This document shows, piece after piece, positions 1-47,552 of a DNA stretch of 47,552 nucleotides. A program made the position numbers and the translations under genes. The stretch spans positions 1 through 47,552 of the forward strand of contig JACDED010000018.1 of NCBI GenBank assembly GCA_013816615.1. The letters run 5' to 3'. Each line of letters starts with the position of its first letter. The stretch's first letter is position 1. The stretch comes from Bacteroidota bacterium (lineage in GTDB: Bacteria > Bacteroidota > Bacteroidia > B-17B0 > Aurantibacillaceae). The notes under the pieces are model-generated. The model saw nothing but the letters and a program-made list of their open reading frames with translations. It searched no databases and was not told the DNA's origin.

Positions 1-654
1 GGTTCTGGTAAATCTACTTTAGCAAGCGTATTAGCAGGTCGCGAAGATTATGAAGTAACCCAAGGTGAAGTAATATTTAACGGGAAGAACATTTTGGAAA
101 TGGCTCCTGAAGATAGAGCGCGCGAAGGATTATTTTTGGCCTTTCAATATCCTGTAGAAATTCCGGGAGTAAGCAATATTAATTTCTTGAAAACAGCATT
201 GAACGAGATCCGCACTTATAACGGTAAAGAGGAAATGCCTGCCAAAGATTTTTTAGCGCTGGTAAAAGAAAAACAAAAGTTAGTTGAGTTAGATGGTAAA
301 TTGGCTAACCGAAGCGTGAACGAAGGTTTTAGCGGTGGCGAGAAAAAAAGAAATGAGATTTTTCAAATGGCAATGTTAAACCCCAAACTGGCCATTTTAG
401 ATGAGACAGATAGTGGTTTGGATATTGACGCGTTAAGAATTGTAGCAACAGGCGTTAATGCTTTAAAAAGTAATGACAATGCTTTTGTGGTAATTACACA
501 CTACCAACGTTTATTGGATTATATCGTTCCTGATTTTGTACATATTTTATATAACGGGAAAATTGTAAAATCCGGCACTAAAGAATTAGCGCTTGAATTA
601 GAAGCAAAAGGTTACGACGAAATTAAACAACAGTTTGAAAGCTTAGAAAAATAA
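1..654 (+). CDS. sufC: SufC, Fe-S cluster assembly ATPase (5' end outside window)
   Basis: ABC-type ATPase of the SufBCD scaffold, which drives Fe-S cluster assembly in the cytoplasm. The reading frame is open from base 1, where it enters inside the Walker A loop (GSGKST visible), so roughly the first 35-40 residues lie to the left. Of the 217 visible residues, the ABC signature SGGEKKR is at about 111-117, Walker B with DETDSGLD at about 134-141, and the switch histidine is in VITH. The DETDSGLD form is typical of SufC rather than of transporters. The stop codon abuts the sufD ATG, so the two are translationally coupled. sufB is expected just upstream of the window, but this cannot be seen. 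Confidence 0.95.
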   Translation, partial: GSGKSTLASVLAGREDYEVTQGEVIFNGKNILEMAPEDRAREGLFLAFQYPVEIPGVSNINFLKTALNEIRTYNGKEEMPAKDFLALVKEKQKLVELDGKLANRSVNEGFSGGEKKRNEIFQMAMLNPKLAILDETDSGLDIDALRIVATGVNALKSNDNAFVVITHYQRLLDYIVPDFVHILYNGKIVKSGTKELALELEAKGYDEIKQQFESLEK

Positions 655-1929
655 ATGATCGCAGAAAAAACAAATACGGCGCAACTCATCATTGATAAAA
701 TTTCCGCTACGGCTGGTAAGGTTAATTTTATTGATAACGACAAGCTTTCTAAAGCATTATTGTATTTAGAGAATAAAGGCATTCCAACTAATAAGCACGA
801 AGATTATAAGTATTGCAATACGGATGGTATTTTCAAAAAAGAATTTAAGAACATTGAACAAAAATTAAATTCGGTTGACGATATTAAAAAGTATAAATTG
901 AATGATGCATTAACAATTGTAGTTGTAAACGGTAATTATTCTGAGAGCCTAAGCGATAAAATAATTTTAAAAGGATTACACCTTACTGCTTTTTCTAATT
1001 TGGATGCAAATGGAAAAAAATTGATCGGCACTTTGGCAAATGTTGAAACAGACACCTTTATTGCTTTGAACACTGCTTTTAGTGGAACCGGCTTTCATTT
1101 AAAAATTGAAGATAATGAGCAATTGCAAATGCCAATTCATATATTGTATGTTTCAAGCGCAAGCTCAGAAGCATTAGTAAACCCAAGAAATGTAATTGAA
1201 ATTGGTAAAAATGCAGAAGCAACTATAATAGAAGAACAAATTTGTATTGGTGAAGGAAAAGTATTTACCAATTTTTTGAGCGAGAAATTTGTTTCTGAAA
1301 ACGGTAAATTAACTTCTTATACAATTCAAAACGAAGGAAAGAATGGTTTTTCTGTAAATACAAACCAGGTTTCAATTGAGCGTTACGGCAAATACGATAA
1401 TACAACTATTACATTAAGTGGTTCGTTAGTGCGTAATAATCATAATGTTGTTTTAGCTGCACAAAATTGCGAAGCGCATTTAAACGGATTATTCACCACT
1501 AAAGAAAATCAATTAGTAGATAATCATACGTTGATGGATCACCAAATGCCTAATTGCGAAAGCAATGAATTGTATAAAGGCATTATTAATGATAAAAGTA
1601 CTGGTGTTTTTAATGGCAAGATCTACGTAAGAAAGGATGCTCAGAAAACAAACGCATATCAAAGCAGTAAAAATATTTTATTAAGTGATGATGCAACTAT
1701 TAATACCAAACCGCAATTAGAGATTTATGCTGATGATGTAAAGTGTTCGCACGGTACATCAACAGGTAAAATTGATGAAGTGGCTGTATTTTATTTAAAT
1801 GCACGAGGTATAGGCAGAGAAAGTGCGAAAAAACTATTGTTGAACGCTTTTGCGCAAGAAGTAATTAATAAAATTGAGGTAGACGAACTAAAAGAAAAGA
1901 TTCTTACTTTATTTGAAGACAAATTATAA
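655..1929 (+). CDS. sufD: SufD, Fe-S cluster assembly scaffold subunit
   Basis: Beta-helix scaffold subunit that pairs with SufB and SufC. The 424-residue length is normal for SufD. The C-terminal quarter carries the family core: a segment reading ADDVKCSHGTSTGKID, then LNARGIGRESAKKLLLNAFA. The ATG directly follows the sufC stop with no spacer, and the stop is followed at once by the sufS start, so the three genes are tightly coupled. SufB shares this fold, but the length and the position after sufC favour SufD. Confidence 0.94.
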   Translation: MIAEKTNTAQLIIDKISATAGKVNFIDNDKLSKALLYLENKGIPTNKHEDYKYCNTDGIFKKEFKNIEQKLNSVDDIKKYKLNDALTIVVVNGNYSESLSDKIILKGLHLTAFSNLDANGKKLIGTLANVETDTFIALNTAFSGTGFHLKIEDNEQLQMPIHILYVSSASSEALVNPRNVIEIGKNAEATIIEEQICIGEGKVFTNFLSEKFVSENGKLTSYTIQNEGKNGFSVNTNQVSIERYGKYDNTTITLSGSLVRNNHNVVLAAQNCEAHLNGLFTTKENQLVDNHTLMDHQMPNCESNELYKGIINDKSTGVFNGKIYVRKDAQKTNAYQSSKNILLSDDATINTKPQLEIYADDVKCSHGTSTGKIDEVAVFYLNARGIGRESAKKLLLNAFAQEVINKIEVDELKEKILTLFEDKL

Positions 1930-3147
1930 TTGAAAGACCTTAAAAATATACGTGATCAGTTTCCTGTTCTTAACCAAAAAATAAATGGTTACGATCTTGT
2001 GTATTTTGATAATGGCGCAACAAGTCAAAAACCATTATCGGTTATCGAAAGTATTTCAAATTATTATAAAGCCTCAAATGCCAATATTCACCGTGGCGTA
2101 CATACCTTAAGCAGAACAGCGACTGAATTATTTGAGAAAGCAAGAAAAACAGTGGCGGATCATTTTAAAGTAAAGAATGACCAACAAATTATATTTACCG
2201 CCGGTACAACCGATTCAATTAATTTAGTTGTAAATGGCTTATCAAAAAATTATTTACAAAAAGGGGATGAGATTATTCTTTCGTCTTACGAGCACCATTC
2301 TAATATTTTAGCCTGGCAATTATGGGCGGAAGAGAACGGCGGAAAATTAAAAGTAATTCCTTTACTGGAAGATCAAAGCCTTGATTATTCGAAATTAGAA
2401 GAATTGATCAACCAAAAAACAAAACTGATCGCCATTGCGCATGTTTCAAATACGCTTGGTGTTATTACTGATCTCGAAAAAATAAAAGTACTTGCAAAGA
2501 AAAACAATATTGCAGTTTTAGTGGATGGTGCACAATCTGCTCCTCATATGCCTGTTGATCTTGAAAAACTGGATGTTGATTTTTTTGTTTGCAGCGCGCA
2601 TAAAATGTATGGACCGACCGGTATTGGTGTATTATATCTTTCAGAAAAGTGGTTAAAAGATCTTCAAGTTTCAAAACCGGGTGGCGGCACTATTAAGACT
2701 GTTACTTTTGAAAAAACTGAATATGCTGAGAATGCTTTGCGTTTTGAGCCCGGTACACCGCACATAGCCGGTGCTATTGGTTTTGCAGCTGCAATTGATT
2801 TTATGAATGCTGTTGGCATGCAAACTATTTTCGAACATGAGCATGAATTGGTGCAATATGCGCAACAAAAAATGAGTGAGATCCCTGAAGTGATTGTTTA
2901 TGGTAAAAGTAATAACAAAGCGGGTGTAATTTCTTTTAATGTAAAGAACAATCATCCTTTTGATGTGGGTACATTAATGGATAAATATGGTATTGCTGTA
3001 AGAACAGGACATCACTGCACACAACCCTTGATGCAATGTTTAAATATTCAGGGAACTGTTAGAATTTCGTTTGCAATTTATAATACAAAAAGTGAAGTTG
3101 ATTTTTTTATTGAGAAGTTGAAAAAAGTAATTACAATGTTAAACTAA
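1930..3147 (+). CDS. sufS: SufS, group II cysteine desulfurase
   Basis: PLP-dependent desulfurase that frees sulfur from cysteine and passes it to SufE. The PLP lysine is K225 in SAHKMYGPTG. The persulfide cysteine is C363 in RTGHHCTQPL, the group II form. The length of 405 residues is typical. The start is a TTG immediately after the sufD stop; it reads LKDLKNIRDQFPVL, which matches the usual SufS N-terminus, and no ATG lies nearby in frame. A non-ATG start placed flush on the preceding stop fits reinitiation. Confidence 0.95.
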   Translation: MKDLKNIRDQFPVLNQKINGYDLVYFDNGATSQKPLSVIESISNYYKASNANIHRGVHTLSRTATELFEKARKTVADHFKVKNDQQIIFTAGTTDSINLVVNGLSKNYLQKGDEIILSSYEHHSNILAWQLWAEENGGKLKVIPLLEDQSLDYSKLEELINQKTKLIAIAHVSNTLGVITDLEKIKVLAKKNNIAVLVDGAQSAPHMPVDLEKLDVDFFVCSAHKMYGPTGIGVLYLSEKWLKDLQVSKPGGGTIKTVTFEKTEYAENALRFEPGTPHIAGAIGFAAAIDFMNAVGMQTIFEHEHELVQYAQQKMSEIPEVIVYGKSNNKAGVISFNVKNNHPFDVGTLMDKYGIAVRTGHHCTQPLMQCLNIQGTVRISFAIYNTKSEVDFFIEKLKKVITMLN

Positions 3148-3150
3148 TAT

Positions 3151-3175
3151 TGTCATCCTGAGCGGAGTCGAAGGA
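3151..3175. repeat. REP-like intergenic repeat fragment between sufS and sufE
   Basis: The sequence TGTCATCCTGAGCGGAGTCG followed by AAGGA has the form of a repeat widely scattered between genes in Bacteroidota and other bacteria (TCATCCTGAGCGnAGnCGAAGGATC). Only one arm is seen here, and the bases after it have drifted. It fills the 50-base gap between two genes that would otherwise be expected to sit close together. Confidence 0.55.
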
Positions 3176-3197
3176 GATTAAATGATCTTGAATAAGA

Positions 3198-3614
3198 ATG
3201 AAAATCGAAGAAACTGAAAAAGAAATAATTGAAGAGTTTGAGATCTTTGGTGATGACTGGGAAGCTAAGTACGAGCACTTAATTGATCTTGGCAGATCTT
3301 TACCGTTGATAAAAGAAGAATTTAAAACGGAAGAAAGAATTATAAAAGGTTGCCAGAGTAGGGTATGGTTAAATTCTGAATTGCGTGACAGCAAAGTTTT
3401 TTTCACAGCTGATGCTGATGCGATCATTACAAAAGGAATGGTGGCCTTAATGGTAAGAGTATTATCAGAGCAGAAACCTGAAGATATTGTAAAAGCAAAA
3501 CTAGAATTTGTAGATACAGTTGGATTAAAAGAACATTTAAGTCCGACAAGGGCAAACGGATTGGTAAGTATGATAAATAAAATGAAAGCCGACGCGTTGG
3601 CTTTTATAAAATAA
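3198..3614 (+). CDS. sufE: SufE, sulfur acceptor protein
   Basis: Takes the persulfide from SufS and delivers sulfur to the SufBCD scaffold. It has 138 residues, the usual SufE size. The acceptor cysteine is C52 in the motif IIKGCQSRVWL. The ATG at 3198 is the only good start and gives a normal N-terminus beginning MKIEETEKEIIEEF. It lies 50 bases after sufS, the gap holding a repeat fragment, and 6 bases before the sufT-like gene. Confidence 0.93.
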   Translation: MKIEETEKEIIEEFEIFGDDWEAKYEHLIDLGRSLPLIKEEFKTEERIIKGCQSRVWLNSELRDSKVFFTADADAIITKGMVALMVRVLSEQKPEDIVKAKLEFVDTVGLKEHLSPTRANGLVSMINKMKADALAFIK

Positions 3615-3620
3615 AAAAAT

Positions 3621-3950
3621 ATGAGTGCAATAATTGTAACAAAAAATACTGAGTTAATGCAGCGTGTGATTGAAGAGATCAAAACCTGTTTTGATCCGGA
3701 AATCCCTGTTGATGTTTGGGAACTGGGTTTAATTTATGAGTTGCATTTGGATGATGAAAGTAATTTAAAGATCGTAATGACCTTAACATCGCCAAATTGC
3801 CCGGTAGCAGAGAGTTTACCGGCTGAGGTTGAAAATAAATGCAGATTGTTACCGGGAATAAAATCGGTTGAATTAAAATTAACCTTTGAGCCCACCTGGG
3901 AAAAAGAAATGATGAGTGAGGTTGCCCAACTCGAATTAGGTTTTATGTAA
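3621..3950 (+). CDS. sufT: SufT-like MIP18/DUF59 family Fe-S assembly factor
   Basis: Small MIP18 (DUF59) protein of 109 residues. Visible family features are DPEIPVDVWELGLIYEL at about 25-41 and TSPNCP with the conserved cysteine C60. In SUF operons this family (SufT) helps Fe-S maturation; a relative, PaaD, serves the phenylacetyl-CoA epoxidase. Its place six bases after sufE supports the SUF role. No paaD is seen beside the paa genes at the other end of the window, so a second role for this copy is possible but unproven. Confidence 0.85.
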   Translation: MSAIIVTKNTELMQRVIEEIKTCFDPEIPVDVWELGLIYELHLDDESNLKIVMTLTSPNCPVAESLPAEVENKCRLLPGIKSVELKLTFEPTWEKEMMSEVAQLELGFM

Positions 3951-3960
3951 ATAAAAATTA

Positions 3961-4467
3961 ATGGACGAAATAATAAATAAAGTATCAAACAGTGGTATCG
4001 TTACCATCGACCTGGAAGAATTTTATGTTCCAGGCGAGCGGATTTTATTTGACATTAAGCCGCATTTGTTCATGGAGCAGATCTTAAGAGAAAAAGATTT
4101 CAGGGAGTTTATTAAAGCAAATGATTGGAGTGTTTATAAAGATAAAATAGTTGGCTTAATTTGTACTGCAGATGCTGTTGTGCCTACCTGGGCGTATATG
4201 TTGTTAACGTTGGCTTTAGAGCCTTTTGCAAAAAAAATTATTTTCGGAAATTTAAATGAGATCGAAAATATTTTATTCTCCGAAAAATTGAATGCTTTAG
4301 ATGTTTCTCAATTTAAAGATGCACGTGTTGTGATAAAAGGTTGTGGCGAAAAAGACATTCCTAAAAATGCTTATGTACAATTAACAACGCTGTTAAAACC
4401 TCTTGCAAAAAGTATAATGTATGGGGAACCGTGCAGTACTGTGCCCTTGTATAAGGCTAAGAATTAA
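3961..4467 (+). CDS. DUF2480 family protein
   Basis: A 168-residue soluble protein that resembles the DUF2480 family, found mainly in Bacteroidota and often next to SUF genes. It has no signal peptide and no membrane span. Recognisable stretches are EFYVPGERILFDIKPHLF near the N-terminus and CSTVPLYK at the end. It starts 10 bases after the sufT-like gene on the same strand and probably closes the SUF transcript. The biochemical role is unknown. The stop overlaps that of the convergent lipoprotein gene. Confidence 0.8.
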   Translation: MDEIINKVSNSGIVTIDLEEFYVPGERILFDIKPHLFMEQILREKDFREFIKANDWSVYKDKIVGLICTADAVVPTWAYMLLTLALEPFAKKIIFGNLNEIENILFSEKLNALDVSQFKDARVVIKGCGEKDIPKNAYVQLTTLLKPLAKSIMYGEPCSTVPLYKAKN

Positions 4468-4808
4468 TTATCTCTTCTTTCGTATTGGCAGGCCTCAGGT
4501 AAATTAGAGTAGGCGTAATCGTTGCCGTAAAATAATTCGTTATCGTAACCTGCGCTTGCAACCGATTTAAGAACCGCATCTGTATTAAGAATTGCAGTAT
4601 CTAATTTAAATTTTAAAAGCTTAGAATCCGAATTCCATTCAGCAGTAGTAACGCCATTTAGTTTGCATGCTTTTTCAATATTGTGCTTGCAAATTTCGCC
4701 ATTGCCCCAAACATGAAATGTTTTTTCAACTGTTGTATTCGAGTTAGTTCCACAGGATATAAAAAGCAGAAAAGAGAAAAAGAACGTAAACTGTAATACT
4801 CGCCTCAT
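4464..4808 (-). CDS. Small lipoprotein with degenerate heavy-metal-associated domain
   Basis: The first 19 residues form a lipoprotein signal ending LLFISC (C19 would be lipidated). The rest reads like a heavy-metal-associated (HMA) fold: VEKTFHVWGNGEICKHNIEKACK, then GVTTAEWNSDSKLLKFKLD. In typical relatives the loop carries two cysteines (GNCGMC). Here it reads GNGEIC, so the first metal-binding cysteine is missing, although another cysteine (C48) sits eight residues later. The ATG overlaps the stop of the upstream deacetylase gene (ATGA), so the two are coupled. Its function is not known. Confidence 0.7.
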   Translation of the reverse strand: MRRVLQFTFFFSFLLFISCGTNSNTTVEKTFHVWGNGEICKHNIEKACKLNGVTTAEWNSDSKLLKFKLDTAILNTDAVLKSVASAGYDNELFYGNDYAYSNLPEACQYERRDN

Positions 4809-5455
4809 GATTCTATAACATTAAATTTGTAGTGCAAATGTGCAAAATGTTTCAGATATAACGGCAATGTATAGCGTAAATTTTTTTCAGCTTTATAATT
4901 GTCGTGAAACAGCACAATACTGCCGGGTTTAGTATTAGAAACCACATTCTTAGTACAGGCTTTTTCGCTTATTTGCTCATAATCATAGCTGATCACATCC
5001 CAAAATATGATCTTAAAGCCTTTATCAAGCAAAACCTTGTACTGACTGCGTTTCAACTGCCCATAGGGCGGCCTGAAAAGATTGTTTTTAACAATTCTGC
5101 GACACTCCTCGGCCTCATTTATATAATTTATTGTTTCAGTATTAAAACCCTTAGGGTGACGCATGGTGTGGTTGGCAACGGTATGCCCTTCTCGTTTTAT
5201 ACGTTCAAAAATGGCAGGATTTTTTGTGATATTTGCACCTACACAAAAGAAAGTTGCTTTAGCGTTGAATTTCTGCAATTCGTCTAAAACCCAGTCTGTG
5301 AGCCCCGGGATAGGGCCATCATCAAATGTTAAATAAATGATCTTTTCGGTAGTATTTATTTTCCATACGGCCTTTGGATAGATAAATTTTAAAAAAGATT
5401 TAGGCTGTATGAGAAGAAAATTTTTCAAACTATAAATGGTATTGAAATTAAGCAC
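4805..5455 (-). CDS. NodB-type polysaccharide deacetylase
   Basis: A 216-residue carbohydrate esterase 4 domain. The metal and catalytic motifs are all present: TFDDGP at 43-48, HTVANHTMRH at 91-100, RPPYG at 128-132 and VLFHD at 181-185. It probably removes acetyl groups from a cell-wall or surface glycan. No clear signal peptide is seen. The start is weak: the farthest frame start is a GTG at 5455, inside a strong hairpin, and a TTG at 5428 is the alternative; there is no ATG before the catalytic domain. It overlaps the next gene by four bases. Confidence 0.88.
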   Translation of the reverse strand: MLNFNTIYSLKNFLLIQPKSFLKFIYPKAVWKINTTEKIIYLTFDDGPIPGLTDWVLDELQKFNAKATFFCVGANITKNPAIFERIKREGHTVANHTMRHPKGFNTETINYINEAEECRRIVKNNLFRPPYGQLKRSQYKVLLDKGFKIIFWDVISYDYEQISEKACTKNVVSNTKPGSIVLFHDNYKAEKNLRYTLPLYLKHFAHLHYKFNVIES

Positions 5456-5487
5456 ACTAAAAACATGTAACGGTTTTTAGTGTGCTT
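5450..5487 (-). terminator. Strong hairpin between DUF2723 gene and deacetylase gene
   Basis: AAGCACACTAAAAAC pairs with GTTTTTAGTGTGCTT, a 15-base perfect stem with an 8-base loop. It lies just after the stop of the DUF2723 gene and covers the GTG start of the next gene on the same strand. It may end the DUF2723 transcript, or fold over the deacetylase start and limit its translation. The U tract is better on the plus strand (TTTATAATTTTTT) than on the minus strand. Confidence 0.55.
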
Positions 5488-5499
5488 TATAATTTTTTA

Positions 5500-8400
5500 C
5501 TACTGCATTTCAGGTAGCTGTTGATTTTCAGGAGCTAATTCTTCAGGAGGAATAACAGCCGAAATACGTTTCATAAACTCTTTCGATAATTCATCCTGTT
5601 TAAATTGTTGTGCCATACCTGTTAAGCGTTTCAATAATTCTTTGCATTGATTAACTTCTCTACCAAAAGCAACACGGTGTTTAGGTTTTTGCGCGTTATA
5701 AATTTTTAGATCACCTTCAAAAATATCAAACAACTTTTTCGAAAGCTCGTTTGCTTTTTTGATTTCACCAATTTGATAATAACCTGCGCAAATAGTAAAG
5801 ATAGTTGCATCGTAAGGAATGTTCTCATCAGGCATTACTTCCAAACACTTATCTAAAATCGCTTTCGCTTTTTTATTTTTTCCTTCGTTAATTAATGCGC
5901 CCGCTAATACACCCATTTGCATTCTTAAATTTCCGGTCATACGAATACAGTTCTCATCAAGGTTAACACCTTTTTTATTCATACCACCCCATAAAAATTT
6001 ATTCATGATGTTATCATACATGGCTTCTGTGTTTACACGCCCACCTTGTGATTCTTCCATTTCAGTTTGTTTGATAGGAACAAATCTGTAAGCTAAACCT
6101 TCCAGTTGGAAATATTTTTTTAGTCCAACATAAGCTTCATCACCAGTTGTTACAGCAAAATAAATTGGGCGATCCCATTTCGTATTTGCAACCAGATCTA
6201 ATACCATCAGATCATTTTTTGTAATGTAGCTTCTGCTACCCATATCCCAGCTAACGCGTTTTACTAAACGTGCAGTATCTTTTACACCAATTACTTTGTT
6301 CTTCATCACTTTTAAACTATCTACATTAATGTAAAAGTTTTTAGTTGGAATAACATCAATAAGATCGCCGCCATTATCATACTTGCTTGCAGGGTCATCA
6401 CTCATCGCCTGATCCAACGCATCTTTTAAATTCATTGGTTTATTATTACTGCCATTAATTACAAGATATTCTAATTTAGAAGCTTCCAGTTTTTCTTCAG
6501 GAATTGTAAATGGTACTGGTTTGCTATCGTAAGCAGCTCTACGCATTTGTTTAATGTACCAGTCTGTTTGCAATAAACTTAAATTCACAACGCGTACATC
6601 TGTTCTTATACCTTCAACTTCCTGTGCATACCAAAGCGGGAAAGTATCGTTATCACCATTTGTAAATAGGATCGCGTTAGGTGCGCAACTTTGTAAATAA
6701 TTTATGGCACAATCGCGAGACATAGTTCTTAACGAACGATCGTGATCATTCCAGCCTTCTTTAGCCATAATACCAGGCACAACTAAACTTAATGCAGTAG
6801 AACCAATGGCAATACCCATAGTTGCAGCTTTTTTGCTTAAGAGTTCATATAAAAATAAAACCCCAAAGCCTATCCATATGGCGAAGGCATAAAAGCTGCC
6901 GGCGTATGCATAATCACGTTCACGCGGTTGGTAAGGGGTTTGATTAAGATAAATAACAATTGCCAAACCGGTTAATAAAAAGAAACTTAATACGATCCAT
7001 GCATCTGGTTTGTTACGTTTAAAATGGAAGAACATTCCTAATAAACCTAATATCAATGGTAATGCGTAAAAATGATTTTCAGCGAAATTATTTTTATCGC
7101 GATAGATCTTTTTTGATGTATCACTATCCAACATAAAATCATCAACTCCTTTTATGCCTGTAACCCAGTTGCCTTCCATACTGTTGCGCATTAATCCCTG
7201 CACATCATTTTGTTTTCCAACAAAATTCCAATAAAAATAACGCAGGTACATGAACTTAAGCTGGTAAGCCATAAAATAGGTAATGTTTGCTGCCATTGTT
7301 GGAATCTCAACGGTAGCGGGCTCTCCATCACGCCCTTCAATATTTTTTGTACGGTGATGATCGGCTATATTACCCCAATATTTATAAGCCGATTCGTGAT
7401 GGCTTTGACTGCTCCACATTCGTGGAAAAATAGTACAGAATTCTTTTTGATATTTTGGAATTGAATTTTTTCTTGAATCAATTATTTTGTATTTTTTATT
7501 TTTTTCATCTTTTGCAAAGATAGGATCACCACTTCCAAATTCACTTTTGTTAACGGTTGGCGCATTGTAGTATTGTCCGTATAAAATTGGCCAGTCGCCA
7601 TATTGCTCACGTAACAAATACGACAACATGTTTGGCGCGTTTTCAGGATCGTTCTCATCCATTGGTGTATTGGCTTGCGAGCGAATTACCAAAACAAAGA
7701 AAGAAGAATAGCCAATTAATAAAGTAGCAAAGCTTAAAAATACAGCATGAAGCGTAATAGTTTTATCTTTGAATTTGTGGATAGCAAATAAAATACCGCC
7801 TAACATTAGCAAACGAGTAAACATACCCATACCACTTGGTGCGGTTATTATTGCAAATAATGTTAGAACAACTCCTGAATAAAAACCAATTTTATAATGT
7901 TGTTCTTTTTTATTTACGGTGTAAAGAATTAAAAAAGTTAGGGATACAATTAGTAATAAAAAGAAAAAGATGGTTCCGGTACTAAAGCCCAGGTTAAGCT
8001 TATTGGTAAAGAACACTTCGTAATCACTTACAAATTTTACAACTTTAGGAATAATAAGATTTTGTACAAAGCCTAAGATTAGCACTGATGAAATACCTGC
8101 AACAAAAAATCCTTTCCAAGTAAATGTGTATTTTTTGAAATAGATCACAAAACCAATCGCAGGAATAACCAATAAGTTTAGTAAATGGACCCCGATAGAG
8201 ATTCCAATTAAATAACAGATCAAAATTAACCAGCGTAATGCACCTGTTGGATTAACAGAATCTTCTTCATCCCATTTTAAAATAGCCCAAAATACTACAG
8301 CAGTAAAGAATGATGACATAGCATAAACCTCACCTTCAACAGCGCTAAACCAAAAGGAATCAGAAAAAGTATAAGCTAAACCACCAACTATACCAGCGCC

Positions 8401-8772
8401 TAAAATAGCCCATTGTTGAGGTTTTGCAAGATCTGCAACTTTTTTACCGTAAACTTTTATTCCTAAACGGGTAATGGTCCAAAACAAGAAAAGTATTGTA
8501 AATGAGCTTGATAAAGCACTCATAATGTTAACCATCATAGCCGCTCTTGAAGGATCACCACCGCCTAATAATGAGAAAAATCTACCTAATAACAAGAAGA
8601 ATGGGGCTCCCGGGGGGTGACCAACTTCTAATTTATAAGAACAGGCGATGTACTCGCCACAATCCCAGAAACTTGCGGTAGGCTCAATAGTGCAGCAATA
8701 CGTAACTGTGGCAATGGCCCAGATAAGCCAGCCAATAATATTATTTAGTTTTTTAAACTCTTGTGTCATCAT
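5500..8772 (-). CDS. DUF2723 / TMEM260-like membrane protein, probable protein O-mannosyltransferase
   Basis: A 1090-residue protein with about a dozen hydrophobic spans in the first 700 residues and a soluble C-terminal part rich in helices that looks TPR-like. Near the N-terminus, FWDCGEYIACSYKLEVGHPPG (acidic D37 and E40, after the first span) is the hallmark of DUF2723. This family includes TMEM260, a protein O-mannosyltransferase in animals; Bacteroidota members are thought to glycosylate exported proteins, but the activity is inferred here. Two ATGs stand in tandem at the start. A possible promoter element (TATCTTCG on the minus strand, 8790-8797) lies about 20 bases upstream. Confidence 0.85.
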   Translation of the reverse strand: MMTQEFKKLNNIIGWLIWAIATVTYCCTIEPTASFWDCGEYIACSYKLEVGHPPGAPFFLLLGRFFSLLGGGDPSRAAMMVNIMSALSSSFTILFLFWTITRLGIKVYGKKVADLAKPQQWAILGAGIVGGLAYTFSDSFWFSAVEGEVYAMSSFFTAVVFWAILKWDEEDSVNPTGALRWLILICYLIGISIGVHLLNLLVIPAIGFVIYFKKYTFTWKGFFVAGISSVLILGFVQNLIIPKVVKFVSDYEVFFTNKLNLGFSTGTIFFFLLLIVSLTFLILYTVNKKEQHYKIGFYSGVVLTLFAIITAPSGMGMFTRLLMLGGILFAIHKFKDKTITLHAVFLSFATLLIGYSSFFVLVIRSQANTPMDENDPENAPNMLSYLLREQYGDWPILYGQYYNAPTVNKSEFGSGDPIFAKDEKNKKYKIIDSRKNSIPKYQKEFCTIFPRMWSSQSHHESAYKYWGNIADHHRTKNIEGRDGEPATVEIPTMAANITYFMAYQLKFMYLRYFYWNFVGKQNDVQGLMRNSMEGNWVTGIKGVDDFMLDSDTSKKIYRDKNNFAENHFYALPLILGLLGMFFHFKRNKPDAWIVLSFFLLTGLAIVIYLNQTPYQPRERDYAYAGSFYAFAIWIGFGVLFLYELLSKKAATMGIAIGSTALSLVVPGIMAKEGWNDHDRSLRTMSRDCAINYLQSCAPNAILFTNGDNDTFPLWYAQEVEGIRTDVRVVNLSLLQTDWYIKQMRRAAYDSKPVPFTIPEEKLEASKLEYLVINGSNNKPMNLKDALDQAMSDDPASKYDNGGDLIDVIPTKNFYINVDSLKVMKNKVIGVKDTARLVKRVSWDMGSRSYITKNDLMVLDLVANTKWDRPIYFAVTTGDEAYVGLKKYFQLEGLAYRFVPIKQTEMEESQGGRVNTEAMYDNIMNKFLWGGMNKKGVNLDENCIRMTGNLRMQMGVLAGALINEGKNKKAKAILDKCLEVMPDENIPYDATIFTICAGYYQIGEIKKANELSKKLFDIFEGDLKIYNAQKPKHRVAFGREVNQCKELLKRLTGMAQQFKQDELSKEFMKRISAVIPPEELAPENQQLPEMQ

Positions 8773-8841
8773 ATTTTATAATAGTGTTGCGAAGATAGCA
8801 CTTTACTTGGTTAATTTTAATAGGTTTTTTTGCAAAAAACA

Positions 8842-8871
8842 TTTGAAAGAATTAAAAAAGTTGTATTTTTG
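8842..8871 (+). promoter_or_regulatory. Promoter of tRNA-Gln
   Basis: TTTG (8842-8845), an 18-base spacer and TATTTTTG (8864-8871) match the Bacteroidetes primary sigma consensus TTTG / TAnnTTTG. The mature tRNA starts 16 bases further on. Confidence 0.75.
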
Positions 8872-8886
8872 CATCCTGTTAGAAAA

Positions 8887-8957
8887 TGCCCGATCGTCTA
8901 ATGGCAGGACTTCGGTTTTTGGTACCGACTATGTAGGTTCGAATCCTGCTCGGGCAA
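8887..8957 (+). tRNA. tRNA-Gln (anticodon TTG)
   Basis: The full cloverleaf can be drawn. The acceptor TGCCCGA pairs with TCGGGCA, the anticodon stem TCGGT pairs with ACCGA around the loop TTTTGGT (anticodon TTG), and the T stem GTAGG pairs with CCTGC around TTCGAAT. The discriminator is A; the 3' CCA is not encoded. An ORF that reads through this stretch in the plus direction is not a gene. Confidence 0.96.
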
Positions 8958-8960
8958 CAA

Positions 8961-9077
8961 CAAAACCCTCAGAGTTTACTCTGGGGGTTTATTGTTTTAT
9001 ATCGAAGAGAGAAAGCTTGCTTTTGCGATGAGATATAAAACAATAAACCACTTTTCGCGTTGGCGAAAAGGGTTTTG
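8961..9077. repeat. Nested inverted repeat (four-way-junction form) after tRNA-Gln
   Basis: Outer stem CAAAACCCT (8961-8969) pairs with AGGGTTTTG (9069-9077). Inner stem GGTTTATTGTTTTATATC (8986-9003) pairs perfectly over 18 bases with 9032-9049. Between outer and inner stems each side has its own hairpin: CAGAG-TTTA-CTCTG on the left (8970-8983) and CTTTTCGC-GTTG-GCGAAAAG on the right (9051-9070). The whole can fold as a cruciform or a branched RNA. The same plan follows tRNA-His at 15147-15261. Confidence 0.8.
8963..8990 (+). terminator. Terminator hairpin after tRNA-Gln
   Basis: AAACCCTCAGAG pairs with CTCTGGGGGTTT around a four-base loop (TTTA), with one G-T pair. T-rich sequence follows. 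It begins about six bases after the tRNA and forms part of the left arm of the larger nested inverted repeat. Confidence 0.7.
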
Positions 9078-9239
9078 CTGAGCATTAACCTTCATTTAGG
9101 ATCAGCGTAGCTAATCCTAAATAAAAGAACAGGCTTGCTTTCGCGATGAGATATAAAACAATAAATCATTTTCGCATTGGCGAAAAGGGTTTTGCTGAGC
9201 ATTAACCTTTATTTAGGATCAGCGTAGCTAATCCTAAAT
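9015..9239. repeat. Tandem direct repeat, two copies of about 108 bases (period 118)
   Basis: Copy 1 is 9015-9122 and copy 2 is 9133-9239. Each begins GCTTGCTTT(T/C)GCGATGAG and contains the right arm of the inverted repeat with its GCGAAAAG hairpin. Each ends with the hairpin ATTTAGGAT / ATCCTAAAT around CAGCGTAGCTA. The differences spare the paired bases: the hairpin loop reads GTTG in one copy and ATTG in the other while the stem is kept. No ORF is evident across 8990-9280. Confidence 0.85.
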
Positions 9240-9279
9240 GAATTATGTGAAATTTAAAAAGCGAAAGAGTTTATTTTTT

Positions 9280-9361
9280 GCGGCAGGGATGCGAAGGGCC
9301 TGGTGCCGACGAAGGAGGTACGGAGCGAACAGCGACCCCGGAGAAGCCTGCCCGGCCGCCC
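9280..9361. ncRNA. GC-rich structured repeat, possible small RNA or terminator, next to der
   Basis: An 82-base block of very high GC content in an AT-rich surround. Its ends pair (GCGGCAGG at 9280-9287 with CCTGCC near 9347, then CGGCCGC), and an inner hairpin GGC-CTGGT-GCC is visible. T runs flank it on the plus strand (TTATTTTTT before, ATTTTTT after). It lies 20 bases past the der stop. Blocks of this kind starting GGCAGGGAT and ending in CCTGCCC recur in Bacteroidota genomes and may correspond to a known conserved RNA motif such as Flavo-1; this link is from memory, not tested. Confidence 0.5.
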
Positions 9362-9380
9362 AACATTTTTTAAAGAAAAT

Positions 9381-10688
9381 CTAAGCTTTCTTGCGCATAC
9401 TTATTACAATAGGAACACCACTAAAATCGTACTCTTCGCGGATCTTGTTCTCTAAAAAACGTTTGTAAGATTCGGTTACATATTGCGGTAAATTGCAATA
9501 GAACATAAACAAAGGTTCGGTTTTTAATTGCGTAACGTATTTTACTTTTATGTATTTACCTTTTACAGCCGGAGGCGGGTAAGTGGCCATAATACCTTGT
9601 ACAAAATCGTTCAGTTCGCGGGTTGGAATATGTTTCTTTTTATTTGTATAAACCATCATAGCTACCTCAACGGCTTTCATGATACGTTGTTTATCTGTAA
9701 CTGAAATAAAAATGATAGGAATATCTTTAAAAGGAGCAATACGCTCTCTTATTTTTTCTTCAAATTGAAGCGCTGTTTTGGTGTCTTTTTCTACAAGATC
9801 CCATTTATTTACAATAATGGCAACGCCTTTACGGTTTCTTTCGATCAAACTTAAAATGCTAAGATCCTGTGCCTCCATACCATCCTGCGCATCGAGCATT
9901 AAAAGACAAACATCACTATCTTCAATAGCTTTAATGGTACGTAAAACACTATAAAACTCAAGGTCTTCATGAACTTTAGCCTTTTTACGCATTCCCGCGG
10001 TATCTACCAAATAAAAATCATGTCCGAATTTGGTATAACGTGAGTTAATGGTATCGCGGGTTGTGCCGGCAACGTTGGTTACAATATTGCGTTCTTCCCC
10101 TAAAAGTGCGTTTGTTAAAGATGATTTTCCAACATTAGGACGACCAACAATAGCTATACGCGGGATATCCGCCTGCTCAATAGCTGTTTCGTTTTTAGGT
10201 AATACTTTAATTAAAGCATCTAAAAGATCACCGGTGCCACTACCGGTAGCAGCAGAAACAGGAAACACTTCTCCCAAGCCAAACTGGTAAAACTCAGCAG
10301 CATAAGCCGCTTTATCATGTGTATCTACTTTATTGGCAACTACTAATGCTGGTTTTTTACTTTTGCGGATGATATTTGCAACCTCTGTATCAAATTGTGT
10401 AACGCCTTCGGTTACATCCGTCAAAAATAAAATAGCTGAGCATTCTTCTATTGCAATAGCAACCTGTTTGCGAATTTCTCCTTCAAAAATATCATCGCTT
10501 CCTTTAATATAACCACCGGTATCTATCACACTAAATTCAACACTTCCCCAAAAGGCTTTACCGTAATGACGATCACGGGTAACCCCGGCAGTCTCGTCAA
10601 CAATGGCCTGGCGCGTTTCCGTTAAACGATTAAAAAGTGTTGATTTTCCAACATTCGGTCTTCCTACTATAGCAACAATATTTGGCAT
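9381..10688 (-). CDS. der: Der (EngA), double-domain GTPase for ribosome assembly
   Basis: A 435-residue GTPase with two tandem G domains and a C-terminal KH-like domain, acting in 50S subunit assembly. The first P-loop, [14 protein letters not shown], is at about 8-21, with DTGG and NKVD after it. The second P-loop, [14 protein letters not shown], is near 182, with DTAGM and NKWD. The C-terminus shows the [12 protein letters not shown] and [23 protein letters not shown] stretches of the KH-like domain. The length is normal. It stands alone, with its own promoter at 10696-10703. Confidence 0.97.
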
Positions 10689-10695
10689 AAGGCTG

Positions 10696-10703
10696 CAAAA
10701 TTA
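10696..10703 (-). promoter_or_regulatory. Likely -7 element of der
   Basis: On the minus strand this reads TAATTTTG, a full match to TAnnTTTG, eight bases before the der ATG. A clear -33 element is not seen, and the leader would be very short. Confidence 0.45.
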
Positions 10704-10828
10704 CTAAAAAAACGCGGTAGAGCGCGCTTAAATTTTATCTTATTAAGTAGGATATTACAAATTTTTAGCTGAAAATAAAGCATTTACAAGCTAAAAAGGT
10801 CTTTAACTACATCGACTTACTGAGCGTC

Positions 10829-10859
10829 TTGTAAAATAAACCAGTTTAATGTATATTTG
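10829..10859 (+). promoter_or_regulatory. Likely promoter of the large T9SS cargo gene
   Basis: TTG (10829-10831), a 20-base spacer and TATATTTG (10852-10859) fit the Bacteroidetes consensus. The element covers the first in-frame ATG (10849), which argues that translation starts at 10864 with almost no leader. Confidence 0.5.
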
Positions 10860-10863
10860 GTTA

Positions 10864-13800
10864 ATGCTTAAAAAAGGGCTCATATTATTTTTTTTTATTG
10901 GGAGTTTTGTGAACCTTTTTGCTCAGAGTGATTCTGTAAAGAATGTGATCTCTCCTTTTGTGAGCCCCGCCTTAAAATTTACCGAAAACAAAGGGCAGTG
11001 GGAATCTAAAATTTTATTCAGAGCTCAATTAGATGGCGGCGCATTATTTTTAGAGCCAAACTGCCTTACTTTTAATTTTTACGATAAGAAAAAATTTCGG
11101 AGTATTCATCATGGGAGCATAATGAAAGGTAAGGAGAAGAATTTCGATATAAGATCGCACGCGTATAAAATTCATTTTGTAGGATGTAATACAAATGTAA
11201 TTTCAGAAAAATTACAGGAAGGCAGTGATTACGAGAATTTTTTTATTGGTAATGATAAAAGCAAATGGAAAGGTGATGTAAAAAATTATCACCAGGTATG
11301 GTTACGTAATTTGTATAATAATATAGATTACGAAATAATAACAGCTGTTAATGGTTTAAAATATAATTTTCATGTTAAGCCAAACGGAAACACAAACGAT
11401 ATTCATCTTAAATATGAAGGTGTAGATCATGTGGTTTTAAAGAATGGCGTCATCTATTTAAAGCTCGATGTAAATGAGGTAAAAGAACAAAGGCCTTACG
11501 CATACCAATTAATAAACGGAAAAATAAAACAGGTTAGCTGTAATTATGTTTTAAAAAATAATGTGTTGAGCTTTGAGTTTCCAAATGGCTATAATAAAAA
11601 TTACGAATTAGTAATAGATCCTGTTTTGGTATTTGCCGCACAAAGCGGTTCAACTGCAGATAACTTTGGAATGACAGCTACATTTGATCCGCAAGGCAAT
11701 TTGTATTCGGGCGGCACAATTTTTAATGTAGGATATCCTGTAACTTCCGGGGCGTATAGCAGTTCGTTTAACGGACCTGTATACTATGGAAATACAGATG
11801 TTGTAATAACAAAATATAATTCTACAGGAACAAATCTTTTGTATTCTACTTACCTGGGCGGTAATTATACTGAATCTATAAATAGTATGATCGTTGATAA
11901 AAGCAATAATCTTTGTTTTTTTGGTTCTACCAGTAGTACAACCTTTCCCACATCTGCCGGTGCTTTTGATAATTCTTTTAACGGCGGTACTTTTTTAATG
12001 TTCTATTATAATGGTTTGCGTTTTCATAACGGTACAGATATTTATATAGGTAAATTAAATAGCGCTGGTAATACATTAATGGCCTCTACCTACCTTGGTG
12101 GAAGTGGTAACGATGGCCTTAATCATTCTGATCAATACACGAATGGATTTATTGTTCAGGCAACGCCACCTGCAACTGGCAACATTACTATTTATCAGCC
12201 CGATTATGATAGTTTACAAACAAACTATGGCGATCAAAGCAGGGGCGAAATACAAGTAGACGCGAATAATAATATTTATATTGCAAGTTCTACGCGCTCG
12301 CCAAATTTTCCAACTGTAAATGGTTTTGATAATAGTTTAAATGGCACACAAGATGGTATTCTTGCAAAATTTAATTCCAGTCTTACAAATCTTCTTTACT
12401 CTTCTTATATCGGCGGAAGTGCAACAGATGCAGGTTATGGTTTAGTTGTAAGAAATAATTTTGAAGTGTATGTTACCGGCGGAACGAGTAGTAGCGACTT
12501 TCCTTATGCAGCCGGTGGCTACCAATCTTCATACCAGGGTGGTAATGCCGATGGTTATATTATCAGGGTTAATCCTGCTGGAAATACTGTTTTAAACGGA
12601 ACTTATTTTGGAACAAATCAATACGATCAATCTTTTTTTATCCAGGCAGATAAAAGAAATAATATTTATATATATGGTCAATCCCTTGGCAATATGCCAA
12701 TCTTAGCCGCTGCTACATCCCCAACGGTATTTAATGTTCCGGGAACGCACCAATTTATTTCCAGACTTAATTTTAGCTTAACAACGCTGAATATGTCTAC
12801 TGTCTTTGGAAATTATACCAACAATTTTGATATTTCACCTGCTGCTTTTTCGGTAGATAATTGTAACAACATTTATATATCCGGTTGGGGAGCAAATTTT
12901 TTATTGCCAAGCGTGGCTCTAAGTAATATGCCATTACTATTTCCTACACAAAGCACAACAGACGGATTTGATTTTTATTTTATGGGTCTTGATTCAAACG
13001 CTGCCGCATTAAAATACGGATCTTACTTTGGTGGCAACATTAGTCAGGAGCATGTTGATGGCGGAACTTCCCGTTTCGATCCTCAGGGAAAAATATACCA
13101 ATCGGTTTGTGCCGGTTGTGGTGGCAATTCTGTTAACGGCGCTAACCAGGATTTTCCTGTAACACCAGGTGCGTGGCCTAACACACCGGGCAACCCCAAT
13201 CATAATACAGATAATTTTAATTGTAACAATGGTGTTATAAAATTAGATTTTCAGTTACAATTGGCTGTTTCAACAATTAATACAAATACTGTTGCAGGAT
13301 GTTTGCCGTTAACGGTAAGCTTTACAAATGCTTCGCCTCCAACGGGTACTAATACTTCATATGTTTGGTATTTTGGTAATGGGCAAACAACATCTACAAC
13401 TATAAACCCGGTTGTTACATATACACTTCCCGGTACTTATACCGTTTCATTGGTGGTTATAGATCCATCATCCTGTAATATTAAAGACAGTTCAATTACA
13501 TTTATTACCGTATATCCAAAACCCGCTTCTAATTTTACAGTGGGCGTAACACCTTGTACTAATACTATTTCAACCACAAATTCGTCAACAGGATCTTTTA
13601 CAAATAATCCTTTTTCATGGAATTTTGGTGATGGTAGCCCTGTAAGCACAGCCACCAATCCACCTCACACATATTCGGTAATTGGAAACTATACTGTATC
13701 GCTAACAGTTACAGATATAAATGGTTGTACAGATGTAAAAACAAGTACTGTCTCTATTTTTAATTTTACTCCAGGTATAGTAAATGGTTCCACAATTTGT

Positions 13801-15006
13801 TATGGAGAAACAACCACCGTTTCTGCCTCAGGCGGCACCAGCTATACATGGTCACCGGCCTCGCAGGTAAGTAATACAAGTATTGCAAACCCTGCTGTTT
13901 CGCCAACGGTTACAACCATTTATACGGTTACTATTTTAAATACTACCGGTAGCAATAATTGCTTAAGAACACTTACTACAAGCGTAATTGTAAATCCAAA
14001 ACCTACAGCAAATTTTAATTACTCACTAAATCCTTGTGGTGGTGGTGTTACATTTAACGATCTTTCATCAGCAAATATAACAGCGTGGCAATGGACATTA
14101 TCTTCCACCGCAACAAGTACAGTTCAAAATCCATATAATTTTTATAATGGTGGAGGCACGCATACCATTACTTTAATTGCAACAAATAGTGATGGCTGTA
14201 AAGATACGACTGAACAGGTAGTAACGGTTCCAATACCCCCACCCTTAACTGTAAATGGTGCAAGTATAATTTGTAAAGGTACTAGCGCACAATTAAGTGC
14301 GTCCGGTGGTGTTTCTTATGCGTGGACCCCAACACTTTCTTTGGATCTGCCATATTCTTCAACTCCAAATGCAACACCAACTGTCAGCACCCAATATTCT
14401 GTTGTAATTACTACTTCTGTAGTAGTTGGCGGCGTTCCTTGTCAGTTCTTACTTACAACAAGTGTAAATGTTAACCAGATCTCTACCACACCAATTGGCG
14501 CTATTGCTAACCCTGTAATTGTTACTACTGGTAGTAATACAACTTTAACTTATATAGGTGATCCGGGTGCTATTGTAACCTGGTTGCCTCCGGGCAGTAC
14601 AACACCGGGCTTTGGGTATACCGTTACAGCCCATCCTGACAGGCCAACAACCTATACCGCAGTTGCTACTGTTGGCCCTTGTAAGGAAACCGCAACAGTA
14701 AATGTAGAAGCTTATAGTGCCGGATGTGTGGATGCAGATGTATTTGTACCCAATACATTTACCCCTAACGACGATGGTAAAAATGATATTTTATATGTAA
14801 GAGGATTAAAAGTAAACGATGTATATTTTGCAGTTTATAACCGCTGGGGAGAAAAAGTTTTTGATACCACTGATAAAACAAAGGGTTGGGATGGTATTTA
14901 TAAAAGCCGGCCGGCCGATGTAGGCGTATTTGGCTGGTACTTAAAGGTAAAATGCATTAATGGTGACGAAAATTTCCAAAAAGGTAATGTTACCCTTATA
15001 CGTTAA
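10864..15006 (+). CDS. Giant secreted protein: DUF7948/SBBP repeats, PKD domains, type B T9SS sorting domain
   Basis: About 1380 residues. A signal peptide comes first (hydrophobic stretch ending NLFAQ), then a DUF7948-like region recognised by FTENKGQWESKILFRAQLDGG. Next is a region of beta-propeller (SBBP) repeats with motifs such as YSTYLGG, ASTYLGG and YSSYIGG, then PKD-type domains with the WYFGNG and WNFGDG motifs. The end, VFVPNTFTPNDDGKNDILYVRG plus NRWGEKVFD and GWDGIYK, is the gliding-motility-type C-terminal domain (TIGR04131), which sends cargo through T9SS. It is probably displayed at or released from the surface as an adhesin-like protein. I chose the ATG at 10864 because the earlier one at 10849 lies inside the promoter. 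Confidence 0.88.
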   Translation: MLKKGLILFFFIGSFVNLFAQSDSVKNVISPFVSPALKFTENKGQWESKILFRAQLDGGALFLEPNCLTFNFYDKKKFRSIHHGSIMKGKEKNFDIRSHAYKIHFVGCNTNVISEKLQEGSDYENFFIGNDKSKWKGDVKNYHQVWLRNLYNNIDYEIITAVNGLKYNFHVKPNGNTNDIHLKYEGVDHVVLKNGVIYLKLDVNEVKEQRPYAYQLINGKIKQVSCNYVLKNNVLSFEFPNGYNKNYELVIDPVLVFAAQSGSTADNFGMTATFDPQGNLYSGGTIFNVGYPVTSGAYSSSFNGPVYYGNTDVVITKYNSTGTNLLYSTYLGGNYTESINSMIVDKSNNLCFFGSTSSTTFPTSAGAFDNSFNGGTFLMFYYNGLRFHNGTDIYIGKLNSAGNTLMASTYLGGSGNDGLNHSDQYTNGFIVQATPPATGNITIYQPDYDSLQTNYGDQSRGEIQVDANNNIYIASSTRSPNFPTVNGFDNSLNGTQDGILAKFNSSLTNLLYSSYIGGSATDAGYGLVVRNNFEVYVTGGTSSSDFPYAAGGYQSSYQGGNADGYIIRVNPAGNTVLNGTYFGTNQYDQSFFIQADKRNNIYIYGQSLGNMPILAAATSPTVFNVPGTHQFISRLNFSLTTLNMSTVFGNYTNNFDISPAAFSVDNCNNIYISGWGANFLLPSVALSNMPLLFPTQSTTDGFDFYFMGLDSNAAALKYGSYFGGNISQEHVDGGTSRFDPQGKIYQSVCAGCGGNSVNGANQDFPVTPGAWPNTPGNPNHNTDNFNCNNGVIKLDFQLQLAVSTINTNTVAGCLPLTVSFTNASPPTGTNTSYVWYFGNGQTTSTTINPVVTYTLPGTYTVSLVVIDPSSCNIKDSSITFITVYPKPASNFTVGVTPCTNTISTTNSSTGSFTNNPFSWNFGDGSPVSTATNPPHTYSVIGNYTVSLTVTDINGCTDVKTSTVSIFNFTPGIVNGSTICYGETTTVSASGGTSYTWSPASQVSNTSIANPAVSPTVTTIYTVTILNTTGSNNCLRTLTTSVIVNPKPTANFNYSLNPCGGGVTFNDLSSANITAWQWTLSSTATSTVQNPYNFYNGGGTHTITLIATNSDGCKDTTEQVVTVPIPPPLTVNGASIICKGTSAQLSASGGVSYAWTPTLSLDLPYSSTPNATPTVSTQYSVVITTSVVVGGVPCQFLLTTSVNVNQISTTPIGAIANPVIVTTGSNTTLTYIGDPGAIVTWLPPGSTTPGFGYTVTAHPDRPTTYTAVATVGPCKETATVNVEAYSAGCVDADVFVPNTFTPNDDGKNDILYVRGLKVNDVYFAVYNRWGEKVFDTTDKTKGWDGIYKSRPADVGVFGWYLKVKCINGDENFQKGNVTLIR

Positions 15007-15052
15007 ACTGTTTTTTTAGAAATTTTATTTATTCTTTTATTTAAAAAATTAT

Positions 15053-15060
15053 TACATTTG
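15053..15060 (+). promoter_or_regulatory. -7 element of tRNA-His promoter
   Basis: TACATTTG matches TAnnTTTG exactly and ends 11 bases before the mature tRNA. The region where a -33 element would lie is T-rich with no clear TTTG. Confidence 0.6.
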
Positions 15061-15071
15061 CCGTCTCAAAT

Positions 15072-15146
15072 GGTAGATGTAGCTCAGTTGGTTAGAGCAT
15101 CGGTTTGTGGTACCGAGGGTCGTGGGTTCGAATCCCATCATTTACC
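15072..15146 (+). tRNA. tRNA-His (anticodon GTG)
   Basis: The extra base G-1 (15072) can pair with C73 (15146), the mark of tRNA-His. The acceptor GTAGATG pairs with CATTTAC, D stem GCTC pairs with GAGC, anticodon stem TCGGT pairs with ACCGA around TTGTGGT (anticodon GTG), and T stem GTGGG pairs with CCCAT. The 3' CCA is not encoded. Confidence 0.96.
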
Positions 15147-15261
15147 CACCAGATTTAAACCTTGCGTCAGCAAGGTTTTTTTGTTTTATGGAATCGGCGA
15201 ATTTTTTTCATAAGACATTCATAAAACAAAAAATAGCCCTGAAAAGGGAGTAAATCTGGTG
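15147..15261. repeat. Nested inverted repeat (four-way-junction form) after tRNA-His
   Basis: Outer stem CACCAGATTTA (15147-15157) pairs with TAAATCTGGTG (15251-15261). Inner stem TTTTTTGTTTTATG (15177-15190) pairs with CATAAAACAAAAAA (15220-15233). The left branch is the terminator hairpin (15158-15177) and the right branch is CCCT-GAAA-AGGG (15237-15248). It begins on the base after the tRNA. The plan equals that at 8961-9077, although the stem sequences differ. From here to 15434 no gene is seen. Confidence 0.8.
15158..15182 (+). terminator. Rho-independent terminator after tRNA-His
   Basis: AACCTTGC pairs perfectly with GCAAGGTT around GTCA, followed by a run of T. It starts 12 bases after the tRNA end. 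The hairpin is also the left-hand branch of the nested inverted repeat that spans 15147-15261. Confidence 0.85.
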
Positions 15262-15277
15262 TATTGACCTGCCACAA

Positions 15278-15293
15278 GGATCAGCGAAGCTAA
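15278..15293. repeat. Conserved tail motif GGATCAGCGAAGCTAA
   Basis: It differs by one base from GGATCAGCGTAGCTAA at 9099-9114 (and the tandem copy near 9217). It lies 17 bases past the right arm of the tRNA-His inverted repeat; the tRNA-Gln copy lies 22 bases past its own arm. The core AGC-GWA-GCT is a mini-hairpin. Confidence 0.6.
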
Positions 15294-15434
15294 CCCCTTA
15301 AAAACAAAACTATTAAGATTACCATAGTTAATCCTTTTTAATATTCACTGGCATTAAATTTGCTGCAATATGTTGCTAAATAATACAAGCATTGCAAAAA
15401 TTTATTTACCTTTTCTTTTTACGAATTAACTATC

Positions 15435-17825
15435 TTGAAATATAAAAAGTATATCAAACGTGTTGTTGTTGGATTACTTAGCTGTATACTGGCTGTAATT
15501 ATATCAATATTTATTTTATTCGCCTTTTATAAAAAAGAGCTCACCGCTACACTTATATCAAACTTAAAAGAGCAATATGGTCTTGTATTAAAGGTTAAAG
15601 ATATTAATGTTTCTTTTTTTAGTAACTGGCCAAATGCTTCCATTCAATTAAAGGACGTTAACTTAGTAAGCGAGAAAAGTATTGATCAACCAATTATTAC
15701 CGCAGGCACTATAGCCCTTTCACTTGATGTACTTAAGCTTTTTAAGAAAGAATTTATTATCGAATCGATTTCGATCAAAGATGCAAATGTAAGTATTCTA
15801 AAAGGCACCAATGGCTTTACCAATTTTGAAGTAAAACCAAAACAAGCCGGCCCATCAAACAAACTAGTAAATTTCGAAATAAAAACTGTTTCAATTAAAA
15901 ATACGCAGTTCTATTTTATAGATAAGGAACGCGGACAAAAAATAGATTTTCTTCTTATAAATAACACACTTAAACTTAAACATGAGCAGGATGGGATAGA
16001 AGCGAAGTTTTTTGGCGATGTTAATGTTGGAGGTCTGTTATTTAAGAAGGAAAAGGGAGCATTTTTAGCGAATACCCAGGCTTTTTTAAATTTACACTTT
16101 AGCATTTTTACAAAAAGCAAAACGCTTTTTGTGCACCTGCCTTCTTCGGTAACAATAGGGAACCACCCGTACGAAATAAATTCTTTTATTGATTTTAAAA
16201 AGAAACAGCTTATATTTTTATTTCAAAGTGAAAATATTGATTATGAAAAAGGCATGGCTCTTTTAAACACAAGTCTTCAAAAAAAACTTGAGACTTTTAA
16301 TGTAAGCAGATCTCTTAATGCAAAAATATTATTAATAACCAGTCTTGGCGTAAAACAAGATCCTGTAATAATTGCAAGAATAAGCGGAAAGAATAACGAT
16401 ATAACAATTGGTCACAGCAAGATCCCTTATTCAAACGTGTCTTTTAACGGCATGATTGTGAGCCTAGACTCTTCAAAGCAAAAGGGCGATACTGAGCATG
16501 CGAGGATCATTTTTAAAGATATAAAGGGCCATCTTTATGATTTTCCATTTACAGCCTCTGTTACCTTAACAAATTTTGATGCTCCGGTAATCGATATCAA
16601 TGCCGCATTGTTTATTGACGCTTCAAAAATAAAGTTTAAGCCAGGAGAAGAATTTATTTTAAAGGGCGCCTGCGTTGCTAAAATAAAATATTCGGGGCCG
16701 GCAAATAGATTAAATAAAAATGATTTCCTGGAAGCTCCCATGAAATTAAACGCCGGGTTGTATTTTAATAATTTAAGTTACCAGGAAAAAAATAAGCCTT
16801 ATGTCTATACTGTTGTTGGAAATACAAACCTGGTTAATAAAAACCTTCAGTTTGAAAATCTTCTTCTTAAAACCGATGCAGGAAACGTTGTGTTAAAAGG
16901 ATTTGTTACTGGCTTTACAAATTATGCGCTTGGCTACAGCAATGGATTTAAAACCACGCTCGACGCAAGATCGGAAAGTTTTAATTTAAATCACTTCCTG
17001 GTAAATAAACCAAAAAAGAAAACGGAAGCCCAAAAGGAAGAGAATTCAGCTGCTTATAAAAAGGCAATAAAAGATGAGCAAAGTAATTTTGAATTTAATG
17101 TTTCGCTCTTTACTAAAAAACTTTTAATACGCAATGTAAAGGCATCAAACGCAAGTATTAAACTTGATTATAAAAATAAATTTTTAGATATTAGATCCGT
17201 AAATATGGATGCTTGTAACGGAAAACTGTTTGCTAAAGGCACTATTTATGATCTTAATAAAGTAACTGCTGAGGTTAAGATCGAAAATATGGATGTTAAC
17301 TCTCTTTTTGATCAGTTTGAAAATTTTGGACAAAAAGCTGTAACAAGTAAAAATTTACAAGGCAATATTTTTGTAGACGCTAAGTTTAAAACAGAGTTAG
17401 ACGATAATATGGAAGTAATGGGCAATACCATGGATGGCGAAATAAAACTAAAGTTAAAAGAAGGGCACCTTTTAAATTTTGAGCCACTGCAAAATATATC
17501 CGATTATGTTTTTAAGAACAGGGATTTTAAAGATATAGCGTTTAGCGAGCTTAATGAAACCTGCAAAATTAAAGGTTTTGAAATGGAAATCCAGGAAATG
17601 GAAATAGGGTCAAGCGTTTTAAATTTATTTGTTACCGGTAAGTATCATTTTAAAGAAAATTCAAACATAAATATTTTAATTCCATGGAGTAATTTAAAAA
17701 AACGCGGAAAGAATTATATTCCGAAAAGTAGCGGGCAAACCGCAGAGAATTCAAAAGGCTTAAAGCTAAATTATTCTGGTCCGCCAAAAAAATTAAAATT
17801 AAGCTTAGGTCATAGAACTATTTAA
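15435..17825 (+). CDS. AsmA-like membrane-anchored protein
   Basis: A 796-residue protein with one N-terminal membrane span (about residues 9-31) and a long beta-rich body. The opening after the span, with LKEQYGLVLKVKDINVSFFSNWPNASIQLKDVNLVS, and the C-terminal stretch with MDGEIKLKLKEGHLLNFEPLQNISDYVF are typical of AsmA and AsmA-like proteins, which are tied to lipid transport or outer-membrane assembly. The best start is a TTG at 15435; an upstream TAAATTTG (15355-15362) could be its -7 element. The 3' end overlaps the convergent alkaline phosphatase gene by eight bases. Confidence 0.75.
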   Translation: MKYKKYIKRVVVGLLSCILAVIISIFILFAFYKKELTATLISNLKEQYGLVLKVKDINVSFFSNWPNASIQLKDVNLVSEKSIDQPIITAGTIALSLDVLKLFKKEFIIESISIKDANVSILKGTNGFTNFEVKPKQAGPSNKLVNFEIKTVSIKNTQFYFIDKERGQKIDFLLINNTLKLKHEQDGIEAKFFGDVNVGGLLFKKEKGAFLANTQAFLNLHFSIFTKSKTLFVHLPSSVTIGNHPYEINSFIDFKKKQLIFLFQSENIDYEKGMALLNTSLQKKLETFNVSRSLNAKILLITSLGVKQDPVIIARISGKNNDITIGHSKIPYSNVSFNGMIVSLDSSKQKGDTEHARIIFKDIKGHLYDFPFTASVTLTNFDAPVIDINAALFIDASKIKFKPGEEFILKGACVAKIKYSGPANRLNKNDFLEAPMKLNAGLYFNNLSYQEKNKPYVYTVVGNTNLVNKNLQFENLLLKTDAGNVVLKGFVTGFTNYALGYSNGFKTTLDARSESFNLNHFLVNKPKKKTEAQKEENSAAYKKAIKDEQSNFEFNVSLFTKKLLIRNVKASNASIKLDYKNKFLDIRSVNMDACNGKLFAKGTIYDLNKVTAEVKIENMDVNSLFDQFENFGQKAVTSKNLQGNIFVDAKFKTELDDNMEVMGNTMDGEIKLKLKEGHLLNFEPLQNISDYVFKNRDFKDIAFSELNETCKIKGFEMEIQEMEIGSSVLNLFVTGKYHFKENSNINILIPWSNLKKRGKNYIPKSSGQTAENSKGLKLNYSGPPKKLKLSLGHRTI

Positions 17826-19470
17826 AAAAATTATTAAGTGGTTCGGCAATAGTAGAGTTGGGTTGATTGATCTTTAGCAGCTCACAAATAGTTGGCGCAA
17901 TTTGTGTGATAGTAATATAATTGAACGACCCTCCTTTTTTTATACCATTGCCGTAAAATATAATTGGCACATGCGTATCGTAATTATAACCCGCGCCGTG
18001 TGTTGTGCCTTTTTCAGTGTAATCCATCCATGCAGGATTGTATATGAAGCAAACATTGCCACTTAATTTATGATTAAATCCATTTTGCAATAAAGCCCTG
18101 TAGTCATTCTTATCAAATGCTTCATTTTTTAAAACCTTTGATGGGTAAGCTTCTGCAATGCCATGAACGGTTATTAAAAAATCAGCCAGTTTTTTTTCTA
18201 TCTCATCTAAATTTAATTTTTCTTCTTCTATCCTTTTATTATTTAAATATACCTGCTCATTAGTGACGTAGGTAAACAATAAAGTATCACAATATGTATG
18301 CTCAAAATAAGTTTTTATTTTCTTTGTCAGTTTGCTGTCTTTTAAATACCCTGCCGGAATTTTATGATCTGTTAAATGATTTGGCACGTCTGCTCCTCCA
18401 TGATCTGCTGTTAAAAAAACGGTATAATTGTTTTTGCCAACTTCTTTATCCAGCTCGTTCAATAACTCTTCAATATCTTTGTCCAATCTTAAATAAATAT
18501 CTTCTACTTCAATAGATCTTGGTCCATATGAGTGGGCAACAATATCCGGACTAGAAAAACTAATACTGAAAAGATCTGTTTCGCCATCTTTACCCAATTG
18601 TTCGTTTTTTAAACAAGCAATTGCAATATCTTTTGTTAACGTGTTTCCGTAAGGGGTTGCTTTTATGATGCTGTATTTACTTTTTTCTAGTTGCAATTTA
18701 TAGTCGTAAGGGAAAATAGCTTTTTCTTTTTTGTTCGGCGAAACTTCATATCTATTTTCATCGGCTATAGAATTACTGTAGGATTCTATTGGGTATAGAG
18801 TAGACCAGCCTTTTTCCAGGTAAGTTTTTACATTATGTTTAGCATTGAAATTATTTAACCATTCCGGTAAGGCTTTAAGGTACCAACTCGAAGAGATAAA
18901 ATTACCTGTCGAATCATCAAACCAAAATGCAGCATTGGCAGCGTGCCCGGCAGGTAAGATAGAGCTCCTGTCCTTTAAGGCAACGGCAAAAACTTTCGCT
19001 TTTTGATTCGAGCTCATTTTTAATTCATCGCCAATTGTAGAACTTAATTGCCGGCGAGGAGACATTAAACCATTTTTACTAGATGATCCAATTGTTCTAA
19101 CAGATGTATCTTCACAACAATAAACATTTACACCCGCTTCTCTTATAAAAAACTCGTTGGCAATGATACCATGTGTGCGTGGTATAGCGCCTGTATATAT
19201 ACTGCAATGGCCTGGGCCTGTATAAGTTGGAATGTAATTGTAATGCGCGTTCTTAAAATAATAACCACCGTTAACCAATCTTTTAAAACCACCATTTCCA
19301 TACCTGTTCCAATAACGATAAATGCAATCGTTACGCATTTGATCAACAACAATACCAACTACTAATTTTGGTTTTGCGCTAACTATAACCGGTTTTTTTG
19401 TTTGAGAATAATAGGTTGAGGTTTTTATTAAAAGAATTAAAAACGCAAAGAGAATAAAATAATTCTTCAT
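17818..19470 (-). CDS. pafA: PafA-type alkaline phosphatase
   Basis: A 550-residue secreted phosphatase with an N-terminal signal or anchor. Residues matching the known PafA active site appear in order: D43 in VVDQMR, the T84 nucleophile in PTYTGPGH, N105 in IIANEF, and K166 and R168 in LKDRSS. The metal ligands follow in SPDIVAHSYGP, TADHGG and TTHGAGYNYDTHVP. PafA releases phosphate from many monoesters in the periplasm of Bacteroidota, whether or not phosphate is scarce. It follows the sugar dehydratase gene by only two bases and probably shares its transcript. Confidence 0.88.
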   Translation of the reverse strand: MKNYFILFAFLILLIKTSTYYSQTKKPVIVSAKPKLVVGIVVDQMRNDCIYRYWNRYGNGGFKRLVNGGYYFKNAHYNYIPTYTGPGHCSIYTGAIPRTHGIIANEFFIREAGVNVYCCEDTSVRTIGSSSKNGLMSPRRQLSSTIGDELKMSSNQKAKVFAVALKDRSSILPAGHAANAAFWFDDSTGNFISSSWYLKALPEWLNNFNAKHNVKTYLEKGWSTLYPIESYSNSIADENRYEVSPNKKEKAIFPYDYKLQLEKSKYSIIKATPYGNTLTKDIAIACLKNEQLGKDGETDLFSISFSSPDIVAHSYGPRSIEVEDIYLRLDKDIEELLNELDKEVGKNNYTVFLTADHGGADVPNHLTDHKIPAGYLKDSKLTKKIKTYFEHTYCDTLLFTYVTNEQVYLNNKRIEEEKLNLDEIEKKLADFLITVHGIAEAYPSKVLKNEAFDKNDYRALLQNGFNHKLSGNVCFIYNPAWMDYTEKGTTHGAGYNYDTHVPIIFYGNGIKKGGSFNYITITQIAPTICELLKINQPNSTIAEPLNNFFK

Positions 19471-19472
19471 TA

Positions 19473-21359
19473 TTAATCTAATTTTTGAAATATAGAATTG
19501 TTACTTTTAAATTCAGGTACAAGATCTTTCATACGCTGCACAATAAGTTCATTGTTTTGAGTATCAAATAATTTTATAAGCTCATTTATAATACCGCTAA
19601 CTTCTGCGTAATCGTATTCTCTTACTTTACCAATAAGGATCTGGTTATGAGGTGTAGGCAATGTATTCTCACTGTCAGCCAATAATTCTTCAAATAATTT
19701 TTCGCCCGGCCTTAATCCTGTAAACACAATTTTAATATCCTTGTTTTCTTTTAAACCTGAAAGCATGATCATCTTTCTTGCCAGGTCAACGATCTTAACA
19801 GAGTTGCCCATGTTAAACACAAAGATCTCACCACCTTTACCAATACTCGCTGCTTCTAAAACCAATTGACTGGCTTCGGGTATTGTCATAAAGTAACGTG
19901 TAATGTCAGGATGTGTAATAGTAATAGGCCCACCGTTCTCTATTTGTTTTTTAAAGCGTGGAATTACAGAACCGTTAGAGCCTAAGACATTTCCAAAACG
20001 TGTTGTTATAAATTTTGTTTTTGATGTTTTTCCAAGGCTCTGAATATAAATTTCAGAAATACGCTTACTGGCACCCATAACATTTGTTGGGTTTACAGCT
20101 TTATCTGTACTTACAAACACAAAACGTTCAACATTAAATTCATTTGCCAGATCGGCTGTATTTTTTGTGCCTAAAATATTTGTAAAGATAGATTCAGATG
20201 GATTATTCTCCATCATAGGTACATGTTTATAAGCCGCTGCATGAAAAACAATTTGGGGTTTGAAAGAATTAAATACATGACGCATACGTTCGTTATTTCT
20301 AACATCGGCCATCACAACTTCAAATGAAGTGTTCCTGTATTTTTCCGAGAATTCAAGATCCAGTTCATGTAAAGGACTTTCTGCCTGGTCTAATAAATAT
20401 ATTTTTTTTGGGCTATAATTAGCACACTGTCTCGCAAGTTCACTACCAATACTGCCGGCGGCACCGGTAATTAAAATTATTTTATTTTTTAATTCTGAAT
20501 TAATAATATCGTCATCTAACTTTATAGGATCACGCTCTAAAAGATCTTCAATTTTTATATTTTTAATTTGGTTAAAACTTAGTTCGCCATTTATCCAATT
20601 TGTAACGGGCGGCACTGTTAAAACGCGAATATTATTTTCTAAACAAATATCTGTTATCTCGTTCTTCTTTTTTGGAGAGATCTTTTGAATGGAAATAATT
20701 ACCAGTTCAATTTCATTTTCCTTTATCAGGTCAGGAAGTTTGCTTTGAGGATAAATAAAAATGCCTTCAAGGCTCCTGTCTAACTTTTCAACATCATCAT
20801 CAATAAACGCAATTACTTTATATTTTATGGCCGCATCTCTGTCAAGCGTACGTTTGGTAATTATCCCTGCCTCACCGGCACCGTAAATAATTACATTCAT
20901 TTTTTCTTTAGTGGGATTTTTTATTTCAAAGTATAACGCTTTCACTGCAAGACGTGAACTGATCATTACAAATAAAGAAACCAGCGCATCAATGATAATT
21001 ACTGAATTAGGAATAAAATAATATCCTAAAATAAAGTTCAATGAAATAATATTCAGAATAAACAAAAGACAACTTCCTGCAAGTATTACTAAAAAGATCC
21101 GGGTTGTATCTTTGGTGCTGGTATATCTTACAACACCCTTGTAGGTTTTGGAAAAATAAAAGGATACAAAACGAATACTTAATACGATCAAAAAATCATA
21201 AGGTAAATTTGCTTTGTCTTCAACAGACATAACAGAATCAAAATAAAAGCGGATAAAAAACGCAAGAGATAAAGCCAGGGCGCAAACGAAAGTGTCAATA
21301 AATAAAATTGACCAACGCGGTAGATTATATTGCCAAAACAGCTTAAATAGTCTATACAT
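19473..21359 (-). CDS. PglF/CapD-type membrane nucleotide-sugar 4,6-dehydratase
   Basis: A 628-residue protein. The first 120 residues hold about four membrane spans, then comes a Rossmann-like region with IYGAGEAG, and then the catalytic SDR domain with ITGAAGSIGSELARQ. The active-site stretch reads VSTDKAVNPTNVMGASKR; Met replaces the usual tyrosine of the YxxxK motif, as in the PglF/FlaA1/CapD group. It probably converts UDP-GlcNAc to the 4-keto-6-deoxy sugar for capsule, LPS or glycoprotein glycan. The substrate is inferred. Spacing is 18 bases to the gene upstream and 2 bases to pafA. Confidence 0.88.
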   Translation of the reverse strand: MYRLFKLFWQYNLPRWSILFIDTFVCALALSLAFFIRFYFDSVMSVEDKANLPYDFLIVLSIRFVSFYFSKTYKGVVRYTSTKDTTRIFLVILAGSCLLFILNIISLNFILGYYFIPNSVIIIDALVSLFVMISSRLAVKALYFEIKNPTKEKMNVIIYGAGEAGIITKRTLDRDAAIKYKVIAFIDDDVEKLDRSLEGIFIYPQSKLPDLIKENEIELVIISIQKISPKKKNEITDICLENNIRVLTVPPVTNWINGELSFNQIKNIKIEDLLERDPIKLDDDIINSELKNKIILITGAAGSIGSELARQCANYSPKKIYLLDQAESPLHELDLEFSEKYRNTSFEVVMADVRNNERMRHVFNSFKPQIVFHAAAYKHVPMMENNPSESIFTNILGTKNTADLANEFNVERFVFVSTDKAVNPTNVMGASKRISEIYIQSLGKTSKTKFITTRFGNVLGSNGSVIPRFKKQIENGGPITITHPDITRYFMTIPEASQLVLEAASIGKGGEIFVFNMGNSVKIVDLARKMIMLSGLKENKDIKIVFTGLRPGEKLFEELLADSENTLPTPHNQILIGKVREYDYAEVSGIINELIKLFDTQNNELIVQRMKDLVPEFKSNNSIFQKLD

Positions 21360-21377
21360 AAGTAAGCATAAATTTAC

Positions 21378-22088
21378 TTATTTTTTTTGAGCCGTAGTAG
21401 TGGTAGTTGGGCTTGTTTTTGGTACAGTAGTTGTGGATGTTTTGGAGGCTTCAATAGGCGGTATCAATTTTAAAACAGGCTTGAAAGGCTTATCGGCAGC
21501 TATAATTTCGCAGGAAGTACAAATTTCTTTCCATTTTAATTCCATTTTACAGGCGGTTGGCTGAACATATATTTTTTTCATGGTGCTATCGGGCATCATA
21601 AATTCCATATCGGTGGCCATTGTGCGTGGACCTTCAAACGCAAAAGGCTCTTTAAAATAATCTTCTAAATGAATGTCTTTGATGTGGATCTTTTTATTCA
21701 GGATAACAGTGTAAAGCTCAAAAATTGCACGCGAGATTTTAATGTAAATAAGATTTTTTTCATTGTCGTAAGTGATCTTTACATTACCTATAACCTGGGT
21801 CTTATAATCAAACGGACCAACATTTACCAGTGCATCACACGTAAAATCGCTGCTATCCGGACGAATATTTATTTTAGGATTTTTGACCGTCCAATGATAT
21901 TTCCCACTTATTAATAAAACTTCGTAATCGTTTGTGCCTTTAATATCACCAATAGCAGCAATTACTTTGTTTATTGCCTCTTCATGTAATACAACTGCAA
22001 AATCGTTTATAACCGGCTTTGCTATTTGACTAAAGCAAGAAAAGCCAAGTAAAATAAAAAACAATTGAAATAAAAATCTATTGATCAT
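21378..22088 (-). CDS. Secreted protein of unknown function with a Thr/Ser-rich tail
   Basis: A 236-residue protein with a signal peptide ending near SCFSQ. The body alternates short beta strands (IIAADKPFKPVLKLIPP near the end) and resembles the DUF4468-like secreted proteins of Bacteroidota, but I do not recognise it with confidence. The last 25 residues are almost all Thr, Ser, Pro and Lys, a low-complexity linker with no sorting domain after it. It sits between an aldehyde dehydrogenase and a sugar dehydratase, 19 and 18 bases away, so co-transcription is likely, but this says little about its role. Confidence 0.6.
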   Translation of the reverse strand: MINRFLFQLFFILLGFSCFSQIAKPVINDFAVVLHEEAINKVIAAIGDIKGTNDYEVLLISGKYHWTVKNPKINIRPDSSDFTCDALVNVGPFDYKTQVIGNVKITYDNEKNLIYIKISRAIFELYTVILNKKIHIKDIHLEDYFKEPFAFEGPRTMATDMEFMMPDSTMKKIYVQPTACKMELKWKEICTSCEIIAADKPFKPVLKLIPPIEASKTSTTTVPKTSPTTTTTAQKK

Positions 22089-22107
22089 TACTGAATGCGC
22101 AGAGTGT

Positions 22108-23553
22108 TTAAAATTTCAGGTAAGGCATTAAACCATGCAAACCGCCTTCTCTTCCAAAACCACTTTCTTTATAACCGCCAAACGGAGAAGTAGGATCGAA
22201 TTTATTATACGTGTTTGCCCAAATAACGCCGGCACGTAATTTTGAAGTCAGGTTAAAGATCTTTGAACCTTTATCTGTCCATACGCCCGCACTTAAGCCG
22301 TAAGGAATGTTATTTGCTTTTTCAATTACTTCTTCAATAGTTCTAAAAGTTTGAATAGTTAATACCGGACCAAAAATTTCTTCCTGTACAACACGGTTAC
22401 TTTGAGCGGCACCAATAAATAATGTTGGCTTGCAATAAAAACCTTTTTTAGGAACAGAAGCGGAAGTTTGAAATAATTCCAATCCTTCTTTGCTTCCAAT
22501 TTTTAAATATTCGTTTATTTTATCTAATTGTTCTTTGCTATTTATTGCACCAATGTCAGTATTCTTATCTAATGGATCGCCAACAATTAATGTTTCCATA
22601 CGTGCCTTTAATTTTTGAATGACTTCAGCAGCAACATTTTCCTGTACAAATAAACGCGAGCCTGCGCAACACACATGTCCTTGATTAAAAAAGATACCAT
22701 TTACAATTCCTTCAACAGCTTGATTTATGGGAGCATCATCAAACACAATATTGGCCGCTTTGCCGCCTAATTCTAAGGTTGCTTTTTTATTAGTTCCTGC
22801 AATTGCTTTTTGAATTATTTTTCCAACATCTGTACTTCCTGTAAACGCAATTTTATTTACGTTAGGGTGCGCAACCATTGCTGCGCCGGTATCACCAAAG
22901 CCGGTGATGATATTTACAACGCCAGGAGGCAGATCGCAATCCTGTATGATCTCTGCTAATTTTAAAGCAGATAATGGTGTACTTTCAGCAGGCTTTAAAA
23001 CAACAGTATTGCCTGTTGCTAATGCAGGTGCTATCTTCCAGGCAGCCATTAGTAACGGAAAATTCCATGGAATAATTTGTGCAGCAACGCCTAATGATTG
23101 TGGATTACGATTTGGAAAAGCATATTCTAATTTATCTGCCCAACCTGCATAATAAAAAAAATGATTAGCAGCAGTTGGCACATCAAAATCACGGCTTTCG
23201 CGAATTGGTTTGCCGCCATCCATACTTTCAATAACTGCTAATTCGCGTGCGCGCTCTTGTATCACACGCGCAATTCTGAAAATATATTTCGCGCGTTCTT
23301 TAGCCGGCATTTTTTTCCAAACTTTATCGTATGCGTTTTTTGCAGAAGCAACTGCCAGATCAACATCTTTAGAATTAGCCTGTGCCACTTCTGCTAATTT
23401 TTCTTCAGTAGCAGGATTATATGTTGCAAAATATTTTTTGCTATATGGTTTTACAAATTTTCCATTTATAAAAAGATCGTATTGCGCTTTTAATTTAATA
23501 TGATCCTTAGCTTCGGGTGCCGGAGCGTACTCCCAGTTGAATTCTGATTTCAT
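22108..23553 (-). CDS. Aldehyde dehydrogenase family protein
   Basis: A 481-residue NAD(P)-dependent aldehyde dehydrogenase. Visible features are PWNFPLLMAAWKIAPAL, the Rossmann turn FTGSTDVGK, the general base in LELGGKAANIVF and the nucleophile in NQGHVCCAGSR. The C-terminal SPFGGYKESGFGRE is also typical. It follows deoC on the same strand (with a small cassette between), which suggests oxidation of the acetaldehyde that deoxyribose-phosphate aldolase releases, during deoxynucleoside breakdown. The substrate is inferred from the neighbour. Confidence 0.88.
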   Translation of the reverse strand: MKSEFNWEYAPAPEAKDHIKLKAQYDLFINGKFVKPYSKKYFATYNPATEEKLAEVAQANSKDVDLAVASAKNAYDKVWKKMPAKERAKYIFRIARVIQERARELAVIESMDGGKPIRESRDFDVPTAANHFFYYAGWADKLEYAFPNRNPQSLGVAAQIIPWNFPLLMAAWKIAPALATGNTVVLKPAESTPLSALKLAEIIQDCDLPPGVVNIITGFGDTGAAMVAHPNVNKIAFTGSTDVGKIIQKAIAGTNKKATLELGGKAANIVFDDAPINQAVEGIVNGIFFNQGHVCCAGSRLFVQENVAAEVIQKLKARMETLIVGDPLDKNTDIGAINSKEQLDKINEYLKIGSKEGLELFQTSASVPKKGFYCKPTLFIGAAQSNRVVQEEIFGPVLTIQTFRTIEEVIEKANNIPYGLSAGVWTDKGSKIFNLTSKLRAGVIWANTYNKFDPTSPFGGYKESGFGREGGLHGLMPYLKF

Positions 23554-23566
23554 TGTGTGTGTTTTA

Positions 23567-24082
23567 AGCCGCAGATTTCACTGATTTCACAGAGAATTGA
23601 AGCAATTACTTTGTTAATATTACTCTTTTGTATTTTAATGAACTTTCACCAAAATTAATTAATAGCCCAATTTTACACTTAGAAACCGCCAAATAATTAA
23701 TAGTTTGTTTTATATTTTCGTCAATAAGTAATGTTTGAGCTTTAATTTCAAGAATCACTTTGTTTTCAATAATGAAGTCTATGCAATAAAAATGAGGAAT
23801 TTTAATTCCTTCATAAATTATTTCAAACTTCTTTTCCTTCTGATAATTTATTTTCCTCTTATCAAATTCTATGCATAAACAATCCTTATAAACGGCTTCT
23901 AAAAATCCTCGTCCCAAGTTATTATATACATCCATTGCCGCGCCAATAACAGAATAGGTTAAAGAATTAATCCCTTCATTTTCATAAGAAATTAAAGGTT
24001 CATTAAGTTCATTTTGTGTATTTTCTTCTATTAAATAATTCATTTTAAATAAAAATCTGTGCAATCTGCGAAATCTGTGGCT
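23567..24082. mobile_element. Small cassette: GxxExxY gene between imperfect terminal inverted repeats
   Basis: The left end (23567-23593) starts AGCCGCAGATTTCACTGATT and the right end (24056-24082), read on the other strand, starts AGCCACAGATTTCGCAGATT. They match at 23 of 27 positions. Each end is built from three 9-base units close to CACAGATTT. The only gene inside is the GxxExxY CDS. The unit separates deoC from the aldehyde dehydrogenase. A pair of the same ends with no gene lies at 26351-26434. Confidence 0.6.
23606..24043 (-). CDS. GxxExxY protein, PD-(D/E)XK nuclease-like
   Basis: About 145 residues from the ATG at 24043; an upstream TTG would put the start inside the terminal repeat. 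The family motif is in GRGFLEAVY (G, E and Y spaced as named). Further on, CIDFIIENKVILEIKA has the D...ExK pattern of the PD-(D/E)XK nuclease fold (PDDEXK_3 group). The function of the family is unknown. It is common in Bacteroidota and often flanked by intergenic repeats, as here. Its orientation follows the host operon, so it may be transcribed from the deoC promoter. Confidence 0.85.
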   Translation of the reverse strand: MNYLIEENTQNELNEPLISYENEGINSLTYSVIGAAMDVYNNLGRGFLEAVYKDCLCIEFDKRKINYQKEKKFEIIYEGIKIPHFYCIDFIIENKVILEIKAQTLLIDENIKQTINYLAVSKCKIGLLINFGESSLKYKRVILTK

Positions 24083-24087
24083 AAATT

Positions 24088-24984
24088 TTAATCTATACTA
24101 ATATAATCCTTACTATAATAAACGCCTTTACTTTCTTTGCCTAATTGCAAAACAATATCGTTTGCCAGGCTACTTGCGCCAAACCTAAACCATTCATTGC
24201 TCATCCATTTTGGACCTAGTGTTTCGTTTAGCATTACTAAATATTGCAGGGCACTTTTTGCTGTAGAAATTCCGCCTGCGGGTTTCATGCCTATCATTAC
24301 ATTTGTTTTTAAGTAATGATCTTTTATTGCTTCTAACATTACTAATGTTACCGGCATAGTAGCGGCGGGTTGTATTTTTCCGGTAGATGTTTTTATAAAA
24401 TCCGCGCCAGCATGAATAGCAATATCGCTGGCCTTTCTTACATTATCTAAAGTAGACAGCTCGCCTGTTTCTAAAATTACTTTTAAGCGCGCTTTGCCAC
24501 AGGCTTTTTTAATAGTTGCTATCTCATCAAACACAAAATTGTAATTGCCTTTTAAAAATTCACCCCTACTAATTACCATGTCCACTTCATCGGCACCGCT
24601 ATCAACTGCTAATTTTGTATCTTCTAATTTTATATTTAAAGTTGAATTTCCACTTGGAAAAGCCGTTGCAACAGAGGCGATCTTTACCTGGCTGTCCTTT
24701 AAAACGTGTTTTGCAGTAGCCACATGGTTGGGATATACGCAAACGGCTGCCACGGTTGGCAATCCGGGTAGATCATCAGAAACATGCATCGCCTTATAAC
24801 ACATTTGTTTTACTTTCCCTTCAGTATCTTTTCCTTCAAGAGTGGTAAGATCTATCATGTTCAGAGCCAGTTTCAGACCGCTTAGTTTAGTGTCTTTTTT
24901 AATGCTCCGGGTATTAAAACGGGCAACGCGTTCTTCAATTCCTACCTGGTCAATAACGGGTGTATGTTTAAAATCTGGCGTCAT
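24088..24984 (-). CDS. deoC: DeoC, deoxyribose-phosphate aldolase
   Basis: Splits 2-deoxyribose 5-phosphate into glyceraldehyde 3-phosphate and acetaldehyde. The family motifs are clear: DEVDMVISRGEFLKG, the Schiff-base lysine in ADFIKTSTGK, and GMKPAGGI. I chose the ATG at 24984 (298 residues, starting MTPDFKHTPV). A longer frame begins with TTG at 25008 but adds only eight residues. It appears to head a minus-strand operon that runs through to pafA. The 90-base gap to the divergent GNAT gene should hold both promoters, but I see no exact TAnnTTTG there. Confidence 0.93.
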   Translation of the reverse strand: MTPDFKHTPVIDQVGIEERVARFNTRSIKKDTKLSGLKLALNMIDLTTLEGKDTEGKVKQMCYKAMHVSDDLPGLPTVAAVCVYPNHVATAKHVLKDSQVKIASVATAFPSGNSTLNIKLEDTKLAVDSGADEVDMVISRGEFLKGNYNFVFDEIATIKKACGKARLKVILETGELSTLDNVRKASDIAIHAGADFIKTSTGKIQPAATMPVTLVMLEAIKDHYLKTNVMIGMKPAGGISTAKSALQYLVMLNETLGPKWMSNEWFRFGASSLANDIVLQLGKESKGVYYSKDYISID

Positions 24985-25098
24985 AATTAATGATTTAAAT
25001 ATACTCAAATTTTAAAACTGTATTTTATAAATATTTATCGTTTTTATTAGGGAGTTTGTCTTACAGACACAAATTTAATTAGTAATTTTAGGTTAATT

Positions 25099-26343
25099 AT
25101 GTTCGCTTTTTGTAAACCGGTTTCCTCAAAAAAAAGATTTTTGCCTTTCAGGAGCCTGAACGATGATTTTTCATTCTCTCTTTACGAAAAAGCTATTGCT
25201 TTACCTGCAAATGATTGGGATGCGATCAGCAATAAAAATACTATTTTTTTAGAGCGTGAGTATTTAAAGATCGTTGAAACGGGCGAGCACACAAAATTAA
25301 TGTCGCGTTATGTGATCGTTTATCATAAAGGTAAACCTTGTGGTATTATTTATTTTCAGATCGTAGATTTTAAGGCTGGTATTTTTGGTGAGTTAATGGA
25401 TAACCAGGTTCAGGATATAAAATCAAAACGACTTAATTTATTCGAAAAATATATTGATTCTAATAAAGATGAAGTATTGCTACGTTTATTTACCTGTGGA
25501 AATAATTTGGTGAGTGGAGAGTATGGTTATTTATTTGATAAAAAATTGGGTGAAGATCAGTCGCATACTATTTTATTAAAGATCGTAGAAATTGTTTCAA
25601 AAGAAGAAAAACTGGCAAGAACGATATCTGCTATTTTGCTTAAAGATTTTCATACGGCTTTACAACCTGTAGAATTATTTGAAGAAGAAAAATATTCTAA
25701 CTTTTTTGTAGAACCTAATTTGGTGGTAGAGATCCCGGCAGGAGTGGACTCTGTGGCCAATTACATTGCTTTATTTTCTAAAAAGTACCGTAACAGGGCA
25801 AAATCTATTTTTAAAAGTATTGAAGGCGTTGAAATAAAGTATTTAAATAGTGAAGAGATCAAACAGCACGAAAAACAGATCTATAAATTATATGAAGGTA
25901 TTTTTGAGAAAGCAAAATTTAAGCTCATTAAATTGCCAAAAGATTATTTTAGTGTTGTAAAAAATGCTTTCGAAAAAGAGTTTACCGTAAAAGGTTATTT
26001 TTTTGAAGGCAAACTGATTGCTTTTGCAAGTAGTTTTTTAATGCCTGACAATTCTTTAGAAGCACATTATATTGGTTTTGATTACGAACTAAACAATCAA
26101 TACAATCTGTATCAAAACATTTTGTACGCGATGATAGATGAGGCAATTAAACACAAACGTTCAAAAGTAAATTTAGGGAGGACGGCCGCGGAAATTAAAA
26201 CAACTGTTGGAGCAAAAGCAGAAAATTTAATTTGTTATATTAAACCGCAAAATACGATCTCTAAACTAATTCAAAAACCATTTATCTCTTTCCTGCAACC
26301 GGCAGAATGGATCCCAAGAAATCCTTTTAAGGAAGAGGCATAA
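25099..26343 (+). CDS. GNAT-fold acyltransferase-like protein
   Basis: A 414-residue soluble protein. Its C-terminal half has the shape of the acetyltransferase group related to COG3146 and FemAB-like proteins: KGYFFEGKLIAFASSF, HYIGFDYELNNQYNLYQNILYAMIDEAIKH, and LGRTAAEIKTTVGA. The N-terminal half is less conserved. The substrate is unknown; an aminoacyl or acyl transfer is suggested by the fold only. It stands alone on the plus strand between two minus-strand units. Confidence 0.65.
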   Translation: MFAFCKPVSSKKRFLPFRSLNDDFSFSLYEKAIALPANDWDAISNKNTIFLEREYLKIVETGEHTKLMSRYVIVYHKGKPCGIIYFQIVDFKAGIFGELMDNQVQDIKSKRLNLFEKYIDSNKDEVLLRLFTCGNNLVSGEYGYLFDKKLGEDQSHTILLKIVEIVSKEEKLARTISAILLKDFHTALQPVELFEEEKYSNFFVEPNLVVEIPAGVDSVANYIALFSKKYRNRAKSIFKSIEGVEIKYLNSEEIKQHEKQIYKLYEGIFEKAKFKLIKLPKDYFSVVKNAFEKEFTVKGYFFEGKLIAFASSFLMPDNSLEAHYIGFDYELNNQYNLYQNILYAMIDEAIKHKRSKVNLGRTAAEIKTTVGAKAENLICYIKPQNTISKLIQKPFISFLQPAEWIPRNPFKEEA

Positions 26344-26350
26344 AAACAAA

Positions 26351-26434
26351 AGCCACAGATTTCGCAGATCGCACAGATTTAATTATTAATTAACAACAAT
26401 TAAAATCTTCTGTGAAATTTGTGAAATCTGTGGC
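26351..26434. repeat. Gene-less pair of inverted repeats matching the GxxExxY cassette ends
   Basis: The left end at 26351-26377 starts AGCCACAGATTTCGCAGATC and differs from the right end of the GxxExxY cassette by one base in 27. The right end at 26409-26434 is the inverted partner. The 31 bases between are AT-rich and hold no gene. The 84-base unit sits eight bases after the GNAT gene stop and 16 bases from the end of the aldehyde dehydrogenase gene. Confidence 0.7.
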
Positions 26435-26449
26435 AAATAATCCGAAATT

Positions 26450-27976
26450 TTATCCCAGATCAAATTTAATACCTTGTGCTAAAGGCAATGTGTTACCCCA
26501 GTTAAGTGTGTTTGTTTGCCTGCGCATATAAGCTTTCCAGGCATCGCTTCCGCTTTCGCGTCCGCCACCTGTTTCTTTCTCACCACCAAATGCACCGCCA
26601 ATTTCAGCACCGCTTGTTCCTATGTTTACATTTGCAATTCCACAATCGCTACCCGAAGCACTTAAAAATAATTCTGCCTCACGCATATTTAATGTCATGA
26701 TAGCACTTGATAAGCCTTGTGGTACACCGTTTTGCATATCGATCGCTTCTTCAAGCGTTTTGTATTTCATTAAATATAAAATGGGTGCAAATGTTTCGTG
26801 TTGTACAATTGCCATTTCATTTTTCGCTTCTGCAATTGCGGGTTTTACATAACAACCGCTTTCATAACCTTTACCTTCTAAAACACCACCAGGTACAATT
26901 ATTTTTCCGCCTTCGGTAATTACACGCTCTAGTGCGCTCATGTAACCTTTTACAGCATCTTTATCAATTAACGGACCAACGTGATTTTTTTCATCCAAAG
27001 GATCACCAATTTTTAATTGGCCATAAGCTTTCACTAAACTATCTTTTACTTTTGTATAAATATTTTCGTGAATAATTAAACGACGGGTTGTGGTGCAACG
27101 TTGTCCTGCTGTTCCAACAGCGCCAAATACAGCACCTACAAGAGTTGTGTCAAGATCTGCATTTTCAGTAATAATGATAGCGTTATTACCGCCTAATTCT
27201 AAAATTGATTTTCCAAAACGTTCGGCAACTTTCGCGCCAACAAGTTTACCCATGCGTGTAGAACCTGTTGCTGAGATCAAAGCTACATGTGTATCTTCAG
27301 TTAAGTATTCTCCAATTTTATAATCACCATTTACTAAACATGAAATTCCTTCGGGTAAATTATTTTCTTTTGCAACTTCATTCCAAATATGTTGACAAGC
27401 GATAGAACATAAAGGTGTTTTCTCCGATGGTTTCCAGATACAAACATCACCACAGATCCAGGCTAAAGTCGTATTCCATGCCCAAACAGCAACAGGAAAA
27501 TTAAAAGCAGAAATGATCCCTACAATTCCCAACGGGTGCCATTGCTCCATCATACGGTGGTTAGGGCGCTCGCTGTGTAATTGTAAACCATATAACTGGC
27601 GGGATAAACCAACTGCAAAATCGCAGATGTCGATCATCTCCTGTACTTCACCTAAACCTTCCTGGTAAGATTTTCCCATTTCGTAAGAAACCAATTTGCC
27701 AAGCTCAGCTTTTTTAGCGCGTAATTTATCGCCGAACTGGCGAACATATTCTCCGCGTTTTGGAGCAGGAATTGTTTTCCAATATTTAAAAGCGTCAGAT
27801 GCCGCCGAGATCGCTTTTTGATAATCTGCTTTTGTAGCTGTCTTAATTTTGCCAATTAATTTTCCATCTACAGGGCTATATGATTCTAAAATTTCACCGT
27901 TAGCGAACCAGTTTTTTCCGGTTGAACAACCATCGTTTATTTCTTTTAAGCCTAAAGCTTTTAATGTGTTTTGCAT
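26450..27976 (-). CDS. ALDH7-type aldehyde dehydrogenase (aminoadipate-semialdehyde type)
   Basis: A 508-residue enzyme closest in pattern to the antiquitin (ALDH7) group: FNFPVAVWAWNTTLAW, LELGGNNAIIITENADLD with the general base, GTAGQRCTTTRR with the nucleophilic cysteine, and the C-terminal GGAFGGEKETGGGRESGSDAWKAYMRRQT. This group oxidises alpha-aminoadipate semialdehyde (or piperideine-6-carboxylate) in lysine breakdown. No other lysine-degradation gene is in the window, so the substrate is inferred from family alone. It is a single-gene unit. Confidence 0.88.
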   Translation of the reverse strand: MQNTLKALGLKEINDGCSTGKNWFANGEILESYSPVDGKLIGKIKTATKADYQKAISAASDAFKYWKTIPAPKRGEYVRQFGDKLRAKKAELGKLVSYEMGKSYQEGLGEVQEMIDICDFAVGLSRQLYGLQLHSERPNHRMMEQWHPLGIVGIISAFNFPVAVWAWNTTLAWICGDVCIWKPSEKTPLCSIACQHIWNEVAKENNLPEGISCLVNGDYKIGEYLTEDTHVALISATGSTRMGKLVGAKVAERFGKSILELGGNNAIIITENADLDTTLVGAVFGAVGTAGQRCTTTRRLIIHENIYTKVKDSLVKAYGQLKIGDPLDEKNHVGPLIDKDAVKGYMSALERVITEGGKIIVPGGVLEGKGYESGCYVKPAIAEAKNEMAIVQHETFAPILYLMKYKTLEEAIDMQNGVPQGLSSAIMTLNMREAELFLSASGSDCGIANVNIGTSGAEIGGAFGGEKETGGGRESGSDAWKAYMRRQTNTLNWGNTLPLAQGIKFDLG

Positions 27977-28085
27977 AAAAATTATTTTGAGGTCTAAAGA
28001 TAATTAATATTTGTTGTAAAAATGGCAAACAAATCACAAAGCTTCTTAACAATAGTTGTAGAATATTGTTATTTTCGTGAGTTCA

Positions 28086-28976
28086 ATGACCAGAAAGTTA
28101 TTATTTATAATCAATCCAAAAGCAGGGAAAAAACTTGGACCCACACTTTTACCATTGATAGAACAAAAGTTGAAAGGAAAGATCGCGTATGAAGTGGCGA
28201 TCTGGCAAAACATAAACGAGTTCAATATTATTTCAAACAAACTTTTTTCTGAAAACTTTACTGATGCAATTGCCGTTGGAGGCGACGGAACCGTTAATAT
28301 GGTAGCAAAGACCATTCTTGGTAAAAATTTAACATTAGGTATTATTCCCGCAGGTTCGGGTAATGGGCTCGCGCGCAGCCTTGGTTTGCCTATGAAAACA
28401 GAAAACGCATTAGATAAAATCATTGAAGGCAGGTCTGCAATTATTGATAATGGAGAAGTGAATGGCATTCCGTTCTTTTGTACAAGTGGCGTAGGTTTTG
28501 ATGCGCATATTGGAAATTTATTTGCAACAAGCGTAAAACGTGGTTTAAAAAGTTATATAAAAATTATCAGGAAAGAATTTTTTTCATACAAAGCCAAAAC
28601 ATATAAATTAAAATTTAATAATACAGAAATTGAAAGAACCGCTTTTTTAATTACAGTTGGTAACGCCGGACAATACGGAAATGATTTTTATATTGCACCG
28701 GGAGCAAAAATGAATGATGGCCTTTTTCATGTTTCCATACTACGACCATTTAAATTTTACGAAGTTTTTGGATTGCTGATAAAAATAATGCGTCGTAAAG
28801 CAGATATGAGTAAATTAATTGAAACGCTTGCCTGCAGCGAATTAATTATTGAAAGAAATGAAAAAGATGTGATACATTTTGATGGAGAACCCGCTTTTAG
28901 CGAAAAAAATGTTGTGTTCAAATGTCATCCGGCATCTATGAAAGCCATTATTGGCGATGGTTTTAAAGCCTCTTAA
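28086..28976 (+). CDS. YegS/diacylglycerol-kinase family lipid kinase
   Basis: A 296-residue lipid kinase. The N-terminus LLFIINPKAGKK and the nucleotide-binding loop GGDGTVNMVAKTI, then IIPAGSGNGLARSLGLP, define the DAGK catalytic domain. The C-terminal half carries ILRPFKF and HFDGEPAF, typical of the YegS/BmrU group. I chose the ATG at 28086; a GTG at 28077 would add three residues. The lipid substrate is not known. The 3' end overlaps the convergent mqnA by 14 bases. Confidence 0.88.
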   Translation: MTRKLLFIINPKAGKKLGPTLLPLIEQKLKGKIAYEVAIWQNINEFNIISNKLFSENFTDAIAVGGDGTVNMVAKTILGKNLTLGIIPAGSGNGLARSLGLPMKTENALDKIIEGRSAIIDNGEVNGIPFFCTSGVGFDAHIGNLFATSVKRGLKSYIKIIRKEFFSYKAKTYKLKFNNTEIERTAFLITVGNAGQYGNDFYIAPGAKMNDGLFHVSILRPFKFYEVFGLLIKIMRRKADMSKLIETLACSELIIERNEKDVIHFDGEPAFSEKNVVFKCHPASMKAIIGDGFKAS

Positions 28977-29709
28977 TATAATCTAAAAAAAGATCTAAGG
29001 CTTTACGTTTATCTTCATCTAAATTATAATCGATGCGCTCGCTTAAATATTCAATTGTTTTTTCTTTGGAAAGATCTTTTACATTATAATCATCTTCAAC
29101 CGCTTTTAAAATATTATTTACGCCGTGTTTTAAAACAGAATTAAAATCAGTGATAAATTCTGAAGGTAATTTTTCTGTACTAACCCAGGCAGCAAAAACA
29201 AAAGGTAAGCCGGTAAATTTTTTCCATTCCTCAGCAAGATCATATTCGTATTTATATTTTCCGTTCAAAGAAAAAGTTCTGTCGCCAATTACAACAGCTG
29301 CATTAGCATCTTTAATTTCATTTTCAAAACCGGGCTTGGCATCTGAATAAGGAACGTTTATTTTCCAGAAAAATTTAAATAATACTTTAGTAAGTGTGAT
29401 CGACGATTTGGATTGATAATCCAATGTCACCTTTTTTATTTCGTTTAACGGAACCTCGCTATATAATTTTACGCTATCCACTTTTCCATTTGCGCCAATG
29501 CAATAATCCGTTTCGATAAAATAATGGTCTAATTCAGCTAATAGTGCCACCGGAATTAATGCCAGATCTACCTGGTTGAACTTTAATTTTTGGGCGCAAA
29601 TACTTGGAATATCTTCCTGGAGATCTATCTTTTTAAGGATATCACTGCGTTTCAGGGCCCATTTAAAGGGAAGTGTATTGGTATAATTAACAATCGAAAT
29701 TTTGATCAT
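28963..29709 (-). CDS. mqnA: MqnA, chorismate dehydratase of the futalosine pathway
   Basis: A 248-residue protein of the MqnA/MqnD family (periplasmic-binding-protein fold, but without a signal peptide). Matching stretches are ISIVNYTNTLPF at the start, FNQVDLALIPVALLAEL, and ANAAVVIGDRTF. MqnA makes 3-enolpyruvyl-benzoate from chorismate, the first step of menaquinone synthesis by the futalosine route. MqnD is the paralogue; the opening motif and DLALIP favour MqnA. It is divergent from purM, with 66 bases between the two starts. Confidence 0.85.
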   Translation of the reverse strand: MIKISIVNYTNTLPFKWALKRSDILKKIDLQEDIPSICAQKLKFNQVDLALIPVALLAELDHYFIETDYCIGANGKVDSVKLYSEVPLNEIKKVTLDYQSKSSITLTKVLFKFFWKINVPYSDAKPGFENEIKDANAAVVIGDRTFSLNGKYKYEYDLAEEWKKFTGLPFVFAAWVSTEKLPSEFITDFNSVLKHGVNNILKAVEDDYNVKDLSKEKTIEYLSERIDYNLDEDKRKALDLFLDYIKRL

Positions 29710-29758
29710 AGGGTAAAATACTGTGTAAAAATAAGCAATATATATAAATTCAAATTTT

Positions 29759-29766
29759 TATCTTTG
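29759..29766 (+). promoter_or_regulatory. -7 element of purM promoter
   Basis: TATCTTTG is an exact match to TAnnTTTG, nine bases before the ATG at 29776. It shows that a longer frame with starts inside mqnA (from 29590) is not the true N-terminus. The -33 element is not clear. Confidence 0.5.
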
Positions 29767-29775
29767 TTGCCTGTT

Positions 29776-30978
29776 ATGAGCGATAATAAATACCAATTAA
29801 GAGGCGTTTCTGCCGGGAAAGAAGATGTGCACGCGGCCATTGCTAAATTAGACAAAGGTTTGTTTCCAAAAGCCTTTTGTAAAATTGTGCCCGATGCTTT
29901 GAGTGGAAGCGAGGACCATTGCTTGGTAATGCATGCGGATGGAGCCGGAACAAAATCTGCTTTAGCGTATATGTATTGGAAAGAAACCGGTGATCTTAGC
30001 GTTTGGAAAGGTATTGCGCAGGATGCTGTGATCATGAACGTAGATGATCTTATTTGTGTTGGCGCTACCGATAATATTTTATTATCATCAACTATTGGCA
30101 GAAATAAAAATTTAATTCCTGGTGAAGTTATCTCAGCGATCATCAATGGAACAGAAGAAGTATTACAAAATTTACGCGATAATGGAATTACAATTTCTTC
30201 AACAGGTGGCGAAACCGCTGATGTAGGCGATCTTGTAAGAACTTTAATTGTTGATAGTACTGTGATTTGCCGCATGGATCGCAGTAAAGTTATCTCTAAC
30301 GATAAAATTAAAGCCGGAAATGTTGTTATTGGTTTATGCAGTTATGGAAAAGCTACTTACGAAAGTGAATATAATGGCGGCATGGGAAGCAATGGTTTAA
30401 CAAGTGCGAGACATGATGTGTTCAATAAAAATTTAGCTAAAAAATTTCCCGAGAGTTTTGACGCTGCTTTACCAGAAAGTGTTGTTTATACCGGAGGATT
30501 AAATTTGACGGATAAAATTGAAGTTACATATTTTGATGCCGAAGGCAAAGAGATCAAAGAAAAAATCGATGCCGGAAAATTAGTTCTTTCTCCAACACGT
30601 ACATACGCGCCTGTGATCAAAAAAATAATTTACGAAATGGGAAAGAATATTGATGGTATTGTGCATTGCAGTGGTGGTGCGCAAACTAAAGTATTACATT
30701 TTTTAAATGAGGGTTTACATGTTATAAAAGATAACTTATTTGATGTGCCACCTTTGTATAAGACCATTCACGAACAAAGCCATACCGATTACAAAGAAAT
30801 GTATAAGGTATTTAATATGGGCCACCGTATGGAGATTTATGCAGACGAATTATTTGCAGAAAAAATAATTGCCATTAGCAAAAGCTTTAACATAGATGCT
30901 AAAATTGTTGGAAGAGTAGAGAAGGGTGATGGAAAAAAGGTAACGATCAATTCCGAGTTCGGAACTTTTGTTTACTAA
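29776..30978 (+). CDS. purM: PurM, phosphoribosylformylglycinamidine cyclo-ligase (AIR synthase)
   Basis: A 400-residue enzyme that closes the imidazole ring in purine synthesis. It is the longer Bacteroidetes form: it begins MSDNKYQLRGVSAGKEDVH and carries HADGAGTKSALAYMYW, the metal/ATP loop VDDLICVGATDN, STGGETADVGDLVRT, and the C-terminal MGHRMEIY. I chose the ATG at 29776 because it follows a good -7 element and gives the family's usual N-terminus; the longer frame reading into mqnA adds 62 residues unlike PurM. Its stop overlaps that of the convergent gene by four bases. Confidence 0.93.
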   Translation: MSDNKYQLRGVSAGKEDVHAAIAKLDKGLFPKAFCKIVPDALSGSEDHCLVMHADGAGTKSALAYMYWKETGDLSVWKGIAQDAVIMNVDDLICVGATDNILLSSTIGRNKNLIPGEVISAIINGTEEVLQNLRDNGITISSTGGETADVGDLVRTLIVDSTVICRMDRSKVISNDKIKAGNVVIGLCSYGKATYESEYNGGMGSNGLTSARHDVFNKNLAKKFPESFDAALPESVVYTGGLNLTDKIEVTYFDAEGKEIKEKIDAGKLVLSPTRTYAPVIKKIIYEMGKNIDGIVHCSGGAQTKVLHFLNEGLHVIKDNLFDVPPLYKTIHEQSHTDYKEMYKVFNMGHRMEIYADELFAEKIIAISKSFNIDAKIVGRVEKGDGKKVTINSEFGTFVY

Positions 30979-33572
30979 AGTGCTACACAATTTAGGTGGT
31001 TGCCATCTGTAATAATTAAATATTTTTTGTTGTCGTTAAACAGATCGCTTATTAAAGGCTGCGCTGTTGCCTTGATTGATTTTGTATTTTGTTTTAACTG
31101 ATCCGTTATGATCAATTCCTGTTTGCTATTGCTGTAAGAAAAATATAAAGCATGATTATCGTCACCATAAAAATCGCTTGTGCTTAATTCGCTCTCAATG
31201 GTTTTTTCAAATAATAAATTTCCACTTAAATTATAAGCGAGGATCGAATTAGGTTTTGTAATTATTACGTCAGTTGCTTTATTATCATCTACATTTACGA
31301 ATTTAGCATTTGCAGCTTCGATACCCATATTTAATTTCGCAATTACTTTTTTATCAGAAAAAGAGATCTTGTTTATAAGATTATTTTTATCGTCTACATA
31401 CACCAGGTAAGTAGAGTTTATATTATTTGTAGCGTCAATATAAAATGCAGAACAATTCTCTATTGTTTTGTTTTTTAATCCGATCCTACCTTCACCCTTG
31501 CGACTAAAAGTATAGATCTTGCCTTCATTATCAGCAGTGATAAGGTAATCGCTTAAACCAACTTTTGCATATTGCACCGGTAAATTAACTTCGTTATCAG
31601 TTTTAACCGAAATAAATTTTTCAACCTTTACACCAAAAATGGAATAGTTATAGATCATTTTGTTTTTGCAGGCAATAAATAAACGATAATCTTTATCATT
31701 ATCATAATCAATAACAGAAAGCTCAGAACTTGCCGCTGCTGGAAGCTTTACAGGGTAACCCTGCACATAGTTTCCATTCCTGTCTATCAGGTGCAAATAA
31801 TTTTCCGAACTGAATAGCAATTGGAATTTATTATTTTTAAAAATATCTACGGTAAAGATCTTAGAATTTATTTTTTCATTTAATTTCTTTTTCCATAAAA
31901 CAGTTCCTTTTGCATTGATGAGATAAAGAGCCCGTTCATCATCCTGCACAACCAATTCATTTTCTTTTGTGGTATGATTAATGAAGCCGTTGCTTTGCAT
32001 GCTGGCCGGGGCATCAAGATCTAAGGACCATAGAACATTTTTTTCTTTATTGATCATTTCTGTTTCATTCATTAATTGCCAGCGAAATATAAAATTGCTT
32101 TTATTGTTTACGGCAGAAAACGAAAAATGTTTGAAGTTCTCGAAAGGGTTTTTAAGATAGGGAGATTCAAAATTAAAGAATGACCTTATTTCCTTTAGGT
32201 TTTTATTTGGCGAATTGTAAACAAGGTAATTAAAATATTCAGAAAGGTTTTGGTTTTTATAAAGATTAAAACTTTCGTTCCCGGTAATATTTACCTCATT
32301 TTTAAGTTCTATGATCAGTCTAAATAATTCGTCTTTATTTTCTGAAAAGAATAAATGTGAATTGCAAAGAGCAACATAATTTGTTGATGCGTCGAAAAAC
32401 GAATTGAATAATTTAATTGATGTTTTTAAGCCTTTGCTTTTTAATTTATAAATAAAAATAGAATCCTCCATTATTAATGAATCGCTCATAAAGCCTAAAT
32501 GCTCTATTGCCTTTGTAGTATCTACAACTTTTAGCAATATATATTTTTCGCCAGGGATCTTTGATTCAAAATTTACAAGGTAGCTTTCTGTGTTCTTATA
32601 AAATTCTTCTTCAATATTAAAGAGCGCCGTATCACTTGCTAGCTTCCAGAACTTAGAATTTAGTTTTGGCATTTTTTTATTTAGGTCGGAAAAAGAACTA
32701 AAGCCGTAAGCCTTAAATGCTGTTGTATTATTTGGAAGTAAATTTAAAAAAGTTGGTGATTGCGGATCCTGATCATAAAATGCAGAAATAATTTCAGATG
32801 TATCAGGCTGTAAATAACCATTTATAGTAAGCTGCGAAGGCTCGATGGCAAGGTTTCCGGCAGAGAAACCGTTTTTAAGCGCTAGTGCCAGGTTTAATTT
32901 GGATGTAATTTTACTTTTAGAATAATTTTTGTGGTCAACATAAATGGATAATAAACTATTTTCTTCTAAAGTATTTTTAAAGGCAACAAAAGCTTTGTTC
33001 TTTTGAAGCTTTGGTGTTGTTTTATTTAATGCACTCTCTATTGTTTCAGGAGCATTTGATAACAATGCAATACCTGCACTTAATTTAAAATAAAAATTAG
33101 TGTGTTTATTGATCGCAAATTCATAAGTATCGTTTTCCTTTTTTTGTGCTTTTAAAATTTTAGCTAATTCTTCAGTGATAAACTCCTGATTTCCCAAACG
33201 CTTAATGTTAAAGGTTGCCAGCCAGTTTAAGTTTTGTTCGTATAAAGCAAAATGAATGGTATTTTTCTTCAACATTTCTTCCAATGTTGAGTTTGAAGTA
33301 AAAATAGAATCAAACGAGTGAAGGGCAGAGCAAAATAAATTCACATCACCAAACATTTTTAATTTATCAGCAATTAAACTTTGAGAATTTATCTTTTTAT
33401 TTAATTCAAAAAAATCATTTGTATTTAAGTATACCAAACAATTATCCGGTAAAACGGAGAGCGCTTCGGCAGTTGGTTTTTTACTATCCTTTAAATTGAA
33501 ATAGGCCCAAACTCCAAGTCCAAGCGAGGCAGCAACAAATACACCAAAAATTATTTTCTTAAGAACTGACAC
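30975..33572 (-). CDS. DUF3352-like protein with C-terminal beta-propeller region
   Basis: An 865-residue protein with one N-terminal membrane span (about 5-25). Residues 35-500 resemble DUF3352-type extracytoplasmic proteins (a segment starting LSVLPDNCLVYLNTNDFFELNK). From about residue 530 the sequence turns into short strand repeats with markers such as LYLINAKGTVLWKKKL, LHLIDRNGNYVQGYPVKLP and LITADNEGKIYTFSRKG, which look like PQQ or FG-GAP-type propeller blades. The function is unknown. It starts with GTG, and no ATG is close. Its 3' end overlaps purM. Confidence 0.65.
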   Translation of the reverse strand: MSVLKKIIFGVFVAASLGLGVWAYFNLKDSKKPTAEALSVLPDNCLVYLNTNDFFELNKKINSQSLIADKLKMFGDVNLFCSALHSFDSIFTSNSTLEEMLKKNTIHFALYEQNLNWLATFNIKRLGNQEFITEELAKILKAQKKENDTYEFAINKHTNFYFKLSAGIALLSNAPETIESALNKTTPKLQKNKAFVAFKNTLEENSLLSIYVDHKNYSKSKITSKLNLALALKNGFSAGNLAIEPSQLTINGYLQPDTSEIISAFYDQDPQSPTFLNLLPNNTTAFKAYGFSSFSDLNKKMPKLNSKFWKLASDTALFNIEEEFYKNTESYLVNFESKIPGEKYILLKVVDTTKAIEHLGFMSDSLIMEDSIFIYKLKSKGLKTSIKLFNSFFDASTNYVALCNSHLFFSENKDELFRLIIELKNEVNITGNESFNLYKNQNLSEYFNYLVYNSPNKNLKEIRSFFNFESPYLKNPFENFKHFSFSAVNNKSNFIFRWQLMNETEMINKEKNVLWSLDLDAPASMQSNGFINHTTKENELVVQDDERALYLINAKGTVLWKKKLNEKINSKIFTVDIFKNNKFQLLFSSENYLHLIDRNGNYVQGYPVKLPAAASSELSVIDYDNDKDYRLFIACKNKMIYNYSIFGVKVEKFISVKTDNEVNLPVQYAKVGLSDYLITADNEGKIYTFSRKGEGRIGLKNKTIENCSAFYIDATNNINSTYLVYVDDKNNLINKISFSDKKVIAKLNMGIEAANAKFVNVDDNKATDVIITKPNSILAYNLSGNLLFEKTIESELSTSDFYGDDNHALYFSYSNSKQELIITDQLKQNTKSIKATAQPLISDLFNDNKKYLIITDGNHLNCVAL

Positions 33573-33645
33573 AGTTATCTAAACTACAAAAAATTGAATT
33601 TCAAAAAAGAAAAAAAAGACAGAGTTTTACATTAAAGAGTGTGGA

Positions 33646-34311
33646 TTACTCTGTTTCCAATTCAAGATCTATATTAGCATCCTGCGTGGATTCAAGATCA
33701 AATTCCGTTTCAAGGTCCAGTTCAAGCTGGGCAGGAAGTAATGTAAAGCTCATGCGGTGAATTGGCGTCACGCCATGTAAACGGATTGCGTCCCGGTGTT
33801 TACGGGTGGCATAACCCATGTTACTTTCCCAGCTATATTCAGGGTGCGTTAAAGCAGCGGCTTTCATAAAATCATCACGGTAGGTTTTTGCAAGAATACT
33901 TGCCGCAGCTATACTTAAATATTTTGCATCACCACCAATAATGCATTGATGTGGAATGCTTTTGTAAACATTGAACCGATTGCCATCGATCAATAATAAT
34001 TCAGGCTTTAATTTTAATTGATCAATAGCACGATGCATTCCTAAAAAAGAAGCATTTAAAATATTTATTTCATCAATTTCTTTATGATCAACGATGCCAA
34101 CAGCCCATGCAAGTGCTTTTTCTTCGATCTCGGGACGTAGTTCATAACGATCGGCATCACTCAGTTTCTTACTGTCGTTAAGCCATTTGTTCCTGTATTT
34201 TTTTGGTAAAATTACAGCAGAAGCATAAACGGGGCCTGCAAGGCAACCTCTTCCGGCTTCGTCACAACCGGCTTCAACTAATTCTTTATTAAAAAATGAT
34301 TTTAATGCCAC
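33646..34311 (-). CDS. rnhB: RnhB, ribonuclease HII
   Basis: Cuts RNA in RNA/DNA hybrids and removes misinserted ribonucleotides. The catalytic acids are in [20 protein letters not shown] near the N-terminus (D and E of DEAGRG), LLIDGNRF and [12 protein letters not shown]. The core is normal in length, but about 24 residues are added at the C-terminus: an acidic tail made of LELD/LETE-type repeats (ending [11 protein letters not shown]). The start is a GTG. It lies three bases after the peroxiredoxin gene and is likely co-transcribed with it. Confidence 0.92.
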
Positions 34312-34314
34312 AGC

Positions 34315-34785
34315 TTATTTTAATTTTTCCAGACAAGCGTTTATTGCGGCAAAGTTAGGTAAATCGCTGGCTTTTTCAAGAATTTCGGAGTACTGAAGTA
34401 TTCCATTTTTATCAACTATAAACGACGCACGTTTACTTACACCCTGCATTCCAAAGATAAATTCGGGATATAAACTATCATAAGCTGAAGAAACGGTTTT
34501 ATTAAAATCACTCAAAAGATCAAAATTTAACTTTTGTTCTTCTTTGAATTTGCCGAGTACAAATAACGAATCGTTTGAGATACCATATACCACTGCATTT
34601 AGATCATCATACATAGCGTAATTATCCCGAATATTACATAATTCTGCTGTGCAGGTACTGGTAAAAGCCAACGGAAAAAATAGTAAAAGCACATTTTTCC
34701 CTTTGTTTTCGCTCAATGTCACCTCTTTTTTAACGGTATTAAATAATTTAAAATCAGGCGCGGGTTTATTAATTTCAATACTCAT
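34315..34785 (-). CDS. Peroxiredoxin (Bcp/AhpE-like)
   Basis: A 156-residue thioredoxin-fold peroxidase. The peroxidatic cysteine is in PLAFTSTCTAELC, with a second cysteine four residues later that may act as the resolving residue. It begins with INKPAPDFKLF and ends without the C-terminal cysteine of typical 2-Cys enzymes, so it belongs to the Bcp/AhpE side of the family. It is divergent from a typical 2-Cys AhpC gene 107 bases away, an arrangement that could let one oxidative-stress regulator serve both, though no operator is evident. Confidence 0.87.
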   Translation of the reverse strand: MSIEINKPAPDFKLFNTVKKEVTLSENKGKNVLLLFFPLAFTSTCTAELCNIRDNYAMYDDLNAVVYGISNDSLFVLGKFKEEQKLNFDLLSDFNKTVSSAYDSLYPEFIFGMQGVSKRASFIVDKNGILQYSEILEKASDLPNFAAINACLEKLK

Positions 34786-34892
34786 ACTAATATTTGTTAA
34801 CTTGTTTAATTTTAAGCAATAATACTTTAAATCTGTTTAAAAACTAATTTATACTTTTACACAAAATATTAAATCAATTAAAAATTATATAT

Positions 34893-35525
34893 ATGTCAAG
34901 TTTAGTAGGAAAAAAAGCGCCCTCGTTTAAAGCGGGTGCAGTAATTAAAGGTGGAGAGATAGTTGCAGACTTTTCTTTAGATCAATACCTTGGAAAAAAA
35001 CATGTTGTGTTTTTCTTTTACCCAAAAGATTTCACGTTTGTTTGTCCAACAGAGTTACATGCTTTTCAGGAAAAATTAAAAGAGTTTGAAAGCCGCAATG
35101 TTGCTGTAGTGGGCTGTAGTACTGATACCGAAGAAAGCCACTGGGGCTGGTTGCAAATGGAGAAAAAAGCAGGTGGTATAAAAGGCGTTACTTATCCAAT
35201 TGTTGCCGATACTACAAAAACAATTTCTTTAAATTATGGAACTTTGTTTGGTGATTATGATGTGAATGATGCAGGTGATCTTATTGCAACAGGACCAATG
35301 ATCGCTTACCGTGGTTTATATTTAATTGATAAGAACGGAGTTGTTCGCCATCAATTGATCAACGATCTTCCCTTAGGCCGAAATGTTGAAGAGACCTTGC
35401 GTATGGTTGATGCCTTACAGTTTTTTGAAGAGAACGGCGAAGTTTGTCCTGCTAACTGGACAAAAGGTAGCGAAGGTTTAAAGGACACACATGCAGGCGT
35501 TGCCGATTATTTAAGCAAACACTAA
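34893..35525 (+). CDS. AhpC/Prx1-type 2-Cys peroxiredoxin
   Basis: A 210-residue typical 2-Cys peroxiredoxin that reduces hydrogen peroxide and organic peroxides. The peroxidatic cysteine is in FTFVCPTE and the resolving cysteine in GEVCPANW. YPIVADTTKTIS and GTLFGDYD are also family stretches. No ahpF is adjacent, so the reductant is unknown. A weak -7-like TACTTTTA lies about 45 bases upstream. A terminator hairpin follows at 35567. Confidence 0.92.
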   Translation: MSSLVGKKAPSFKAGAVIKGGEIVADFSLDQYLGKKHVVFFFYPKDFTFVCPTELHAFQEKLKEFESRNVAVVGCSTDTEESHWGWLQMEKKAGGIKGVTYPIVADTTKTISLNYGTLFGDYDVNDAGDLIATGPMIAYRGLYLIDKNGVVRHQLINDLPLGRNVEETLRMVDALQFFEENGEVCPANWTKGSEGLKDTHAGVADYLSKH

Positions 35526-35566
35526 ACTTTTTATGCCCCTCTTTGGTGAGGGCGGGAGAGAATTTT

Positions 35567-35597
35567 AAAAGCCAGGCAGCAATGTTTGGCTTTTTTT
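35567..35597 (+). terminator. Terminator after the AhpC-type peroxiredoxin gene
   Basis: AAAAGCCA pairs with TGGCTTTT across a 12-base loop and is followed by TTTATTTT. A second, imperfect hairpin (GCCC-CTC with GAGGGC) lies just before it at about 35534-35552. Confidence 0.7.
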
Positions 35598-35620
35598 ATT
35601 TTATATAGTACATTCAATAT

Positions 35621-36328
35621 ATGAAATGGCTTTGTGTTTTAATATTTCAAATTTCGTTTACTTCTTTTTTTTCACAAAGCGTTGAAGTAGTACAGCAATC
35701 AACTTATAAACACGATTATTTTGTTACAGAAATGCAGTATATAGAAGACGTTAAAGACACTTTTAAACTGCAGTTTATAGCGACTGTTAAAATTTCGGGA
35801 GACCATAATAACATGCTTGTTTCCAATTGGTATAATCTTATTAAAGCAAAAGGAAAATCGCTTGGCGCTAATTTATATTTTATTAAAAGCTTTGCTGAAA
35901 ACGAAAACACTTCTGAAATGATTGTAAAAATGTACTTTACAGGTGTTACTTATGTAAAAGAAAATAAAAAAAGAAATGATAAGAATAAGATATTTATTTT
36001 TAATCAGCAGCGAGGAAAAAACGATACGGCATTTTTTTATCTTAATCAAAAACGAGTAACGATAGGCCCTAAAAAATATTATTCAATAGATACGGAGCCG
36101 TATAAACTTTATAATATAACACTTACTTCAAAACGTTCGCGAAAGCAAAACCATAGTTTTCCTAAAGACGCCAGTTCGGTTTTTTATATTTTACCCTCTG
36201 GTAAAAAAAATTTAAACGATATCAGCAATGCGCAAAACGGAATAAATATTTCTATTGGCAAGAATAAGCCAATAGAAATAAATTATGATCTTGGAAGATT
36301 TTTAATAGAAATTTACAAAGGAGGTTAA
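35621..36328 (+). CDS. Secreted protein of unknown function
   Basis: A 235-residue protein with a signal peptide ending near SFFSQ. The rest is rich in beta strands and lysine, with no motif that I recognise: TFKLQFIATVKISGDHNNMLVSNW early, and GRFLIEIYKGG at the end. It has no sorting domain and no lipobox, so it is probably periplasmic. It is a single-gene unit between the peroxiredoxin terminator and a convergent giant cargo gene. Confidence 0.6.
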   Translation: MKWLCVLIFQISFTSFFSQSVEVVQQSTYKHDYFVTEMQYIEDVKDTFKLQFIATVKISGDHNNMLVSNWYNLIKAKGKSLGANLYFIKSFAENENTSEMIVKMYFTGVTYVKENKKRNDKNKIFIFNQQRGKNDTAFFYLNQKRVTIGPKKYYSIDTEPYKLYNITLTSKRSRKQNHSFPKDASSVFYILPSGKKNLNDISNAQNGINISIGKNKPIEINYDLGRFLIEIYKGG

Positions 36329-36329
36329 A

Positions 36330-36365
36330 ATGTTATGGTCTTAAATTATTTTAAGACTGTAACAT
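36330..36365. terminator. Bidirectional hairpin between convergent genes
   Basis: A 16-base stem (ATGTTATGGTCTTAAA with TTTAAGACTGTAACAT, two G-T pairs) around a four-base loop lies between the convergent ends of the secreted-protein gene and the PKD gene. The stop codon of the PKD gene is inside the right arm. Confidence 0.65.
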
Positions 36366-39300
36366 GTCCAACGTATTCATGCTCTTTGTTCCAAAGATCA
36401 GTAACAACTGCCCTGTAAGTATAAACATCCAGCTTATCTTTGTCTGGCTTGCCTTTTACACTGCCATCCCAACCTTTAGTAATATCTTCGGTGTAATATA
36501 ATTTTTCACCCCAGCGATCGTAGATCCACATTTTGTATGCTTTTATTCCGATACCTGTTCCTGTAAACATATCATTTACTCCATCACCATTGGGTGTATA
36601 TGTATTTGGAATGTAAAAAGTGTATTCAGGTCCGATCTCAATATATTTACTGATAGTATCTTTACAACCGTACTGATTTCTTACAGCAAGGAAAACATTA
36701 AAATCGCGAGGAATGTCTGTAGTAAAATAGTGTACAGGATTTAAGTGAGTGGAATCGGTAATGTTAATGCCATCATTATAATACCAATGGTAACTGCTAT
36801 ACCCAATTGATGTGTTTTGAAAAGCAATACTAGGTGTTAAAATATCACCCTCTTGTCCTTTCCATTCAAAATCTGCAAGTGGCTTAGGATATACTTTAAC
36901 ATACTTATTTCTGTTTAACGAATCAACACAACCACTATCTGTTCTTACAATTAACTTAATGCTGTAATCTTTTACAATTTGGTTAGAAGAGTTACTATAA
37001 CATGTGTACTGTGTGTTATTTTGATTACTGGTTGTATACATTTGATTTCCAAAACTCCATTCCCAGCTTGATAATGCTGCTGGGCCGGTTATTGCAGCAG
37101 TGCTATCGTATATTTTAATACAAAGATCCGTACACCCTGCTCTTTTAGGAGCGTAAAAGTTAGCTTTAGGATTGTAATTAATATAAACATTACCGGGAAT
37201 AGTATTTTTACACCCTTTATCTGTTGTTACCAATAAATTAATGGGTGTTAAACCACCGGTGTTAAATGTATACGTAACCTGTCCGCCCGCAGTTTCAATA
37301 GTTGATAAGCTATTATTCATATCCCATTGGTATGTTGCTATTGTACCGCTATTAGGTAATTGGTTACCTGTTAACTTGGTTTGTTTGCCTGCGCATACTT
37401 TTGTATAAGAAAAATTAGCATATGGTCTTTCCCATACCTCAACAGTTTGAGTAGATGTATTCGTACATCCTGCCATGGATGTTACAGTTAAAGTAACAAC
37501 ATAATTACCAGCAGCATTATAACTGAATGAAGTTGGCGACAAAGGATTGGTTAAATTGGTATTTCCATTACCAAAATCCCAAGCATAGTTGGTTATTGTT
37601 CCAACGGCAAGTGTAGAGTTTACCCCATCCATTAAATTTGGTTGCAAATCAATACATCTGTTAACATGCGTAATAGCAGCAACTGGTGTTGGATGTACCC
37701 AAACGTTTTTAGTAATTTTATTAGGGCAGGTTAATAAACCTCCATTTGGGGAAGTCCAAACTGTATAAGTTACAGGGTTATTTCCTGATGTTGGAAAAAC
37801 AAAATTTGCAGGTATTGCATTAAGATCTGAAATGTTATCGCCATTAAAATCCCATGAGAATAAAAAGAATGGAAGGCCATTATTATTAGCAGCGTTTAAT
37901 AAATGTGTTGGTGAGCCTAAACAAACAGAATCTGCTGTAAAGTCTGCGGTTGGTATACTGTAAACAGTTACGGGTTTTGTTAAGGAATCTTTACAACCGT
38001 TTGAGGTAGTTACATACAATGTTGCCTGGTAAACAGTAGTAATTGTACTATTTGCTACAGTAGTATAAGTGTAAATAGGGTTTAGCTGTGTTGAAGTGCC
38101 GGCTGCAGGATCACCAAAGAGCCATAACGAATTAGCTACACTTCCGGTATTTGCATTAACAGTTATAGACGTAGAATTTGTGAAAGCTGTAGGTGTATTA
38201 AAACATACAGCTGTTGGACCAAAATCAATAACTCCTCTTCCAAAAACAGATATTGTTTTAGTAAGTGTATCCTTACAACCATTGGTAGATGTTACAATTA
38301 AATTTATAATATGACTTCCGGATGAAGGAAATAAATTACTTGGATTTTGGGTAGTAGCATCAATTGTTGTGTTGTTATCAAAGTCCCAATCCCAGTTTGC
38401 TATTTGTCCCGCAGGTGTAGAAAGATCTGTAAATGTTGTTGTAATACCAGAACAAACAGGGTTGGCATTAAAAGAAGCTGTTGGCGATACATATATTTGA
38501 ACTGTTCTTGTGGCCGTTGCGGTACAACTGTTATTACTTGTAAGCGTTAATGTAATTGTTTTAATACCAGATGTGCTGTAAGCTAAATTTGGCGGCGAAC
38601 TAACATTGCTTGTAAGCGGTGTAGCTGCCGGACCAAAAGCCCAGGCAAAACCGGTAAGTGAAGAAGGGGCGTTTATTGCAGAAGTATTATTCAATAAAAT
38701 ATTTGTGTTCGTACAATTATTGGCCAGGTTAAATGCAACTGTTGGTGTGGCATGCACTGTAATATTTACAAGCGCTGAATCACGACAACCGTTACCAGTC
38801 ACGCCTTTTAGTTCAACCGGAAAAACACCATCTGTTGCAAAAATATTGCTTGGTGCAATAGTGGTATTATCAGTGATATTATCATTATTAAAATCCCAAG
38901 CCCACGTTGTAATTGTACTTGGCGCTGCAACGTTACTATTATTAATAAAAACACTTGCTAAACCGCGGCATACCGGGTTTGCAGTAAATGAGATAGTAGG
39001 CTTCGGAAAGATAGTTACAGTCTTGGTTAAAGTAGCGGTACAACCCCCTACAGATGTTAATAATAAATTGACCGAATAATTACCGGGCGTATTATAAAAA
39101 GCAGTAGGACTTGGAATGGTAGCCGAATTTGGTGTTGAGCCGGTCATCGTCCATTGATAGTTCATTGTGCCAGATTGTATTGTTGAGCCATTAATTATAG
39201 GCACTGTACCTGTATTCGCACAGGTAGGATTTATAGTAAAGGCGGGCACGGGCATGGGTTTAACGGTGACGACTTGTGTATTCGTGCCGGGGCACGCGTT

Positions 39301-40191
39301 ACCATTTGTGACCGTTAAAGAAACCGTATAAGTTCCTGGTGCCGGATAAACATAAGTAGGATTTTGTAGAGTGGATGTGTTATTGTTGCCAAAATTCCAC
39401 TGCCAGCCGGAAGATATTGGAGAAGTATTAGTAAAGGAAACCGCTGTGCCAATGCAAACACCAGCGCCACTACCATTACTTGCAAATGAAGAAGATAAAG
39501 CAGGAACTACATTGATAGTTGTACTATTAATACCACAAGCGTTTGTATAGGTAATTACACCTACTGCAGGGCCAACTGCTGTAAAAGGTGCGATTGGGCC
39601 ATTGCCATTTGCAGGCAAGCCAATAGCAGGGTTATTATTAGTCCAGTTAACACCAGCAGGTACGGGTATCGCCTGTGTTTGGGCGCCAGCACAAACTGTA
39701 ACAGGAGTACCACTCGTTATTGAACCGGGAATTGTAAAATTAACAGTTAAGGGATACATACCGCAACCATCTGATGTAAAAGAGTTGTTACCACTAATAA
39801 TTGTAAAAGCGATAGGTGTATTTGCCGGTAAGTTAATATAATCATAAACTACCCAGTCGTTATAAGTATTCATTTGGCCCGGGCAGCCTGCTACTGAAGT
39901 AATTGGTGTAACACAGCCCGGTAACTGACTAAAAGGAACATTAATTAAACCAAAAGCGGGCGACTGAGTTTGAGTGGTGACGTTATTGTTCACATTCAAG
40001 CTAATTGTCATGTTTGTTGTATTTGGGTTGGCGGTACCGTGCCAATGCTCAACAAATATTCTTAAGTTACCATTACAATCAACACAATATGCAATTTGCA
40101 CAGAGTGTGATTTTAATTGATTGTGTAAACTCATTAAAAAGAGAAAACACAAAAAAAGGAATCGGGTTTGGGTAAAATATTTCATAGGCAT
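36346..40191 (-). CDS. Giant PKD-repeat surface protein with type B T9SS sorting domain
   Basis: A 1281-residue protein. After a signal peptide (near residue 28) and a Cys-rich N-terminal segment (IAYCVDCNGNLRIFVEHWHG) come about eleven PKD-like units, recognised by WQWNFGNNN, WAWDFNNDN, WDWDFDNN, YAWDFGNG and relatives, about 85-100 residues apart. The end, FYIPNTYTPNGDGVNDMFTGTG with DRWGEKLYY and GWDGSVKG, is the gliding-motility-type sorting domain. It is probably a surface adhesin or gliding-associated protein. The start could also be the second ATG at 40185. It contains many long antisense reading frames, none of which look real. Confidence 0.88.
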   Translation of the reverse strand: MPMKYFTQTRFLFLCFLFLMSLHNQLKSHSVQIAYCVDCNGNLRIFVEHWHGTANPNTTNMTISLNVNNNVTTQTQSPAFGLINVPFSQLPGCVTPITSVAGCPGQMNTYNDWVVYDYINLPANTPIAFTIISGNNSFTSDGCGMYPLTVNFTIPGSITSGTPVTVCAGAQTQAIPVPAGVNWTNNNPAIGLPANGNGPIAPFTAVGPAVGVITYTNACGINSTTINVVPALSSSFASNGSGAGVCIGTAVSFTNTSPISSGWQWNFGNNNTSTLQNPTYVYPAPGTYTVSLTVTNGNACPGTNTQVVTVKPMPVPAFTINPTCANTGTVPIINGSTIQSGTMNYQWTMTGSTPNSATIPSPTAFYNTPGNYSVNLLLTSVGGCTATLTKTVTIFPKPTISFTANPVCRGLASVFINNSNVAAPSTITTWAWDFNNDNITDNTTIAPSNIFATDGVFPVELKGVTGNGCRDSALVNITVHATPTVAFNLANNCTNTNILLNNTSAINAPSSLTGFAWAFGPAATPLTSNVSSPPNLAYSTSGIKTITLTLTSNNSCTATATRTVQIYVSPTASFNANPVCSGITTTFTDLSTPAGQIANWDWDFDNNTTIDATTQNPSNLFPSSGSHIINLIVTSTNGCKDTLTKTISVFGRGVIDFGPTAVCFNTPTAFTNSTSITVNANTGSVANSLWLFGDPAAGTSTQLNPIYTYTTVANSTITTVYQATLYVTTSNGCKDSLTKPVTVYSIPTADFTADSVCLGSPTHLLNAANNNGLPFFLFSWDFNGDNISDLNAIPANFVFPTSGNNPVTYTVWTSPNGGLLTCPNKITKNVWVHPTPVAAITHVNRCIDLQPNLMDGVNSTLAVGTITNYAWDFGNGNTNLTNPLSPTSFSYNAAGNYVVTLTVTSMAGCTNTSTQTVEVWERPYANFSYTKVCAGKQTKLTGNQLPNSGTIATYQWDMNNSLSTIETAGGQVTYTFNTGGLTPINLLVTTDKGCKNTIPGNVYINYNPKANFYAPKRAGCTDLCIKIYDSTAAITGPAALSSWEWSFGNQMYTTSNQNNTQYTCYSNSSNQIVKDYSIKLIVRTDSGCVDSLNRNKYVKVYPKPLADFEWKGQEGDILTPSIAFQNTSIGYSSYHWYYNDGINITDSTHLNPVHYFTTDIPRDFNVFLAVRNQYGCKDTISKYIEIGPEYTFYIPNTYTPNGDGVNDMFTGTGIGIKAYKMWIYDRWGEKLYYTEDITKGWDGSVKGKPDKDKLDVYTYRAVVTDLWNKEHEYVGHVTVLK

Positions 40192-40535
40192 CTATTTTTA
40201 TTTTCGATGATCTTGTTTAGTTTCTGTCTTAAATACGTGATTTAACAAAAATTGGTTCCAAAATCTTTTATAAAAATAACATTAACTTTTTAAACAAGTG
40301 CTTTTTTTCACTAGCTCAAACTAAGTTCTCACTCATTTAATCAAAGATTTAATTTTGGAATTTAAAAACGTAAAGGTTTAGTAACAATCAGTTTTGATTT
40401 TGTTAATAACTATACACGTTCCTTTGTTTGCAAGGCTTACAGCTGTTTTTAAGTGTGGAAAAAAATCTACACTCAAATTCTAAATCAAATTAGATACCGG
40501 TAAAAAAACGTAGAAAAAATCAATAAAAAAAAGAA
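40192..40535. other. 344-base intergenic region between two giant cargo genes
   Basis: AT-rich and without a gene. It holds a hairpin at 40452-40473 (AGTGTGGA with TCTACACT around six A), which may help to end transcription of the gene to its right. No exact TAnnTTTG is seen in front of the gene to its left. Confidence 0.5.
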
Positions 40536-43439
40536 TTAATTTTCTTTAATAATTTTTTGGCTCAATAAAATTTTTTGATCTGAAAATATATTAACTACGT
40601 ATATTCCTGTAGGTAATTCGGAAATATTTACCTCACCTTTTAGCTTTTCTGAACGCACTTTTTTTCCTTGCGAATCAATAATTGTTACAATTGCATTCTC
40701 ATAATTAGGAATTCCTTCTACATATAAACTATTTTTGCCTGGATTTGGATAAATAAAAACAGAAGCGGAATTATTTATTTCATTTAGATCTGTACACAAA
40801 TTTACCTGTACAAAAACCGAATCCTTCTTATAGCAATTATTCGAATCAAAACCTTTTACAACATAATAACCTGTATGTATAGTATTTGCGTTTGATATGG
40901 TTGGATTTTGCGTATTTGTAGTATAACTGTTTGGGCCTTGCCAGAAATATTGTTGCGCACTGCCGGCTGATAAATTTATGGCGCTGCCTGCGCAAATAGT
41001 GGCGGCACCCGCTACTGTTACATTTGCCGCTGGATTAATTGATAATGTTACCAAAGTAGAATTACTACAACCGTTAGGAACATCTACGATCAAAGAATAA
41101 TTGCCCGCATTGGCAGTTGTAATGTTGGGTATAGTTGGGCTTTGAAACGAAGAGTTAAAACCAAGTGGGCCAAACCATAAATATGTTGCACCGGGATAAC
41201 CATTAACCGTTAAATTTAAAGGATTACCAACGCATGGCGGCGAAGTTGTAATGGTTAAAGTAGGATTTGTACAGTTTTTAAATGTGGATATAAAACAATC
41301 AAGGCCTGAAGCGCCACTGTTTGTATTTTGGTAATAAGCGCCAAAACCTGTATTGTATGTTGGAAGGAAAAAAGATTGTGTGTAGCCAGTAGTTAGGATC
41401 CTGCTACCATTACAGGCCATAGCACTTATGTAATCGTTAGATGAATTGCCATAATAACTTGCCCACTTACAGGCCGATGCCGAATCGAATTTTAATAATA
41501 TAGCATCAAAAAACCCTGCATTAGCACTTTGATAATAACCACCCGTACCGGGGTTTTGTGTAAATAAATTAGTTGAATTGGTATAACCGCCAACAAATAC
41601 ATTTTTACCATCTGAGGCAATACTCGTTAAAAAATCGGTAGAAGAGGCACCATAGTAACTCGACCATTGTAACGTTCCGTTAAAATCAAATTTAGAAATA
41701 TACCCATCACTAAAACCATTATTAACACTTTGATTGTAGCTTGAACCTCCGGGATTAAACAAAGGCATGTTGGTTGAACTACTTGTACCGGTAATCCATA
41801 CAGCGCTGTTACTAAGGGTTAAGCCATGGATCCTATCCGTGCTGTTTCCTCCAAAATAAGTGCTCCATGCCAGTGAGCCACTAAGTGTAAACCTTGAAAT
41901 AAAACCATCATAAGTTCCGGCTACATTTCCCTGATAAAAAGTACCCGCATTAAGTGTTACAAAATCAGTTGAATTCGTATAACCACCAACAAACAAGCTG
42001 TTGCTGTTGGTTTGTATACTTGTAATAAGGTCGTTGCCGGTTCCTGCAAGAAAAGTAGACCAGATCAAATTATTGGTTGGGCCAAATTTTAAAATAAAAC
42101 CATCATTACCTGCTGCATAATTTTGAAAATAATTTCCGGAATTCAGTATTGGAAAATTAGGAGAATCACTGGTGCCACCAACAAATAATTCGTTATTCTT
42201 AACGTGTATAGCGCTTATATTATCATTTGTAATACCTCCAAAATAAGTGCTCCATAAAAGTGTACCAAGTGTATTAAATTTCGCAATAAAGCAATCTACA
42301 GTTCCTGCATTTGTTCCTGAGAAATAAGCACCTGCGCCTGGATTTAAAACCGGAAGATCTGTAGAATTTGTATAACCTCCAACCCAAACATTTGTTCCAT
42401 CGCTATAAATTGCAGCAGCTTCATCACTTCCTGTACCTCCAAAATAAGTGGCCCATATTAAGTTGCCAATGTTGTTGAATTTTAAAATAAAAACATCACC
42501 TGCACCCGCAATGCTTCCCTGGAAATAGGTTGGCGAACCGGGATTATTGGTTGGAAAATTCACGGATATTGTATGACCGCTAACCCAGGTATATGTGCCA
42601 TCACTATAGATTGTGTGACCGTCTTCATCATTGCTTCCACCGTAAAAGGTTGACCAATCCAATACCGGATCTATAACCAGTGTTTTATTATGATCAACAT
42701 CATTTGCTTTTATTTTTACTGCGTGCGTATAAATTTTTATACCCTCAATAATTTTGGTTTGCCTAACAGATGAATATGTTGCTTTTACAGTATTGCTTTT
42801 TTCATTTTGATAACAATACAGATCGCCTTCTGTAAAAATACCCACCGGGTTGCTAAAAGAGATCTTGGTATCTTTAATTTCGATATCTGTTGAGGTTATA
42901 TATTCAAGATCTATTAAATCAACATCAGCAGTTGGGTTTACAATAAATTCCTGTTTAATGTGGCCGTTATCAATATATAAACGCCAGTCAATACCTTCGT
43001 AAATATTAAAAAAAACAAGTTCTTTAAAAAGCCCGGCTACAATAGTAGTGTTATTTGAACGGTGATACGTGTAATTAAATTCTGTTTGATCAAAAGTTTT
43101 TAAATTTTTTTTCGAAATGCTGGCGTTCTTTAAGTTCATTACATTTCTGTACCAATCAAAATTTTTAACCAGGTTTTTTTTATTTTGTTCTTCAGCACCG
43201 AACGTTTCTTTTTTATCGCTCTTGAAAAAATTATAAATAATACCACTTTCTGTTATCCAAATGCTGGCACCCGGCAAATTTGCACGGAATAGTACTTCGT
43301 TCAATACTTTACCCTCTGCATTAACAACCTGGCCTTTATTTTCTTCAAATAATAATTTAGGCTGTTCAAAATTACAAAGGCCTTTTAGGCTTACAAAAAT
43401 AAAAGTAAGCAGCAACGATTTAAATAATTTGTTTTTCAC
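40536..43439 (-). CDS. Secreted SBBP beta-propeller protein with type A T9SS sorting domain
   Basis: A 967-residue protein with a signal peptide and a DUF7948-like region (LLFEENKGQVVNAEGKVLNEVLFRANLPGA). A run of about seven SBBP blades follows, each with a WSTYFGG-type motif and a GGYTNSTD-type motif roughly 58 residues apart. Near residue 740 Ig-like segments follow. The end, VFIYPNPGKNSLYVEG with LPTGIYVVNIF and a terminal Lys-rich stretch, is the Por-type (type A) T9SS domain. It differs from the other SBBP protein in the window (10864-15006), which has the type B domain. The start is GTG. Confidence 0.87.
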   Translation of the reverse strand: MKNKLFKSLLLTFIFVSLKGLCNFEQPKLLFEENKGQVVNAEGKVLNEVLFRANLPGASIWITESGIIYNFFKSDKKETFGAEEQNKKNLVKNFDWYRNVMNLKNASISKKNLKTFDQTEFNYTYHRSNNTTIVAGLFKELVFFNIYEGIDWRLYIDNGHIKQEFIVNPTADVDLIDLEYITSTDIEIKDTKISFSNPVGIFTEGDLYCYQNEKSNTVKATYSSVRQTKIIEGIKIYTHAVKIKANDVDHNKTLVIDPVLDWSTFYGGSNDEDGHTIYSDGTYTWVSGHTISVNFPTNNPGSPTYFQGSIAGAGDVFILKFNNIGNLIWATYFGGTGSDEAAAIYSDGTNVWVGGYTNSTDLPVLNPGAGAYFSGTNAGTVDCFIAKFNTLGTLLWSTYFGGITNDNISAIHVKNNELFVGGTSDSPNFPILNSGNYFQNYAAGNDGFILKFGPTNNLIWSTFLAGTGNDLITSIQTNSNSLFVGGYTNSTDFVTLNAGTFYQGNVAGTYDGFISRFTLSGSLAWSTYFGGNSTDRIHGLTLSNSAVWITGTSSSTNMPLFNPGGSSYNQSVNNGFSDGYISKFDFNGTLQWSSYYGASSTDFLTSIASDGKNVFVGGYTNSTNLFTQNPGTGGYYQSANAGFFDAILLKFDSASACKWASYYGNSSNDYISAMACNGSRILTTGYTQSFFLPTYNTGFGAYYQNTNSGASGLDCFISTFKNCTNPTLTITTSPPCVGNPLNLTVNGYPGATYLWFGPLGFNSSFQSPTIPNITTANAGNYSLIVDVPNGCSNSTLVTLSINPAANVTVAGAATICAGSAINLSAGSAQQYFWQGPNSYTTNTQNPTISNANTIHTGYYVVKGFDSNNCYKKDSVFVQVNLCTDLNEINNSASVFIYPNPGKNSLYVEGIPNYENAIVTIIDSQGKKVRSEKLKGEVNISELPTGIYVVNIFSDQKILLSQKIIKEN

Positions 43440-43544
43440 GGTAAGATTTTTGTATCAACCAAAGTAAACAAATTAAATTAATTTTCACCAAGGTTATTGA
43501 AAAAAAATAAACCGGGTATAAATGAAAAGATTAAAATAAAGTAA

Positions 43545-44609
43545 TTAAGCATCGTAATCGATCACCACTTTTTCTGTAAGTGGATGCGATTGGCAGGTTA
43601 AAATAAAACCTTCTTCTACTTCTGCATCGGTTAATGCAAAATTAGCATCCATTTTTACTTTTCCTTCTAAAACTTTAGCACGGCAGGTACAACAAACCGC
43701 TCCTTTGCAACTGAAAGGCGCGTCAACACCGGCTTCTATAGCTGCATCCAATAAGCTAATACTACTTGTTTTTAATTCAAAATTAGTTTCAATGCCGTAT
43801 TGTAAAACAGTTATTTTTGATTTTACATCCGCACCAATGGTATTATTTTCCGCTTTATTTACCGCATCAATAACTGCGGTAAAATATTCTATATGAATTT
43901 TTTCTTTTGCAATCTTTAAATTCTCAAGACTAACTTTTACATTCTCCATCATTGGCCCGGGACCACAAATAAAATATTCATCTGCATTTGTTCCGCCAAA
44001 ATTTTCCATCAATGCTTTTGCTTTATCCGAACTAATTAATCCTGTTTGTAATTCCGAGATTTTAGTCACCGGCATATCAAAAACAAACACCACTTTTAAA
44101 TTTGGATTTGAACTTACTAAAGCATCCAATTCATTTCTAAAAATAGCGCTTTCTTCATTTTTGTTAGCGTAAATTAAAGTAACGGTGCTTTGTTTTTCTA
44201 CATACAAAACACTTTTTATAATGCTCATCATTGGCGTAATACCACTACCACCAGCAAACAATAAATAATTCTTTTTGTTTCCACCTGAAAGAACAGAGTA
44301 GAATGAACCCATCGGTGTCATTACATCTATACTTGTACCCACTTTTAATTCGCCGTTTATGTAAGTAGACATTTTACCGCCTTTTACCGCTTTTATAGCA
44401 ACGCGTAATTCTTTATCATAAGGACTGGAACATAAACTGTATGAGCGACGAATTTCTTCACCTCCAATGTTCATTTTTAAGGTAATATATTGTCCCTGTT
44501 TAAATTGATACTCAGGTTGCTGTTGAGGTGGAATTTCGAAAGCCACAGAAACCGCATCTACAGTTTCGCGTTTAATATCTTTAACTTTTAGGGTGTGAAA
44601 ACGTGCCAT
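43545..44609 (-). CDS. paaE: PaaE, reductase of phenylacetyl-CoA epoxidase
   Basis: A 354-residue electron-transfer subunit that passes electrons from NADPH to the PaaA diiron centre. The FAD-binding motif is RRSYSLCSSP; the nucleotide-binding domain has LFAGGSGITPMMSII; the C-terminal plant-type 2Fe-2S domain has FSCKGAVCCTCRAKV and a fourth cysteine in ILTCQSHP. It is divergent from paaA and would share a control region, with a -7 element at 44628-44635. Confidence 0.93.
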   Translation of the reverse strand: MARFHTLKVKDIKRETVDAVSVAFEIPPQQQPEYQFKQGQYITLKMNIGGEEIRRSYSLCSSPYDKELRVAIKAVKGGKMSTYINGELKVGTSIDVMTPMGSFYSVLSGGNKKNYLLFAGGSGITPMMSIIKSVLYVEKQSTVTLIYANKNEESAIFRNELDALVSSNPNLKVVFVFDMPVTKISELQTGLISSDKAKALMENFGGTNADEYFICGPGPMMENVKVSLENLKIAKEKIHIEYFTAVIDAVNKAENNTIGADVKSKITVLQYGIETNFELKTSSISLLDAAIEAGVDAPFSCKGAVCCTCRAKVLEGKVKMDANFALTDAEVEEGFILTCQSHPLTEKVVIDYDA

Positions 44610-44627
44610 AATTCAATAAATAGTGTG

Positions 44628-44635
44628 CAAAAATA
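44628..44635 (-). promoter_or_regulatory. -7 element of paaE
   Basis: On the minus strand this reads TATTTTTG, an exact TAnnTTTG, 18 bases before the paaE ATG. No clear -33 element. Confidence 0.5.
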
Positions 44636-44703
44636 GGGCTTTAGGAGGGATAAAAAAATTTATTTGAGAATACGACCAACCTACAGGATAAATCCACCAA
44701 TTT

Positions 44704-44735
44704 TTTGGATAAAAACCGCATAAATCCTATCTTTG
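44704..44735 (+). promoter_or_regulatory. Promoter of paaABC
   Basis: TTTG (44704-44707), a 20-base spacer and TATCTTTG (44728-44735) match the consensus in full. The promoter covers the farthest upstream ATG (44705), which therefore cannot be the translation start. Confidence 0.75.
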
Positions 44736-44758
44736 TAAGAACTATTACCTTAAAAAAT

Positions 44759-45700
44759 ATGGGAGTTGTAAATTTTGAAGATCTTTTCGAAGCCAAATTG
44801 GCTAAAAACGATATGATTGAGCCAAAGGATTGGATGCCTGAGAATTATCGCAAGCATTTAATTCGCCAGATCTCTCAGCACGCGCATAGCGAGATAGTTG
44901 GTATGTTGCCGGAAGGTAATTGGATAACCCGTGCCCCAAGTTTACGCTCTAAATTGGTGCTTTTGGCAAAAGTGCAGGATGAGGGTGGACATGGTTTATA
45001 CTTATATACAGCAGCCGAATCGCTTGGTACTAGCCGCGATGAGATGTTAGACGCCTTACTTACAGGCAAGGCAAAATATTCTTCTATTTTTAATTACCCA
45101 ACTTTAACATGGGCCGATGTTGGTGCAGTGGGTTGGCTGGTGGATGGCGCTGCCATAATGAACCAGGTAATGTTACAACGCACTTCTTACGGGCCTTATG
45201 CCCGTGCAATGGTGCGTATTTGTAAAGAAGAAAGCTTTCACCAACGCCAGGGGTATGAATTAATGACGCATTTGGCTTTTGGTACACCGGCTCAAAAAGA
45301 AATGGCGCAGGATGCTTTGAACCGTTGGTGGTACCCAACTTTAATGATGTTTGGCCCGCCGGATATTGAAAGCCCAAATAGCGAAAATGCAATTAAATGG
45401 CGCATTAAGCGTGAAACCAACGATCAGTTACGTCAGCGTTTTGTAAACCAAAGCATGCCGCAAATTGAATATTTAGGATTAACAGTGCCTGATAAAAATT
45501 TAAAATGGAACGAAGCTAAAAAAGGATACGATTTTAGCGAACCGGATTGGACAGAATTTAAAGCGGTGATAAAAGGAAACGGACCTTGTAATAAAGAACG
45601 TTTGGCATCACGCAATAAATCGCATGCAGAAGGTGCATGGGTACGCGAAGCAGCAACAGTTTACGCTAAAAAACAAAACGAAAATTACGAAGCCGCTTAA
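44759..45700 (+). CDS. paaA: PaaA, catalytic diiron subunit of phenylacetyl-CoA epoxidase
   Basis: The oxygenase subunit, which makes the 1,2-epoxide of phenylacetyl-CoA. Its ferritin-like fold has diiron ligands in [14 protein letters not shown] and [13 protein letters not shown]. The frame extends back to 44705, but that ATG is inside the promoter. The ATG at 44759 gives 313 residues, close to the 309 of E. coli PaaA, and an N-terminus [14 protein letters not shown] that fits. It heads paaA-paaB-(cassette)-paaC. The pathway's later genes are not in the window. Confidence 0.95.
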
Positions 45701-45754
45701 TAAAAATTAATTAAAACAAGCCTTGATGCCAATTAAAAGATCAAGCAAAATATT

Positions 45755-46045
45755 ATGAGTAACGATTCTCAAGGCCCTATGTGGGAAGTATTTGTACAAA
45801 AAAAAGCGGGACAACCGTTCGTGCATTGCGGCAATTTACACGCGTATGATAAAGAAATGGCATTGCAAAATGCACGTGATCTTTATACACGTCGCGGCGA
45901 AGGAATGTCTTTATGGGTTGTACCAAGCGCTGCTATTGTAGCGAGCAGCCCCGAAGATATGGGTTCTTTCTTTGAACCATCAAACGATAAAATATATCGT
46001 CACCCAACTTTTTATCAAATTCCTGATGGCGTTGGCCACATGTAA
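45755..46045 (+). CDS. paaB: PaaB, subunit of phenylacetyl-CoA epoxidase
   Basis: A 96-residue subunit needed for activity of the PaaA-PaaC complex. Recognised by WEVFVQKKAGQPFVHCGNLHAYDKEMALQNARDLYTRR and SLWVVPSAAI, with the usual length (about 95). It starts 54 bases after paaA. The gap holds no gene. Confidence 0.94.
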   Translation: MSNDSQGPMWEVFVQKKAGQPFVHCGNLHAYDKEMALQNARDLYTRRGEGMSLWVVPSAAIVASSPEDMGSFFEPSNDKIYRHPTFYQIPDGVGHM

Positions 46046-46089
46046 GCGGTAATAAAAGTTAAAAGTTTTGAAAATTTAAAGATTGATTA

Positions 46090-46497
46090 ATGGCAAAAAT
46101 AAGTTCTTTTGAAGAGTTAGAAGCTTGGAAGAAGGCAGTAGAACTTTGTGAGCTGGTTTATAATCAAACAAATAATCCAACTCTAAATAAAGACTTTGCG
46201 CTTAGAGACCAATTAAGAAAATCAGCAATATCAATACCTTCAAATATTGCTGAAGGATTTGAAAGAGAAGGAAATAGTCAGTTCATTTATTTTTTAGTTA
46301 TTGCGAAAGGTTCTTGTGGAGAACTAAGAACTCAATTATATTTGACTCAAAAAATTGGTTATATTGATAATGAAACACATGAACTTTTGAAAGAAAAATG
46401 TATTACAATTAGCAAACAGTTGAGCAATTTTATAAAATATTTAAAATCGGCGCAGCAAAATTCTTCAAAACCTTCATCTTTAAAAACCTTTAATTAA
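46090..46497 (+). CDS. Four-helix-bundle protein (23S rRNA intervening-sequence type)
   Basis: A 135-residue protein of the four-helix-bundle family (TIGR02436 type), recognised by LEAWKKAVELCELVY, DFALRDQLRKSAISIPSNIAEGFERE and GSCGELRTQLYL. In many bacteria such genes occur inside 23S rRNA intervening sequences; in Bacteroidota they also stand alone. Here it separates paaB from paaC, which is not its usual place. Its stop is followed at once by the paaC ATG. The flanks look like imperfect inverted repeats (TTAAAAGTTTTG upstream; CTTCAAAACC and AAAACCTTTAA downstream), and the last ten residues are encoded in the right one. Confidence 0.85.
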   Translation: MAKISSFEELEAWKKAVELCELVYNQTNNPTLNKDFALRDQLRKSAISIPSNIAEGFEREGNSQFIYFLVIAKGSCGELRTQLYLTQKIGYIDNETHELLKEKCITISKQLSNFIKYLKSAQQNSSKPSSLKTFN

Positions 46498-47250
46498 ATG
46501 AAAGAAGCACTGTTCAATTATAGTTTACGACTTGGTGATACAAGTTTAATTTTAGCGCAGCGTTTAAGCGAGTGGACAGGCCACGGCCCTTTTTTAGAAG
46601 AAGATCTTGCATTAACGAATATTGCTTTGGATATTTTTGGCAGAGGAAAAGCTTTGTTAGAATACGCAGCAAAAACAGAAGGTAAAGGAAGAACAGAAGA
46701 TGATCTTGCGTTTTTTAGAAACGATCGCGAATATTTTAATGCATTAATTACCGAACAACCAAATGGTGATTATGCAAAAACTATTATAAGACAAGCAATG
46801 GTTGATTGTTTTGATCTTGCATTTTACACTGCGCTTGCAGAAAGTAAAGATGAAACATTAGCGGGCATTGCATCAAAATCAATAAAAGAAATTACCTATC
46901 ATAAACGCCATAGCTTTAGTTGGGTGAACCGCTTTGGTAATGGAACTGAAGAAAGCTTTAACCGTTTGCAAAAAGGATTGAATGAGATCTGGGCTTATGG
47001 TGGCGAATTATTTGAGATGAATGAAGTAGATGCTATCTTAATCAAAGAAGGCATTGCTGTTGATCTTTCGGCTTTAAAGCCTAATTGGGAAAAGGAGATG
47101 AATCAATTGCTTACAAAAGCAAATTTGGTTATGCCTGAAGGAACGTACGTGCAAACCGGCAGCCGTAAAGGATTACACAGCGAGCATTTAAGTTATATTT
47201 TGGCCGAGATGCAATCCTTACCACGCATGCATCCAAATGCAAAATGGTAA
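46498..47250 (+). CDS. paaC: PaaC, structural subunit of phenylacetyl-CoA epoxidase
   Basis: A 250-residue ferritin-like subunit that holds PaaA in its active form (E. coli PaaC has 248). Matching stretches are FNYSLRLGDTSLILAQRLSEW, FRNDREYFN and ITYHKRHSFSWVNRFGNGTEES. The ATG directly follows the stop of the four-helix-bundle gene. No paaD is seen in the 300 bases after it. Confidence 0.94.
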   Translation: MKEALFNYSLRLGDTSLILAQRLSEWTGHGPFLEEDLALTNIALDIFGRGKALLEYAAKTEGKGRTEDDLAFFRNDREYFNALITEQPNGDYAKTIIRQAMVDCFDLAFYTALAESKDETLAGIASKSIKEITYHKRHSFSWVNRFGNGTEESFNRLQKGLNEIWAYGGELFEMNEVDAILIKEGIAVDLSALKPNWEKEMNQLLTKANLVMPEGTYVQTGSRKGLHSEHLSYILAEMQSLPRMHPNAKW

Positions 47251-47262
47251 TTTATTTTTAAG

Positions 47263-47364
47263 ATGAAAGGAACCTGGAAAAAACTTTCGCCTTATTTTGT
47301 TGACGTTTGGCAATACCTTGTTATTATTCTGATCATGATCGTTGCGGCGATATTTATTTTATAA
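47263..47364 (+). CDS. Possible 33-residue single-span membrane protein
   Basis: Reads MKGTWKKLSPYFVDVWQY and then a hydrophobic stretch, LVIILIMIVAAIFIL, a single membrane span with a basic N-terminus. It starts 12 bases after paaC with an A-rich lead (TTTTTAAG). The ORF is too short to be sure. If real, it belongs to the paa transcript. I do not recognise a family. Confidence 0.4.
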   Translation: MKGTWKKLSPYFVDVWQYLVIILIMIVAAIFIL

Positions 47365-47463
47365 CCACAGAGACACGCTAAGTTTTATTTTTTCTTTGCA
47401 CATCTTTATTTTAATGGCTGTGATAAATAACGGGTCAACTTAATTTTCTGGGGAGCAGATTCA

Positions 47464-47552
47464 TTAAGCAAACAGTTTCCCTAACCTAAACAAGAAGAAT
47501 TTAACATCAGTTACGCCTCTTAAATTGGCTCTAAAGAGTTTTATTTTGGAGT
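47464..47552 (-). other. Possible end of an ORF entering from the right edge
   Basis: On the minus strand, 28 codons run from the window edge to a TAA: LFRANLRGVTDVKFFLFRLG within it. The pattern vaguely recalls the C-terminus of some transposases, but 28 residues are too few to decide. Between 47365 and 47463 I see no gene; the stretch starts with ATAACCACAGAGACAC, a form of repeat often found between genes in Bacteroidota. Confidence 0.22.

Follow-up and report, generated by a model that had tools for sequence, protein, structure and literature searches.

GxxExxY nuclease genes lie between inverted arrays of spaced 7-bp units and may belong to a dispersed-repeat system of bacteria

In the REPIN-RAYT system the gene of an enzyme, a tyrosine transposase of the HUH Y1 type, is tied to dispersed inverted extragenic doublets that carry no gene, and RAYT genes are flanked by their REPs. 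RAYTs are described as single-copy, vertically inherited and domesticated (PMC8049555), and the REPs of E. coli have conserved mismatches in their stem (PMC8266576). The IVS of 23S rRNA is a short element with one small ORF (S23/IVP ORF), which lies inside 23S rRNA, is excised from the RNA by RNase III and is described as selfish in Coxiella (PMC4990558). Gene-bearing and gene-less forms with the same ends, together with presence/absence differences, are features that the elements described here have in common with MITEs and IS.

GxxExxY is a common annotation for which we know of no function. Within 5.39 million open-access papers the name was found in two, in passing only. No description of GxxExxY arms or of a repeat system was found in this open-access literature, subscription papers and preprints being outside it, neither five repeat words nor TIGR04256 turned up there, and among the matches listed for intergenic palindromic repeats and nucleases nothing concerned the GxxExxY family.

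The window, i.e. the whole analysed stretch of 47,552 nucleotides, is contig C7 of a 4.68-Mb genome in 246 contigs, and its features are collected in Table 1. The names of the deoC-like and ALDH-like genes were given by recognition, as in the preliminary description. An inverted-repeat search of the window paired positions 23564-23593 with 24056-24085 (30 nt, 83% complementary), and the upstream flank of the gene, compared with the reverse complement of its downstream flank, scored 35, where the 99th percentile of shuffled flanks was 27. This confirms the 27-bp imperfect inverted repeats which the preliminary description had seen on both sides of a GxxExxY gene. Its three units per arm were also confirmed, and for the CACAGATTT-like unit it had proposed there is a better reading, in which each arm is GC followed by three 7-bp CRCWGAT units with 2-bp spacers. 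The gene does start just inside one repeat: a gap of 11 bp separates its ATG (24043) from one arm, and another of 11 bp separates its stop codon from the other arm. However, over 54 loci the distance from the last unit to the ATG had a median of 31.5 bp (quartiles 7-65), so that the tight packing in the window is not general. With 137.2 bits against the TIGR04256 GxxExxY profile (cut-off 35) and 129 bits against the PF13366 PDDEXK_3 profile (cut-off 22) the gene is a member of the family, in agreement with the PD-(D/E)XK-like motif noted earlier.

Table 1. Positions of the GxxExxY element and of further features in the window.
Feature	Position	Strand	Remarks
GxxExxY (PDDEXK_3) nuclease gene	23606..24043	-	145 aa; candidate catalytic D89, E99, K101
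Arm, gene 5' side	24055..24081	-	GC-CACAGAT-tt-CGCAGAT-tg-CACAGAT; outer end 24081; sequence GCCACAGATTTCGCAGATTGCACAGAT
Arm, gene 3' side	23568..23594	+	GC-CGCAGAT-tt-CACTGAT-tt-CACAGAG; outer end 23568; sequence GCCGCAGATTTCACTGATTTCACAGAG
Gene-less arm pair, AGAT family	26352..26434		arms 26352-26378 (+), 26408-26434 (-); loop 29 bp; convergent ORFs either side
deoC-like gene	24088..25008	-	flanks site; adjoins ALDH gene in element-free species
Aldehyde-dehydrogenase-like (ALDH-like) gene	22108..23553	-	other flank of site
23S_rRNA_IVP four-helix-bundle gene	46090..46497	+	PF05635 match 46111-46425

Between the window arms no further ORF of at least 80 aa was found beside GxxExxY, and no known transposase family, the only matches being those to TIGR04256 and PF13366. 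A location in 23S rRNA was ruled out for the window element, which sits between the deoC-like and ALDH-like genes; in difference to the IVS, the GxxExxY elements have protein genes as neighbours and contain a gene of nuclease type. An Rfam scan of the window at gathering threshold gave two tRNAs only, none at the element. Nested inverted repeats at 8986-9242 adjoin a tRNA gene (8887-8957); these have 35-nt arms with GGATCAGCGTAGCTAATCC, in addition to repeated ...TTTATATC / GATATAAA... palindromes.

The preliminary description had staked its reading on repeat ends at other GxxExxY genes and on empty orthologous sites. TIGR04256 was present in 36 of the 41 genomes searched, and 125 distinct loci were sampled, 116 from those genomes and 9 from named contigs. 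About ten partial or weak matches were left out (e.g., G031:C72:122420, G031:C23, G010:C325, G018:C26, G022:C20, G024:C45, G029:C13, G031:C40 and G034:C3), and six loci with too short a flank (L057, L062, L073, L075, L076, L077) were dropped from the arm test. Significant matching inverted flanks were found at 94 of the 119 testable loci, compared to 6.4% of 1179 mispaired flanks and 1 of 26 deoC control flank pairs. A chance origin of the arms is rejected by the shuffled flanks, the mispaired flanks and the deoC controls. The remaining 25 of 119 loci lacked significant inverted arms, some named loci having direct repeats or none.

The genome of the window has seven GxxExxY genes, one with an internal deletion. 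All seven, whose end repeats the preliminary description had proposed to check, have inverted arms above the shuffled 99th percentile (scores 31 to 48), and the unit differs from gene to gene: CGCTGAT/TATGAT, CACAGAT, CACTAAG, CACATAG, TACGAAT, ACGGATT/ACAGATT and CACTAAT, on reading. Among the named contigs, those of Chryseobacterium (62), Verrucomicrobia (50) and Ferruginibacter (28) scored over 27, Chloroflexi L069 and Ignavibacteriales L071 stayed below, L075 begins inside the gene, and with shortened flanks scores of 60 (L076, Anaerolineae), 46 (L073, Bacteroidetes) and 28 (L077, Anaerolineae) were obtained. In a plasmid collection GxxExxY matched 8 of 72,556 records, all 8 typed non-mobilizable. 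From this set of 8 the loci of Bernardetia (36), Gemmatirosa (116) and Bacteroides finegoldii (45) passed the arm test, the Sphingomonas locus has clear CGCGAAG arms on reading, with the second arm inside the 3' end of the ORF, the Treponema locus has an 11-bp arm and the Persicobacter locus no repeat arms. In the GxxExxY genes of Prevotella nigrescens and a Fusobacteria plasmid (L225, L226) the flanking repeats are, on reading, direct and not inverted. A single IMG/VR contig carries GxxExxY (flank score 43). A phage origin was rejected: 50,697 phage records gave no match to L076, and no PHROG was found for L076 or the window protein.

The arms share a common architecture of 7-bp units, mostly two to four per arm, with a spacing that is specific to the type, e.g., 1,2,3 bp for the CACTAAG type (L057, L116; also L100 with CACGGAG) and 2,2 bp for the CACAGAT type. 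A unit class could be assigned in 104 of the 125 loci. Spacer lengths were equal between the two arms in 40 of 54 loci (within-class shuffles: mean 23.5, maximum 34), counting those loci in which two or more units were recognised in each arm, and only the spacers common to both. At 54 of 97 loci the nearest non-syntenic protein shared the unit class (permutations: mean 12.4, maximum 25), and at 52 of 97 when it had to come from another genome; part of the disagreement is between near types, e.g., CACGGAG 1,2,3 beside CACTAAG 1,2,3. Judged from these comparisons of sequence, the gene and its arms have diversified together, though not strictly, and the agreement between clade and unit can stem from common descent of gene and arms.

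The second point, the empty sites, was examined at the deoC locus. Of the 40 genus genomes 36 had a deoC orthologue, and 30 of these loci were compared on reading. Here 15 sites are cleanly empty, with arm-free gaps of 11-73 bp, among them the 36-bp gap of G007, the closest relative, whose deoC is 97% identical. The gene with arms is present in three (G000, G051, G018), and in G003 the contig ends in arms while the gene, with the same arm, lies on contig C93 (L062). Four sites are decayed, with a stop and a deletion in G041, a broken gene in G022, arms and the last part of the gene in G053 and a single unit in G012. Gene-less palindromes of other types occupy the site in G050 and G008, other sequence in G014 and G002, and in three of the 30 loci deoC is not followed by the ALDH gene. 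Outside the 30, G011 also has a GxxExxY gene at the deoC site. The site of L003 is filled in G045 and empty in G019, G021, G006 and G053; G012, first counted as filled there, was rejected, the insert being an unrelated gene, presumably HAD-like by recognition. In Sphingomonas parapaucimobilis the element lies between fabD and fabG and is absent in S. paeninsulae, and in Bacteroides finegoldii it lies between radA and an FAD gene and is absent in Parabacteroides distasonis; the radA-FAD interval of Phocaeicola massiliensis holds an unrelated gene. The end repeats that had been suggested for inspection were thus found, but no target duplication was seen at the orthologous sites read, where the intergenic sequences of the relatives are too divergent to call one.

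The preliminary description had further proposed a mobile unit of 516 bases. In G031 two copies of the gene (L107 and L118) lie at unrelated loci and are 94% identical over the domain and 89% over the ORF. On one side their homology begins some 14 bases, rich in A, beyond the outer arm, and on the other side it fades shortly after the arm. Movement of a gene-bearing unit is supported, at the level of sequence, by this one pair. Within the genus, 69 loci fell into 28 synteny clusters, of which 14 are single loci and 14 have at least two members, by single linkage via common neighbours, which may merge sites. The types CTAAT (7 of 7 labelled loci), CACTAAG (4 of 4) and TACGAAT (4 of 4) are each confined to one cluster, the deoC-site cluster is CACAGAT in 4 of 4, and the site of L001 holds 5 of the 6 loci with its CGCTGAT type. 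CACATAG and the G-ending types occur at several sites, and three synteny clusters are mixed. With one arm type per site in these clusters, several gene types are residents which were often lost, and what disperses most are the gene-less copies. The mobile 516-base unit was therefore only partly right, as several gene types keep one syntenic site within the genus.

An ordinary insertion-sequence-like transposon, with the nuclease as its transposase, would account for a gene between inverted ends, for gene-less derivatives, empty sites and the copy pair of G031, and half of the genus synteny clusters are single loci. Against this, several types are fixed at one site in the genus, the ends are multi-unit arrays, the fold is PD-(D/E)XK, and, in difference to MITEs and IS, neither a known transposase nor a target duplication was seen, which makes this explanation very improbable. 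By analogy, REPIN-RAYT seems the better parallel, with a resident enzyme gene and dispersed gene-less copies, although the residence of RAYTs is matched by four GxxExxY arm types at one site and not by the CACATAG and G-ending types, nor by the 14 of 28 clusters that are single loci. We lean slightly towards the view that GxxExxY and its arms are a dispersed-repeat system which works like REPIN-RAYT with an unrelated enzyme. The differences are that this enzyme is of the PD-(D/E)XK type, that each arm consists of several 7-bp units with spacers of set length and that no GTAG/CGTC foot tetranucleotide was present at the copies read, which have outer ends AGCC...GGCT or AACC...GGTT.

Gene-less arm pairs are abundant in the genus. 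The 27-base AGAT arm pattern gave 461 hits in 24 of 40 genomes and no control hits, the CTAAT pattern was found in 22 of 40 with four control hits and the CACTAAG 1,2,3 pattern in 15 of 40 with none. Copies were commoner where a gene of the same type was found (p 0.006, 0.0003 and 0.003; 25 genomes, one-sided Mann-Whitney), in a test that makes no correction for relatedness, includes the two arms belonging to each gene itself and scores G008 as lacking the gene, since its AGAT-labelled gene has another spacing and no copies. However, AGAT copies were also numerous where no intact matching gene was found (47 in G021, 39 in G022 with a decayed gene, 31 in G019 and 25 in G007), and these genomes count against the REPIN-RAYT-like reading. 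Copies at seven sites (L017, L018, L020, L025, L027, L028, L030) are missing in at least one relative read, and at L024, L025 and L033 they are present in some. Relatives have elements of other types at L012, L018, L030 and L033, and at one site G007, G045 and G006 carry the CTAAT type but G000 the AGAT type.

The position of the copies raises the question of a host function. Among 15 gene-less copies of G000 there was none within an ORF of at least 90 codons; 10 have the 3' end of an ORF no more than 25 bp away, and 8 are flanked by convergent ORFs. In addition, the window gene-less copy would fold very stably as RNA (-39.1 and -37.8 kcal/mol for the two strands, z -10.4 and -7.1), and element-free sites can hold ordinary hairpins, as read at L028 in G006 and G053 and at L001 in G007, G006 and G053, the latter three having been rejected as gene-less versions of the element. 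All this would fit arm pairs that are structural elements of the host, such as transcription terminators or stabilisers of mRNA 3' ends, with the nuclease gene being incidental. A promoter/terminator scan of the window found nothing above chance, though, and called neither window element terminator-like, and a terminator role leaves the arrays of equal units, the set spacing and the link to the nuclease clade unexplained.

The arms themselves also speak against such a host structure. In the 10 of 14 AGAT gene-less copies that were parsed, the complementarity of a copy's own arms was 0.475 for spacers and 0.705 for units, compared to 0.542 and 0.745 for mispaired arms, i.e. the two arms of one copy match each other no better than they match the arms of other copies. 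A requirement for a perfect hairpin was rejected on this ground. At the second base of the middle unit own arms are even less complementary than those of other copies, one arm having A and the other G in 18 of 20 pairs where about half is expected. The two differ there in 15 of 18 pairs of a second, overlapping set and in 20 of 26 (12.9 expected) when out-of-register pairs are included; the CTAAT (15) and TAAG (4) pairs are too few to decide the question. Strand-specific G-U pairing was dropped, as the sign of the A/G difference is inconsistent along the arms on reading. We therefore consider the host-structural explanation improbable.

Because own arms are not extra complementary and the second base of the middle unit differs, the data argue for a recognition of the units as sequence words, in two ends that are not identical, and against the upkeep of a perfect stem. 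Against this word reading stand the stable RNA fold of the window copy and the gene-bearing loci, where own arms exceed mispaired arms in spacer identity (0.467 vs 0.344) and in unit identity (0.923 vs 0.880), which speaks mildly for pairing or shared descent. The mismatches in the stem of REPs offer a loose parallel to the position at which the two arms differ here.

The AlphaFold model of the window protein had a pLDDT of 89 and a pTM of 0.82. The closest solved fold was SSO0001 (4ic1; Foldseek E 4.2e-4; Z 9.3 over 101 residues, rmsd 4.3), which we take to be a Cas4, and other folds, including BamHI and Hjc, reached a Z of 7.5 or less. D89 and K101 are conserved in 115 of 115 proteins, E49 in 114 and E99 in 111. 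With a conserved D...ExK in a matching predicted fold the protein can be placed in the PD-(D/E)XK nuclease superfamily. dN/dS was 0.025-0.153 in the 10 of 13 pairs that were computable, with several dS above 1, so that the values are rough; the gene appears to be under purifying selection and kept for the action of its product. The likeness to Cas4 extends to L076, which matches Cas4 profiles weakly (E 4e-4). In difference to Cas4, however, the window protein had no match to the PADLOC models at E 0.1, and neither had L074. No CRISPR gene was recognised near the window gene in the ORF list of the window. A sequence search of PDB chains, which bears only on the PD-(D/E)XK families in the VIA rows, matched Csn2 at E 0.84-0.89 only, and this was taken as noise.

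A second family is flanked in a similar way. PF05635, the 23S-rRNA-IVS four-helix-bundle family, was found in 21 of 25 genomes searched, and among its best 30 matches 27 were testable, 15 of which had matching inverted flanks made of other short units (mispaired 2%). The copy in the window is outside these 27; its flanks (46048-46077 and 46459-46488, 73% complementary) are one of many weak pairs in the window and may be at chance level. Since flanks are alike in 15 of 27 PF05635 loci, repeats of this kind may spread without the help of a nuclease, and the PF05635 arms would point either to a parallel system or to a weaker case for the nuclease requirement.

The same observation favours another explanation, in which some other machinery (an unrecognised transposase, or recombination/repair) spreads the arms as mobile or host-regulatory palindromes, and GxxExxY as well as four-helix-bundle genes came along as cargo or settled there later. 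It would account for the orthologous site of L003, where G000 and G045 have GxxExxY and G007 has a PF05635 gene, for the different element types at common sites (CTAAT in G007, G045 and G006, AGAT in G000) and for the abundance of arm copies in some genomes that lack a matching gene. We regard it as rather unlikely, as it has to face that arm type and spacing track the nuclease clade, that copy number tracks the presence of the matching gene, that the catalytic-type residues are conserved and that an unsystematic reading of loci noticed no other enzyme within GxxExxY-type arms.

For a system of the REPIN-RAYT kind the following course can be envisaged. The nuclease would read the unit arrays and cut at or near the ends of arm pairs, and repair or replication by the host would then copy the short palindrome into sites at gene ends, with no obvious target duplication. 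The gene-less copies would be non-autonomous, served in trans, and may persist for some time past the loss of the gene. Going further, we tentatively suggest, with somewhat less than even confidence, that GxxExxY is the enzyme of an undescribed class of dispersed repeats in several bacterial phyla, in which a lone nuclease, PD-(D/E)XK in type and Cas4-like in fold, recognises the spaced 7-bp array that belongs to it in two inverted ends of unequal sequence and causes gene-less palindromes to spread, and that PF05635 proteins operate a parallel system of the same design, so that two widespread families would be connected. Each member of the GxxExxY family gains a concrete candidate substrate, its own arm array, and it can be predicted which arrays a given protein should read. 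The finding also accounts for a large set of intergenic palindromes. If it is true that the enzyme spreads the arms, this would be a repeat-mobilising system on a restriction-type nuclease fold, with potentially many mutually independent pairs of protein and DNA recognition.

Some loci have a more complex arrangement. Tandem arms lie on each side of the GxxExxY gene in G003 (C93, 17-789; loci L292-L304), with two on one side of the gene and three on the other, and at L174 (the deoC site of G051). On the plasmid of Gemmatirosa kalamazoonensis (L220) palindromes with CGCAGAG units lie on both sides of the gene and resemble complete gene-less copies. The loops of CTAAT gene-less pairs are rather constant in length (84-133 bp in 15 pairs), and those of the AGAT type measure 11-50 bp in 17 of 18 pairs. 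In G008, which also carries a gene of the same type (L090), many CTAAT arms are identical in sequence (GCCACGAATTACACGAATTTCACTAAT and close variants), and this identity suggests a recent burst.
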